A stretch of 36,737 nucleotides of DNA from a virus, in IMG/VR virus record IMGVR_UViG_3300023284_000344, positions 1 to 36,737 of that record. The stretch is one strand, 5' to 3'. The translations under genes were made by a program, and so were the position numbers. Numbering within the stretch: the stretch's first letter is position 1; the number at the start of each line of letters is the position of its first letter. This document shows positions 1 to 36,737 of this stretch, one piece after another. Below the pieces are notes generated by a model. It saw only the letters and a program-made list of their open reading frames with translations. It ran no database searches and had not been told where the DNA came from.

Positions 1-74
1 GACTGGTTCGGGAACCGCACGGCGAGACTCTTATGTGGTGTCCCGAGTGCGGCGGTGGAGATTTGGAATCGTGA
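1..74 (+). CDS. 3' end of an unidentified gene (partial)
   Basis: An open frame runs in from the left edge and stops with TGA at 72-74. Its last residues read PHGETLMWCPECGGGDLES. The CPEC pair looks like half of a zinc ribbon, as in many small phage proteins. The stop overlaps the GTG start of the next gene (GTGA), which is the pattern used through this operon and is the main reason to believe the frame. Too little is present to name a function. Confidence 0.5.
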   Translation, partial: LVREPHGETLMWCPECGGGDLES

Positions 75-334
75 CCGATAAAGAACTTGCAGCAAAAGTG
101 GTGGCGCTCGGTATTGGTGAGCAAACAGAAAGCGAGGCTTATTGCGGTTACTACGTTCTGCGAGGCACACCAGAACCCATGTTGCCAGAGCGATTCGTTC
201 GAGACTGGCGAGTAGTGGGCGCTATTCTTGAAAAGGTGTCTATGGAGAAACCGGAACTGGATCACATAAAGATCAGTGTTCCTGCACAGGCGCGAGAAAT
301 AATTGAGTGGGGAGTGGAGATATTAAATGCGTGA
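71..334 (+). CDS. small hypothetical phage protein, 87 aa
   Basis: I chose the GTG at 71 because it overlaps the upstream TGA (GTGA) and has GGAG at 57-60 ten bases before it. A longer frame from 35 would begin with a Val/Arg/Trp-rich stretch that does not look natural. The protein starts MTDKELAAKVVALG and is mixed alpha/beta, with no membrane segment and no recognised motif. Such ~90-residue proteins are common in early operons of tailed phages. Its 3' end overlaps the HNH gene by 8 bases. No function can be assigned. Confidence 0.7.
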   Translation: MTDKELAAKVVALGIGEQTESEAYCGYYVLRGTPEPMLPERFVRDWRVVGAILEKVSMEKPELDHIKISVPAQAREIIEWGVEILNA

Positions 335-809
335 TTTACACACAGCAATACGCGACGTTCTTAATTATGACCCAGACACAGGGCGATTCACATGGACAGT
401 TAATCGCGGCACCATGAAAGCCGGGTGGATTGCTGGTCACAAAGATAATTATGGCAGACCCAAGTTACAGGTATTCGGACAGCGATATTTACAGTCTCGG
501 CTCGCGTGGTACTGGATGACAGGCGCTTGGCCGAAGGATCAGATTGACCACATCAATCAGGATCACTCAGATAACAGGTGGTTGAATCTGCGTGAGGCTA
601 CTTGCTCTGAAAACCAGATGAACAGAACGGTTCGCGCTGACAATAAGATTGGCTACAAAGGCGTGAGACAGGTAGGTAATCGCTTCCGCGCTGTGATCTG
701 GATTAACGGCAAGAACAAGCATCTTGGCTACTTCGATACTTGGTGGCTTGCTCACCGCGCTTACTGGCGGGCAGCGCAAGAATTACACGGCGAGTTTGCT
801 CATGCGTAA
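327..809 (+). CDS. HNH homing endonuclease with AP2 DNA-binding domain
   Basis: The N-terminal half is a phage HNH domain: a DPDTGRFTW entry, then QIDHINQDHSDNRWLNLREA, where DH supplies the catalytic His and the N-rich part is the usual N-x-N-L-R segment. CSENQMNR follows. The C-terminal half, residues 110-155, is an AP2-type domain: GYKGVRQVGNRFRAVIW, then LGYFDTWWLAHRAY. These proteins are free-standing homing nucleases that cut DNA lacking the gene and spread by repair. It lies in the same direction as the operon, overlaps the upstream gene by 8 bases, and has GGAG about nine bases before its ATG, so it is probably translated from the operon message. The assignment is secure at family level. 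Confidence 0.92.
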   Translation: MRDLHTAIRDVLNYDPDTGRFTWTVNRGTMKAGWIAGHKDNYGRPKLQVFGQRYLQSRLAWYWMTGAWPKDQIDHINQDHSDNRWLNLREATCSENQMNRTVRADNKIGYKGVRQVGNRFRAVIWINGKNKHLGYFDTWWLAHRAYWRAAQELHGEFAHA

Positions 810-845
810 CCGCGCCATCATAGAGGCTTGTGTGGAGGCACAGAC

Positions 846-989
846 ATGAAAACCCCATCACCCGAACGCAACGTGCGCCGATACCGGCGCGAAGGTCTGC
901 CGAATGGCAAGCTGTTCGATCTGTATGCTTACAAGAAGGCGTGGTATCGGGTAGGACAACAACTGCGAAGGAAACGAAATGAGATATGA
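846..989 (+). CDS. small basic hypothetical protein, 47 aa
   Basis: ATG at 846 follows TGGAGG by eight bases. The 47-residue product is strongly basic: MKTPSPERNVRRYRREG, then a C-terminal LRRKRNEI. It has tyrosines in the middle and no membrane segment. The stop overlaps the start of the next gene by 11 bases. The charge pattern would suit a nucleic-acid-binding peptide, but that is inference only. Confidence 0.6.
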   Translation: MKTPSPERNVRRYRREGLPNGKLFDLYAYKKAWYRVGQQLRRKRNEI

Positions 990-1227
990 AATTATCAAGA
1001 ACACCAGCAATTCTTGTGTTGGTGCTAATGGCTTTGCCATTTGTAAAGATAAGCAAATCCTTCCCGGCTGGTTTGAAACGAAAGACGCAGCACAAAAACA
1101 TCTTGCTACGCTTAATGACGAACAGGAAGCCGAAGAAAACCTGACCAAAGAACAATGGTGGCAATCGCTCGACCAGGACGAGGAATACATCAATCAGGTT
1201 ACAGATCAGGAGTGGCCGTACAAGTGA
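979..1227 (+). CDS. hypothetical protein, 82 aa
   Basis: The product begins MRYEIIKNTSNSCVGANG and has a short beta-rich N-terminal part. This resembles the small domains in which a residue string is followed by a helix with KDAAQKHLATLND, and the C-terminus is very acidic. ATG at 979 is preceded by GAAGGAAACG. Its stop overlaps the GTG of the next gene (GTGA at 1224-1227). No family name is recognised. Its place in the operon and the overlaps on both sides support it as a real gene. Confidence 0.7.
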   Translation: MRYEIIKNTSNSCVGANGFAICKDKQILPGWFETKDAAQKHLATLNDEQEAEENLTKEQWWQSLDQDEEYINQVTDQEWPYK

Positions 1228-1670
1228 GGCAGGTTAAACGCTGGCGTTACTATTGCGATTTCTGCAAAAAAAGCGGAGGACGCAAAGATTGTATCGTGAA
1301 GCATGAGCGAGGCTGTACCGCTTGCCCGGATCGTGTCTGTGGTCTTTGCCTACATTGCGGAGAGGTTCAGCCAGAATTAAGCACCCTGACTGGATTTATC
1401 GATACATATTGCAAGGATTTGCCGAGATACGATATTTATGCTGACGACGGTATCCGACGAATCCGTGATCGTGAAATGCTCTCCGTTTCCGGCGACAAAT
1501 TAGACCCAATGGTCGAGGAGTTAACCGAGTTAGCAAATCATTGTCCCGCTTGCATATTGGCTGCGCTTCGTCAAGCGAAAACTGAAACGTACTCAAACTT
1601 CAAATTTAAGGAAAGCATGGATGCTTGGTGGGCAGAAGAAAACGCAAATCGGGAACCGGAATATTATTAA
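1224..1670 (+). CDS. cysteine-rich zinc-finger protein, 148 aa
   Basis: I place the start at GTG 1224, which overlaps the upstream TGA and has CAGGAG at 1207-1212. An upstream in-frame extension to 1155 is possible but would overlap the previous gene by 73 bases. Residues 10-45 carry CDFCKKSGG, a CxxH-like spacing, CTACPDRVCGLCLHC, and a later CPAC at about residue 112. Two or more bound zinc ions are likely. The rest is helical and acidic. Proteins of this sort occur among phage early genes, usually without known function. Binding of DNA or RNA is a reasonable guess. Confidence 0.75.
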   Translation: MRQVKRWRYYCDFCKKSGGRKDCIVKHERGCTACPDRVCGLCLHCGEVQPELSTLTGFIDTYCKDLPRYDIYADDGIRRIRDREMLSVSGDKLDPMVEELTELANHCPACILAALRQAKTETYSNFKFKESMDAWWAEENANREPEYY

Positions 1671-1690
1671 GTGACACTGAGGAGAACTAA

Positions 1691-1786
1691 ATGTTCGAAA
1701 CTGAGGCTAGGATAGCAACCGAAAAGCTGGAAATCTTCGCCAGCCTGCCTCGGTCTGTCACAGACGAAAACTTAAACAGGAACTAA
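1691..1786 (+). CDS. micro-ORF, 31 aa
   Basis: ATG at 1691 has a strong ribosome-binding site (GAGGAG, seven bases upstream). The 31-residue product begins MFETEARIATEKLEIFASL, is mostly one amphipathic helix and ends shortly before the next ATG at 1791. It fills an otherwise empty gap between two genes in the same direction. That position and the good ribosome-binding site are the evidence for it. Function unknown. Confidence 0.5.
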   Translation: MFETEARIATEKLEIFASLPRSVTDENLNRN

Positions 1787-1790
1787 AACT

Positions 1791-2180
1791 ATGACTGAAC
1801 TAAGCAACGAAACCACACTCGACGACGCAGTACCAAGACAGTCCAAATATCTCACCAAAGAAGATTGTGACCCGGCTATTCTGGTCTCGATCTCTGGTAT
1901 GACAATGGACGATATCGAAACAACGGACGGCGAACGGGAACGCCGAACGATATTGCATTTCAATGGCGATACAAAACCGATAATCTTGAACCAGACCAAC
2001 AAGGAATTACTCAAGGAGATTACCGGCGAAACAACTGTTGGTGGTGTCAAAGGCAAAAAAGTTGTGTTGTATAACGATCCCACCATTATATATAAGGGTA
2101 AATTAGTCGGCGGGATTCGACTGCGGGCTGCAAAGAAACAGCCAACGGAACCGGATGATCTATCAGATGTACCTTTCTAA
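1791..2180 (+). CDS. SSB-like phage DNA-metabolism protein, 129 aa
   Basis: Residues 20-110 look like a small beta-barrel: KYLTKEDCDPAILVSISG, a central acidic loop, TILHFNGDTKPIILNQTN, then VVLYNDPTIIYKGKLVGGIRLR. The tail is PTEPDDLSDVPF. An acidic C-terminus ending D-x-P-F is the hallmark of single-stranded DNA-binding proteins, where it recruits partner enzymes. The upstream domain matches a family often seen beside RecB/Cas4-type exonucleases in phages, and one is present here at 2921. A role in binding single-stranded DNA during replication or recombination is likely but not shown. Confidence 0.75.
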   Translation: MTELSNETTLDDAVPRQSKYLTKEDCDPAILVSISGMTMDDIETTDGERERRTILHFNGDTKPIILNQTNKELLKEITGETTVGGVKGKKVVLYNDPTIIYKGKLVGGIRLRAAKKQPTEPDDLSDVPF

Positions 2181-2207
2181 AATAGGTATACATCAAATAC
2201 CGATTTA

Positions 2208-2216
2208 TGCGATAAT
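2208..2216 (+). promoter_or_regulatory. extended -10 promoter for leaderless HNH gene
   Basis: TGC plus GATAAT is one mismatch from TGnTATAAT. The hexamer ends at 2216 and the ATG is at 2223, a gap of six bases. The expected transcription start is therefore the A of the ATG. There is no Shine-Dalgarno before this ATG. No good -35 is visible, which fits an extended -10 promoter. The same arrangement occurs at 6803 and 23303. Confidence 0.6.
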
Positions 2217-2222
2217 TCACCA

Positions 2223-2642
2223 ATGCGAAAGCGTTGTTTCAAATGCAAACAGTACAAATCATTGGATCAGTTTTATCGACATCCGCAAATGGCAGACGGC
2301 CATCTTGGAAAATGTAAGCACTGCGCAAAAAAGGATGTTTCTGAGCATTATCAGGAAAATCGTAGCTATTATGCTGAATATGAAAGGAAGCGATCTCAAC
2401 AACCGGAACGGAAACAAAAGGCATTGGAATATCAGCGACGACGACGGGCGAAATATCCAGGTAGGTACAAAGCATACACAGCAGTATCTAATGCAATCCG
2501 CGACGGTCGTCTTGAACGGCAACCGTGTGAAGTATGCAGTATGAAAGCACAAGCACATCACGATGATTACAGACGACCGTTAGTTGTTCGTTGGCTTTGT
2601 CGGAAACATCACCTTGAGCATCATAGCAAGAAAGCATTTTAG
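2223..2642 (+). CDS. HNH-like zinc-finger endonuclease, 139 aa
   Basis: The N-terminus has a zinc ribbon (CFKCKQYKSLDQFY, then CKHC). A basic helical spacer follows (residues 50-85), rich in Arg, Lys and Tyr. The C-terminus has CEVC, then HHDDYRRPLVVRWLCRKHH. This C..C / HHDDY..PL..WLC..HH pattern belongs to a widespread phage family treated as HNH-type endonucleases, and the gene at 23318 shares it. The gene has no ribosome-binding site and appears leaderless. It lies between the SSB-like gene and the zinc-finger gene at 2752, so it is probably a mobile insert in the operon. Confidence 0.8.
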   Translation: MRKRCFKCKQYKSLDQFYRHPQMADGHLGKCKHCAKKDVSEHYQENRSYYAEYERKRSQQPERKQKALEYQRRRRAKYPGRYKAYTAVSNAIRDGRLERQPCEVCSMKAQAHHDDYRRPLVVRWLCRKHHLEHHSKKAF

Positions 2643-2751
2643 GGCAACTCTCGCAGGTTGCCCGCGGCAAACAGACCATCACGGTCACCAAGCAGTAGGC
2701 TCAGGCAGCACCTTCGCCGCGAAACGCTCCAACGAATTTTAGGAGATTGAA
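2643..2751 (+). other. short non-coding gap with hairpin, possible gene remnant
   Basis: The stretch opens with GGGCAAC (2642-2648) and GTTGCCC (2657-2663), a 7-bp stem with an 8-base loop and no T-run after it, so it is not a standard terminator. One frame reads QLSQVARGKQTITVTKQ then stops near 2698. This looks like the tail of a protein and could be what is left of a gene cut off by the HNH insert. The gap ends with the AGGAG of the next gene. Confidence 0.25.
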
Positions 2752-2934
2752 ATGGCACATGATTTCAGATGCGATTATTGCGGACAGTTCATCTCATACG
2801 ATGACATTGGCGGTGATAATCCCAAAGCAGAATGCTACATGATGACCCCAGACTCAGAATTTAGTACAGAGACATATGCAACTCATCATCTGGATTGCAA
2901 AGATTTAGATAGGAGACAACATGGCACATCCTAA
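2752..2934 (+). CDS. small zinc-finger protein, 60 aa
   Basis: TAGGAG lies seven bases before the ATG. The product carries CDYCGQFISYDDI, then an acidic middle and HHLDC near the end, so CxxC plus HxxC could bind one zinc. Its stop overlaps the start of the exonuclease gene by 14 bases, which implies coupled translation. It may be an accessory factor of the neighbouring nuclease, but this rests only on position. Confidence 0.7.
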   Translation: MAHDFRCDYCGQFISYDDIGGDNPKAECYMMTPDSEFSTETYATHHLDCKDLDRRQHGTS

Positions 2935-3586
2935 AGGCGGATACAGGATTGACGGCAAGCGTGTTCCCGGCGTTACTACCATCACCGGGCGCTTCAAGGA
3001 CTCCGGTGGTTTGCTCTACTGGGCCTTCGAACAGGGCAAGGCAGCTGAACGTGGCGAGATCGACAAACTGTATGACAAACGCGATGCTGCCGGTGAGTCC
3101 GGCACCCTGGCGCACTCGATGGTCGAGACCCACATCAAGGGCGAGAAATTCGAACATTGTGCCGATACGCCAATCAGCACCATCACCGAAGCCGAACACG
3201 CATTCAAGGCATATCTGTCATGGGCAAAGATGACAAAGCTGAAAATCGTCGAACAGGAAATGCCGATGGTGTCCGAGCGCTATCAGTTCGGTGGTTGCCC
3301 CGATGCCATCGGTAAGATCGATAGGCAGTTATGCCTGGTCGACTGGAAAACCTCATCCGGCATCTATACTGATTACCTGGTACAGATTGCAGCCTACAAG
3401 ATATTGTGGGAGGAAAATAATCCCAAGCGACCATTGAAAGGTGGTTTTCATTTGTGCCGCTTTTCCAAGCAGCATGGAGATTTCGCACATCATTATTTTC
3501 CCGAGCTCCCGACAGCCGAGCGTCAGTTTCTGCGCTTTCGGGAAGCCTATGAAGATGACAAAGAACTCAAGGCGAGAGCTAAATGA
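2921..3586 (+). CDS. PD-(D/E)XK exonuclease of RecB/Cas4 type, 221 aa
   Basis: The nuclease core is visible. SGTLAHSMVETHIKGE (about residue 60) holds the motif I His. YQFGGCPDAIGKID (about 120) gives the metal-binding Asp of the PD motif. LCLVDWKTSSGIYTDY gives D-x-K. YLVQIAAYKILW is the Q-x-x-x-Y motif typical of RecB and Cas4 nucleases. Members degrade DNA ends in phage recombination or replication. The length of about 220 residues is normal for the phage branch. It lies behind an SSB-like protein, and together they suggest a recombination or DNA-processing module. No Cas4-type Cys cluster is seen, so CRISPR adaptation is not implied. Confidence 0.88.
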   Translation: MAHPKGGYRIDGKRVPGVTTITGRFKDSGGLLYWAFEQGKAAERGEIDKLYDKRDAAGESGTLAHSMVETHIKGEKFEHCADTPISTITEAEHAFKAYLSWAKMTKLKIVEQEMPMVSERYQFGGCPDAIGKIDRQLCLVDWKTSSGIYTDYLVQIAAYKILWEENNPKRPLKGGFHLCRFSKQHGDFAHHYFPELPTAERQFLRFREAYEDDKELKARAK

Positions 3587-3756
3587 TTCAGTACACCAGA
3601 CAGGGTGACATGGACAGACTGCTGCAAAAGCAGTGGAGGGCGAAGGTATGGATGTCGGGGAACATAATGGCGACAGCGATGAACGCGAAGGTGCGACATT
3701 TTTTCAAAAACCGAGTGACACATGGCAGGTTCTCATCATCGGAGTGTTCATCTTGA
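3583..3756 (+). CDS. doubtful ORF, 57 aa
   Basis: ATG at 3583 overlaps the exonuclease stop as ATGA, the junction used elsewhere in the operon. The frame runs for 57 basic residues beginning MIQYTRQGDMDRLLQKQW. More than half of it overlaps the better-supported membrane-protein gene at 3648, and its C-terminus is low in complexity and Ser-rich. It may only be a coupling leader for the next gene. Confidence 0.3.
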   Translation: MIQYTRQGDMDRLLQKQWRAKVWMSGNIMATAMNAKVRHFFKNRVTHGRFSSSECSS

Positions 3757-3905
3757 TCATGTCATTGTTCACGATAGAGATATTGTGGGTACTGAGTGGC
3801 CGGATGCCACTGGACCAGCAACCGAAGACAGACATCGAACTAATGCCACAACGCGATTGCCATCACCTGACGGCTGAAGCGTTTGTCGATTGCATGGTTC
3901 CATGA
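3648..3905 (+). CDS. single-pass membrane protein, 85 aa
   Basis: I start at ATG 3648 because GGAGGG sits seven bases before it. A GTG at 3633 would add five residues. An acidic N-terminal part is followed by one membrane segment at about residues 27-49 (VLIIGVFILIMSLFTIEILW) and a short soluble tail with two Cys. It is probably an inner-membrane protein made early in infection. Similar one-pass proteins in phage early operons are mostly of unknown function. Confidence 0.6.
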   Translation: MDVGEHNGDSDEREGATFFQKPSDTWQVLIIGVFILIMSLFTIEILWVLSGRMPLDQQPKTDIELMPQRDCHHLTAEAFVDCMVP

Positions 3906-3935
3906 ATTTATTCTTGACCGGACAGAGGAAATCCG

Positions 3936-4112
3936 ATGGCTGAATGGACGAAAACATTTGTACAACTGGCCCAGTCACCACCGAGGCTGTCCCAAACTGA
4001 CGATGGCTATGCGAACGAATTTTGGGAAAAGCTGTATGAAGCGTTTCGAGACAGAATGCTTTACGAAATAGCGGAAGGTGATTTACTCCAGACAAGACTA
4101 AATGATGAGTGA
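3936..4112 (+). CDS. small hypothetical protein, 58 aa
   Basis: ATG at 3936 follows AGAGGAAA. The product starts MAEWTKTFVQLAQSPPRLS and has an acidic-aromatic helix containing NEFWEKLYEAFRDRMLYEI, ending LLQTRLNDE. Composition and ribosome-binding site make this frame better than the overlapping frame 3883-4071, which is rich in Cys, His and Met without order. The stop lies inside the start of the next gene (overlap of 11 bases). Function unknown. Confidence 0.6.
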   Translation: MAEWTKTFVQLAQSPPRLSQTDDGYANEFWEKLYEAFRDRMLYEIAEGDLLQTRLNDE

Positions 4113-4488
4113 GCTTCCAAAAACCTGTCCCGAATGTGGCAACTGGATTGAGCGAGATGGCCGCGAGGTCGGGGCTGCATTGAGAGAGCGCATACGCACT
4201 CTGTCTAGTGAAGGCAAGGGCAAGGATGACAGAATCAAAGAACTTGAGGACTTCGTGCAAGCCGAGGGAGCTGCCCACTACAGCCACAGAGAATTTGAAA
4301 AAATGGAAGCAGAACGTGATTCGTGGCGGGAAGTCGCCGCTGCAATAACCACTGATGTCAGGATGCTATACGAGGCTGCAAAAGACTTTCACGATAACTG
4401 GTGCAGCGAGGCGTTTGGCGACATCACGCATGAGGAGCTAGGGAAGGTGCTTGATGCACTGGACTCTGTTGAACAAGAACAGAGGTAG
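4102..4488 (+). CDS. zinc-ribbon and coiled-coil hypothetical protein, 128 aa
   Basis: The sequence opens with two ATG codons (4102 and 4105); either could be used. The N-terminus carries CPECGNW, half of a zinc ribbon. Residues 25-95 are charged helix with heptad-like spacing (IRTLSSEGKGKDDRIKELED, then FEKMEAERDSWREVAAAI). The form matches the Lar-like and other small phage proteins that pair a Cys motif with a helical tail. I do not see enough to call it Lar, the restriction-alleviation protein. Confidence 0.65.
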   Translation: MMSELPKTCPECGNWIERDGREVGAALRERIRTLSSEGKGKDDRIKELEDFVQAEGAAHYSHREFEKMEAERDSWREVAAAITTDVRMLYEAAKDFHDNWCSEAFGDITHEELGKVLDALDSVEQEQR

Positions 4489-4490
4489 AA

Positions 4491-4727
4491 ATGAATAAAT
4501 GGATCAAGTTCGGAAGGCCGAAACCATCCAAAACTGGCAAGACAAAGATTTGGAAGGTTCGATCATCATACGACGACTCATTAGGCGAGATCGCGTGGTA
4601 TGGGAAATGGCGTAAGTATGCGTTTTTCCCAGAAATATACACAGTATATGAGCAAGATTGCCTGCAAAAACTTTCTGAGTTTTGCGAAACGGAGTCGAAA
4701 AAGCAGCGGCAATTATGGCAAAAATGA
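4491..4727 (+). CDS. conserved-type phage hypothetical protein, 78 aa
   Basis: It starts two bases after the previous stop; AGAGGTAGAA provides the ribosome-binding site. The sequence is WIKFGRP..KTKIWKVRSSYDD, then LGEIAWYGKWRKYAFFP, then DCLQKLSEFCE. This W..V.S / LG.I.WYG.WR.Y.F.P pattern is familiar from many phage genomes, where the domain is beta-rich and has no known role. The length is normal. Confidence 0.75.
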   Translation: MNKWIKFGRPKPSKTGKTKIWKVRSSYDDSLGEIAWYGKWRKYAFFPEIYTVYEQDCLQKLSEFCETESKKQRQLWQK

Positions 4728-4957
4728 AATCAAATGTAACAACATTCACTGGCGATGTGATGTCAGCCCAGCGGGTCGTTGATTTCCTGCAAGAGCAAAT
4801 AGATGGCGGCAAGGTAACTGGAATTATTGCTGCCGTTCACACTGGCCCTGAAATGGACGGAGATGTGATTACTGCGTGGTCAACCTGCAAGAGTGGCGAG
4901 CTGGCTCATATGATGCTTTGCCTAGACCACGACATCCGAAAGATGATTCTGTCGTGA
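4715..4957 (+). CDS. hypothetical protein, 80 aa
   Basis: Two in-frame starts are near the upstream stop: ATG 4715, and ATG 4724, which overlaps that stop as ATGA. The product reads MAKMKSNVTTFTGDVMSAQR, then VVDFLQEQIDGGKVTGIIAAVHT, with C-terminal Cys and Met residues. It looks like a small alpha/beta domain of the type that reports a per-user query (IAAV, GPEMDGDVIT), but I recognise no family. The ribosome-binding site is weak, so coupling to the upstream gene is likely. Confidence 0.6.
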   Translation: MAKMKSNVTTFTGDVMSAQRVVDFLQEQIDGGKVTGIIAAVHTGPEMDGDVITAWSTCKSGELAHMMLCLDHDIRKMILS

Positions 4958-4984
4958 GGCTACCTTCTGTCCAAGGTGGAGTAA

Positions 4985-5089
4985 ATGAATAGACTTCTAG
5001 GAGAGCGAGCCGTCGCTTCCGGGTGCGCTGTACGGTCATTCATGCCCGTTTTATACAGGACGAATGCAACACCCGGATCACTGTTGTGA
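4985..5089 (+). CDS. micro-ORF, 34 aa
   Basis: AAGGTGGAG lies three to eight bases before ATG 4985. The product begins MNRLLGERAVASGCAVRSF and ends TNATPGSLL. The stop overlaps the GTG at 5086 of the next gene (GTGA), as at 71 and 1224. This may be a small protein or a leader that couples translation of the downstream membrane protein. Confidence 0.4.
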   Translation: MNRLLGERAVASGCAVRSFMPVLYRTNATPGSLL

Positions 5090-5334
5090 GTAGGATAAAT
5101 AAAGACACGCCACTTGAAGCGGAAATTCGCAGGGCTGGAGTCAAGCCAACGCCACGACAACCGGAGAAGGGTATGAAAATATCAACCATCATCAAGTTGG
5201 TATTCATTGGCATAGCTCTGTGGGGGCTGATCTGGGTGTGGCAGGAGTGGAACAGACAGGCCGACATGATCCGGCGAGGTCAGGAAGTCGGTCAGCTAAT
5301 ATCTATACCTCAACCTTCGCAACAGCACGGCTGA
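5086..5334 (+). CDS. single-pass membrane protein, 82 aa
   Basis: GTG 5086 gives MSRINKDTPLEAEIRRAGVK, a charged N-terminus that looks genuinely coded. An inner ATG at 5173 with GGAGAAGG four bases ahead would give a 53-residue form. The membrane segment is STIIKLVFIGIALWGLIWVW, followed by a charged helix. It is the last plus-strand gene of the left operon, and its 3' end overlaps the converging minus-strand gene at 5303 by 32 bases. No terminator is visible at the junction. Function unknown. Confidence 0.6.
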   Translation: MSRINKDTPLEAEIRRAGVKPTPRQPEKGMKISTIIKLVFIGIALWGLIWVWQEWNRQADMIRRGQEVGQLISIPQPSQQHG

Positions 5335-5497
5335 TACCGTCTACCTTATCAACCAAAATATCTGTAGTCTTTTCCATCTGATCGGTTCTTGTTTCGAGGA
5401 CTACGATGCGCTCGCGGGTGCGAACGAACGAGGCAAACACAGCACCGACGATGACAATGGTTTGCAAAACGAGCGCCAATATTGTTAGCGGCTCCAC
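5303..5497 (-). CDS. small membrane protein with coiled coil, 64 aa
   Basis: An N-terminal membrane helix (LTILALVLQTIVIVGAVFAS) is followed by about 40 residues of charged heptad helix (RERIVVLETRTDQMEKTTD). N-in, C-out membrane proteins with this form lie near lysis genes in many phages. The stop is one base from nothing else on its strand, so it ends the right-to-left late unit and runs into the plus-strand operon. It could be a lysis accessory or superinfection factor; neither is shown. Confidence 0.65.
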   Translation of the reverse strand: MEPLTILALVLQTIVIVGAVFASFVRTRERIVVLETRTDQMEKTTDILVDKVDGISRAVAKVEV

Positions 5498-5498
5498 C

Positions 5499-5762
5499 TC
5501 AATCTTCCATGAGTATTTGAGCGATGCGCTCAGCCTTCGACTCGACGCGAATGATATCTTTATCGTGCAGCCCTTCCAACGCCTTGACCTTCGTATCTAG
5601 TGCAGTCACGGTCGCCACCGGCACAATGCCGGCATCCTTTAACTGACTCGCCACATTGATTGAGATCCAAAACTGCATAGCGAAGGCAAGAATCGTCAAA
5701 CCACCGGCTCCACCGACAATGCTGCCGACCCACGTTAAAATAGTCTTTGTCTGGGGTGTCAT
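5499..5762 (-). CDS. small membrane protein, holin-like, 87 aa
   Basis: The product has MTPQTKTILTWVGSIVGGAG at its start, a hydrophobic helix (TILAFAMQFWISINVA) and a coiled C-terminal half (VTALDTKVKALEGLHDKDII). The Gly-rich N-terminus plus a membrane span is seen in small holin-like proteins, but a second clear span is lacking. It sits directly between two other membrane proteins and starts two bases after the upstream stop. I call it a membrane protein of the lysis region, with holin as one possibility. Confidence 0.6.
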   Translation of the reverse strand: MTPQTKTILTWVGSIVGGAGGLTILAFAMQFWISINVASQLKDAGIVPVATVTALDTKVKALEGLHDKDIIRVESKAERIAQILMED

Positions 5763-6416
5763 TTAATCTTCCTCAAGAATTGCTCGGAGTGCGGCCTTCT
5801 TTTCTTCGGTGAGACCGTACTGCTGAATGATCTGCGGTCGTTCGACCCGGATCTGTTGATACTGAGCCTGATTCTGATCGATCATTTGCTGTTGCTGCTG
5901 CAACTGTGTTGTTAGTTCCTCGAACTGATCGTTGCGCTCGTCCTCATCCTCATCGTATCTGGCAACCCTGTCTTTCAGAGCATCTATTTCTGGTGATCCT
6001 GTTACCTCAAAGGACACGGTGTTTGCTTCCTTACAATCCAGATCGCTCGTAAAGTGCTGTCGGATTACAGGGATATCACAGCGCATCAAGGCACCCATCT
6101 CGACAAGACCCTTCCTGTCATAGACCTCACCCATGCACCAGGCGTTGTAGTCGTAGCCCTGCCAACTGACAATGAATGAGCCTTTCTGGTGCGTGACGAT
6201 GCACTCGTTGATATCAACATCACCTAGACTGTGGGAGAAGCCATAGACGCGGGATGAGTCACCGCCAACAGTCACATCAGTAATGACTTCCGTTTCCTGC
6301 TCAATCTCACGGTATTGTGCTTTGGCTTTCTGCACGATTAAAAACAGCAGCAAAAACATTGCCGCCACAATCCACCAAAACAGATTGACCGGCTCGTATC
6401 TGTGATTTTGATTCAT
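5763..6416 (-). CDS. membrane-anchored periplasmic protein, 217 aa
   Basis: I use ATG 6416, which overlaps the upstream TGA as ATGA; a longer frame to 6461 adds an unlikely HIGCLGGG segment. One membrane helix lies at residues 12-30 (FWWIVAAMFLLLFLIV). An outer domain with Cys residues follows (VDINECIVTHQ, YNAWCMGEVYDRKGL, MRCDIPVI, DLDCKEAN), suggesting disulphides in the periplasm. The C-terminal 60 residues are acidic and then Gln-rich (LTTQLQQQQQMIDQNQ). The middle domain resembles a family seen in marine podoviruses near their lysis genes. Function is unknown. Confidence 0.65.
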   Translation of the reverse strand: MNQNHRYEPVNLFWWIVAAMFLLLFLIVQKAKAQYREIEQETEVITDVTVGGDSSRVYGFSHSLGDVDINECIVTHQKGSFIVSWQGYDYNAWCMGEVYDRKGLVEMGALMRCDIPVIRQHFTSDLDCKEANTVSFEVTGSPEIDALKDRVARYDEDEDERNDQFEELTTQLQQQQQMIDQNQAQYQQIRVERPQIIQQYGLTEEKKAALRAILEED

Positions 6417-6898
6417 AACACCGCCGCCAAGACACCCAATATGATCACGCCTCGGTGCCATAAATTATCCACGAAATGTGCTTTCTTTTCCTCGTCCAGT
6501 AACTGTTGCCGAATCTGACTGATTTGCTGCTGCATACGGCCAGCATCGATAAGCGAGTTGTAAGCCTGAGACTGAGATTTGAGTGCCTCGGCATTGGCCT
6601 GGGCGATCTCAACATTGCCCTCAGAGGTTATGACATAACGCTGTAGTTGCTCCATAGCGGCCTTATCAAAGGTCGCCAGGTCGCCCGAAATGCCCGCCTG
6701 TGGCAATACCGGCAGCGTCAGAGGGCTTTGAGCCTCTATTGAGGCTTTCTCGATGTCCCAATCCGGTAAAGTGACCGGATTAGTGGCACATGCCAATAGT
6801 AATGGTAAAATCAACAGATGACTAAATGCTCGATAAGCAATTGTAAAAATCCTAGTTTTTGTAGAGGTTGGTGTAATAAACATTACAAAAGATGGCAT
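6413..6898 (-). CDS. lipoprotein, spanin-like, with altered N-terminus, 161 aa
   Basis: A lipobox is clear: LILPLLLAC, with the lipidated Cys at residue 37. The mature part is a long charged helix (VEIAQANAEALKSQSQAYNS, RMQQQISQIRQQLLDEEKKA) and ends in a hydrophobic segment (GVIILGVLAAVL). A lipid anchor at one end and a membrane segment at the other is the plan of a unimolecular spanin, which fuses inner and outer membranes in lysis. The C-terminal segment is short, so an o-spanin partner for the gene at 7350 is an alternative. The first 27 residues are read antisense from the HNH gene at 6818, so this N-terminus was probably created by that insertion. Confidence 0.6.
   Translation of the reverse strand: MPSFVMFITPTSTKTRIFTIAYRAFSHLLILPLLLACATNPVTLPDWDIEKASIEAQSPLTLPVLPQAGISGDLATFDKAAMEQLQRYVITSEGNVEIAQANAEALKSQSQAYNSLIDAGRMQQQISQIRQQLLDEEKKAHFVDNLWHRGVIILGVLAAVL
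6803..6811 (+). promoter_or_regulatory. extended -10 promoter for leaderless HNH gene
   Basis: TGG plus TAAAAT is one mismatch from TGnTATAAT. The hexamer ends six bases before the ATG at 6818, so transcription should begin on the start codon. The -35 position (6783-6788, GTGGCA) matches TTGACA at four of six. No Shine-Dalgarno precedes the ATG. The element lies inside codons for the lipoprotein signal peptide on the other strand. Confidence 0.6.
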
Positions 6899-7387
6899 AA
6901 GTATGGCGATCCTTACAGGCTAATAAAACCAGCATTTATTCACGGATTAAGCAAAACAAGAACTTATTCCATATGGGCAGATATGAAAAGTCGATGTTTT
7001 AATACAAATCACCAAAGTTATACAAATTATGGTAAAAGAGGAATAACAGTATGTCCTGAATGGATTGATAGATTTGAATCATTTTTGCATGACATGGGCG
7101 AACCTCCCACGGCAAAACATCAACTTGATCGTAGAAATAATAATGGTAATTATGAACGTGACAATTGTCATTGGGTGACATCTAAAGAACAACAAAATAA
7201 TAAACGAAGCAACCATTTTCTTACACATAATGGGCAAACCATGACAGTTACACAATGGGCAGAATTACTTGGTGTAAAAAGAAACATGCTTTATAAAAGA
7301 CTTATTGCTGACTGGACTGTGGAAAAAACACTTACAAAACCCCCATCAGCTAAAAGTGATCTACGCGGTCAGCATTCCATGTGCTGA
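6818..7387 (+). CDS. HNH homing endonuclease with zinc finger and HTH tail, 189 aa
   Basis: Residues 4-33 form a small zinc module (CSISNCKNPSFCRGWCNKH). The HNH core is YGKRGITVCPEWIDRFESF, then HQLDRRNNNGNYERDNCHW and SKEQQNN, the standard phage pattern in which LDR-x-N-x-x-GNY-x-x-x-N is the active-site region. Residues 130-175 contain an HTH-like recognition segment (TVTQWAELLGVKRNMLYKRL, then WTVEKTLTKP). The gene is strikingly AT-rich beside its neighbours. It lies antisense between the spanin-like genes at 7350 and 6413 and overlaps both ends, so its stop codon comes from neighbour sequence. Confidence 0.9.
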   Translation: MTKCSISNCKNPSFCRGWCNKHYKRWHKYGDPYRLIKPAFIHGLSKTRTYSIWADMKSRCFNTNHQSYTNYGKRGITVCPEWIDRFESFLHDMGEPPTAKHQLDRRNNNGNYERDNCHWVTSKEQQNNKRSNHFLTHNGQTMTVTQWAELLGVKRNMLYKRLIADWTVEKTLTKPPSAKSDLRGQHSMC

Positions 7388-7658
7388 GTATCTCGGCCAT
7401 GTTCTTATCTTTTGCCCCTATTTTATCAATAGCCGCTTGTCCGGCCTTTGCAGCTTCCATCGCTTGGGCCTTGAAATTCTCTGCTTTCGCCGTCTCCCTG
7501 ACAGCCTTCTTCAGCGCCTTCTCTGTCCCCTCGGATAAAAGTTCCTCGGTACGACGTTCGGCCTTCTTCGCCCGTCGACCGTCTCTGCCAAGCATTGCAA
7601 AGCCGACTGCGACCAAGAGTCCAGCGAGCGCGATTCCACACCTTCTCAGCCATTTCAT
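7350..7658 (-). CDS. i-spanin-like membrane protein, 102 aa
   Basis: The N-terminus MKWLRRCGIALAGLLVAVGF is a short basic segment and one membrane helix. The rest, about 75 residues, is charged Ala/Lys/Glu helix (AERRTEELLSEGTEKALKKA). This is the form of an inner-membrane spanin, and the gene lies directly behind the endolysin and a holin-like gene. The start overlaps the upstream stop as ATGA. The last residues and the TAG lie in sequence overlapping the HNH gene at 6818, so the original C-terminus may have been changed. Name by form and place only. Confidence 0.6.
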   Translation of the reverse strand: MKWLRRCGIALAGLLVAVGFAMLGRDGRRAKKAERRTEELLSEGTEKALKKAVRETAKAENFKAQAMEAAKAGQAAIDKIGAKDKNMAEILSTWNADRVDHF

Positions 7659-7876
7659 TCGCGGTCTGTCATCTTATAACGCTTCTCCGGCACCAGCTTT
7701 CCGACCACGCCTGCCGCCAGCGCCACAGTGCTGCCGACCAAATTCGTTGAAGGCTCAAACGCCGAAAAGGTATCGACGCCACCCCACACGGCAGCCATGC
7801 CGAAGCCGGATAAGGTCGCCCATGTGACCGTTGATGATGGAGCTTTCGTCAGTGCGTTTTTGACTACTGCGTTCAT
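7655..7876 (-). CDS. holin-like membrane protein, 73 aa
   Basis: The protein is small, with two moderately hydrophobic stretches (VTWATLSGFGMAAVWGGV and LVGSTVALAAGVVGKLV) separated by a short acidic loop, and a charged end. ATGA joins link it to the endolysin upstream and to the spanin-like gene downstream. A two-span membrane protein in this slot is most often the holin or a pinholin. No holin family signature is visible, so the call relies on size, topology and neighbours. Confidence 0.65.
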   Translation of the reverse strand: MNAVVKNALTKAPSSTVTWATLSGFGMAAVWGGVDTFSAFEPSTNLVGSTVALAAGVVGKLVPEKRYKMTDRE

Positions 7877-8214
7877 TTTCTGCCCTCATATTCGCAACTG
7901 TAATGATTACCGTCTGAAAATCTGCCGCCCCACGCGCACGAAGGATGGCGGGATTCCCACTTTCGCCCACTTTCAAGATGATCACTGGTCTTGCTCAGAT
8001 AGTTGCCATCCCAGAATAAATTCAGATCAGCAGCACACTTGTCTTTGTGCATCGAGTAGGATTTGCCGTAACCTTTTTTTACACCGACCTCACCATGTAC
8101 GCGAGGATCGCGGAATACGTCACCAATGCGCACCCCATAACCCTGAGCAATTAGCCAGGTAATATGCTGTGCGATCAGCTTGGCAAATAACTCTTGTCTC
8201 TCACCAAGTTTCAT
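7873..8214 (-). CDS. endolysin, M15-type L-Ala-D-Glu peptidase, 113 aa
   Basis: I prefer ATG 8214, which overlaps the upstream stop (TGATG), giving MKLGERQELFAKLIAQHITW, the usual opening of this endolysin family. A frame from 8241 adds nine residues. Zinc-binding and catalytic residues are visible: SMHKDKCAADLNL holds the SxHxxxxAxDL motif (His and Asp), and DGNHYSC holds the third ligand His, as in the VanY/peptidase M15 group. The enzyme would cut the L-Ala-D-Glu peptide bond in peptidoglycan. No signal peptide is present, so release through a holin is expected. Confidence 0.85.
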   Translation of the reverse strand: MKLGERQELFAKLIAQHITWLIAQGYGVRIGDVFRDPRVHGEVGVKKGYGKSYSMHKDKCAADLNLFWDGNYLSKTSDHLESGRKWESRHPSCAWGGRFSDGNHYSCEYEGRK

Positions 8215-9188
8215 CAGTCTAATTGCGCCACTCTGATCCATGAATTTTCAATCAGGTTTGTGGCATTGCCATCAGATGTTTCCTGCGCCCATTGAAAGTC
8301 CATTGTTGCGCCAAGAGTTAAATGCGCCTGGAACATGATGTTCAATTCAAGTCCAAATTGTGCCGCATCGACCATCGTTGTTATCGGTTGTGCGACAGTC
8401 ATCGCATTCAACAGAAAATCATCATCAATGACAGGCGATGCCGTTTGATCAATTGCCCGTTGTATCAACTGATCAGAATCCGGGTTATTGTCAAAAACAA
8501 ATCGATATTGAAAGTTGCCGACATTTTGAAACACTGACAAGAATCCTGTAACAGCATAATGCTTGGCAGCAATGATGGACCAACCAGCAAGGTCAGCATC
8601 AGTTGATAATGTCGTGTCAGTAGTCTTTGAAGTGGTCGGGTCTTTGACTTTTTGCACACCCGCTTTCAACGCTAATTCATTGAGTGCGGTTTCGACCGTG
8701 GTTGCGGTAATAATCCCGGCCGCATCCTCAATGCCAGTTTGTGAGGCACCCAATCCGGTAGTGACCGCCGCACGGTCCGAGACAAGTTCCGCCAGTGCCG
8801 CTTCAACCTGCGTGGCTGTAAAGTCACCGGCAGAATCTTCGATACCAATCAGCGATGCACCGAGTGCATTGGCATTCGATGCCAAATCCGCGACCAGCGA
8901 TGAAGCACTTGCCAGGTTATCAACTGGATAGCCGGGCAGAGAAGCTCCAAGCGAATCAGTGATATCCACCTTATAGTTCAGGGTGTCGTCAAGATAGATC
9001 GGCGGGAAAATCCCATTGCCGGTTGCAACTACCGGATTGGTGTGCGGTGTTACCAGCGTCGGCTCTGTAAAGGTGTTCTGCCGCGTGGTGGTGCCGGTGA
9101 TAAAGAAGTCGGCCAGAGCGCCCGACATCAGGGCACCAACCGTTGTCAGTGGCACCTGCTGAGGGAGGACGAAAAGTTCTGCTGCCAC
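8214..9188 (-). CDS. tail fibre or tailspike protein with head-binding N-terminus, 324 aa
   Basis: A GTG start at 9188 follows AGGAGA by seven bases. The N-terminal 100 residues (VPLTTVGALMSGALADFFIT, then TRQNTF, VATGNGIFPPIYLDDTLNY) match the domain that attaches phage tail fibres to the tail hub. Two copies of a ~39-residue repeat follow (LGASLIGIEDSAGDF..VEAALAEL and LGASQTGIEDAAGII..VETALNEL). The last 130 residues are beta-rich and probably make the receptor-binding head. The length is short for a tailspike enzyme, and no catalytic motif is visible. It follows the ejection-protein genes, the place of gp9 in P22-like maps. Confidence 0.7.
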   Translation of the reverse strand: MAAELFVLPQQVPLTTVGALMSGALADFFITGTTTRQNTFTEPTLVTPHTNPVVATGNGIFPPIYLDDTLNYKVDITDSLGASLPGYPVDNLASASSLVADLASNANALGASLIGIEDSAGDFTATQVEAALAELVSDRAAVTTGLGASQTGIEDAAGIITATTVETALNELALKAGVQKVKDPTTSKTTDTTLSTDADLAGWSIIAAKHYAVTGFLSVFQNVGNFQYRFVFDNNPDSDQLIQRAIDQTASPVIDDDFLLNAMTVAQPITTMVDAAQFGLELNIMFQAHLTLGATMDFQWAQETSDGNATNLIENSWIRVAQLD

Positions 9189-9210
9189 TAAAATTCTCCT
9201 AGTGAATCAA

Positions 9211-9219
9211 TGTTATAAT
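9211..9219 (+). promoter_or_regulatory. consensus extended -10 promoter for the HNH gene at 9311
   Basis: TGT plus TATAAT is a perfect extended -10. A six-base gap puts the predicted transcription start at G9226, which is the first base of a stem (GTGCC) in the leader described next. No -35 is evident. The motif lies just upstream of the tail fibre start on the other strand. Confidence 0.6.
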
Positions 9220-9225
9220 AACAGA

Positions 9226-9303
9226 GTGCCTAGACAAACGTAGTCGAAAACCCGGTTTCCGTACCGGGCTGGCACATTCCAAATACGGATCATCTAACGG
9301 AGG
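9226..9303 (+). promoter_or_regulatory. structured 5' leader, possible cis-regulatory RNA
   Basis: The leader begins with GTGCC (9226-9230), which pairs with GGCAC (9271-9275) to close a multi-branch structure. Inside it, CCCGGT (9251-9256) pairs with ACCGGG (9263-9268) around the loop TTCCGT (9257-9262). The loop's TCCGT is complementary to ACGGA at 9285-9289 and again to ACGGA at 9297-9301, and the second copy overlaps the Shine-Dalgarno GGAGG (9299-9303). A pseudoknot that hides or frees the ribosome-binding site is therefore possible. This is read from complementarity only; no known RNA family is recognised. Confidence 0.45.
9247..9268 (-). terminator. possible minus-strand terminator
   Basis: Read on the minus strand, CCCGGT-ACGGAA-ACCGGG is followed by TTTTC. 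It could weakly end transcription coming from the ejection genes before the tail fibre gene. The T-run is only four long. The same palindrome has a more specific reading as part of the plus-strand leader, so this is the second choice. Confidence 0.25.
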
Positions 9304-9310
9304 ATGTGTC

Positions 9311-9766
9311 ATGGCTAGAAAACAAGAACAACATGGAATGCGACATACGCCTGAATATGTAGCGTGGTTGCATTGTAAGGACCGATGTTTTAATAATAAA
9401 AGTCAAGATTTTCACGATTATGGTAAGCGTGGTATTACTGTTTGTGATCGATGGCGACATAGTTTCATAAACTTCTTTGCTGATATGAGTTATAAACCGT
9501 CATCAAATCATTCGCTAGATCGTATAGATAATGACGGTAATTATGAACCTTCAAATTGTCGATGGGCTACAAAAAAAGAACAAGCTCGAAATAGAAGATT
9601 ACAAAAAGGAAATATATCTGGCACAGCTGGTGTAACATGGCAAAAACAATGTAATAAATGGATTGTATTGCTTAATGTTAATGGCATTTTTAGATATTTC
9701 GGACTATATTCCGATCTTGATGAAGCAATTGCTGCACGCAAAGCTGCTGAATTAAAATATTGGTGA
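9311..9766 (+). CDS. HNH homing endonuclease with AP2-like C-terminus, 151 aa
   Basis: GGAGG lies seven bases before the ATG. The HNH core reads YGKRGITVCDRWRHSFINFF, then HSLDRIDNDGNYEPSNCRW and TKKEQARNR, the same pattern as the gene at 6818. The C-terminal 45 residues are AP2-like (GVTWQKQCNKWIVLLNVNGI, YFGLYSDLDEAIAARKAAEL), a DNA-recognition domain. The gene is AT-rich and antisense to the late unit, between the ejection protein at 9898 and the tail fibre gene. It is the only one of the four promoter-bearing HNH genes with a ribosome-binding site and a long leader. Confidence 0.92.
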   Translation: MARKQEQHGMRHTPEYVAWLHCKDRCFNNKSQDFHDYGKRGITVCDRWRHSFINFFADMSYKPSSNHSLDRIDNDGNYEPSNCRWATKKEQARNRRLQKGNISGTAGVTWQKQCNKWIVLLNVNGIFRYFGLYSDLDEAIAARKAAELKYW

Positions 9767-9769
9767 AAC

Positions 9770-9904
9770 ATGGTTAAATTACTACTTTGGATCATTGCAA
9801 TTCCGATTTGCTACATTTGGATGCAAGTAGATATTTGGTCTGGAATGGCAGCATGGATTCTGTTCCTTTGGTTACAAAGCCCTGACAAATTAGAAAATCA
9901 CTGA
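9770..9904 (+). CDS. small two-span membrane protein, 44 aa
   Basis: ATG 9770 lies three bases after the stop of the HNH gene, so the two would share a transcript. The product is MVKLLLWIIAIPICYIWMQV, then WSGMAAWILFLWLQ and a short polar tail: two hydrophobic spans rich in Trp and Ile. The 3' end overlaps the converging gene at 9898 by seven bases. It could be a true small membrane protein travelling with the nuclease or a chance frame; the clean membrane topology favours the former. Confidence 0.45.
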   Translation: MVKLLLWIIAIPICYIWMQVDIWSGMAAWILFLWLQSPDKLENH

Positions 9905-11322
9905 GCACCACGAGCAGTCAATTCAGATACTTTTTTGGCCGCCTTTGCGGTTCGTCCTGCAGCGGCAAGCCTGGACAAACCACCAACCGCAGGCACGATA
10001 AACGCACCAGCTGGCCCTGCTAAAGCAAAACCAAGTCCGGCACCAAAACCTCCTGATACCACACCAGTCGGTGCTAATTTACCAATAAACCGGAAAGCCT
10101 TCGTTGATAATGGACCACCTTTTGCAACACCTTTGATCGCTGCTTGCTCTGCTTGCGTAAATGTTCGCATCTTCTTTTTGTTTCTTGCCAGTTGACGAAA
10201 CTGCGTCGTTAAAGCATTCTCAAAACCACTGCCTGAAAACTGACCCGCATTGATACCAGCTCGCTCAATCAAATCCTCGATCACTTCGGTCTTTCTTGAC
10301 CGTGACCACAGACTCCGGGCAGACTTCAAATACTGTGCAGTCTCGACCGCATTTGGTGAACCTGAAAGTTGACCTGGTTTAAGATTTTCAATGAACTCAT
10401 CCCACTTGCGAACCAATCGCCCTGATGCTGCAGCGTCTGCTGTATCAATTGATGACTGACCCTGTTTGAAAACTCGTCGTAATTCTTCGGCTTTTGATAA
10501 GGTCAGTTGACCTGCTTTGGCATCTTTAGCAAGTTCTTTCAGCGCAGCATTGGTCTTTGGTGTCAGCTTGGCTCTGACTCCGCTCGCTCTCATTTCTTTT
10601 TCAATTCGTTTTGCAATGGTTTGGAAGGCTTCTTTAGAGATCGTAGTGCCAGAGTCGTCAACCAATTTATATAACTGAGTTGCCTGATTTTTTAATTGAC
10701 CAATCGTTGGAACCGGTGGTCGTTTGACTACTTGACCGACCTTACCAGCCTTGCTCACTCCGCCTAAACCAAGAGCAGTTAAGGCAATCTCTGGTGACAA
10801 ACTGGCCAGAGTTGCAAGCAATGGAGAAGCGCCTTTTTCTTCTGCAAGTTCTCCGAGATAATCACCCAAAGGAATTTCCCGAAAGGTTTTTGCCTCTTGT
10901 TGGCCGCTTATTACAAGCGGAACTGCAGAAAGGACGAATTTGATACCTTTGCCGAGCGCCTCGATTGGTTTCGCAATAGCTTCAGCGCCAGTACGACCAG
11001 CCTCAGTCAAGGGCTCGATAAACTCCTGTCCCTTACTTTCGACTGCCCTTACCGTATCGGCAGGGGCCAAAAAGTCAGGTCCACCCGGACCGCGTTGCGC
11101 ACCCTTTGCAAATTCAAAAGCAGTATCAGCAATTCCAGCCAGCCCCGCGACTGATTGAACTCCCAAATTGGCAGCAATAGAAGCGGCACCACGACCAATA
11201 TCACCCACAAACGACGTCTGTGGCGTTCGTAAATCAGTAGCCGGTTCTTCTACATCAAACTGGTCAAACACATTTTGTGGTGTGCTTGGTGCAGCATCAA
11301 ATTGATCAAAGACGTTTGCCAT
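9898..11322 (-). CDS. DNA-ejection protein in the gp16 position, 474 aa
   Basis: The N-terminus has two copies of a short motif, NVFDQFDAA and NVFDQFDVE, which is typical of phage internal virion proteins. Gly/Ala-rich segments follow that could insert in membranes (residues 40-60, 130-145, 175-195, 420-455), alternating with charged helices. Long helical proteins with amphipathic and hydrophobic stretches that lie inside the capsid and are ejected with DNA are the rule in this place; in P22 this is gp16. There is no transglycosylase motif. The stop of the upstream gene overlaps its start by one base. Confidence 0.7.
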   Translation of the reverse strand: MANVFDQFDAAPSTPQNVFDQFDVEEPATDLRTPQTSFVGDIGRGAASIAANLGVQSVAGLAGIADTAFEFAKGAQRGPGGPDFLAPADTVRAVESKGQEFIEPLTEAGRTGAEAIAKPIEALGKGIKFVLSAVPLVISGQQEAKTFREIPLGDYLGELAEEKGASPLLATLASLSPEIALTALGLGGVSKAGKVGQVVKRPPVPTIGQLKNQATQLYKLVDDSGTTISKEAFQTIAKRIEKEMRASGVRAKLTPKTNAALKELAKDAKAGQLTLSKAEELRRVFKQGQSSIDTADAAASGRLVRKWDEFIENLKPGQLSGSPNAVETAQYLKSARSLWSRSRKTEVIEDLIERAGINAGQFSGSGFENALTTQFRQLARNKKKMRTFTQAEQAAIKGVAKGGPLSTKAFRFIGKLAPTGVVSGGFGAGLGFALAGPAGAFIVPAVGGLSRLAAAGRTAKAAKKVSELTARGAQ

Positions 11323-12581
11323 TATCGTGTAAAATTAGGCGGCAATGCACCATATTTGGCTTCGAAGTCATCTGCCAACTGTGGATTTGAAAATAACAAC
11401 TGTAGTGCTTCAACTGGCGGTTCAGTTGTAAAAACTGATTCTGTCGTTTGTATTGGTTCCGGCGGCGTATTGCGTTGAAGGAAATTAGCAAGGACATCTT
11501 CGGCATCGACGCCCGCACGAGTTGCAATGCCTTCATAAGCATCGGCAGTTTTCTGAGCTTCTGCCTGTGCAGAGATGAATAGTTCATCGGCTTTTTCTAC
11601 AAAATCCTCTCTGGTAAATTGCAGAATTTCACCAACAAATACCTTGCCAAATTTATTCTTTAATGCAGATTCAAGACTTCCTGTTTGTGCAGCATTGGCA
11701 AATTCAGATTCTCTGACGACCGAACCAGGATCAAGCATTTTCATGTAATTGAAAACCAAAGCAAGATCACCAGCAGGTGATGGATTAGCAGCAGACACAC
11801 GGATTCTGGCGTGAGCATTGGCCACTTTATTGAAATCGGTCAATAAAGAATTAAATTCACCACGCAAACCTGCTTCAGTTTTCAGGTTTGCCTCTCGTTT
11901 CTTGGTAAGTCGCGTTTCAGCATCCAATGCAGTCTCGGATGGTTGTCCTTTTTGTATTACTGACACATCAACTTCGCCTGTTGGCGTAATTGTTTGCTTC
12001 AATACTGTACCTGGATCAAAACCTTCTGCAATTACCTCTGGCCCAGAAACAAGTTGTATCTGATTACGTAGAGAATCAGTTTCCGTAATTATTTGTTGCA
12101 AACCTTGTGCAAATGCTTCATCGGACACCACGCTCGGATCAAAATTAGGAATAATTCCATTCACAATGTCTGCAAAACTTTCATCTTGCATTTCAGCAAA
12201 TAAACGTTGTTTTGGATTCGGGCTTTCTGCAATTGCACGAGCCTTGAGATTTATAAATTCAGTATTAGCAAGCACTGCCTGACGCTCTGCTATATCAAGA
12301 TTGGCAAGTTTGGTCTGAAAATCAGCGAACTGACCTGCTCGTTGCACACCAAGTTGACCGCCAGTTCTGGCAAGCTGATTGATGCCCTCAGTGCTGGTGA
12401 TGTCGAAGTCAGGGTTCTGCAACAGCGTATTGATGTCTCCACGCTGACCAGACAGTCGTTCCTGTTCCTCGAGTTGTGCCTGACGCAAGCGGTTAGTCGA
12501 GCGAAAGTTCTGAATCTGCGCAGCCTGAGCCAGCGTGTTGCCAAGATTGAATGGAGCCGTTGTGAATACACCGTTTGCCAT
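11322..12581 (-). CDS. DNA-ejection protein in the gp20 position, 419 aa
   Basis: The product is helical and Gln/Ala-rich at its N-terminus (NLGNTLAQAAQIQNFRSTNR). A central region is shared by many podovirus internal proteins: LRGEFNSLLTDFNKVANAHA, then PAGDLALVFNYMKMLDPGSV and VRESEFANAAQTG. It is the second of three consecutive genes in the gp7-gp20-gp16 positions of P22, whose products form the ejectisome that moves DNA through the cell envelope. No signal peptide is present. Family assignment is by the central motif and gene order. Confidence 0.75.
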   Translation of the reverse strand: MANGVFTTAPFNLGNTLAQAAQIQNFRSTNRLRQAQLEEQERLSGQRGDINTLLQNPDFDITSTEGINQLARTGGQLGVQRAGQFADFQTKLANLDIAERQAVLANTEFINLKARAIAESPNPKQRLFAEMQDESFADIVNGIIPNFDPSVVSDEAFAQGLQQIITETDSLRNQIQLVSGPEVIAEGFDPGTVLKQTITPTGEVDVSVIQKGQPSETALDAETRLTKKREANLKTEAGLRGEFNSLLTDFNKVANAHARIRVSAANPSPAGDLALVFNYMKMLDPGSVVRESEFANAAQTGSLESALKNKFGKVFVGEILQFTREDFVEKADELFISAQAEAQKTADAYEGIATRAGVDAEDVLANFLQRNTPPEPIQTTESVFTTEPPVEALQLLFSNPQLADDFEAKYGALPPNFTR

Positions 12582-12583
12582 GA

Positions 12584-13409
12584 TTAAAGACCAAAACCTA
12601 CACTACCACCGCCGCCGCCACCGCCTCCACCACCACCGGATTGATTGAGTAATTGTTGCAGCAGGAAGTTATTCAGGCCACCTTGCAAAGCGTTATTTAT
12701 CGATCCGGCAGAACCTAGAGTGCCGCCTGCTTGTGCCACACCAAGGCTGGCTAACAGGTTGGAGATATTACCGCTTGCTGCGCTAGAACCAGCAACAGCC
12801 TGTCCGGTCGCTTGTGGACCGAACCCCGCCAACTGCAGCAAACGGTTGATCACCTGGTTCTCAGCGAGACTCGCTGTTTGTGTGCCGATCTCACGCAATA
12901 CATTGCCACCGAAAGGATCGCCAACTGCGGCGCCAGATGCTTCAACACCACGACGTGATTGATCGACCAGAAAATCCACACCGGGCAGGTTTTCAAATAT
13001 CTCCGACAAGGCATTGGCAGTGACAGGTTGACCGGTTTCATTGTCAAAAGTAGTGCCACCACCACCGCCGCCACCGCTGAAGAAACCTCCGCCACCACCA
13101 GTACCAGCTCCAGCGAGAAAACCTCCGGCACCGACGGTGCGAGAAGTGCCACCACTCGGTGGTGCGGTGCTACCAAAACCCTCAAAACCCGGAATGAAGG
13201 CTTGAGGCTTGAGCCAGTGTGTTCAGTGCGGCATTGCCGACTTGTCGGCCAGGCTGAGTCAGACCAAGGATAATGTCGAACTGGCGTCTTTGTTCATCAA
13301 TTCCTTCCTGACCACCAGCTACCTGTTCACCAGCAGCACTGCGGGCTGCACTACTGCCAATGAGTGCCGAACCTATCGCACCGGCTGCTATTGCTGCGCC
13401 TGCTGGCAT
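12584..13409 (-). pseudogene. DNA-ejection protein in the gp7 position, frameshifted
   Basis: Two frames add up to one protein. The first runs from ATG 13409 (MPAGAAIAAGAIGSALIGSS, then EGIDEQRRQFDIILGLTQPG, NAALNTLAQ) and stops at 13182. The second continues one frame away (FIPGFEGFGSTAPPSGG, Gly-rich stretches, LSEIFENLPGVDFLVDQSRR) to 12584. At the join GGCTTGA is present twice in tandem (13199-13212). Removing one copy gives an unbroken reading of 272 residues with LAQAFIPGFEG across the join. The N-terminus is the hydrophobic, Gly/Ala-rich form typical of gp7-like proteins, and the C-terminus ends in an 11-Gly run. It is either a recent mutation or a sequence error. Confidence 0.75.
13199..13212. 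repeat. 7-bp tandem duplication causing the frameshift
   Basis: GGCTTGA occurs at 13199-13205 and again at 13206-13212. Seven is not a multiple of three, and the reading frames on either side differ by exactly this amount (826 minus 7 is 819, or 273 codons). Slipped-strand copying of this kind produces such duplications. Confidence 0.85.
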
Positions 13410-13428
13410 TACCTTATCCTCATTGTAT

Positions 13429-14124
13429 CTACTGCTGACATTTGACTATTCTCATTTCACCGTCGAGAAACTCGACAATAACATTTCCAATGAATGCCTT
13501 GTTGTCATCGACTTGTTCGGCAGGATAAAACCCTGCCAGTTTAGCCCATACATTGTAGAACCAGATCGCCTTGTCATACAGACCAGCTGTTGCCATCGCC
13601 AAAGCAATGCCAACATATTGATTGTGATTCTCGTCGTGCTCATGATTGGTTTCTATGCCCTCGAGTTCGAGCAACTGGTGAAATTGCTCACCCAAGTCTT
13701 TGAACTGATCTGCCTTCGCTGCCCAATGAGATATGTGAATGGAAAAAAATTCGTATCCATTTCTTTCAAAAGTTTTTAACATTCCAACTGATTTTGCTAA
13801 TATTCTGGCTGGTTTGTTATCCTTAATTCTGGTGACAATCTCCATTACAGCAGTTTGCGTAAAACCCTCTGCCATTGCTTCAAGTGTAATGTCGATAGAT
13901 CGCTTTCGATATTCTGGGAGTATGGATGTGTGGACTTCGTAAACGCCCGGAGCAATGTTGTCCATAAGGAAACCGTATCCTTCCCCTAGACATCCAAATC
14001 CACCACGCTCTAAAACCGGCGAAACATCCAATGGTGGTTTCTGACCGTTCACTAAATGGCCCTCAATCACGCCTGGATGATTGATGATCTCATTGAGTTC
14101 GGCAGCGCAGTCATAACTGATCAT
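13429..14124 (-). CDS. GNAT-like protein in the gp14 position, 231 aa
   Basis: Residues 35-150 resemble an acetyltransferase fold: GGFGCLGEGYGFLMDNIAPG, a beta strand VYEVHTSILPEYRKRS, then AVMEIVTRIKDNKPARILAKSV and FERNGYEFFS, where R-x-K-S and NGY are in the usual places of the cofactor loop and last strand. The C-terminal 80 residues are helical. Proteins with this fold lie between the tail genes and ejection genes in P22-like and related podoviruses, where gp14 is needed for particle infectivity. True acetylation is not established. Its start overlaps the upstream stop as ATGA. Confidence 0.6.
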   Translation of the reverse strand: MISYDCAAELNEIINHPGVIEGHLVNGQKPPLDVSPVLERGGFGCLGEGYGFLMDNIAPGVYEVHTSILPEYRKRSIDITLEAMAEGFTQTAVMEIVTRIKDNKPARILAKSVGMLKTFERNGYEFFSIHISHWAAKADQFKDLGEQFHQLLELEGIETNHEHDENHNQYVGIALAMATAGLYDKAIWFYNVWAKLAGFYPAEQVDDNKAFIGNVIVEFLDGEMRIVKCQQ

Positions 14125-14429
14125 GTGTCTATCATCTTCCTGTCTCTCAAACTCGTTAAAAGCGCATTGAACTGCGTTCTCATGTCCTCAATGTCATCAA
14201 TAATGGCGTTTTGCGAGGTAATCATCAAATCCCGGTTGGCTGCGGTATCATAACCGCCTGCGGCGGTGCCAGTACCGCCTGCAGGCGCATCAAGTGCGGT
14301 TGCAGGCGCAGCATCAGTGACCGCAGCAGCGAGTTCCCTGATCGCCTCCTCTAAAGCCTCAAGATATGGCACCAAATCGTTGTACTGTGGAGGCACCAGT
14401 GTGATTAGTGGTGCGTCGATCTTGGTCAT
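14121..14429 (-). CDS. coiled-coil protein in the gp26 position, 102 aa
   Basis: The product has a Pro-rich N-terminus (LITLVPPQYNDLVPYLEALE), a helix, an Ala/Gly-rich low-complexity linker (APAGGTGTAAGGYDTA) and a C-terminal helix ending RTQFNALLTSLRDRKMIDT. The last segment is common at the ends of small phage structural proteins. In P22 this slot holds the tail needle gp26, which is trimeric and coiled. The present protein is much shorter, so the match is positional only. Confidence 0.5.
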   Translation of the reverse strand: MTKIDAPLITLVPPQYNDLVPYLEALEEAIRELAAAVTDAAPATALDAPAGGTGTAAGGYDTAANRDLMITSQNAIIDDIEDMRTQFNALLTSLRDRKMIDT

Positions 14430-14430
14430 A

Positions 14431-14529
14431 TTAAACCGTCACAGGATAAGGAAAAGAAGCTGCTGTCCCCCACTTTCCCCATACTGGTACAACATACGGG
14501 ATTTCACCAGAAGGATTTGTATTGTTCAT
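14431..14529 (-). CDS. micro-ORF, 32 aa
   Basis: GGAGGTAG lies three to ten bases before ATG 14529 and overlaps the end of the gp10-like gene. The product is MNNTNPSGEIPYVVPVWGKW, ending in a short hydrophobic-aromatic tail. Ribosome-binding site strength and exact fit between two genes support it. It may be a small tail component; function unknown. Confidence 0.5.
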   Translation of the reverse strand: MNNTNPSGEIPYVVPVWGKWGTAASFPYPVTV

Positions 14530-15899
14530 AATCTACCTCCATCAACTTCTAATTGTGTGTCGGCAACCAAACGACGCACGGCATCGGAGATATAGTGCCG
14601 GTAGGCACGATTCCTGGATGAGCCGAGCTTGGTCCAGATCGGCACCTCGTTGAACTCACCAGTTAAGCCGAGAGAACGGGTCGAGCCGACATCAACAAAA
14701 GTATTGCCGCCATCGTCGGAAATTTCCAGGCCAAGTTCAGATGAGGTCGCACCAGCAGCTGCACCACCGACCTCACAGTGCGTCTCGAGTCGTCGGTGCC
14801 GGGCAATACGCCCCTCGGCGTACACAGTCGGGTAAGTCCACTCCATGCGAATAGCATTACCGAACTCTGTCGTCAGGATCTCGTCAACCGTGCCGAACTG
14901 CCCGGATTCCGAATCGAAGGCAACCTGCGTGTTATACACATTAATCACATCATCGATGCGCCAGCGTGACAGCCCGAGCGACCTGCGTTCGTGCCACTCA
15001 CCGGTAGCAATATCAAAGACAAAGGTGCCGCGATCTGTGGTCAGACAATAAAACTGATGACCTTCAGTTACATAACTAAAGCCGAAGATATTGACCGGGT
15101 TATTGATTTGCCGGAACACCTGATCAATCGCGTGTGAGGATATTTTGCGCGTTTGAATGCCCAGTAACTGCCGTGGAATACGGTCCTGATCGACAAAAAA
15201 CACCCCGTCAGCCAGCTTTACCGGTGAGAACGCGGCAATACAGCCGGTCTCAGCAACACCGGATGGCACCCGTCCTAGCGGAAAGCCTGAGCCGCCGATA
15301 ACAAACCACATCTCAAGGGTCTTACTGCCAAACAGGACCAGTCGTGCCTTGTCGACCAGCAGCGACACCAGCACATCCGGTTCTAAGGATGCGGTGCCAA
15401 AGTCAGTCGCCACGAACGAGTCAGAATTGCCGAGCTCCGAGGTGAAGAAGCGATCTGAGCCAGTCTCAATTGAGACAATGTAGCCCTCGATCACATCGAC
15501 CAATTCGGACACTCGCTTATCGACATCAGTAATGACAGCCAGCGTGCTGCCATCATAGGTATAGTCCGAGCTGTCAGTGTAGATAGACAGAGCATCACGG
15601 TTCTCGGCCATCGACACCAGGCCTCCACCGAGAATAGCGCCGATTGATGTGGTTGCACCCGTAGATGAGATCCGGTACAGAACAGCACCGCCGACCGCAT
15701 ACAACTCTGTGCCGAACACAGCAGAGCCACGATAAGGTGTAGTCGGCAGGGTGCCGAGTGCATTGATGCCCGGACAACCGATCAGTGTGATCGGCCCTTT
15801 GGCAAGGGCTGCACTCTTTTCGGCATAACAGTTGACCAGCCGTGACTGAATAGACTGTCCTCGCCGGTTGGAGTGTATCGGCAGGATTAGCTTGGCCAT
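14526..15899 (-). CDS. P22 gp10-like tail accessory (DNA stabilisation) protein, 457 aa
   Basis: It begins MAKLILPIHSNRRGQSIQSR, then LVNCYAEKSAALAKGPITLI and GCPGINALGTLPTTPYRGSA, the typical opening of the packaged-DNA stabilisation family to which P22 gp10 belongs. Repeated beta strands follow (VLYRISSTGATTSIG, ADGVFFVDQDRIPR, HQFYCLTTDRGTFVFDIATG), the form expected of the tail-plug propeller. Its length, about 460 residues, fits the family (P22 gp10 is 472). It closes the portal-tail channel with the gp4-like protein next to it. Confidence 0.85.
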   Translation of the reverse strand: MAKLILPIHSNRRGQSIQSRLVNCYAEKSAALAKGPITLIGCPGINALGTLPTTPYRGSAVFGTELYAVGGAVLYRISSTGATTSIGAILGGGLVSMAENRDALSIYTDSSDYTYDGSTLAVITDVDKRVSELVDVIEGYIVSIETGSDRFFTSELGNSDSFVATDFGTASLEPDVLVSLLVDKARLVLFGSKTLEMWFVIGGSGFPLGRVPSGVAETGCIAAFSPVKLADGVFFVDQDRIPRQLLGIQTRKISSHAIDQVFRQINNPVNIFGFSYVTEGHQFYCLTTDRGTFVFDIATGEWHERRSLGLSRWRIDDVINVYNTQVAFDSESGQFGTVDEILTTEFGNAIRMEWTYPTVYAEGRIARHRRLETHCEVGGAAAGATSSELGLEISDDGGNTFVDVGSTRSLGLTGEFNEVPIWTKLGSSRNRAYRHYISDAVRRLVADTQLEVDGGRL

Positions 15900-15902
15900 G
15901 AC

Positions 15903-16316
15903 TCAGCCCCGATTGATATCGTAGAAGAACCTTGTTCTCTTGGCGCGACCCTGCGGCACGTGAGACAAACTAAAGTCAGGCCGCACGAAAGTAGATCGTT
16001 CAAGAAACACCAATGCCTCATTTGCCGCAGCTACCAATGACACATCAGGTGGCAGGCCATGATCAGTCTGCAAACGCCTGGCGAATAAAATGCGTACTGG
16101 TTCTTCGTGTTCTCGCTCGAGCTCCAGTTCATCGGCAATCTCATCAACCGGATAGTCACCGACGTCAATCTCGTCCGACTGCAGCTCGGCCATCAGACCA
16201 TTGAAGGTGATTATGGCGTCGCGGTTCTGCTCTGCAGTTGGTGCCTGACCCTCACGAATGACACCTGCCTTACGCAGTGCATCGTCAATCATATCGCCTA
16301 GCGTGATGACAGCCAT
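15903..16316 (-). CDS. P22 gp4-like head-completion protein, 137 aa
   Basis: The product starts MAVITLGDMIDDALRKAGVI, continues FNGLMAELQSDEIDVGDYP and ends with a basic C-terminal tail (RAKRTRFFYDINRG). This matches the small alpha-helical head-tail adaptors of the P22 gp4 group, which bind under the portal and carry the gp10 ring. Gene order (coat, then this, then gp10-like) is the same as in P22. The length, 137 against 166 in P22, is shorter but usual for the wider family. Confidence 0.8.
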   Translation of the reverse strand: MAVITLGDMIDDALRKAGVIREGQAPTAEQNRDAIITFNGLMAELQSDEIDVGDYPVDEIADELELEREHEEPVRILFARRLQTDHGLPPDVSLVAAANEALVFLERSTFVRPDFSLSHVPQGRAKRTRFFYDINRG

Positions 16317-16582
16317 TATTCAGTGGCAGGCTCGCCGCCGCCCTCGACTTCGGTCTCAGGTTCGGGTTCGGGTTCTGGTTCGCTAACCTTCTCGTCGGTG
16401 ACGTTAGTCACGACTTCTGGCTTGGGCGCTGGTATAGACATCGTTATTTCATCGGCAGCGGGTTGCGGAGTGTTTTCCTCGAGGCGTGGATTGTCATACC
16501 AGCCATCCGGCACTTCCAGGCCGTCGACTACTTTCTCCACAACTTTGCCGTCCAGCATTCGCCAACAGGCAGTTCTGGCCAT
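16316..16582 (-). CDS. acidic hypothetical protein, 88 aa
   Basis: The N-terminal 35 residues (MARTACWRMLDGKVVEKVVD, then EVPDGWYDNPRLEE) look like a small folded domain. The remainder is disordered and acidic, with a Pro-Glu repeat (PEPEPEPETE) and a Gly-rich end. The stop touches the start of the gp4-like gene. Short proteins with a GW/Y-xNPR motif and an acidic tail occur among head genes of many phages without a known function. Confidence 0.6.
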   Translation of the reverse strand: MARTACWRMLDGKVVEKVVDGLEVPDGWYDNPRLEENTPQPAADEITMSIPAPKPEVVTNVTDEKVSEPEPEPEPETEVEGGGEPATE

Positions 16583-16596
16583 ATCAACTCCTTAAC

Positions 16597-16621
16597 GGGG
16601 CCGCCCCAAAGGGACGACCCC
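16597..16621 (-). terminator. hairpin between head and tail genes
   Basis: In the minus-strand transcript GGGGUCGUCCC pairs along eleven positions with GGGGCGGCCCC around a UUU loop. Two of the pairs are G-U wobbles, which become A-C mismatches on the plus strand, so the structure is specific to the minus-strand RNA. No T-run follows. It could be a partial terminator, a mark for RNA processing, or a stabiliser of the coat message. Confidence 0.5.
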
Positions 16622-16627
16622 TATTGC

Positions 16628-17095
16628 TTATGCCCACGGCGTAACAGGAGTACCCGTGCTAACGCTATATCCCGCACAAACCCATTCAGTCGCACTTATG
16701 CAGGTCATCGTGAACCGAGTGCCTACCAGTTCACCAGTGGTTGCGCTGTCAAGATCGAGCCTGACGTCCGAAGCTATAAGAGCTATATGGAAGTCAAACG
16801 CAGTTACCGTATCGCTTGCGCCGACAATACCACCACCAATGAAGGTGGTAGAAGCGTCCGTGACAACGGAATACGCCAGCGTTCCAATTACTGTTGTAAG
16901 GAACTCATAGTACAGGCCAACAGCCGGTGCAGGCAGTGTGTAAACAATACCCGCGCCTCGGTCGAACAGCACCAAAGCACCTGATTCCGAAGGCAACAGG
17001 GTACGGGTTGCACCTTCACCAGAAATAACCTGCCGACGTTGACCTTGTACTCGTGCGCCGTCAGGGGAGTTCTTACCTAATTGTTCAAGAGCCAT
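16628..17095 (-). CDS. putative capsid-associated protein, 155 aa
   Basis: The N-terminus MALEQLGKNSPDGARVQGQR is followed by a beta-rich domain (TRTLLPSESGALVLFDRGAG, YTLPAPAVGLYYEFLTTV, DVRLDLDSATTGELVGTRF). It lies twelve bases after the major coat gene and before a strong RNA hairpin, so it would be made in the same high amount. That position and the jelly-roll-like strands suggest a decoration or cement protein. I do not recognise a named family. Confidence 0.55.
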   Translation of the reverse strand: MALEQLGKNSPDGARVQGQRRQVISGEGATRTLLPSESGALVLFDRGAGIVYTLPAPAVGLYYEFLTTVIGTLAYSVVTDASTTFIGGGIVGASDTVTAFDFHIALIASDVRLDLDSATTGELVGTRFTMTCISATEWVCAGYSVSTGTPVTPWA

Positions 17096-17106
17096 AATAT
17101 TCTCCC

Positions 17107-18303
17107 TTAACCGTCAGCGTGAATACGAACAGCGAGTTCTGGACGAATTGTGGTCTGACCGTGTAAAACGTCAATTCTCGTCGGCATCACGTCGTTGTTG
17201 ATGTCGTACTGACGAACAACTCGCATCGAAATGCCATCGACTACTGAGCGTGAAGCGAAGTCCACACCGTCGGGCATCAACAAGTCAGCCGTTGCGAAAG
17301 TGAAGGCATCCTTGTGATAGACCATCGAGCCTGAGTACAACTCGTTTGCACCAGCACCAACCTTGACGATTGCCTGACCATCGGCTGCGCCGTTGGTGAC
17401 ATTCTGCCGTGCGCCGGTTGCAACAATTGATGGGCTTAACGCCAGTGATGTCGCAGATGCGCCTGAATTGGCAGTGATCACGAATAGTTGCAGTGCACCT
17501 GTATCAACCTTCGATTCAGGATGTACCCGGTTGACACCGGCAATGGTAATGATGTCACCGACTAGGAACGTGGTAGTGCCACCATCAACCGTGAGTGTCG
17601 CACCTACTTGCGGGGTCAAATCGTTGGTCACATAAACCGTGGTTTCTTCTGCAGTTCCTGTGGTGTGGTCATCGGCAAGCGACGACTCCATGAACATGAA
17701 ACCAGCGGCACGACCCATCTCGCCTTCGGTGTACTGTTCAGCGATCCTTCCCTGGTCGTTGAACAAACCACTCAGGGCATTTACCAGCGTTGCGCTGTGC
17801 GCATTACTGAGTAGTGCCGTGCGTTGATTGTCATCGGGCGCCAGGTTTTCGTTGAGTTGCTGACGACCCTGCAAGATATTCAAAAGCGAAAGCGCTGCAG
17901 CGTCATTGTCAACAATGTTATAGACATCGTTTCTCAGTCCTAAGACCGTCGATTCGATGTTGGCAGCAAGAACAGACATTGCCGGATCAAGGATTCTTCG
18001 TGAGAAGTCGTCCAGATCCATAGTCAGTTCTGCCGTGGAGAAGTTGACGTCCACACCGACTTGCGTTGATACATCCAAAGACACATTTTGTTCTGCTGTG
18101 TCCTGCACGTCCAGTGCAGCACCAGTCCGAACCGTGTACTGGTTCGGTAACCTGATTCTCAATATGGAACCGATTTTGGCACCCTCATTTGCGAATGAGG
18201 AATCATAGGCGCGATTTATCGAGCTTATGAATACTGCCTTCTGGTGCAGGATGCGTAACGCTTCGCGGGTGATTTGGTCAACCGTTAATAGCGTGTTAGC
18301 CAT
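17107..18303 (-). CDS. major capsid protein, P22 coat type, 398 aa
   Basis: The N-terminal arm MANTLLTVDQITREALRILH is typical of P22 gp5-like coat proteins. QKAVFISSINRAYDSSFANE, AKIGSILRIRLPNQYTVRTG and VDVNFSTAELTMDLDDFSRR follow, all in the expected order. The middle (residues 230-310) is beta-rich and could be the inserted I-domain seen in this coat family. The length of about 400 residues is in the normal range (430 in P22). The start overlaps the scaffold gene by eight bases. Confidence 0.88.
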   Translation of the reverse strand: MANTLLTVDQITREALRILHQKAVFISSINRAYDSSFANEGAKIGSILRIRLPNQYTVRTGAALDVQDTAEQNVSLDVSTQVGVDVNFSTAELTMDLDDFSRRILDPAMSVLAANIESTVLGLRNDVYNIVDNDAAALSLLNILQGRQQLNENLAPDDNQRTALLSNAHSATLVNALSGLFNDQGRIAEQYTEGEMGRAAGFMFMESSLADDHTTGTAEETTVYVTNDLTPQVGATLTVDGGTTTFLVGDIITIAGVNRVHPESKVDTGALQLFVITANSGASATSLALSPSIVATGARQNVTNGAADGQAIVKVGAGANELYSGSMVYHKDAFTFATADLLMPDGVDFASRSVVDGISMRVVRQYDINNDVMPTRIDVLHGQTTIRPELAVRIHADG

Positions 18304-19195
18304 TTGCTTGTTTCCTTAACTGTGCTTTGCGCCTTTTCATCCATTCGCCGTCAGTCATCTTTTTGCTATGTTCGGGGTTTCGCGGGTCTAATTTCCCGCC
18401 ATGACCCCGACCACCACTGACTGTCGAGTGTGGTTGTGGCGCACTGGTTGTATCCGTTCTGACAGTTTCGGACTTGTCACTTTGCTCTGATAACGCTTTG
18501 CGTTCCGCATCGGCCATTGCCATCGCCAGTGCAACCGGCGTTTCCTTCAGTGCAATACGTGCTGCAACTTCAGGATGCAAACCTAAGTAGTAGGTCACGG
18601 CAGAACCATTCTCCATCTCGATGATCATGTCGGTCATCGGCTGTGTGATGTTCAGCGTCGGGTTGGCGACAATATCGTAAAAGTCAGGATGTGACTCCGC
18701 GAATTTCGTCGACCGTTCATTGAACTTGGCAATGCGTTCCTGAACTGCGACCTTGGCCTGTTCTTCCTGGCCCAAGTTGACAATATCGGCCTTCGCCTTT
18801 GCTGCCTCGAACTCCACCTTTTTGTCGATGTAGTCAGTGGTCGCATCAGTGAAAGCGGTAACGTCATTGTCGAAGTCCTCAAGTTTTGGCTTTGCGGGCG
18901 CTTCAGGTTGCTTAACCTCGGCAACCATCGCCGGCGCTGCATCCTGATTTTGAGCTCGTGATCTCCAATAATCCCTGTCAGCTACCAGGGCATGATTCAT
19001 GCCCGTTAATTCTGCGACGCGTTTTTCCCGTTTAGTTATCGGGGGTTCGGGTGCATCGTCATCCGGTTTGCCTGCATCATCGGCATCTGCGGTATCTTTA
19101 TCCTGCCCTGCGTCGGCAGCTTCCTGCTCAGAGTCCTCGATTACTTCGTCTTGCGTTTCATCGACAACGTCTGCTGTCTCTTGATCTGGATTCAT
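18296..19195 (-). CDS. scaffolding protein, 299 aa
   Basis: A very acidic, disordered N-terminus (EQEAADAGQDKDTADADDAG) leads to long charged helices (KVEFEAAKAKADIVNLGQEE, VAVQERIAKFNERSTKFAES). A basic C-terminal end (KKMTDGEWMKRRKAQLRKQA) has the charge expected of the coat-binding helix pair in P22 gp8. The size is the same as gp8 (303) and the place, between portal and coat, is identical. Sequence identity to gp8 is not claimed. Confidence 0.8.
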   Translation of the reverse strand: MNPDQETADVVDETQDEVIEDSEQEAADAGQDKDTADADDAGKPDDDAPEPPITKREKRVAELTGMNHALVADRDYWRSRAQNQDAAPAMVAEVKQPEAPAKPKLEDFDNDVTAFTDATTDYIDKKVEFEAAKAKADIVNLGQEEQAKVAVQERIAKFNERSTKFAESHPDFYDIVANPTLNITQPMTDMIIEMENGSAVTYYLGLHPEVAARIALKETPVALAMAMADAERKALSEQSDKSETVRTDTTSAPQPHSTVSGGRGHGGKLDPRNPEHSKKMTDGEWMKRRKAQLRKQANG

Positions 19196-19213
19196 TACGA
19201 CCTCTGTGACTCG

Positions 19214-21241
19214 TCACCGGTTCGATGGTATTAGACGGTCAAGTTTGGCGACTTGGCCGGTACTCGTTACGCCGATCTCCGCTGCCTCACCAATAGTCTC
19301 GACACCGGTTTTCTGCGTATCTGCCTGTATGTCGGCAGTCTGTGCGCGGAGTTTATCAATTTCTGCGTCTAATTTCTCAATTCGCTTGACCATGCCCTCG
19401 AGCGTGAGTTGTTCAACAGGCGACGGACGCTGCTGTTGTCCCTGCTTTTTCTCCTCAGCCTCGGCACGTTCCTCATCGGTAGGCTCAACCACACCACGCT
19501 CAATCATTACCTTGCGCAGGCGTTTCTCGATCTCATCAGCACCAGGGATATCAAGATTCTTGATGATCACATCAGCACCGATGGCATATAACTCGGGGAA
19601 GGCAGCACCAATACTGGTCAGCTTGTCAGCCGCCTCATCGCGCAGACTCTGGAAGGACGGCCCGACTGATACATTGACATCATACTTGCCAACGGTGATG
19701 TCGTTGACGATCTGCTTTATGCCGGTTTCCTCATCGGTAACCACTTGGTTGAGCGTGACATGATCCTCAGAGCCATCCTCGCCCAACACCCGCACAATGC
19801 GCTCAGTGTCATAAATGCGCGGGATCATGTCGACCAGAATCTCACCGGTAAAGCGCACTGCTTTGGTGAGGTTGTCGATATACACAAAAGTACCAACATC
19901 ACCGGCCAGACGTTTCTCACGAATGGCAATACCGGATCGCTCGGCAGAGGGTGCGCCTAACTGTGCATCGAACTTGCCGGTAGCGGTCTTGATGTCCTCG
20001 GCATCCATCTGCGCGATTTGAACCATCTCGACAGGCACCGGGTTAGGTGCGGCTACTTGTGGTGCACCACCAGGAACAGATGGATCAGCGTTGTAAAGCA
20101 TGTAAGGCGTTGCCGTGGAGTGGGCGTTATCCCACCACTCTTTGAATCCCTTGATTTGCTTAGGCGTCAAAAGATATTGGAACTTGGGCGTCAACAACAC
20201 CTTCTCGGTGATCACCGAACGGATGTAGTTGTAAGAACGTTGCGGGTCTTTGGCGTTCCTGACAATGCCCTTGGTCTCGTACTTGCCCTCGATGTTGATG
20301 CGCTTGCCGTACACTGGCACCACCGGGATGAACTTCCACGGATACTCAATCGGCCCCTCGAGGATGCCATCACCGTATAGCTTGAACCACTCGATCACCG
20401 TGCCGATAACCTCACGGCTCTTGGCTATAGTGATGCCGTCGTTTTCTTCCAGCTCGTCCAGAATGTCCGAGACCTGATCCCTGAATACCACCCGACCGTC
20501 CGACAGTTGCAGCAGTTCACGTGGCTTATCCACTTTGCGGTAATACTCGGCAATGCGAACCTGGTCCTCCGAATACCACTCGATATGCTCTGAATCATCT
20601 GCGGTGAAGTCGGACGGGTTGACATCCGGGTACTCGTTCTCAAACTCCTCCAGCGGAATGGTCTCGGTGATGATCCAGTAGCGGGCATCGCGCTTGCAGA
20701 TATCAGTCGCTGCCGGATCACCGTAAGCTGTCAGCGGATTGGGAATCTCATTGATAACGATGTCCTGTTCAAAGGCATCGTTAGAAGTGAACTCGTGATC
20801 GACTCGCCACACTCCATAGCCACCAGCAAGTGCAAAAGTGAAAGCATGATCCTGAATGGTGCCAACTGACGACTTAGTCTCGATGTTACGGATCAGACCG
20901 GTAAAGGTCTCGGCCATATCCTTGTCACCGCCCTCCGCGGCACTGATACGGATCGCTGGTCGTGACTGGCGCTGGTCACCGACTACCTCATCAATAGCGC
21001 CCTCGGTGCGGTTGTAGGTATAACAGGGACGATCCTGGCGCTGGTTAAGAATCCTGGTCTCCCATTGTCCACGGTCGTCATAAACAAACTTCAGGTCATC
21101 AACGAACTTGATGCGGAACTCGGACTCGAACTCGGCCACATACTCGAGGCGTTCTTTTGCCTCGGCAATGAGTTCGCGTTCCTCATCATCACTGAGGCTC
21201 AGTTCTTCGGCGTGGCTGCCGTGGTCCTCATGCAGCGCCAT
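19214..21241 (-). CDS. portal protein, P22 gp1 type, 675 aa
   Basis: I choose ATG 21241, which has GGAAGAAG ahead of it; the upstream ATG 21253 lacks any ribosome-binding site. Characteristic stretches: LNQRQDRPCYTYNRTEGAID, VVGDQRQSRPAIRISAAEGG, HAFTFALAGGYGVWRVDHEF, YPWKFIPVVPVYGKRINIEG. These define the long podovirus portal family of P22. The last 90 residues are coiled (GMVKRIEKLDAEIDKLRAQT), which fits the portal barrel. The protein forms the ring through which DNA is packaged and ejected. Its N-terminus overlaps the small gene at 21228 by 14 bases. Confidence 0.9.
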   Translation of the reverse strand: MALHEDHGSHAEELSLSDDEERELIAEAKERLEYVAEFESEFRIKFVDDLKFVYDDRGQWETRILNQRQDRPCYTYNRTEGAIDEVVGDQRQSRPAIRISAAEGGDKDMAETFTGLIRNIETKSSVGTIQDHAFTFALAGGYGVWRVDHEFTSNDAFEQDIVINEIPNPLTAYGDPAATDICKRDARYWIITETIPLEEFENEYPDVNPSDFTADDSEHIEWYSEDQVRIAEYYRKVDKPRELLQLSDGRVVFRDQVSDILDELEENDGITIAKSREVIGTVIEWFKLYGDGILEGPIEYPWKFIPVVPVYGKRINIEGKYETKGIVRNAKDPQRSYNYIRSVITEKVLLTPKFQYLLTPKQIKGFKEWWDNAHSTATPYMLYNADPSVPGGAPQVAAPNPVPVEMVQIAQMDAEDIKTATGKFDAQLGAPSAERSGIAIREKRLAGDVGTFVYIDNLTKAVRFTGEILVDMIPRIYDTERIVRVLGEDGSEDHVTLNQVVTDEETGIKQIVNDITVGKYDVNVSVGPSFQSLRDEAADKLTSIGAAFPELYAIGADVIIKNLDIPGADEIEKRLRKVMIERGVVEPTDEERAEAEEKKQGQQQRPSPVEQLTLEGMVKRIEKLDAEIDKLRAQTADIQADTQKTGVETIGEAAEIGVTSTGQVAKLDRLIPSNR

Positions 21242-21488
21242 TACTTCTTCCATTAATTAAGTACCAATACCGACGAACCTGATCCCGATCTGATTCCTTC
21301 TCCTCCTCAGATAACTCAGCATACGAAGTGACAATCTGACGCTCCCATTGCTCAACCAAGTTTGCAGGTATAACCAATCGACCAGTGGACACCAACTCGT
21401 CCTTGTCACATTTGCTGTGCATGTATCTTTGCCAATCTGCCCATCGTTCATGCTCGATGGCCGCTAGTTTTTCAAACAAATTATCCAT
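21228..21488 (-). CDS. conserved-type small phage protein, 86 aa
   Basis: The sequence MDNLFEKLAAIEHERWADWQ, then RYMHSKC and YAELSEEEKESDRDQVRRYW, is a pattern found in many phage and prophage small proteins: an EHERW..WQ..MH helix with a terminal R-x-x-Y. It is wholly helical and about 85 residues, the normal size. Here it sits between the large terminase and the portal, overlapping both by a few bases. Its role is unknown. Confidence 0.75.
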   Translation of the reverse strand: MDNLFEKLAAIEHERWADWQRYMHSKCDKDELVSTGRLVIPANLVEQWERQIVTSYAELSEEEKESDRDQVRRYWYLINGRSNGAA

Positions 21489-23041
21489 TAGAAACTCATG
21501 CCAACAGCCTGCTGCGGCATCGGATAGCGTTCGGTCTCAGGGAACTCGACAGCCAGTTTCTCATCGAGAATCCTAGCCTTAACGTCGAACATATCGTCGT
21601 GTGACAGCACCGGGAAGGGATAGTACTCGTCACGCAGGAATACTGCGGTGGCATCATAGGGCTGGCCTTCGTAGTCTTTCTGCGGGCAAGTATAAGGCAA
21701 AAAGTATCTGCCTTGCTCGAATATCGGAATCATCTTCCTGATGCGGTCAAACTTCGCCATAGAACCGCCCAACGGGATAATATCGAAGTGGTATTTCTCC
21801 CGCGCCTGGCGATCCTCAATGTGCTGGATGTCGGCCTGCATGCCGTACTCCTCATACGCCACTATCGGCTTGCCCCACTTGCGGTGCAGTCTGAACACCA
21901 TGTCGGCACGCTCGGTGAGTGACAGGCGATCACGGATAGACTCAAGCTCGTAGTAGTTCTCATCCTCCCGCAACTCGATCACCACCGCTGCGGTGTAGTC
22001 GGAGCGTTTCTTTTTCTCATTGGCTGGGTCGACGATCAGGTAGCGGTTGCCGATATTCTCAATCGGTTCCTCTGCGTTGTGATATCTGATCCATTTAGCA
22101 TCAAATGATTGAACCTCGTCAGCTTTTGGATTGAGAAGCATTTGACATCCGAAGGTATACGGTCCCATATCACGCCGCTTCTCATCCAGTGACTCTTGCG
22201 AGATCAACACCGGCTTGCCGTCTGCTTTGCCATTATCGGTTGCCGGGAACAGTCGCAGCTTTGCAGTCCCTCGCTCGGCAATGGTGCGGTAAGCATCGAA
22301 CAGGTGATACTTGCTACCGACGAAGCGCTTGTAGCCGCCATCGGTGCCGAGGTTGTAGGACAGTTCCAGCTGTGTAATCGTTTTCTTGATCATGTCAGGT
22401 GTAGTGACCGACTTCTCGGTGACCACATCATCGTAGTTCATCACCAGGAAATGCTTGCCGGTTGGCATACCGTCAATAATGCCGTGCGCCTCGATGGTCG
22501 ACTCTTTGGGATTGGACTTGCGCTTCAGCACCAGGCCGTCATCCTCCGACCACTTCGGCGCTTCTTTCTGGGGATTATCAAACAAGATGTCGGGAAACAA
22601 ACTCTTGAGCATCTGGTTCTGTTCGAACTCACTCTTGATCTGGCGCAGAAATCCTTTGGCAATGGGTCGGACGTGACTAAAGATGCCGACAGTTACCTCA
22701 CGTCCGTTCCACTTCTTGAGTGGTTCTTTACCGTGACTTGACAGCACATCCTGAATGGTCTGACCGAAGGTGACAATGGTAGACTTGTAATGTTCTCTAG
22801 CCCACAGATCAAGATTACCATTCGGTGAACGACGAACATCCTGGCATCGTTCAAGAACCCACTGTCGGTAACAATCCTGTCGGTTGCAGACATACCACAA
22901 CAAAAAGAACAGGTCAGTTCGACAAAGCAGGCGGCTTAGTTCGATCCGTTCCTGATCGTCCCTCGAGTATTTCGCCAAGTCGTCTGTCAAGTTCGGATAT
23001 TGCGATATGCTCGTGAACGTGCTCGTGTCCAATGTTTCCAC
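21488..23041 (-). CDS. terminase large subunit, 517 aa
   Basis: The ATPase motif I is degenerate: DLWAREHYKSTIVTFG at about residues 78-93, the form that keeps K-S/T as in many phage terminases. HFLVMNYDDVVTEKS (about 200) has the motif II acidic pair. The nuclease half has RYLIVDPANEKKKRSDYTA (metal-binding Asp), VAYEEYGMQADIQ and LSHDDMFDVKARIL (C-terminal Asp). The enzyme packs DNA into the prohead through the portal. The length fits. The N-terminal ~43 codons overlap the small subunit gene by 128 bases in another frame. Confidence 0.9.
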   Translation of the reverse strand: METLDTSTFTSISQYPNLTDDLAKYSRDDQERIELSRLLCRTDLFFLLWYVCNRQDCYRQWVLERCQDVRRSPNGNLDLWAREHYKSTIVTFGQTIQDVLSSHGKEPLKKWNGREVTVGIFSHVRPIAKGFLRQIKSEFEQNQMLKSLFPDILFDNPQKEAPKWSEDDGLVLKRKSNPKESTIEAHGIIDGMPTGKHFLVMNYDDVVTEKSVTTPDMIKKTITQLELSYNLGTDGGYKRFVGSKYHLFDAYRTIAERGTAKLRLFPATDNGKADGKPVLISQESLDEKRRDMGPYTFGCQMLLNPKADEVQSFDAKWIRYHNAEEPIENIGNRYLIVDPANEKKKRSDYTAAVVIELREDENYYELESIRDRLSLTERADMVFRLHRKWGKPIVAYEEYGMQADIQHIEDRQAREKYHFDIIPLGGSMAKFDRIRKMIPIFEQGRYFLPYTCPQKDYEGQPYDATAVFLRDEYYPFPVLSHDDMFDVKARILDEKLAVEFPETERYPMPQQAVGMSF

Positions 23042-23258
23042 TTACAGAATGCTCTTTAGGTAATAAACTGGCGACAATGCGCGCATAAGCTGCAGGCTCT
23101 TTACGTCGCAGATGTTCAATCACATGAACACCAAACTCATCAAAATCTGCACACAAAACACTTAAAAAGTCAGCAACAAGTTTGTCTTTACTGCCTTTGG
23201 GTCTGCCAGCAGGGTTTCCTGACTGACCTGGTTTCCAACTTCCACCACTTTTAGCCAC
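22914..23258 (-). CDS. terminase small subunit-like protein, 114 aa
   Basis: A GTG start at 23258 gives MAKSGGSWKPGQSGNPAGRP, the G-x-SGNPxGRPKGSK motif typical of this small-terminase group. A helical region follows (LVADFLSVLCADFDEFGVHV, AAYARIVASLLPKE). The C-terminus is His-rich and charged (GHEHVHEHIAISELDRRL). It recognises viral DNA and loads the large subunit. The long overlap with the large subunit gene implies tight translational coupling. Confidence 0.8.
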   Translation of the reverse strand: MAKSGGSWKPGQSGNPAGRPKGSKDKLVADFLSVLCADFDEFGVHVIEHLRRKEPAAYARIVASLLPKEHSVSGNIGHEHVHEHIAISELDRRLGEILEGRSGTDRTKPPALSN

Positions 23259-23302
23259 AGTGATTCTCGCTGTTGTTGCAGTGCTTCATTAATATGTTAT
23301 TG

Positions 23303-23311
23303 TGATACAAT
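23303..23311 (+). promoter_or_regulatory. extended -10 promoter for leaderless HNH gene
   Basis: TGA plus TACAAT is one mismatch from TGnTATAAT and ends six bases before ATG 23318, so the transcript should start on the start codon. It overlaps a perfect inverted repeat, TTATTGT (23297-23303) and ACAATAA (23307-23313), which could be an operator. No Shine-Dalgarno is present. Confidence 0.6.
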
Positions 23312-23317
23312 AAATTC

Positions 23318-23677
23318 ATGATCAAAACCACTTGCAGCCACTGTAAAAGCCAACTCGAAAAACATCGTATCGGAAAAAACAGGTATTGTCTTTCGTGTCA
23401 TGCAGCTTACATGAGAGCAAATCGGCCAAAGCACAGCGAAATATCTCCACAACAACGAATGAAAGCAAATGCACGTTCATATGCCAATGTCTATCTGCAA
23501 CGAGGAAAGATACAGAGAAGTCTCTGCAATTGTGGCGCTCCTGGCACCGAAATGCACCATGCTGATTATTCAAAACCTTTAGAAATCATATGGACTTGCC
23601 AGCCATGTCACCTGAGACTTCACGTGGAACATCAGGATAAGCCCGCTTCTGCTCGTCAGTCAGTCCAGCAATGGTAA
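23318..23677 (+). CDS. HNH-like zinc-finger endonuclease, 119 aa
   Basis: Two Cys pairs near the start (CSHCKSQLEKHRIG, YCLSCHAAY) are followed by a basic spacer. Then CNCGAPGTEMHHADYSKPLE and CQPCHLRLH form the catalytic zinc module. The HHADY..PL..W.C..CH pattern matches the gene at 2223. The last ~15 residues are read from antisense ParB-like sequence, so the natural end was probably near residue 102 and the present stop is borrowed. It is antisense to the terminase region and transcribed from its own promoter. Confidence 0.8.
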   Translation: MIKTTCSHCKSQLEKHRIGKNRYCLSCHAAYMRANRPKHSEISPQQRMKANARSYANVYLQRGKIQRSLCNCGAPGTEMHHADYSKPLEIIWTCQPCHLRLHVEHQDKPASARQSVQQW

Positions 23678-23894
23678 TGGTCGGCACCTTCAGCATGTCC
23701 ATGTTGAGTGCTGCCATCAGCCGACCGTGGCCAGCAATGATCTGATCGTTCTCATCTACCAGGATCGGATTGGTAAAACCGAACTCGACAATCGAGGCAA
23801 CAATCTGCTCGATCTGTTCCTGTGAGTGAGTACGGGCGTTGCGCTCGTACAGTTTAAGCCCATAGGCGTTCTTGTATTCGACCTTGAGCGTCAC
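23586..23894 (-). CDS. ParB-like nuclease-domain protein, C-terminally truncated, 102 aa
   Basis: A GTG start (GTGA overlap) follows GGAGGAAGT. The product has the ParB/Srx fold signatures: YERNARTHSQEQIEQIVASI, EFGFTNPILVDENDQIIAGH with GHGR, and VPTITIAGLTDEQKRAY. In full-length relatives the KRAY segment leads into an ADN-type helix and more; here it changes to PDVPREVSGDMAGKSI and stops, exactly where HNH-derived sequence begins. Only 60 bases separate the HNH start from the small terminase, so the missing part is not stored there. In phages such proteins often sit beside terminase genes. Confidence 0.75.
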   Translation of the reverse strand: MTLKVEYKNAYGLKLYERNARTHSQEQIEQIVASIVEFGFTNPILVDENDQIIAGHGRLMAALNMDMLKVPTITIAGLTDEQKRAYPDVPREVSGDMAGKSI

Positions 23895-24118
23895 ACTTCC
23901 TCCTTGAAATCCTCGCCGATTTCCATCTTCAGCCTGCGGATTAAAGCACGACCGCTTTCCTTTTCTATCGCGTCGGTACAGTTTGGAACCTCTTTCTCAA
24001 GTTGTCTGAGAACGCCTTCAAGCTGTCGGTTGTACTCCGCAATCACTGAACCATCGGACTCAGCCTGTGCGATCTGTCGTCGACGCTTGCCCTTGTTTTT
24101 TGCAACGATAACTTCCAT
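23891..24118 (-). CDS. helical hypothetical protein, 75 aa
   Basis: ATG 24118 overlaps the upstream stop (TGATG); a GTG one codon earlier is also possible. The product is basic at its N-terminus (VAKNKGKRRRQIAQAESDGS), then a charged two-helix segment (NRQLEGVLRQLEKEVPNC, GRALIRRLKMEIGEDF). It overlaps the ParB-like gene by four bases and is probably translated with it. No family is recognised. Confidence 0.65.
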   Translation of the reverse strand: MEVIVAKNKGKRRRQIAQAESDGSVIAEYNRQLEGVLRQLEKEVPNCTDAIEKESGRALIRRLKMEIGEDFKEEV

Positions 24119-24444
24119 CACGCCACCTGTGCGAAGTGCAGGTTCTTGACCCAGTAGATGTGTTCCTCATTGGCCTCGGATGTCAGGCCATTGTCCAGCT
24201 GCACCGACAATACCTTGCGCTCGCGCTTGCGACTAAGACGCTGAATCACATGCGCCGATGCCGGGATAGTAATTGTCATCTCGGTGGATGCAACGAGCGC
24301 AGTCCAGGCAATCAATTCTTCACGTGTTTGAAAATCATCCAGGCGATAGCGTGCCGTGGTCGGTGTGAACTGTGCATTGTCCTTGTCGATGGGGCGTACC
24401 ACAAAGGTTGCCGTGGAATCCTCATTGAAAGTTCGCTTGGCCAT
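24118..24444 (-). CDS. small beta-rich structural-type protein, 108 aa
   Basis: ATG 24444 overlaps the stop of the giant repeat gene (TGATG) and is preceded by AGAGGAA. The product is ATFVVRPIDKDNAQFTPTTA, then RYRLDDFQTREELIAW, TEMTITIPASAHVI and RERKVLSVQLDNG: strands separated by short loops in an Ig-like order. Proteins with the pattern YR-x-DD ... W ... ITI ... VTV lie beside virion decoration or fibre genes in many phages. Its join to the giant gene suggests a partner in the virion. Confidence 0.6.
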   Translation of the reverse strand: MAKRTFNEDSTATFVVRPIDKDNAQFTPTTARYRLDDFQTREELIAWTALVASTEMTITIPASAHVIQRLSRKRERKVLSVQLDNGLTSEANEEHIYWVKNLHFAQVA

Positions 24445-27400
24445 CAGCAATTCCTCTGCAGTATCGCAATCAAGGTGTTGGGCGACTTGCCTGTGATCGC
24501 GATTGTATCATCCTCTGCTTTGATACCAACAGTGGGTGCCTCACCGCTAACCGGTATGGTGATGTCCTCTGCCTTGATCAATATCTTAGGCCCACTGCCT
24601 GTAATCAGAATACGATCAACAGTCGATGGTTTTGGTGCCGGCACCAATGCCGCCGACTTGGGATGCTGATACGGGGTCTGTCTGAATTTCGCCGGTGGCG
24701 TGATCCAATCATCTTGTAAGAATGGTTTCTCACCTTCGAACTCGATAAGCGCCAAAGCCGTACCGAGTACCGCTGGCGGTTCAGGCGGGTCTGACAGGAA
24801 TTTAATCAGGTGAATAACGCCAAACGGCTTTTCACCAGCATCCTCAAGGATTGTTAATGGGATACCTACCTGGAAAGGCGTCTGAATCTGTACGTCGACA
24901 GTCGGGTTCGGCCAATCGTGCTGCCTAATTTCCGGTGGTTCCGGCTCAACCAGTGCGACAGACTTCGGATGTTGATAAGGCGTTTGTGTTGGTTTTGCCG
25001 GTGGTGTTATCCAATCGCTTTGTTCGAATGGTTTGTCACCCGCATCCTCGATCAACGGTAACGAACTGCCGACCTGGAAGGGTTGCTGAGTCGGTAGTTG
25101 CTCGATCCTGCCAAGCGTAAATCTCGGCAGGGAGTCGACAACTTGTGTGACTAAGGTGGCTGGCTTAGGAGTCTGGAAAGGCTGCTGCGTTATTGGACTA
25201 AACGGGTTCAGCCAATCACTTTGATTGAACGGTTTCTCACCAGCGCCTTCTATCAGGGCTAATGGACTGCCCACCTGCAATGGTGTCTGGCGTTTGAACG
25301 GCTCAGGATTCGGGAACTTCTCCTCCATGAACGGCGGTTCTGGAACACCAGCAATCAGCGGTAAGAAAGTGCCTACCTGAAATGGCACCTGTCGCTTGAA
25401 CGCTGGTGGCGTGATCCAGTCATCCTGTACAAAAGAACGCCCCAGAATGTGCGCGAACATGCGATTGTCAGCAGTAATCGGCACAGCATCCAGAGTAATC
25501 TCGAACTCGTACTCATCACCCGCGACGTTATCGGCAGCCCTGAACTCAATCGACCAATAGAACTCGTAGTCATCCCCCGGTCCGATATTCTGTGGATTGG
25601 TGCCGGCTTCTTTATAAACAGAACCGACAAAGTTCTGCGGTGTCGGGGTGAGTCGTTCTACTGCCGATGTAGCACCGTCAACATCCGGGCCATCAATAAC
25701 CCTGACATTGCTGCTGGCAGCAGTAACAAATTCAGATGGTGCGCCGTTCTTGATATAGCGAAGGGCGAATGATGGATCAGCAGATGCAGCCCCGTCGTTG
25801 TGAATCTTGCTGATCAGCAGGAATGGCTTACCCAACTCACCAATAGATATGCCAAGCCCCGGTGAGGCTTGATCTTCAGAGCCTAAGAGAGTGCAAAGCT
25901 CATGCGAGGCGTTGTCATCATCGGTCCATTGGTAGTGCGCTATATCCGGGTTTCTGCCGATATGTAACTGAAGCGAACTGCTGATCTGAACCGGCTCTTG
26001 AATCGGCTCTGGAAAACCCGGAGTAATCCAGTCACTCTGATCGAATGGTTTGTCACCCGCGTCCTGAATGATCGTTAAGGGACTGCCTACCTGGAACGGT
26101 GTCTGTGTTGGCAGCGGCTCTGGCTGCGGCCAGTCATTAAGCCTGAACCGTCTCTCTGGTGGTGGTGTTTCCAGCAGCACATACGATGAGCCAAGCTGGA
26201 AAGGCGTCTCTCGTGCAAACGGTTCCGGTTGCGGCCAATCGTCAAATTTGAAGGGCTTATCGCCAGCGTCCTCAAGAACAACCAGCGGCATACCGTATTG
26301 GTATGGCTGTTGTGTAGGCTTGGCAGAAGGTACCGGCCACTTGATCTCTTGGAATGGCGGCTCCGGTGGTGCAACCAATACGACCGGGATGCCAAGCTGG
26401 AATGGTGTCTGTGTTGGTACTGCCGGTGGCACTGGCCACTTGAGCTCAAAGAAAGGCGGCTCAGGCTCGGTAAATTCCAGCGGCAGGATCGTGCCAACCT
26501 GAACAGGGGTCTGTCGTTTGTCAGGTGGCGGGTTGATCCAATCACTTTGCTCGAACGGTTTGTTGCCAGCATCTTCTAAAATACCCAAAGGCAGTCCGAG
26601 TTGAACTGGCGTCTGCCTGAATTTCGCTGGTGGAACAGGCCACTTGAGCTCGAAAAATGGCGGCTCGGGTTCTGCAAATATCAGAGGTAATAGCGTGCCA
26701 AGCTGGAACGGCGCCTGAACTTGTATCGCTGGTGGCTTCGGCCAATCAGACTGCAGGAACGGCTTGCCAATTAACGGTTGAGAACTACCTATTTGTAATG
26801 GCTGTTGAGTCGGGATCGGTTCTGGGTTTGGCCAATCAAGCTGTGCGAACGGCGCCGCCGGCAGTTCAAGCAATGTAATCGGTGCGGCTACCTGGAACGG
26901 CTGTTGCCGGAACGCTTTCTCAATGCGACCAAGAACAAGTCTTGGTTGAGAATCGACAACCTCTACAACTAAAACTGGTGGCTGTGGAAGTTGGAATGGC
27001 TCTTGTGTTATTGGAACTTGTGGGTTCGGCCACTCAGTTTTCAGGAAAGGTTTGTCACCAGCATCCTCGAGGATTGCTAGCGGCATACCAAGCTGCAGCG
27101 GTGTTTGCCTTGTAAACTGCTCTGGATTCAGCCAGTCGCTTTGCAAGAATGGTTTAGTAGCAACCTCAAGTACCGCAGATGAAGTACCTACCTGGAATGG
27201 CTGTTGAGTTGGGATCGCCGCCGGAACCGGCCATTTAATCTCAAGGAATGGTGGTTCGGGCTCGGCAAAAATTAGTGGTAATTGTGCGCCAAGCTGAAGC
27301 GGTGTTTGCCGCACATCTACCGGCGGCGTGATCCAATCCGATTGTAGGAAGGGCTTGGCACCGGCATCCTCAAGAATCGGCAGCGGCATACCGACTTGGA

Positions 27401-28784
27401 GTGGGGTCTGTCTTTTCTCTGCCGCTGGCGTGGGCCACTTTATTTCTAAGAAAGGTGGCTCTGGTTCCGTGAACTCAAGCGGTAATATGGTGCCGACCTG
27501 GAATGGTGTTTGAACCTTCAGATCAACAGTTGGATTCGGCCAGTCGCTCTGTAGAAATGGCTTTTCTTCTGCAGCTAAGGTGATCGGCTGAGCAAACTGC
27601 TGCGGTTGCTGGACACGCTCGACAGTCGGGTTCAGCCAGTCGAGTTGTGCAAATGGTTTTATCCTCAGCCCAAGTGGAATACCTGCTTGATCCGGCTGCT
27701 GAATTTGCTCAACAGACGGCACCAACCAGTCGGACTGATCGAATGGTTTCTCGCCAGCGTCAGTAAGAATCGGCAGAGACATACCAAGCTGGAAGGGAGT
27801 CTGCCGCTTGTGAGGTTCAGGTATCGGCCACTTCAGTTCGAAAAACGGAGGTTCAGGTGCCGTGAAAATCAGCGGCAGCAGAGTGCCTAGCTGGAATGGC
27901 GTTTGACGTTTATGCGGTTCAGGATTGGGCCAGTCATAGAAAGCAAACGGACTGATTTCTAAAATTGGTATCGGACTGCCAACTTGAAACGGTGTCTGTC
28001 GGAACTTAGCCGGTGGCACAGGCCACTTCAGTTCAAAGAACGGTGGTTCTGGTTCGGCAAAGATTAACGGCAGTAAGGTGCCGACCTGGAACGGGGTTTG
28101 CCGTAACTTCGGTGGCGGTACTGGCCACCGAATCTCCATAAACGGTGGCTCAGGTTCAGCGAAGATCAGCGATAGTAATGTGCCAAGCTGAAGCGGTGTT
28201 TGTGTCGGTAGCGGCGGTGGATTTATCCAGTCGGATTGATCAAAGGGCTTCTCAACGGAAACCAGTGCCGTAAAACTACCGTGTTGCTCTGGCTCCTCGC
28301 GCTCAAAAGCAGGCGGTGTGATCCAGTCACTCTGTAAGAAGGGCTTGTCACCGGCATCCTCAAGTATGGGCAGCGGTATGCCGACCTGCACCGGCGTCTG
28401 ACGTTTATCGGGCGATGGCTGTGGCCACTCAGATTGTCTTTGTGGTGGTGGTTCTGGTGGTTCTGGCTCCCCACCAATTAAGGCGATAGGACTACCAAGC
28501 AAGTCCGGTGGCCGGGTCGAGCGAATAAATACATAGTCGAAATCCGCCTGAATCGTTAAATCAGTGCTTGGTGGTGGGACAAGAACAATAGGTTTCGGCA
28601 GCTGGAACGGCTGCTGAATTACCTTCGGGGGAGGATTGGGCCAGTCGTCTTGCGCGAATGGCTTTTCGCCGGCAGTCTCAAGAATGCCAAGCGGCATCCC
28701 TGAGACAATCGCTATGGCTGCCGCATGGCCGACAGCGCGCGTCAGAGTTTCGCGCTTACTAAAATGCGGAGCGCGAATGGTCAT
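24444..28784 (-). CDS. giant Pro/Trp/Phe-rich repeat protein, probable virion fibre, 1446 aa
   Basis: Nearly the whole protein is built from about 34 modules of 33-40 residues. Each has a tip such as KPFLQSDWINPP or PPFFELKWPVPPAK, then RQTPFQVG and a hydrophobic stretch such as LPLIFAEPE or LPILEDAG. Two kinds alternate loosely: SDW type and ELKW type. A folded, beta-rich insert of about 180 residues (935-1115; bases about 25440-25980) breaks the series. The C-terminus has a different repeat (PKILIKAEDITIPVSG, PTVGIKAEDDTIAITG). Related short W-x-x-P modules occur in marine phage proteins of unknown role. A rod or surface fibre is likely; enzyme motifs are absent. It could also be a scaffold-like filler. 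Confidence 0.7.
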   Translation of the reverse strand: MTIRAPHFSKRETLTRAVGHAAAIAIVSGMPLGILETAGEKPFAQDDWPNPPPKVIQQPFQLPKPIVLVPPPSTDLTIQADFDYVFIRSTRPPDLLGSPIALIGGEPEPPEPPPQRQSEWPQPSPDKRQTPVQVGIPLPILEDAGDKPFLQSDWITPPAFEREEPEQHGSFTALVSVEKPFDQSDWINPPPLPTQTPLQLGTLLSLIFAEPEPPFMEIRWPVPPPKLRQTPFQVGTLLPLIFAEPEPPFFELKWPVPPAKFRQTPFQVGSPIPILEISPFAFYDWPNPEPHKRQTPFQLGTLLPLIFTAPEPPFFELKWPIPEPHKRQTPFQLGMSLPILTDAGEKPFDQSDWLVPSVEQIQQPDQAGIPLGLRIKPFAQLDWLNPTVERVQQPQQFAQPITLAAEEKPFLQSDWPNPTVDLKVQTPFQVGTILPLEFTEPEPPFLEIKWPTPAAEKRQTPLQVGMPLPILEDAGAKPFLQSDWITPPVDVRQTPLQLGAQLPLIFAEPEPPFLEIKWPVPAAIPTQQPFQVGTSSAVLEVATKPFLQSDWLNPEQFTRQTPLQLGMPLAILEDAGDKPFLKTEWPNPQVPITQEPFQLPQPPVLVVEVVDSQPRLVLGRIEKAFRQQPFQVAAPITLLELPAAPFAQLDWPNPEPIPTQQPLQIGSSQPLIGKPFLQSDWPKPPAIQVQAPFQLGTLLPLIFAEPEPPFFELKWPVPPAKFRQTPVQLGLPLGILEDAGNKPFEQSDWINPPPDKRQTPVQVGTILPLEFTEPEPPFFELKWPVPPAVPTQTPFQLGIPVVLVAPPEPPFQEIKWPVPSAKPTQQPYQYGMPLVVLEDAGDKPFKFDDWPQPEPFARETPFQLGSSYVLLETPPPERRFRLNDWPQPEPLPTQTPFQVGSPLTIIQDAGDKPFDQSDWITPGFPEPIQEPVQISSSLQLHIGRNPDIAHYQWTDDDNASHELCTLLGSEDQASPGLGISIGELGKPFLLISKIHNDGAASADPSFALRYIKNGAPSEFVTAASSNVRVIDGPDVDGATSAVERLTPTPQNFVGSVYKEAGTNPQNIGPGDDYEFYWSIEFRAADNVAGDEYEFEITLDAVPITADNRMFAHILGRSFVQDDWITPPAFKRQVPFQVGTFLPLIAGVPEPPFMEEKFPNPEPFKRQTPLQVGSPLALIEGAGEKPFNQSDWLNPFSPITQQPFQTPKPATLVTQVVDSLPRFTLGRIEQLPTQQPFQVGSSLPLIEDAGDKPFEQSDWITPPAKPTQTPYQHPKSVALVEPEPPEIRQHDWPNPTVDVQIQTPFQVGIPLTILEDAGEKPFGVIHLIKFLSDPPEPPAVLGTALALIEFEGEKPFLQDDWITPPAKFRQTPYQHPKSAALVPAPKPSTVDRILITGSGPKILIKAEDITIPVSGEAPTVGIKAEDDTIAITGKSPNTLIAILQRNC
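24640..28720 (-). repeat. array of ~34 diverged ~37-codon modules
   Basis: The protein-level repeat is obvious, but neighbouring DNA copies differ at many silent positions, so the array is old or has been kept varied. About 30 units keep the W of the DW or KW tip. Two units are altered in the same way (VVDSQPRLVLGRIE and VVDSLPRFTLGRIE) and look like copies of each other moved to two places. Confidence 0.85.
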
Positions 28785-28807
28785 GGCGAGGTTCTAGCCC
28801 TTAGCGT

Positions 28808-28999
28808 TTAAGCCTCTGTTGATTTGGCTTGTGGCTTTTCTTTGTTTAATTCCGCCAGCTTGTCCGAATAACCTGCAAGACTTTCTTTCAGGTCAGACAC
28901 GTTCTCACCAGTCGCTTTAGCATTCTTGATGCGCGCATTATATGACTCGATCATGCGCTTACAATGATCGACATTCTTGTCGAAGTATGCCTTATCCAC
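28808..28999 (-). CDS. small helical protein, 63 aa
   Basis: A GTG start at 28999 follows TTAGGAG by eight bases. The product is a single charged helical hairpin (YFDKNVDHCKRMIESYNARI, VSDLKESLAGYSDKLAELNK) with a short polar tail. It lies between two structural genes. The form would suit a chaperone or assembly factor, but there is no direct evidence. Confidence 0.6.
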   Translation of the reverse strand: MDKAYFDKNVDHCKRMIESYNARIKNAKATGENVSDLKESLAGYSDKLAELNKEKPQAKSTEA

Positions 29000-29009
29000 G
29001 AGTCGACTC

Positions 29010-29513
29010 CTAAGTCGCTTCGAAAATAACGTGGCTGCTCAATGCACCGGGTGTACCACCTGTGAATGCCGACAGCGAAAACGATCCGGTATCAACAATC
29101 AGACCCACGATGCCGATTTCCTCGCCAGGTGCTGCCAGCCAGCGAACGATGCCACCGAAGGCATTGAACGATAACTGCAGTACATGGCCAAGAGTGGCAG
29201 AGCGCTGCGGAAGAATAGTCGCTGACACGCCCGCTGCTGTCGGATTTGCCAATGCTTCAGTTGTACCACTCAACGGCGCATCCTCTGAAATACCGACCAC
29301 AACAGATGTGCCTACGGTAGAGTTCATGCCCGCCACCATAATAGTCGGGGCGCTGGCACCAGCCTGACCACCCAACATAATTTCAGAAATGAGAACCTGT
29401 TGGAGTGCCGAGCCACCTTGTATGAGAGCGTTGTAAGTGTCATTGGCAAGGTTGGTAGTGTCGGCGGTTGCCGTTGGGGTTAATACTCGTACTGCTAGTG
29501 AACGTTTAGACAT
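29010..29513 (-). CDS. beta-rich virion-type protein, 167 aa
   Basis: GAGGAAATAGATC precedes the ATG. The sequence is SLAVRVLTPTATADTTNLAN, then QVLISEIMLGGQAGASAPTI and a long run of Gly/Ala/Thr/Val-rich strands up to GTPGALSSHVIFEAT. The C-terminal GEEIGIVGLIVDTGSFSLSA is close to patterns in structural proteins of uncultured phages. It is probably a small capsid or fibre component with a jelly-roll-like fold. No name can be given. Confidence 0.6.
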   Translation of the reverse strand: MSKRSLAVRVLTPTATADTTNLANDTYNALIQGGSALQQVLISEIMLGGQAGASAPTIMVAGMNSTVGTSVVVGISEDAPLSGTTEALANPTAAGVSATILPQRSATLGHVLQLSFNAFGGIVRWLAAPGEEIGIVGLIVDTGSFSLSAFTGGTPGALSSHVIFEAT

Positions 29514-29835
29514 GATCTATTTCCTCTCTAAATCCAGCCTCTTGAAGCTCATACATTACTTGCTTACGGGGTTTACAAACCCCGGTGGCGTGGAGTATGC
29601 CACCACAGGGATCACAAATATAGTGGTCGCATTTACGGCACCATGCCCGCTGCCTGTTCCTAAGAGGATTAACGACTACCTGCGTCTGACAATGATTACA
29701 TCGATAGACGGGCGCTTCAAATAATCCTCGCCCTGAACGAACTGGCATACCAGGCAGCATCATATGATCAGGCATTCCCGGCGAATTGCGATGGTCTATT
29801 GTTACGATGCCTTCGTGATTGCGTTTAGTTTTCAC
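29506..29835 (-). CDS. zinc-finger protein, 109 aa
   Basis: GTG 29835 overlaps the upstream gene by 11 bases. The N-terminus is Met/Pro/Gly-rich (SPGMPDHMMLPGMPV). A double zinc cluster follows: YRCNHCQTQV, then WCRKCDHYICDPCGGI and a late Cys (ATGVCKPRKQ). Small proteins with CxxC...CxxCxxYICDxC are frequent within structural clusters of marine and freshwater phages; their role is unknown. Confidence 0.7.
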   Translation of the reverse strand: MKTKRNHEGIVTIDHRNSPGMPDHMMLPGMPVRSGRGLFEAPVYRCNHCQTQVVVNPLRNRQRAWCRKCDHYICDPCGGILHATGVCKPRKQVMYELQEAGFREEIDHV

Positions 29836-30046
29836 CAGATGACTGTTCCTTCACGTAGAGTCCCGCATTATCACAGCAAGGAGTTTGAGTTCCTTCTGTT
29901 TCTCGCGTTTCCATCTCTTTCTCGCCTCGAACCACAGGAGTAATGCACCATCTTGTATGCCTTGGCGCTAATGTATCGCACGTCGGACATCGTTCGCGGT
30001 TATCTACGATTTGACGGTTATCGATTAATTTTGAAAAGTTAGCCAT
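29825..30046 (-). CDS. small zinc-finger protein, 73 aa
   Basis: GAAGGAG is placed well before the ATG. The product carries RCPTCDTLAPRHTRWC (C-x-x-C ... H-x-x-x-x-C) and TPCCDNAGLYVKEQS, two potential metal sites. It overlaps the hydroxylase-like gene upstream by eight bases and the next zinc-finger gene downstream by 11, so the three are read together. Function unknown. Confidence 0.6.
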   Translation of the reverse strand: MANFSKLIDNRQIVDNRERCPTCDTLAPRHTRWCITPVVRGEKEMETRETEGTQTPCCDNAGLYVKEQSSGEN

Positions 30047-30488
30047 TGTCTTGCTCCTTCAGCAATACAATTAAATGCGTTCTGCTGGTCTTACCATTAT
30101 TAAATGACTGATGTTCGATTGATCGGTCAGTATGATATATCTTGCCAACTTGCAGATGATGCTCTTTTCGGATGCCATTTTCAAAAGACAATGAGACAAC
30201 ATCCTTATTTGTTTCCACGGGTATATGAAATCCAAAGCCGTTATCGTGATGACGATACAGCTTTCCACCTGGCCTGAGCCTTAAAAACAATAATTGCTGC
30301 CAACTATCGACCGGCCAGCGAGCGACAATTTCATCGACATCTTCTGCCTGTTCTTTACAAATGGCTGCCTGATGAGAAGTCTTATCGCTTACGTGTGTTT
30401 CCCATTTCGACACAGCATCAAGTATTCCTTTCAACTGAGACATCGTGACTGCCGATACTTCTCCAATCTCTGTATACATCACATCCAT
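30039..30488 (-). CDS. Asp/Asn hydroxylase-like iron/2-oxoglutarate enzyme, 149 aa
   Basis: The core is WQQLLFLRLRPGGKLYRHHD, then GFGFHIPVETNKDVVSL, QVGKIYHTDRSIEHQSFNNG and RTHLIVLL. RHHDNG gives an H-x-D pair, EHQSFNNG the distal His, and SRTH the Arg that would hold 2-oxoglutarate, as in the aspartyl/asparaginyl beta-hydroxylase cupin family. The N-terminal 50 residues are helical. A start at 30479 (TGATG overlap) is an alternative. Related genes lie in virion-protein clusters of several phages, and the substrate could be a virion protein. Confidence 0.65.
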   Translation of the reverse strand: MDVMYTEIGEVSAVTMSQLKGILDAVSKWETHVSDKTSHQAAICKEQAEDVDEIVARWPVDSWQQLLFLRLRPGGKLYRHHDNGFGFHIPVETNKDVVSLSFENGIRKEHHLQVGKIYHTDRSIEHQSFNNGKTSRTHLIVLLKEQDNG

Positions 30489-31033
30489 ACCTGTGACTGT
30501 AGAGGCGCAACAGCAAGGTTATAGTCCAAAATACATTCAATCTCCGAAATTTCCCATTGCAAGCCATCTGGTCCCATGTCCTGGCTATAGAGAAACTGGT
30601 ATATATCTACCGTCCAAGCGTCAATGTCTGCTTGACTCGGTGTAACAGCTGAGTTCGTAAAACTTCTGTTTGAGAATCCGCCACCGTCGTCTGTCTCATC
30701 CCAGTTGGCGTCCGTATCAGTCGGCGCATTGGTGCCTTCAATAGTTGCCCGGAAAGTCATCGTATCGCCAGCACCACCGCCTGTGACTCTTGCTCTAACC
30801 TCTAATTTTATCGAATTAAAGGAATCATAGTCGCCCGGCGTATTGGTCAGACCGAATACAATGTTTCCGCCTTGCGTATTATCTACCTGATTCGTCCAGC
30901 GATTATTGTTACCAATTAGCAACGCGCCGTCATCAGCGCTGGCGATAGTATTGTCGATGTCAGTAAAGGCACCAGATTGAATGTTGCTATCAGCATCGGT
31001 CTCGGATACCGGCACTAAGCTAGCTGTTGGCAT
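30479..31033 (-). CDS. beta-sandwich virion-type protein, 184 aa
   Basis: I begin at ATG 31033, because the longer frame to 31087 lies over coding sequence of the next gene. The product has strands typical of phage surface proteins (GAFTDIDNTIASADDGALLI, IVFGLTNTPGDYDSFNSIKL, TFRATIEGTN) and SQDMGPDGLQWEISEIECIL. It ends LAVAPLQSQVWM, a tail similar to two other proteins of this cluster. It is probably an exposed virion component. Confidence 0.6.
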   Translation of the reverse strand: MPTASLVPVSETDADSNIQSGAFTDIDNTIASADDGALLIGNNNRWTNQVDNTQGGNIVFGLTNTPGDYDSFNSIKLEVRARVTGGGAGDTMTFRATIEGTNAPTDTDANWDETDDGGGFSNRSFTNSAVTPSQADIDAWTVDIYQFLYSQDMGPDGLQWEISEIECILDYNLAVAPLQSQVWM

Positions 31034-31292
31034 TACCAGCACCACATAGCTTGCAAGGTCCACCAGACGAGGGCTTCGGCCAATCACGGCAATTCATTCC
31101 CTTAGCACGATGCAACGGCAAGACCTCGTTCACATAGCGCGGATCGGTAATGACCGCATCCCAACTACCTAGCTCACGTCGCAAGCCGCACGACCATCGA
31201 AAGCCAGGCTCAGTGTTTTCCTCAAGGAACTGACAAACCTTGCCATCAACCCAACAACAATGCTCATCTAAGTTTCTGCCTAAACAACGCAT
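31020..31292 (-). CDS. cysteine-rich hypothetical protein, 90 aa
   Basis: ATG 31292 overlaps the upstream stop (TGATG) and is preceded by AGGTGATGG. The product has many Cys: MRCLGRNLDEHCCWVDGKVC, then RWSCGLRRELGSWDAVITDP, RYVNEVLPLHRAKGMNCRDW and CKLCG. The CGLRRELGSWD.V..DPRY segment is a familiar phage pattern. Disulphides or zinc sites are both possible. It lies inside the structural cluster. The longer frame to 31436 only overlaps another gene. Confidence 0.65.
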   Translation of the reverse strand: MRCLGRNLDEHCCWVDGKVCQFLEENTEPGFRWSCGLRRELGSWDAVITDPRYVNEVLPLHRAKGMNCRDWPKPSSGGPCKLCGAGNANS

Positions 31293-31855
31293 CAGAACAC
31301 CATCACCTGACGCTGAGAATTTACTGTAACTGGTTGGCCCGGTGGTGCTGCTGTGAAATAGACTTTCATTTGCAGGAAGTCTATTTCCAGTAAGCTGCCA
31401 AAACCGTCGCCTGAACCGCCTACAAAAAAGCCCCAATCGACATCCTGAACATCAGAAAGGCCAATAGTCTCAGACCAAAGATCAGATGAACCACCAGCCT
31501 CATCGGTTTGATCGCTGCCTGTCCATGCAATTAACTCGCCATTTTTATTTTCTGTACCATCCGAGTCATCAGCAAGTATGAGCCGTAACACATCCCAAGC
31601 CGGACTATCTACGCTCGCTTTAAAATCACCCGCCCGAATTTCTATACCATCAATCGTTGAGCCAGCAGGAATAGAACTAAAATCAAAATTGGATGCTGCT
31701 AATCCATTAGATTGTTGTAAGCCAGACGGCTCCCAAGTCGCATTTGATGTGTCGTCAGCCGTAATATTACCGGAGTTAAGCCAATTACTATCGCCTCCGG
31801 TAATCGTCCTATCACCCGCAGTCGTTCCGGGAAACAAAAACCCTGTATCCGCCAT
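31292..31855 (-). CDS. beta-sandwich virion-type protein, 187 aa
   Basis: The product MADTGFLFPGTTAGDRTITG, then NFDFSSIPAGSTIDGIEIRA and EIDFLQMKVYFTAAPPGQPV is a series of strands in the style of phage fibre or decoration domains (pattern I.GI.V...). It ends VTVNSQRQVMVF. ATG 31855 overlaps the upstream stop (TAATG). Probably a virion surface protein, with function inferred from fold type and neighbours. Confidence 0.6.
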   Translation of the reverse strand: MADTGFLFPGTTAGDRTITGGDSNWLNSGNITADDTSNATWEPSGLQQSNGLAASNFDFSSIPAGSTIDGIEIRAGDFKASVDSPAWDVLRLILADDSDGTENKNGELIAWTGSDQTDEAGGSSDLWSETIGLSDVQDVDWGFFVGGSGDGFGSLLEIDFLQMKVYFTAAPPGQPVTVNSQRQVMVF

Positions 31856-32295
31856 TACGCTATCGCAGCGATCAGATCAGCAAGTGCTGTTTGTAGTCCA
31901 GCGGTCTGTGCAGGCGTGAATTGGCGTACAGTGATACCGCCATCAGCCTCAAGGGTATCTTTCTGAATGAATCCACCGCTTGAGGGAAAATTAGTAATAA
32001 TCCAATCGCGAACAGCCACCGCTTGCGTTCGCATGGCGGTGAACTCCACAGCCACATCATAAGCCTGATTGTCGTATTGATCTCTGGCGTACTGGACAAT
32101 GCCCGGCAAGGACGAGACAGTGTCCCATACCTCAATGGTGGACTTGATATTGGTCATTATCTGAATGACAGCATTGGCCGAGACATTGCCAGCGATCAGC
32201 GCATTGCGCGCACCCGTTGCAAATGCCTTTACCCGTATTGCTTCGTTCTCTGCTTTCTGCAATCCCTTGCTCAGACTTTGTGTATTGAATGCCAT
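31855..32295 (-). CDS. phage hypothetical protein, 146 aa
   Basis: GGAGGAAAT precedes ATG 32295. The product is mainly helical with two long helices (LQKAENEAIRVKAFATGARN, AFTAMRTQ-type in the middle) and the pattern QYARDQYDNQAYDVAVEFTA, typical of a small helical protein found among fibre genes of marine phages. It ends QFTPAQTAGLQTALADLIAA. It may be a hub or linker protein of the fibre region. Confidence 0.6.
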   Translation of the reverse strand: MAFNTQSLSKGLQKAENEAIRVKAFATGARNALIAGNVSANAVIQIMTNIKSTIEVWDTVSSLPGIVQYARDQYDNQAYDVAVEFTAMRTQAVAVRDWIITNFPSSGGFIQKDTLEADGGITVRQFTPAQTAGLQTALADLIAAIA

Positions 32296-32330
32296 TGTCC
32301 TATTTCCTCCAATTCAAGCTGTGAATTATT

Positions 32331-32993
32331 TCACATCACCTGTTGACCCATTAATGGGTTAGCGGCAACTGATGACCCTTTAATGTGAATCAAATCCGCC
32401 ATCCAGTTACCATCAACGCCATCTCCGGTCATGCCTACTGAATCATCACCGCCAACACCATCAGCAACTGAAATCGTGTAATCAGTATTGAATTGCCATT
32501 CCTGGGTGAGATTATCATGATCGGTAATATCTCTGTTGTTCGATGACCTGTTGTTATAGACCGCCAGAAAATCATCCGCAGTACTGGCGCTTGTTGTGGT
32601 GGGAGTTAAAGTGTCGGTGCTGGCGTTTTCGGTGAATGTTGCATATTCAGCGCCGTTAGGAGCATCTTGATAAACAGCATAATCCCAGTCGTGTTTAGTC
32701 GGCGTGCCGGTTTTTACCAAGACAACAGTCGTACCCGACATTGCGGCAATCGCCGTCTCATCCCAAAACCACGACCATATATAATTGTCCGTAGTGGCAG
32801 TGCTGACTGAAATTCGGGTTAATGTGGGTGACTGACCGCCGACCGTGATCGACGTAAAAGTAAATGTAGCGGCGGTTTCAGCGAAATATACTAGAACCAG
32901 CCCACGATCACTGCCGCCAGGGATTGTTAAAACTGCGGCCTCAGGATCACCTGCTGTTTGTCCGTGCCATGCTTCCAGGATAGAAACAGCCAC
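32331..32993 (-). CDS. beta-sandwich virion-type protein, 220 aa
   Basis: GTG 32993 overlaps the upstream stop (TAGTG). The product begins MAVSILEAWHGQTAGDPEAA and has many Thr/Ser-rich strands: VLVYFAETAATFTFTSITVG, TTVVLVKTGTP, NASTDTLTPTTTSASTADDF. The pattern of a short aromatic strand, then VYFAE, occurs in phage receptor-binding or decoration domains. It ends NPLMGQQVM, similar to the tails at 31292 and 30479. Confidence 0.6.
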   Translation of the reverse strand: MAVSILEAWHGQTAGDPEAAVLTIPGGSDRGLVLVYFAETAATFTFTSITVGGQSPTLTRISVSTATTDNYIWSWFWDETAIAAMSGTTVVLVKTGTPTKHDWDYAVYQDAPNGAEYATFTENASTDTLTPTTTSASTADDFLAVYNNRSSNNRDITDHDNLTQEWQFNTDYTISVADGVGGDDSVGMTGDGVDGNWMADLIHIKGSSVAANPLMGQQVM

Positions 32994-34810
32994 TAAACAT
33001 CGACTTCGCGGAAAACAAAGCCTCCATAACGTTCAAACTCGTCAGTACCAGCGTAGTCTGTGCCATCCATTGTTGCGTCCTGACCCTGCATCGCATTGCC
33101 TGTCTTTTCGTTGACGTATGTAGAACTGTCAAAACGTTGCCATTTTTTAGCGGCGCGGTTAGCTGGTGGAGTGCTGATTTGGTCCGTGTCGCCTGTCGGC
33201 CATGCTTGAGGAAAGCCGCCTATTGGTCGTTCCCCATTAATGCCAACCCATACCCTTGTGTCGCGGGCTGTATCGAGAAATATTTCCCAGTAAAAACCGT
33301 CAACAGATATAGTCTCGTCAGGTGCACGTAAGCTAAACGATAAATCTATCTCACTGAATGTTCCCATTGAACGAGTGCCACTTTCTGGGTCGCCAAGATG
33401 AATATAACTGAGGTCTGGTTCAATGACATAGCCGCGATTATCACCACTGGCGCAAAAACCAATCTGTTCCTCTAACATGCACAGGCACCAGCCCCACAAC
33501 CAACGGGCCGCGTCATCCGCATTCATAACGGTTTCACTACCGCCAATAACTACCCGCTGGTGTTCGCAAAAGACAATACTGCGGTCGAGCGTTCCTTCTC
33601 CGTCCGGCGAAATTGTAGATCTTATGCCGTACATTCCTTTGTAAAAAGCAGATAATCCTTTAACGAATATTTCATAGCCTGTACCGTCAATGCGAACCCC
33701 ATGCCTTGTTTGGGATTCAGCAAGCCGAGCATCAAAAACATGATAATAAGTATTCGTGTTAAGCGGTTTGGGCATATTGCCATCTACTGTTGAACCAGGA
33801 TCGCGACCGCCGTTTGTGTGTATGAAAAAATTATTGCCGTATAATCTTTTCACTTCCTCATTAGCATGTATCTGACCCAAGGCTTGCATTCTTCCGCCGC
33901 CATCATCGTCAAAGCCGGGGTTATCAGTATGGCTACCGCGAGAATCAATAGTACCGTCCTGATTAAAGTCGAGCGTGCATTCAGTAACTTTATGTGCGCC
34001 AATTTCCCACGCTTTTTCTGCTTCTGTGTCGCAAACATCGAAGGCAAAACCACGCATATAAGGCGTTAAGTCATCTGTTCCACCCTCGTTGTCGCTTTCA
34101 AATTCGCGAACTTTGGCCAACCAAAATTCCATGAGGCTTTCGCCGCTGGTAGCGTGATTAAAGCCAAATTGATTACAACGATTTATTCTGCGCCGACTAG
34201 CCGAAAAATTAGCCAAGCACTCTGCACCAGCATCGTCGCGTGCTTTCCAGTTTGCGTGAGCGTCTGCATCATTTATGCAATCCCTTAAATGCTGAAGCGA
34301 CGAGCTTGAATCAGAATCTTCAATCTCATTATTGTTATACCAAGGCGCGAGTTTCATGTTTGGAAACTCAGCGAACATATTTGCCAATCTAATTCTGTAA
34401 GTCTCTCTTACCGAAGTGGTGTTCTGCGATCCCTGGAATATAGCGATATCTGCTTTTCCCATTGCGGTACGATGTGGTTCAGTGTTCAGATTGCCAGGGT
34501 TATTAAGCCCACCACTATTAGCCTGTAACAAATACGTATTCGGCCAGTCTGCAAACATCTGACCGCCCGCTGCAGCTACTGCCGGTGGAGCCTGTACAAC
34601 CGTGGTGCTACTTGATTCAACTAAAAAACGCACATTGACCTCATAGTAAGTTTCTGAACCGACTTTGATCTCATAGACGCCGTCTGATTGTAACGCCTCG
34701 GCGTCCTCAGTGGCAGACTCAGCCGCCTCGAGGATGCTGACGTGTTGGGAGATGAAGCGTGTCCCCCGCCACACCTTGAGGAATTGCTTGCGGGTGAACT
34801 CAACGGCCAC
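32993..34810 (-). CDS. TIM-barrel glycosidase-like virion protein, 605 aa
   Basis: I start at GTG 34810, giving MAVEFTRKQFLKVWRGTRFI; a frame from 34894 adds 28 residues over another gene. An N-terminal attachment domain of about 70 residues is followed by barrel-like alternation: GQMFADWPNTYLLQANSGGL, KADIAIFQGSQ, ANMFAEFPNMKLAPWYNNNE, MRGFAFDVCDTEAEKAWEIG, ECTLDFNQDGTIDSRGSHTD and NNFFIHTNGGRDPG. Acidic residues at strand ends (APWYNNNEIED, FDVCD, LDFNQDG) suit a glycoside hydrolase. The C-terminal 200 residues look like a beta domain. A host-glycan binding or cutting virion enzyme is the best reading; it is not proved. Confidence 0.55.
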   Translation of the reverse strand: MAVEFTRKQFLKVWRGTRFISQHVSILEAAESATEDAEALQSDGVYEIKVGSETYYEVNVRFLVESSSTTVVQAPPAVAAAGGQMFADWPNTYLLQANSGGLNNPGNLNTEPHRTAMGKADIAIFQGSQNTTSVRETYRIRLANMFAEFPNMKLAPWYNNNEIEDSDSSSSLQHLRDCINDADAHANWKARDDAGAECLANFSASRRRINRCNQFGFNHATSGESLMEFWLAKVREFESDNEGGTDDLTPYMRGFAFDVCDTEAEKAWEIGAHKVTECTLDFNQDGTIDSRGSHTDNPGFDDDGGGRMQALGQIHANEEVKRLYGNNFFIHTNGGRDPGSTVDGNMPKPLNTNTYYHVFDARLAESQTRHGVRIDGTGYEIFVKGLSAFYKGMYGIRSTISPDGEGTLDRSIVFCEHQRVVIGGSETVMNADDAARWLWGWCLCMLEEQIGFCASGDNRGYVIEPDLSYIHLGDPESGTRSMGTFSEIDLSFSLRAPDETISVDGFYWEIFLDTARDTRVWVGINGERPIGGFPQAWPTGDTDQISTPPANRAAKKWQRFDSSTYVNEKTGNAMQGQDATMDGTDYAGTDEFERYGGFVFREVDV

Positions 34811-34952
34811 GGCGGGATTTTCCCTGTCGGTGCTTGCTGACTTGTATGGCGCGTTCCTGTCGTTGTGCGGCTGCTCGTGATGGATGAGTGCCAAGCACCT
34901 TGCCGCGCTTGGAGATCAGTTGGAATTTCTTGCCACGTTTTTTGACGGTCAT
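34800..34952 (-). CDS. small basic phage protein, 50 aa
   Basis: ATG 34952 has TTTGGGGTGACC before it. The 50-residue product is strongly basic: MTVKKRGKKFQLISKRGKVL, then GTHPSRAAAQRQERAIQVSK. The K-x-G-K ... L-S-K-x-G-K-x-L-G ... S-x-A-A-x-x-Q-E-R pattern is well known as a ~50-residue protein in many phages, where a short sheet precedes a helix. It is read before the glycosidase-like gene and overlaps it by 11 bases. Confidence 0.75.
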   Translation of the reverse strand: MTVKKRGKKFQLISKRGKVLGTHPSRAAAQRQERAIQVSKHRQGKSRRGR

Positions 34953-35066
34953 GGTCACCCCAAAGAAAAGGCACGACCCGGAATATTGAGCGCAGCCACC
35001 GACCGGGCGATGGGTTGGATCGGACGGTGAGCTTAGAGCCGCCCTTACTACATATTACCGTGCCGT

Positions 35067-35345
35067 TTAACTTTCGTGGATTGTAGTACCTGAATAGGCG
35101 TGTGTCACGAGTTCTATGGCATCGTCAACAGACTTGACGATGCGCAACTGGCCGCGCCACTTGGGGAAATACTCTTTCTGGAACCTGGTCAGCGTTCCAT
35201 GCCGACCCTTACATTCGAGCAAGAAATTGTGTGTGCGATAGCCGACCAGCAGATCAGTCGGTCTGCCAATCTTGTAGACGGTGCAGCCTATCTCCTCGAG
35301 TGCGGCGACTATCTCAGCCTGGTTGTTGTCGGCTCGGTGTCTCAT
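35067..35345 (-). CDS. VRR-NUC-like nuclease, 92 aa
   Basis: The product starts MRHRADNNQAEIVAALEEIG, then GRPTDLLVGYRTHNFLLECK, GRHGTLTRFQKEYFPKW and IVKSVDDAIEL. N-x-x-Q/E ... D-LLVG ... E-x-K ... G-x-LT-x-x-Q is the active-site order of small PD-(D/E)XK enzymes of the VRR-NUC / Holliday-resolvase type. The Asp of TDLL and the Glu-Lys of ECK would bind the metal. The size is typical for phages. It may resolve branched DNA before packaging. Confidence 0.8.
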   Translation of the reverse strand: MRHRADNNQAEIVAALEEIGCTVYKIGRPTDLLVGYRTHNFLLECKGRHGTLTRFQKEYFPKWRGQLRIVKSVDDAIELVTHAYSGTTIHES

Positions 35346-35381
35346 TAATTACTCATGGCTAGTGATTACGTTAGACAGTCT

Positions 35382-35915
35382 TCATGCGAACAACGGGGCA
35401 TTACAACCGCCGAGCTGTGCCTCACGCCACGCCTCAATTGCATTTGTCACAGCTCCCGACCCAGGGAATAAGTCGTCTATCGTGTCCTCTGGTTGGGCAT
35501 AGAAAATATCAAGTATCCACCACACAACCTCGCTTGGCTTTGCTCCGACCATTCCACGCTTCAGAGTGATATTCGCTGCACACCAATCTCGCACTGTATT
35601 CTCCGTGATAGGGCGCTTTCTACCGCCCTTGACGATGACAGGTTCCCAGGCATAGGCCACGGTCACATGCTTCTTGAATGACGCAAAGGGCTTGACCCAG
35701 GCCATTACACTGGCATCGTCAGGGCAAAGCGGCAAAATATCGTGCAAATTTCCACTGGTCATGTGCAAGGCCCATCCGTCATATTCTGCTTCCAATTTAG
35801 CAATAAGCTGCTTATGCGTTTCAATGTCATCATAGTCAGATGCTGATTCATGCAGATCACCATACAATTTCTCTGAGTAACCAAAATAAGGCGGATCTGC
35901 GATAGCGAATTTCAC
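35382..35915 (-). CDS. DNA methyltransferase with DPPY motif, 177 aa
   Basis: GTG 35915 overlaps the upstream stop (GTGA). Motif IV is at the very start: FAIADPPYFG. A Phe-x-Gly-x-Gly type motif I lies near the C-terminus: DDLFPGSGAVTNAIEAW. This order, DPPY before FxGxG, is that of the beta-type amino-methyltransferases. The protein is short and shows no large recognition domain. It probably methylates adenine in phage DNA, which protects against restriction, but cytosine-N4 specificity cannot be excluded. Confidence 0.75.
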   Translation of the reverse strand: MKFAIADPPYFGYSEKLYGDLHESASDYDDIETHKQLIAKLEAEYDGWALHMTSGNLHDILPLCPDDASVMAWVKPFASFKKHVTVAYAWEPVIVKGGRKRPITENTVRDWCAANITLKRGMVGAKPSEVVWWILDIFYAQPEDTIDDLFPGSGAVTNAIEAWREAQLGGCNAPLFA

Positions 35916-36067
35916 GGCTTCTGTTTGTTTGGGTCAGTGGTTTTATCAACACAAGCCGGACAAAGCGCCTGATACTTCTTCATGGCGATGCTCGGAATCA
36001 TACCATCGGCCTTGAACAGAATGTCCTTGCCGAGCTCACCTGATCGACCACAGTTGGCGCATTTCAT
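35912..36067 (-). CDS. zinc-ribbon protein, 51 aa
   Basis: Two Cys pairs lie thirty residues apart: MKCANCGRSG and ALCPACVDK. Between them is a helix (KADGMIPSIAMKKY). This is a compact zinc ribbon. Its ATG overlaps the upstream stop as ATGA and its own stop overlaps the methyltransferase start as GTGA, so the three genes are coupled. It could be a DNA-binding accessory; function unknown. Confidence 0.7.
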   Translation of the reverse strand: MKCANCGRSGELGKDILFKADGMIPSIAMKKYQALCPACVDKTTDPNKQKP

Positions 36068-36309
36068 GGCTTACCGGCGAGACCACAAAAACCAACACCA
36101 TCCTCAACCGGTTGTTGTTCTTCCCACCGCCACGCCATGCACTCAGAGCCGACGCAACGAGCATTGTGTCGCACTGCATCACATAATTGTCTTGTCAAAT
36201 CAGTCTCTGGAAGAACAAAACGATCACGATTTGTTGCAGTGTCACCATCATGTGACATATGAAATTGCACAAACGGACACCACTTGGTTTTTGCTTCATC
36301 TTCTGTCAT
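36064..36309 (-). CDS. cysteine-rich phage protein, 81 aa
   Basis: GGAGGAAATGAGCA lies before ATG 36309. The product MTEDEAKTKWCPFVQFHMSH, then CVGSECMAWRWEEQQ and GVGFCGLAGKP contains four spaced Cys. The W-CPF ... C-x-GSECMAWRW ... G-x-CGLAGKP pattern is common among small phage proteins and suggests an iron-sulphur or zinc site. Function is not known. Confidence 0.75.
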   Translation of the reverse strand: MTEDEAKTKWCPFVQFHMSHDGDTATNRDRFVLPETDLTRQLCDAVRHNARCVGSECMAWRWEEQQPVEDGVGFCGLAGKP

Positions 36310-36325
36310 TGCTCATTTCCTCCAA

Positions 36326-36646
36326 CTAAAATAATCTCTGCTGTCCGGTCGGCAATATCCACATATATTCTGGCCGTCCGAACGGTCCTTTACGTTGTTG
36401 ATCAGACTTCACCAATTCACCCTGATTGGTGAGATTAGTCATGGCCCGCCTAATCGATGTCAAAGGTGCATTAGGAAATAGAATTGCCTTCACCACGCTC
36501 GGAGATACACCACGACTTGAATTAGCCAGGGCTGCATCCTGCTTGAACCATCTGAGAATCTTTTCCTCCTGGCTTTTGGCTTTCTGCTCATACTTGCCGA
36601 GCTCGGGGTGTGTTGAATGGGTTGTGTTGTAGTAATTCGTTTGCAT
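36326..36646 (-). CDS. winged-helix-type DNA-binding protein, 106 aa
   Basis: ATG 36646 has GGAGCAAAT immediately ahead; a frame to 36670 adds eight residues. After a polar N-terminus, residues 27-95 look like a winged helix: KSQEEKILRWFKQDAALANS, VSPSVVKAILFPNAPLTSIR, RAMTNLTNQGELVKS and GPFGRPEYMWILPTG, with the recognition helix around SIRRAMTNL and the wing GRPEYMW. Proteins of this sort regulate or load DNA enzymes. It opens the visible minus-strand unit. Confidence 0.7.
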   Translation of the reverse strand: MQTNYYNTTHSTHPELGKYEQKAKSQEEKILRWFKQDAALANSSRGVSPSVVKAILFPNAPLTSIRRAMTNLTNQGELVKSDQQRKGPFGRPEYMWILPTGQQRLF

Positions 36647-36700
36647 ATTTGCTCCAAGTTTTTGATCCACATTCTACCCCTTTTCCGGGTGGTCAGAGCC

Positions 36701-36737
36701 TTACCCGTACTCAGTGATCCGGTATGGCCGATCATTC
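36701..36737 (-). CDS. 3' end of an unidentified gene (partial)
   Basis: A frame entering from the right edge reads NDRPYRITEYG and stops with TAA at 36701-36703. The composition looks like a natural C-terminus. It is too short to assign and may be chance. About 55 bases then separate it from the next start. Confidence 0.3.
   Translation of the reverse strand, partial: NDRPYRITEYG

Follow-up and report, generated by a model that had tools for sequence, protein, structure and literature searches.

Predicted promoters six bases before the ATG of phage HNH endonuclease genes: probable leaderless expression in a minority of free-standing nucleases

Introduction

How a free-standing nuclease gene is expressed once it has landed in a foreign transcription unit, often in antisense orientation, is poorly understood. 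Leaderless mRNAs are well known, and a promoter from which transcription starts at the gene's own ATG would occupy about 40 bp and would require neither a leader nor a Shine-Dalgarno (SD) sequence. The question was raised for the phage locus considered here by a preliminary description, in which three HNH genes were each found to have an extended -10 element ending six bases before the ATG. From this spacing leaderless mRNAs were predicted, and it was suggested that the arrangement may be a general design that lets mobile nucleases be expressed wherever they land. Whether the promoters are what they appear to be, and how widely the arrangement is distributed among related genes, are the questions addressed below.

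HNH genes and extended -10 sites in the window

The window, meaning the whole stretch of DNA that was analysed, is an entire IMG/VR virus record of 36,737 bases from a tailed phage whose terminase is distant, with 21-33% identity to the best phage matches among those listed. It holds five HNH genes, named here by their first base (Table 1), and those at 2223, 6818 and 23318 are HNH-type nucleases by their PHROG matches; a Pfam search of these three gave no match. Genes 6818 and 23318 are antisense to every neighbour, 23318 lying between a terminase small-subunit-like gene and a ParB-like gene, and 9311 is antisense as well; every HNH gene within a minus-strand region has an extended -10.

Table 1. 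Coordinates of HNH genes, promoter-like elements and repeated motifs in the window
Feature	Position	Strand	Remarks
HNH_3 gene	327..809	+	PF13392, E=8e-12; overlaps preceding gene; SD GGAG
HNH / endonuclease VII-like gene	2223..2642	+	PHROG 2340, E=4e-30; behind SSB-like gene
HNH gene, N-terminal Cys motif	6818..7387	+	PHROG 3377, E=2e-55; antisense to neighbouring genes
HNH gene	9311..9766	+	PHROG 374; SD GGAGG at 9299-9303
HNH gene, CHAAYMRA family	23318..23677	+	PHROG 2340, partial match
Extended -10 TGCGATAAT	2208..2216	+	ends 6 nt before ATG 2223
Extended -10 TGGTAAAAT	6803..6811	+	ends 6 nt before ATG 6818
Extended -10 TGATACAAT	23303..23311	+	ends 6 nt before ATG 23318
Perfect extended -10 TGTTATAAT	9211..9219	+	about 91 nt before HNH ATG 9311
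Weak -35-like TATACA	2187..2192	+	consensus scan; 18 nt before GATAAT
-35-like GTGGCA	6783..6788	+	consensus scan; 17 nt before TAAAAT
Imperfect palindrome TTATTGTGATACAATAA	23297..23313	+	includes GTGATACA (23302-23309), one mismatch to GTGRAACA
3' copy of family motif, CTTCACGTGGAACA	23618..23631	+	GTGGAACA at 23624-23631
ParB-like gene	23586..23894	-	truncated after Tyr86 (nt 23637), 6 nt past 3' motif copy

The coordinates, hexamers and six-base gaps of the three -10 sites proved exact, and the lack of an SD sequence before these genes was confirmed; the accompanying statement that most genes here have an SD was too strong, as a loose test places one before 24 of 54 candidate genes. The -35 sequences are poor (TATACA for 2223, GTGGCA for 6818 and GCTTCA for 23318), and the TG extension is present in all three. 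When an extended -10 is defined as TG together with at least five of the six bases of TATAAT at extended -10 spacing, the 36.7 kb contain seven sites on the plus strand and 12 on the minus strand, and three of the seven plus-strand sites end 6 nt before the ATG of an ORF of more than 100 aa, these ORFs being the three HNH genes. The probability of such an element at a given offset is 0.00034 per ATG, taken over all 1,249 ATGs of the window, and by the authors' own arithmetic, with all offsets allowed, agreement of three of five HNH genes at one offset would be expected by chance with a probability of about 1e-8. With this few plus-strand sites, three of them at HNH ATGs, chance is therefore very unlikely. 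The preliminary description had spoken of three of three; the improbability of the agreement stands, but the ratio is three of five, genes 327 and 9311 having been omitted.

Genes 327 and 9311 each have an SD sequence and are counter-examples to a leaderless rule. They lend weight to the explanation that the pattern reflects chance together with selective sampling, the rule having been read off afterwards from three genes chosen among five. That explanation is nevertheless very improbable in view of the scarcity of plus-strand sites and the low per-ATG probability, and of the offset-specific peaks in two further gene sets that are described below. For gene 9311, the GTG of a five-codon ORF lies 6 nt downstream of TGTTATAAT (9211-9219), and the leader contains a GC-rich inverted repeat, cccggtttccgtaccggg (window 9211-9300), followed by the SD of 9311; the region 9211-9300 is possibly a leader with a start of its own.

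Gene 2223 and its relatives

Gene 2223 lies in a plus-strand gene cluster, 42 nt behind a gene with the SSB-like tail DDLSDVPF. In 15 annotated phages that carry relatives of 2223, from Vibrio, Escherichia, Pseudomonas, Erwinia, Xanthomonas and uncultivated sources, the upstream neighbour is annotated as SSB in nine and is unnamed in the rest. This conserved place directly behind the SSB gene, found in several phage genera, speaks against mobility: by its context, 2223 would be not a mobile gene but one half of a conserved pair with the SSB gene. A -10-like hexamer at offset 6 (six bases before the start codon) precedes none of 18 relatives of 2223, SD-like sequences precede eight of them, and several overlap the preceding gene. 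The -10 site before 2223 may be real, but it is no family trait, and the result for its relatives counts on the side of chance.

A transcript of the SSB-like gene could extend into 2223, a possibility that touches on a second explanation, namely that the HNH genes are expressed mainly from longer transcripts, with SD-less translation on a leader, and that the -10 sites are weak or secondary. The position of 2223 in a plus-strand cluster suits this explanation, as does the observation that the free-standing endonuclease genes of T4 mostly lack promoters of their own and use upstream ones (PMC2988022). Genes 6818 and 23318 stand against it, each having oppositely oriented neighbours and no same-strand gene directly upstream, and longer transcripts are an unlikely main source of expression.

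Relatives of genes 6818 and 9311

A single broad family (PHROGs 374 and 3377) includes both 6818 and 9311, which share 38% identity. The upstream regions of their relatives were assessed with a composite promoter score that adds the matches to TTGACA and TATAAT and a bonus for TG, a consensus that may not be that of the host; the score was fixed after the first sets had been inspected. In a first viral set of 43 relatives, five promoter-like sites fall at offset 6 and none at offsets 5 and 7, with a mean of 0.37 per offset elsewhere, and in a second viral set of 76 relatives there are four at offset 6 and again none at offsets 5 and 7, with a background of 0.57. When the viral sets are pooled, offset-6 sites precede 9 of 119 genes (about 8%) versus 8 of 695 controls (p=2e-4), the controls being genes of the fetched viral contigs that likewise lack a close upstream ORF on the same strand. 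Eleven viral positives of this type lie at offsets 5-8, none of them with an SD; nine are at exactly 6 and the other two at 8. The clearest cases read TTGACA-17-TATGTT-6-ATG (L096 and its close relative L106) and TTGACA-17-TAATCT-6-ATG (L222), with no SD in any.

The enrichment in homologous genes that the preliminary description had proposed as a check is thus offset-specific by the composite score, but it is not seen with the simple extended -10 (TG plus at least four of six bases), which occurs at offset 6 in none of the 76 genes of the held-out set, a failure that again favours chance; the -10 alone at offset 6 gave p=0.07 in the held-out set. In bacterial and archaeal genomes, one of 72 genes has a match at offset 6 and three at offset 7 (4/72 for offsets 6-7). 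Over all 191 genes pooled, offset 6 collects 10 matches and every other offset at most five. Given that replication failed with the simpler criteria, that the score was set post hoc and that one of the 72 prokaryote genes has a site at offset 6, the effect is modest and concerns a minority of genes.

Among the control genes, too, there is a small excess at offset 6, the 8 of 695 being the peak over the 30 offsets that were scored; leaderless initiation may therefore extend to other phage genes that stand alone. Opposite gene 6818, the -10 at 6803 overlaps the antisense codons LLILPLLLAC of a lipoprotein-like ORF on the minus strand (6413-6898), the N-terminal part of which is antisense to the start of the HNH gene; a search for relatives of this ORF found none.

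The family of gene 23318

The family of gene 23318, marked by the conserved CHAAYMRA, comprises 63 loci in IMG/VR, and a scan of 84,980 prokaryote genomes gave no confirmed relative. A start could be assigned in 49 non-redundant genes, one of them the window gene, and 14 of these score 8 or more at offsets 5-8, versus 2.4% in other offset windows; with the window gene excluded, the count is 13 of 48 relatives (about 27%) versus 17 of 695 controls (p=3e-9). Sequences resembling -35 and -10 elements concentrate at offsets 6-7 and not at neighbouring offsets, and a check for same-strand coupling to an upstream ORF found none in most promoter-bearing members. Several of the positives have in common the sequence TGTTTC-Y-GTGRAACAAT, in which AACAAT lies 6 or 7 bases before the start codon, and the window's GTGATACAAT aligns to it without gaps.

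The conserved palindrome formed by this sequence overlaps the -10 of the family, and it is not confined to the upstream side. GTGRAACA is found in the 5' window of 19 of 54 loci (20 sites) and in the 3' window of 12 of 54, 23318 among the latter; the 3' copies all have one orientation, and a reversed control motif gave 0. Of the 20 5' sites, 12 have the left arm TGTTYC (p=7e-18). The GTG of the motif serves some members as start codon, others have their stop codon in the TGA of GTGAAACA, and a 16-mer of the motif, searched for over whole records, is mostly restricted to HNH units. Because a second copy occurs at the 3' end, the motif would seem to mark a mobile unit's end or target and to act as a promoter as well, and its conservation in this family need not be for the promoter alone.

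The arrangement in the window is consistent with such a unit. Relatives of the ParB-like gene extend about 100 residues beyond the point at which its homology stops, and no C-terminal half could be found in the rest of the window; position 23637, together with the 3' motif copy, seems to mark the edge of an insertion. No gene was convincingly restored when the sequences flanking the two motif copies were joined, and a search for empty sites found none close enough among 38 terminase relatives or for the lipoprotein-like gene.

From these observations a third explanation arises, which is possible though on the doubtful side: the motif of this family may have been kept because it marks the end of a mobile HNH unit or the unit's target site, or because it acts as an operator, with its likeness to a -10 being incidental. 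The 5' and 3' copies with their single 3' orientation and the blank reversed control, the left arm at more than half of the 5' sites, the use of the motif's GTG as start or TGA as stop codon at several loci, the end of ParB-like homology 6 nt from the 3' copy, and the near restriction of the 16-mer to HNH units all favour it. It leaves unexplained, however, the TTG at -35 in four of the 11 sites that contain GTGRAACAAT (p=9e-4, at a chance of 0.04 per site), the TATAAT-like hexamers that L071, L059, L046 and L056 have at offsets 5-8 with or without the GTGRAACA motif, and the sites before genes 2223 and 6818, where the motif is absent; an end or target role may, moreover, coexist with promoter function.

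As a marker of units, TTGTTTCNGTGRAACAAT was rejected: an unbiased scan of IMG/VR returned 17 stretches, of which only two precede HNH genes and the others have no adjoining HNH gene, so the motif alone does not mark units. A reading of the palindrome as a true parS was likewise set aside, because the arms are spaced differently (15 bases at many 5' sites) and the sequence is found almost exclusively at HNH units. At the end of gene 9311, GTGAAACA (9763-9770) includes the stop codon, as in several members of the 23318 family; considered as a common end of the 9311 family, it was discarded, being present in one of 42 genes, the window's own.

Further observations concern open frames. Two members of the 23318 family lie out of frame within an in-frame insertion in the terminase large subunit (L060, 441-2369; L050, 1-1173); the terminase frame is open throughout, and the insertion is absent from phage Pam5. 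A 944-codon open frame with no PHROG match runs across the HNH gene of L058 (465-3296) in another frame of the same strand. In the window, the minus strand at 24444-28784 holds a 1446-codon ORF composed mostly of proline-rich repeats of the type KPFLQSDWPNP...RQTPFQVG.

Predicted leaderless expression

The best reading, to which a probability of about 0.55 may be assigned, is that the three HNH genes have promoters of the sigma-70 type with an extended -10 that give rise to leaderless mRNAs. Host RNA polymerase with its main sigma factor would bind the extended -10, and as the normal start point would then be the A of the ATG, leaderless mRNAs would be made, on which 70S ribosomes would initiate at the bare 5' AUG with no SD, in the way established for leaderless mRNAs. 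Such a unit could be expressed at any landing place and in either orientation, which would suit small genes inserted opposite to the surrounding transcription. In the 23318 family, the palindrome TGTTTC-Y-GTGRAACAAT at the 5' end of the unit would hold the -10, and the 3' end often has a second copy, so that one sequence appears to be both unit end or target and promoter.

The leaderless reading gains from the relatives of 23318 and of 6818 and 9311, in which -35 and -10 sequences cluster at offset 6, or at 6-7 in the 23318 family, but the general design does not follow: the arrangement is present in about 27% of the 23318 family and about 8% of genes of the 6818/9311 type, but in none of the 18 relatives of 2223. 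It thus seems to recur, but in a minority of the free-standing HNH genes of phages, and not to be a universal design. A more elaborate proposal for the 23318 family, which is speculative and rather unlikely to hold in full, is that its parS-like palindrome combines a unit end or target, the -10 and spacer of a leaderless promoter and possibly an operator for self-repression by the nuclease, such that each unit would bring with it, or build on landing, a promoter for its own ATG.

If true, leaderless expression from such promoters would account for the expression of antisense phage HNH genes and would supply a sequence signature that can be searched for. The repeated palindrome, if its role is as proposed, would offer an initial lead to the target of the 23318 family, an uncharacterised group of HNH proteins carried by viruses.

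Comparison with known systems

A literature search found no report of promoters at this offset before phage HNH genes. The arrangement itself has counterparts, in that the lambda cI transcript from PRM is a leaderless mRNA. So is that of pvuIIC of the PvuII restriction system, for which initiation by 70S ribosomes on a bare 5' AUG has been discussed (PMC2997769). In both of these regulatory genes, as is predicted here, the promoter is so placed that the start coincides with the initiator codon, translation is independent of an SD, and the gene resides on a mobile unit; unlike here, where the genes encode HNH nucleases and the start is deduced from sequence, the starts of those transcripts have been mapped experimentally.

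The seg and mob genes of T4 are likewise free-standing phage endonuclease genes situated between conserved genes. Translation signals are reported for only six of 12, and seven of 12 are described as promoter-less cassettes served by upstream promoters (PMC2988022). In this the T4 genes, most of which are described as lacking promoters, differ from the HNH genes considered here, which have predicted promoters of their own. In the mycobacteriophage ShiLan, an insertion in a methylase gene contains a hidden HNH frame that has no ribosome binding site, and leaderless initiation has been proposed for it (PMC11855218). The terminase insertions of L050 and L060, which are in frame and hide a member of the 23318 family out of frame, are similar; the ShiLan proposal differs in that it concerns initiation on the transcript of the host gene, and an analysis of promoters is absent from that study (PMC11855218).

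A parallel to the proposed double use of the palindrome is offered by I-TevI, the operator of which resembles its homing site and overlaps a promoter just upstream of the ORF (PMC2988022). There, a target-like sequence covers the promoter, much as the GTGRAACA palindrome, a putative target, lies over the -10 in the 23318 family. I-TevI differs in being an intron-encoded GIY-YIG endonuclease with a T4 late promoter and a tested operator, whereas the palindrome is a putative site recognised from sequence; by analogy, nucleases of the 23318 family might repress their own synthesis at it.

Follow-up and report, generated by a model that had tools for sequence, protein, structure and literature searches.

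What does a structured RNA do in front of an HNH endonuclease gene on a viral genome, and does it belong to a known class? The gene in question lies at 9311-9766 of the window, i.e., the whole stretch of viral DNA analyzed here (36,737 nucleotides, IMG/VR record IMGVR_UViG_3300023284_000344). A sequence-only reading had proposed that its leader starts from an own promoter, folds into an outer stem and a hairpin, and offers the hairpin loop two alternative ACGGA partners, one of which would hide the ribosome-binding site, in an RNA of no recognized class. Overall, this interpretation is partly supported. The leader is a conserved structure that is already catalogued as int-alpA RNA, and this membership is ordinary; what deserves attention beyond it is the double complementarity of the loop, a further hairpin (P4) around the ribosome-binding site, and the association with nuclease genes. 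Given its conserved pairings, int-alpA RNA is probably a switch that controls protein synthesis.

An int-alpA RNA upstream of the HNH gene

A sequence check found stems, loop, and both ACGGA copies in exactly the positions claimed for them, and RNA folding of 9226-9313 returned the same stems among P1, P2, P3, and P4. The sequence-only reading had overlooked the P2 hairpin, P4 with the Shine-Dalgarno sequence in its loop, and a second copy of the RNA at 1700-1767. The features are as follows.

9211-9219 (+): putative promoter of the leader itself, an extended -10 box TGTTATAAT, from the sequence and by analogy with phage relatives
9226-9230 (+): 5′ strand of P1, GUGCC, from sequence and fold; P1 covaries in relatives
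9230-9233: conserved CUAG, whose final G is the first base of the P2 hairpin
9233-9245 (+): P2 hairpin GAC-AAACGUA-GUC (GAC 9233-9235, GUC 9243-9245), from the fold; P2 covaries in relatives
9246-9250 (+): GAAAA of the junction motif CGAAAA, invariant in alignment A3
9251-9268 (+): P3 hairpin CCCGGT/ACCGGG (9251-9256/9263-9268) with loop UUCCGU (9257-9262), from sequence and fold; P3 covaries
9271-9275 (+): 3′ strand of P1, GGCAC, pairing with GTGCC 9226-9230, from sequence and fold
9284-9289 (+): site 1, UACGGA (ACGGA 9285-9289), six Watson-Crick pairs with UCCGUA 9258-9263; covariation in the family
9291-9306 (+): P4, ribosome-binding-site hairpin CAUCU-AACGGA-GGAUG (core 9291-9295/9302-9306), from the fold; covaries in relatives
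9297-9303 (+): site 2, ACGGA 9297-9301, with the Shine-Dalgarno sequence GGAGG 9299-9303; five Watson-Crick pairs with UCCGU 9258-9262
9311-9766 (+): HNH endonuclease gene (PHROGs phrog_374, E 8.7e-51)
1700-1767 (+): second copy of int-alpA RNA, differing in its loop (AAAUCUUCG); Rfam 45.2 bits, model R1 E 1.8e-9

Rfam assigns 9223-9288 to int-alpA RNA (RF02996) over the full model length (1-71) with 36.3 bits, only just above the cut-off of 35.8, and the three helices and the conserved CUAG and CGAAAA of the family are all present. Because this score is marginal, a model termed R1 was built as an independent check from 45 leaders of other genomes, with both window copies excluded. In 501,724 bases searched, R1 matched 9222-9291 (E 3.7e-10), 1699-1770 (E 1.8e-9), and one further place. 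The Rfam and R1 matches therefore overturn the earlier statement that the leader resembles no known RNA class. Up to E 5, the Rfam scan of the window returned otherwise only three sub-threshold snoRNA-like matches; no guide RNA of the HEARO or omega RNA kind, which is linked to HNH genes, was matched at that threshold.

Site 1, the pseudoknot partner of the P3 loop region, is the last element that the Rfam model covers; site 2 and P4 therefore fall outside it. The second ACGGA lies inside AACGGAGG, 9 nt 5′ of ATG 9311, and in the fold of 9226-9313 the six-base P4 loop AACGGA contains this copy and part of the Shine-Dalgarno GGAGG. Fold stability alone is modest: 9226-9290 exceeds chance with z -3.03 (1 of 200 shuffles was equally stable), 9226-9313 has z -1.75, and 9226-9320 has z -1.36. 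With seven more bases (9226-9320), P1 disappears from the minimum-energy fold and its 3′ strand pairs with the start-codon region instead; this modeled loss of P1 is counted against a translational leader. The comparative evidence, i.e., Rfam, the independent model, and the loop-site complementarity in relatives, is much stronger than folding energy.

The position of the proposed promoter is backed by TGTTATAAT and by phage relatives with a -10 box at the same place, on which the putative transcript start at G9226 also rests; a TTGACA-like -35 element was looked for and not found. The copy at 9223-9288 is located between two oppositely directed open reading frames, upstream of the HNH gene. 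This gene points opposite to both neighbors and has a GC content of 35.1%, compared with 49.7% for the window, as would be expected of an inserted cassette; its protein has no Pfam match at 1e-3. The HNH reading frame stays open through the leader, with no ATG, GTG, or TTG start upstream of 9311. A coding function was rejected both for the leader and for the int-alpA consensus itself: P2-region and P3-loop lengths in relatives vary by non-multiples of three, which makes a conserved peptide unlikely.

The copy at 1700-1767 pairs less well with its own sites, with four pairs to site 1 and three to site 2, and this poor pairing is likewise counted against a translational leader. Two further observations concern its surroundings. 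A possible 31-codon open reading frame at 1691-1786 (+) with a Shine-Dalgarno-like GGAG overlaps the copy, and a second putative nuclease gene lies downstream at 2223-2642 (+), with paired CxxC motifs and HNH-like by eye; neither has a Pfam match.

Covariation of the helices and of two loop pairings

Close relatives of the window genes lack the leader: of the 63 loci that encode relatives of the HNH protein, 62 had no R1 match and the single match lay on the opposite strand, 15 loci with relatives of the neighbor at 9898-11322 had no int-alpA match, and no viral relatives of the open reading frame at 1791-2180 were found. The leader is therefore not tied to the HNH nuclease, and covariation was tested on the family instead of on close homologues. 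Pattern scans supplied 89 stretches from viral contigs and at least 120 from genome contigs, the latter with a search bias as the genome scan pattern fixed part of the P2 loop. The first set comprised 123 distinct parsed leaders, window copies included, of which 118 had a downstream gene (L046 was dropped as spurious; L167, L200, L212, and L148 for want of an open reading frame) and 74 were nonredundant. An enlarged, re-parsed set with 49 additional viral leaders gave 75 nonredundant leaders with 71 different loops and overlaps the 74; 11 of 167 were unparsed (L172, L201, L216, L098, L337, L301, L313, L296, L310, L303, and L328) and L053 was omitted. Alignment A3 was confined to 10-base P2 regions (50 such leaders, 45 aligned). 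RNAalifold on alignment A2 recovered P1 only, because 9-base P2 regions shift that alignment.

Helices P1-P3 covary in the family: 97.4% of 765 cells are paired, with a covariation of 0.476 vs. 0.154 after shuffling and 106 cells changed on both sides vs. 25.1. Their junction carries conserved CUAG, CGAAAA, and CUG, unpaired bases that are near-invariant across phages and proteobacterial islands.

The P3 loop covaries with site 1, which lies 5-11 nt 3′ of P1 in 68 of 74 leaders. Across these 74, the longest Watson-Crick match between the loop and the first 18 bases after P1 averaged 5.22, compared with 3.96 for shuffled loops (highest 4.23; 0/500), and all six positions pair in 29 leaders (shuffled mean 5.6, highest 14). 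In the fixed register of this pairing, position -2 is occupied by TA (39), CG (13), GC (6), and AT (5), and position -1 by AT (29), GC (14), CG (6), and TA (3). The next 27 bases, which hold site 2, gave a mean match of 4.89 vs. 4.15 (highest 4.41; 0/500). The 75 leaders of the enlarged set repeated both signals, with 5.23 vs. 3.61 for site 1 and 4.56 vs. 3.77 for site 2 (0/500 each). Pairing with site 2 is weaker than with site 1 and is absent or short in some leaders; three pairs or fewer occur in L083, L116, L137, L312, and L331, among others, where the cut of the region also trims site 2. Both sites match loops as different as CCGTCAA (L355), TCGTCC (L311), GTCCTA (L266, site 2 GTCCT), and TCATCAC (L352, site 2 CATCA). 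Shuffling loops leaves the shared ancestry of the leaders in place; nevertheless, 71 different loops with matching sites argue against a single inherited match.

Site 2 usually lies inside a covarying hairpin, as predicted from sequence comparison. Four or more pairs to site 2 occur in 66 of 75 leaders, and in these the flanking arms of P4 form a mean stem of 4.64 vs. 3.44 with shuffled 3′ arms (highest 3.97; 0/1000), and 56 of the 66 have at least four such pairs. From the end of P1 to the start codon, the spacing is constant, with a median of 30.5 (quartiles 26-34, n=118). An absence of compensatory changes among homologous leaders, which the sequence-only reading had named as speaking against its proposal, is not what the family presents: the stems and the loop-ACGGA pairing covary. 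The core of that proposal, two alternative pairings of one loop, is largely upheld, each being kept by covariation in relatives.

Other pairings gave little or no signal. P2 did not pair with the ribosome-binding-site region, the site 1 region, or the gene start (163, 179, and 88 of 200 shuffles as high), nor did the 5′ strand of P1 pair with the ribosome-binding-site region (48 of 200); the 3′ strand of P1 had a weak family-wide signal there (1 of 200). P2 loops (e.g., in L138, L180, L160, and L079) often contain the short palindromes GATC, GGCC, or GCGC, which might permit loop-loop contact of two molecules.

Genomic settings of int-alpA leaders

As its name indicates, int-alpA RNA is expected beside integrase and alpA genes. 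Among the first-set leaders, 87 of 118 have an open frame of 100 codons or more close upstream on the same strand, and many of the upstream protein ends are tyrosine-integrase-like by eye. One island leader (L127) was matched in 187 of 5426 complete E. coli genomes; in the 20 matches listed, the annotation places it between a gene for a tyrosine recombinase and one for a hypothetical protein. In chromosomes, the gene before an int-alpA RNA is often that of an integrase, and the genes after it are diverse. The 118 downstream proteins fall into 78 clusters, and the 104 that were scanned include 11 Pfam families with one member each; this diversity indicates that the conserved unit is the leader and not the gene.

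The second viral set differs in what follows. Protein scans covered 36 of 44 new proteins and three others, taken from the window and earlier sets. Of the 36, 25 were inspected singly, and at least 18 are the products of a homing-endonuclease-like next gene. These genes are mainly HNH, with two GIY-YIG-like (L311, L334), and since several come from related phages, the count is not one of independent events. Near-identical leaders precede different nucleases (L300, L306, L326, and L329). The protein encoded after the L311 leader (2809-3654) is a fusion of a GIY-YIG nuclease domain with a Rep3 initiator. Just 5′ of P1, a box that matches TATAAT at 5 or 6 of 6 positions occurs in 22 of 50 leaders of the second viral set; for chromosomal leaders the count is 9 of 91, and for the viral leaders found earlier it is 2 of 27. 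Windows further upstream served as control and gave 5 of 196, a control that omits genome loci in the L264-L274 range whereas the chromosomal count covers all 91. The window copy at 9223-9288, with its own -10 box and a nuclease gene next to it, belongs to this phage type.

Nucleases are not the only phage genes so preceded. A Guernseyvirinae-type leader upstream of a tail assembly chaperone gene has the loop TGGTT and two AACCA sites, of which the second directly adjoins the Shine-Dalgarno sequence; 484 phage records match it, ten of which were read. Leaders of this kind (L389-L398 and L076 3270-3360) resemble int-alpA RNA: the loop has GGUU, the sites read AACC or AACCA, and some leaders also have a TAGAAT box.

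In the literature searched, to which the original description (reportedly that of Weinberg et al. in 2017) did not belong, int-alpA occurs merely as a list entry, and neither a function nor a link between its loop and a ribosome-binding site was found. The double complementarity and P4 make its function precisely and cheaply testable. With matches in 187 of 5426 E. coli genomes and in 484 phage records, int-alpA RNA is common, and the answer would therefore reach well beyond the window.

Possible modes of action and known systems

We lean, with moderate confidence and guided by sequence comparison, towards 9223-9313 being an int-alpA RNA that acts in cis as translational leader of the HNH gene, with one loop shared by a private pseudoknot and the ribosome-binding-site hairpin. 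Briefly, the transcript would begin at or near the outer stem P1, and P1, P2, and P3 would build a three-way junction with the conserved CUAG, CGAAAA, and CUG. The P3 loop UUCCGU might then pair with site 1 (9284-9289) as a pseudoknot, so that the ribosome-binding site would stay accessible, or with site 2, where the Shine-Dalgarno sequence is predicted to be exposed in the loop of P4 (9291-9306), so that initiation would be blocked. The balance of the two pairings could set nuclease output. We infer that the pairings exclude each other, that pairing with site 2 represses, and that the RNA acts in cis. The window leader fits every family point that supports this explanation.

The main rival is a C4-like antisense RNA, as in phages P1 (C4) and P4 (CI), a realistic possibility that we rate as rather less than probable. 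C4 antisense RNA is processed by RNase P to a small RNA that acts in trans. Similarly, P1-P3 could be released and its P3 loop could block the ribosome-binding-site hairpin in trans for immunity or autorepression, with site 1 as an internal cap or second target; site 2 in a hairpin loop suits such loop-loop contact, and Rfam types the family as sRNA. The general plan of an outer stem enclosing two hairpins, one with a loop complementary to a ribosome-binding site, is that of C4 (PMC5320573), and one RNA with two complementary sites is known from P4 CI (PMC4825925). Intrinsic terminators between site 1 and the Shine-Dalgarno sequence of the next gene (L338 5356-5373 and L079 9121-9138) would free the RNA alone and favor small-RNA release at least in that one subtype; by eye, however, most leaders have no terminator there. 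The short, near-constant distance between P1 and site 1 is what is expected of a pseudoknot within one molecule, and the C4 model (RF01695), which does find phages P1 and P4, matches nothing in the window up to E 5. Where a record holds two parsed copies, their loops differ in 9 of 10 records; these differences fit either explanation.

A cis switch that senses a ligand or protein, in which the junction bases CUAG, CGAAAA, and CUG bind a metabolite, an ion, or a host protein and so pick the pseudoknot, appears unlikely. A pseudoknot that competes with the Shine-Dalgarno sequence is a common riboswitch layout, and the near-invariance of unpaired junction bases in phages and islands alike would suit it, yet the extreme diversity of downstream genes indicates no common metabolite. 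That the complementarity is a by-product of purine- or pyrimidine-rich loops and sites, with P1-P3 serving an unrelated role, is very improbable: CCTT, a partner for nearly every Shine-Dalgarno sequence, does occur in many loops, but shuffles that keep loops intact never reached the observed matches (0/500), the 42 leaders without CCTT in the loop still gave 5.07 vs. 3.36 for site 1 and 4.29 vs. 3.58 for site 2 (0/1000), the TGGTT/AACCA pair is not a Shine-Dalgarno pairing, and site 1 is no Shine-Dalgarno sequence either.

Beyond the cis leader that we favor for the window, it is tempting to speculate, at rather low confidence, that int-alpA RNA serves mobile DNA as an exchangeable expression cartridge. 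Its loop would alternate between the private pseudoknot and a kissing contact with the hairpin around the ribosome-binding site; in phages the cartridge would be set, with its own promoter, before unrelated homing endonuclease families and structural genes, and its junction would sense a common signal. If true, selfish phage genes and integrated islands would share a general RNA switch.

Compared with known systems, the leader shares with int-alpA (RF02996) P1, P2, P3, CUAG, CGAAAA, and site 1, and scores above the cut-off over all 71 positions. It differs in that it has a -10 box of its own, is followed by an HNH gene, and apparently does not follow an integrase gene, and its Shine-Dalgarno site and P4 extend beyond the Rfam model. 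With C4 of phages P1/P7 and CI of P4 (RF01695), it has in common the outer stem around two hairpins, a loop complementary to the ribosome-binding site (here UCCGU with ACGGA 9297-9301), and two target sites per RNA. Unlike C4/CI, it has no match to the C4 model, a shorter outer stem, conserved linkers, and both sites 3′ of the RNA, one adjoining; the resemblance is one of working, not of descent. Homing endonuclease genes of T4 and Aeh1 (I-TevI, segB, and mobE; PMC2988022) have hairpins that hide the ribosome-binding site, so that RNA-structure control of such genes is already an established theme. These hairpins share with the leader an RNA structure before a mobile nuclease gene that controls translation, a control that is proposed for the leader. 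The T4 and Aeh1 site is hidden by a stable structure present only on longer transcripts, whereas the site in the leader lies in a hairpin loop matched by a distant loop, with a putative promoter upstream of the entire structure.

What the first reader, a model, noticed from the sequence alone, without database searches (positions are those of the whole stretch)
13182..13409. 7-bp tandem duplication breaks the gp7-position ejection gene
GGCTTGA is repeated at 13199-13212. Removing one copy joins two frames into a 272-residue protein with a smooth sequence (LAQAFIPGFEG). The later part also shows the Gly-rich and LSEIFENLPG regions expected for it. If real, ejection would be lost or the gene could vary by slippage. 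If an error, the deposited sequence should be corrected.
Basis: seen in the sequence. Interest (0 to 1): 0.7.

Follow-up and report, generated by a model that had tools for sequence, protein, structure and literature searches.

The report
Seven-base duplication splits phage ejection gene
One uncultivated short-tailed phage record carries a small head-to-tail duplication that splits a gene which relatives keep whole for injecting DNA; it is most likely a recent damaging change or a record error, so mainly a quality flag.

Summary
A period-7 tract lies at 13198-13213 (two exact copies at 13199-13212), where one minus-strand gene falls into two frames: 13182-13409 (75 aa) and 12584-13204 (206 aa). 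The two pieces match consecutive, non-overlapping parts of one family, PHROG 598 "DNA ejection"; P22 gene 7 protein hits that family at 2e-95. Neighbours follow the P22 late-gene order. In 93 of 104 viral loci with a family match both domains lie in one open frame and in none is the gene split; the other 11 matched by the second domain only. Three named phages also have one whole gene. So these are not two separate genes. A seven-base repeat alone is ordinary (2 seen, 1.72 expected); its place and size make it the best candidate lesion. The break is specific to this record. Whether it is an error, a defective variant or a fixed change needs raw reads, which I could not see. One twist: the broken frame ends in UUU-UGA, a known kind of +1 "shifty stop" leading into the second frame; its base rate (14 of 551 stops) makes chance the better explanation. 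Low interest.

The parts
13182..13409 (-). First piece (75 aa, ATG start) of the P22 gp7-family ejection gene; ends early in UUU-UGA
   Evidence: PHROG 598 positions 10-76, E 1.2e-8; profile of 6 relatives, positions 12-79; purine-rich Shine-Dalgarno-like bases before the ATG
12584..13204 (-). Second piece (206 aa read from the second repeat copy, in the other frame) of the same gene; no well-placed start of its own (first candidate is TTG at 13009, no Shine-Dalgarno-like bases)
   Evidence: PHROG 598 positions 85-228, E 2.3e-5; profile positions 153-274; starts listed
13198..13213 (.). Period-7 tandem tract (2.3 copies), best candidate for the lesion; CAAGCC is read as Gln-Ala in the first frame from one copy and in the second frame from the other
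13182..13187 (-). UUU-UGA at the end of the first frame; a +1 slip here would enter the second frame (possible but unproven shifty stop)
   Evidence: motif class described in PMC10885494 (passages)
14526..15899 (-). Head closure protein Hc3 (P22 gp10 position)
   Evidence: PHROG 578, 2e-80
15903..16316 (-). Head-tail adaptor Ad3 (P22 gp4 position)
   Evidence: PHROG 637, 3.4e-12
13429..14124 (-). 231-aa gene directly upstream of the broken gene
   Evidence: no family hit; position matches the tail-fibre-like gene before the ejection gene in P26218
11322..12581 (-). 419-aa gene at the gp20 position
   Evidence: PHROG 13634, unknown function; position only
9898..11322 (-). 474-aa gene at the gp16 position
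   Evidence: PHROG 21712; position only

Best explanation
The window holds a P22 gp7-family ejection gene of a short-tailed phage whose reading frame is broken, almost certainly by the seven-base tandem duplication at 13198-13213. Shown: one family, two frames, single intact frame in all relatives where both domains were found. Inferred: the event is recent and private to this record, arising by slipped pairing across the short direct repeat that borders the unit, or entering as an error from few reads. If present in the phage DNA it would give a 75-residue stump and, by analogy with P22 gene 7 mutants, normal-looking particles that cannot deliver DNA unless another phage supplies the protein. 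I judge a record error or a minority defective genome more likely than a change fixed in a living lineage.
For: Both pieces hit PHROG 598 in consecutive parts and a profile of six relatives in consecutive parts, 12-79 and 153-274. P22 gp7 is in the same family. 93 of 104 family loci have both domains in one frame, 0 have the first domain alone, 0 have two ORFs; all 80 of 80 loci fetched by the first piece are intact, 80 distinct sequences among the 93. DSL-LC05, P26218 and VvAW1 carry one whole gene in the same order. In L003 the residues just past the break (SLYIPDWSG) fit the second frame's QAFIPGFEG without gap (score 19; 86 of 5000 shuffles reach it), while the first frame's tail fits no relative better than shuffles. 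After the break the second frame has no stop but its natural end. P22 gene 7 deletions are lethal yet give morphologically normal particles (PMC4992974, passages), and all three ejection proteins are needed for DNA injection (PMC10883804, passages).
Against: No reads and no close relative were available, so copy number in the population is unknown. The linker around the break is variable, so the lesion cannot be placed by homology alone beyond one relative (L003 and its duplicate L002); DSL-LC05 and L005/L006 align weakly with the first frame's tail. A four-base or larger repeat is common enough that a lesion elsewhere in the 43-base zone, for example in TTTT, is not excluded. Error and real mutation are not separated.
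Confidence: 0.8

Rival explanations
1. Sequence or assembly error: the phage genome has an intact gene and the record is wrong at this point.
For: Only this record shows a break; 0 of 104 family loci do. The one frame change found when 282 relative ORFs with hits were mapped on the window is this one. The gene is needed for infection in P22, so a fixed loss is unlikely.
Against: A seven-base tandem duplication is not the usual homopolymer-type error, and a 16-base tract is shorter than normal assembly words, so at least some reads probably carried it (general knowledge, not tested).
Confidence: 0.45
2. Real but defective genome: a spontaneous slippage duplication in part or all of the sampled genomes, packaged in particles that need help from an intact sibling.
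For: Tandem unit with short bordering repeat is the usual product of slipped pairing (general knowledge); P22 lacking gp7 still makes normal-looking particles.
Against: A lethal change should stay rare and would seldom win as the assembled consensus; no population data.
Confidence: 0.4
3. Live gene with +1 recoding: ribosomes slip at UUU-UGA and enter the second frame, giving full-length protein at reduced level.
For: The first frame ends exactly in UUU-UGA and a +1 step leads into the second frame. UUU and CCC are reported as the next most slippery codons before a stop after CUU (PMC10885494, passage).
Against: 14 of 551 stops in the equivalent frame of 24 window ORFs are also preceded by TTT, so the coincidence is about 1 in 40. 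No Shine-Dalgarno-like stretch upstream (sequence), no unusual RNA folding (z -0.79), no relative uses it.
Confidence: 0.07
4. Two separate genes that overlap.
For: Two open frames exist side by side.
Against: Both pieces are parts of one family and no relative splits them; the second piece lacks a plausible start site.
Confidence: 0.02

Closest known systems
Salmonella phage P22 gene 7 (gp7, ejection protein; PHROG 598)
   Same: Same PHROG family; same place in the late operon after gp4, gp10 and two small genes and before two larger ejection-position genes
   Different: P22 gp7 is one 229-residue frame; here the frame is broken and a glycine-rich linker lies between the domains
DNA ejection / transfer genes of Rhodoferax phage P26218 (gp29), phage DSL-LC05 and Vibrio phage VvAW1
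   Same: Same family by profile and same gene order around the head closure gene
   Different: All three are single intact genes; protein identity with the window pieces is about 26 to 33 percent
prfB-type +1 shifty-stop frameshifting
   Same: A U-rich codon followed by UGA, with the +1 frame open beyond it (PMC10885494 passages)
   Different: UUU in place of CUU, no Shine-Dalgarno-like stimulator, not conserved in relatives

Membership tests
P22 gp7 / PHROG 598 DNA ejection protein | Sequence match to the family profile over both halves | tested here: met
   First piece positions 10-76, second piece 85-228 of 240; P22 gp7 itself 1-232
P22 gp7 / PHROG 598 DNA ejection protein | Place in the late operon downstream of head closure gp10 | tested here: met
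P22 gp7 / PHROG 598 DNA ejection protein | One continuous reading frame | tested here: not met
   TGA at 13184-13182, second piece in another frame; hence a broken copy of a member, not a working member as written
P22 gp7 / PHROG 598 DNA ejection protein | Packaged in the virion and needed for DNA delivery | not testable with these tools
   Known for P22 (PMC4992974 and PMC10883804, passages)
P22 gp7 / PHROG 598 DNA ejection protein | Fold like solved ejection proteins | tested here: inconclusive
   Model of relative L012 has mean pLDDT 44.8, too poor to compare; profile search of solved structures gave only one weak hit at E 0.17
+1 shifty-stop programmed frameshift | Slippery codon before a stop, with the +1 frame open | tested here: met
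   UUU-UGA
+1 shifty-stop programmed frameshift | Stimulator (Shine-Dalgarno-like element or RNA structure) | tested here: not met
   None seen upstream; folding z -0.79
+1 shifty-stop programmed frameshift | Conservation of the two-frame layout in relatives | tested here: not met
   0 of 104 family loci split
Phase-variable (slipped-strand) gene | Repeat number varies among related genomes | tested here: inconclusive
   Pattern allowing either copy number found 0 matches in viral contigs; no close relative exists to compare

The most novel reading that the evidence does not exclude
The duplication is real and common in this phage, and the gene survives because ribosomes slip +1 at the UUU-UGA that the new frame happens to reach, so an essential injection protein is made at low level from a broken frame.
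Probability: 0.06. Interest if true: 0.5.

Novelty: new member of a known kind. Interest (0 to 1): 0.15.

Why it matters
Mostly as annotation quality: automatic callers will report a short hypothetical protein and a headless second ORF where one ejection gene belongs, and the phage may be wrongly described as lacking gp7. If the change is real, it would be a naturally occurring ejection-minus genome, or, less likely, a test case for rescue of an essential phage gene by a shifty stop.

Tried and rejected
Separate genes: rejected, because both pieces are one family and no relative is split.

Chance repeat with no link to the break: not fully excludable, but about 0.002 such repeats are expected in a zone this small (arithmetic).

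Transcriptional slippage: no long homopolymer in the zone, so not pursued.

Close relatives: a scan with the second piece found 2 loci at 40 percent identity; scans with the 419-aa and head closure genes gave at best 46 and 37 percent in the best segment; a rescan with the L003 protein returned only the two contigs already held; an exact flank pattern found none; genome contigs gave none with the second piece; DNA-level comparison with named phages gave two short matches, neither at this gene; neither piece alone matched a named phage by tblastn.

Structure: the AlphaFold model of relative L012 was too poor (mean pLDDT 44.8), so no fold search was run. Solved-structure profile search: one weak hit, E 0.17. 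Pfam gave no hit to the two pieces and NCBIfam none.

Limits of counts: the 93 of 104 count uses ORFs of at least 60 aa from 177 loci held at that time (L001, the window itself, left out); 73 of those loci had no family match at the thresholds used. 80 of the 104 loci were fetched by the first piece itself and are therefore not an independent sample; of the loci fetched by neighbouring genes, 11 have both domains and 11 the second domain only. The 93 contain 80 distinct sequences. The junction comparison used 15 distinct segments; relatives whose anchor scored below 25 or whose segment repeated were dropped. In one search only the parts of the window covered by relatives (about 7 kb) could show frame changes, and queries were the ORFs of L002-L162 only.

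Full report
What is there. The window is a 36,737-base virus record without a named host. On the minus strand, a frame starting at ATG 13409 with purine-rich bases before it runs for 75 codons and ends in UGA at 13184-13182. A second frame, closed upstream by a stop at 13225, is open down to 12584. Between them, at 13198-13213, lies a 16-base tract of period 7 with two exact copies at 13199-13212. The bases CAAGCC occur once in each copy: the first is read as Gln-Ala in the first frame and the second as Gln-Ala in the second frame.

Is it more than chance? The repeat alone is not. Two exact seven-base tandem duplications occur in the window and 1.72 are expected; for runs of at least nine matching positions the figures are 1 and 0.07. 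What counts is that it lies in the 43-base zone where both frames are open and has the right size modulo 3. About 0.002 such repeats are expected in a zone that small (arithmetic). No other tandem repeat of fitting period lies in the zone, only short homopolymers.

What gene it is. The first piece matches PHROG 598, "DNA ejection", at positions 10-76 (E 1.2e-8) and the second at 85-228 (E 2.3e-5). A profile built from six relatives gives 12-79 and 153-274. P22 gene 7 protein hits the same PHROG at 2e-95. The window order, from major capsid protein through adaptor, head closure, a 102-aa gene, a 231-aa gene, the broken gene, then 419-aa and 474-aa genes, matches P22, DSL-LC05, P26218 and VvAW1. 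It is therefore a gp7-family gene at the gp7 position.

Relatives. Of 177 loci held when counted, 104 have an ORF matching the profile. In 93 both domains are in one ORF, in 11 only the second domain matched, in none only the first, and no locus has two family ORFs. The 93 hold 80 distinct sequences of 192 to 481 residues. All 80 loci fetched by the first piece are intact; 11 further intact ones come from searches with neighbouring genes, which did not select on this gene. The three named phages have one intact gene each. When ORFs of 161 relatives were mapped on the window, 282 had hits and the only frame change found was at this place, from one query (L033); this covers only about 7 kb of the window.

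Where exactly the break lies. The stretch between the two domains is variable. In L003, the residues directly after the first domain (SLYIPDWSG) match the second frame's QAFIPGFEG without a gap, score 19, reached by 86 of 5000 shuffles; the first frame's tail reaches only 4, as 2400 of 5000 shuffles do. This points to the repeat as the switch point. Against it, L005/L006 and DSL-LC05 align the first domain through the tail of the first frame, weakly. I rate the duplication as the lesion at about 0.85.

What it does. As written, the gene yields a 75-residue stump; the second piece has no credible start (first candidate TTG 13009 without Shine-Dalgarno-like bases). In P22, gene 7 deletions are lethal though particles look normal, and gp20 and gp16 are packaged less well (PMC4992974, passages). 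All three ejection proteins are needed for DNA injection (PMC10883804, passages). By analogy the change would abolish infection. That makes a fixed loss in a living phage unlikely and favours a record error or a defective minority genome. I could not see reads and cannot separate these.

A possible twist. The first frame ends in UUU-UGA, and a +1 slip of the Phe tRNA there would continue in the second frame. UUU before a stop is reported among the most slippery codons for +1 shifts after CUU (PMC10885494, passage). But 14 of 551 stops in the corresponding frame of 24 window ORFs also follow TTT, there is no stimulator, and no relative uses such a layout. I keep it as the boldest reading at 0.06. 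Two searches of the paper library for related cases, one for short tandem duplication with slippage and one for ejection protein with programmed frameshift (listings and abstract openings only), showed no title describing this case; that is not a claim that none exists.

Verdict. It is a broken copy of a known gene kind, likely of no wider meaning, and a useful correction flag.

Noticed in passing
327-809, 2223-2642, 6818-7387, 9311-9766 (+): Four endonuclease-type ORFs (three HNH, one endonuclease VII-like) on the plus strand; the one at 9311-9766 sits between two minus-strand genes of the virion module.
   Followed up: no
24444-28784 (-): A 1446-aa ORF with no PHROG or Pfam match.
   Followed up: no
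30039-30488 (-): A 149-aa ORF matching Asp/Asn beta-hydroxylase, PF05118, E 1.5e-8, above the curated cut-off.
   Followed up: no
23586-23894 (-): A 102-aa ParB-like ORF near the terminase gene.
   Followed up: no
12605-12638: Run of glycine codons at the end of the broken gene, an imperfect GGN repeat of period 3, 6 and 12, itself a place prone to length change or sequencing trouble.
   Followed up: no
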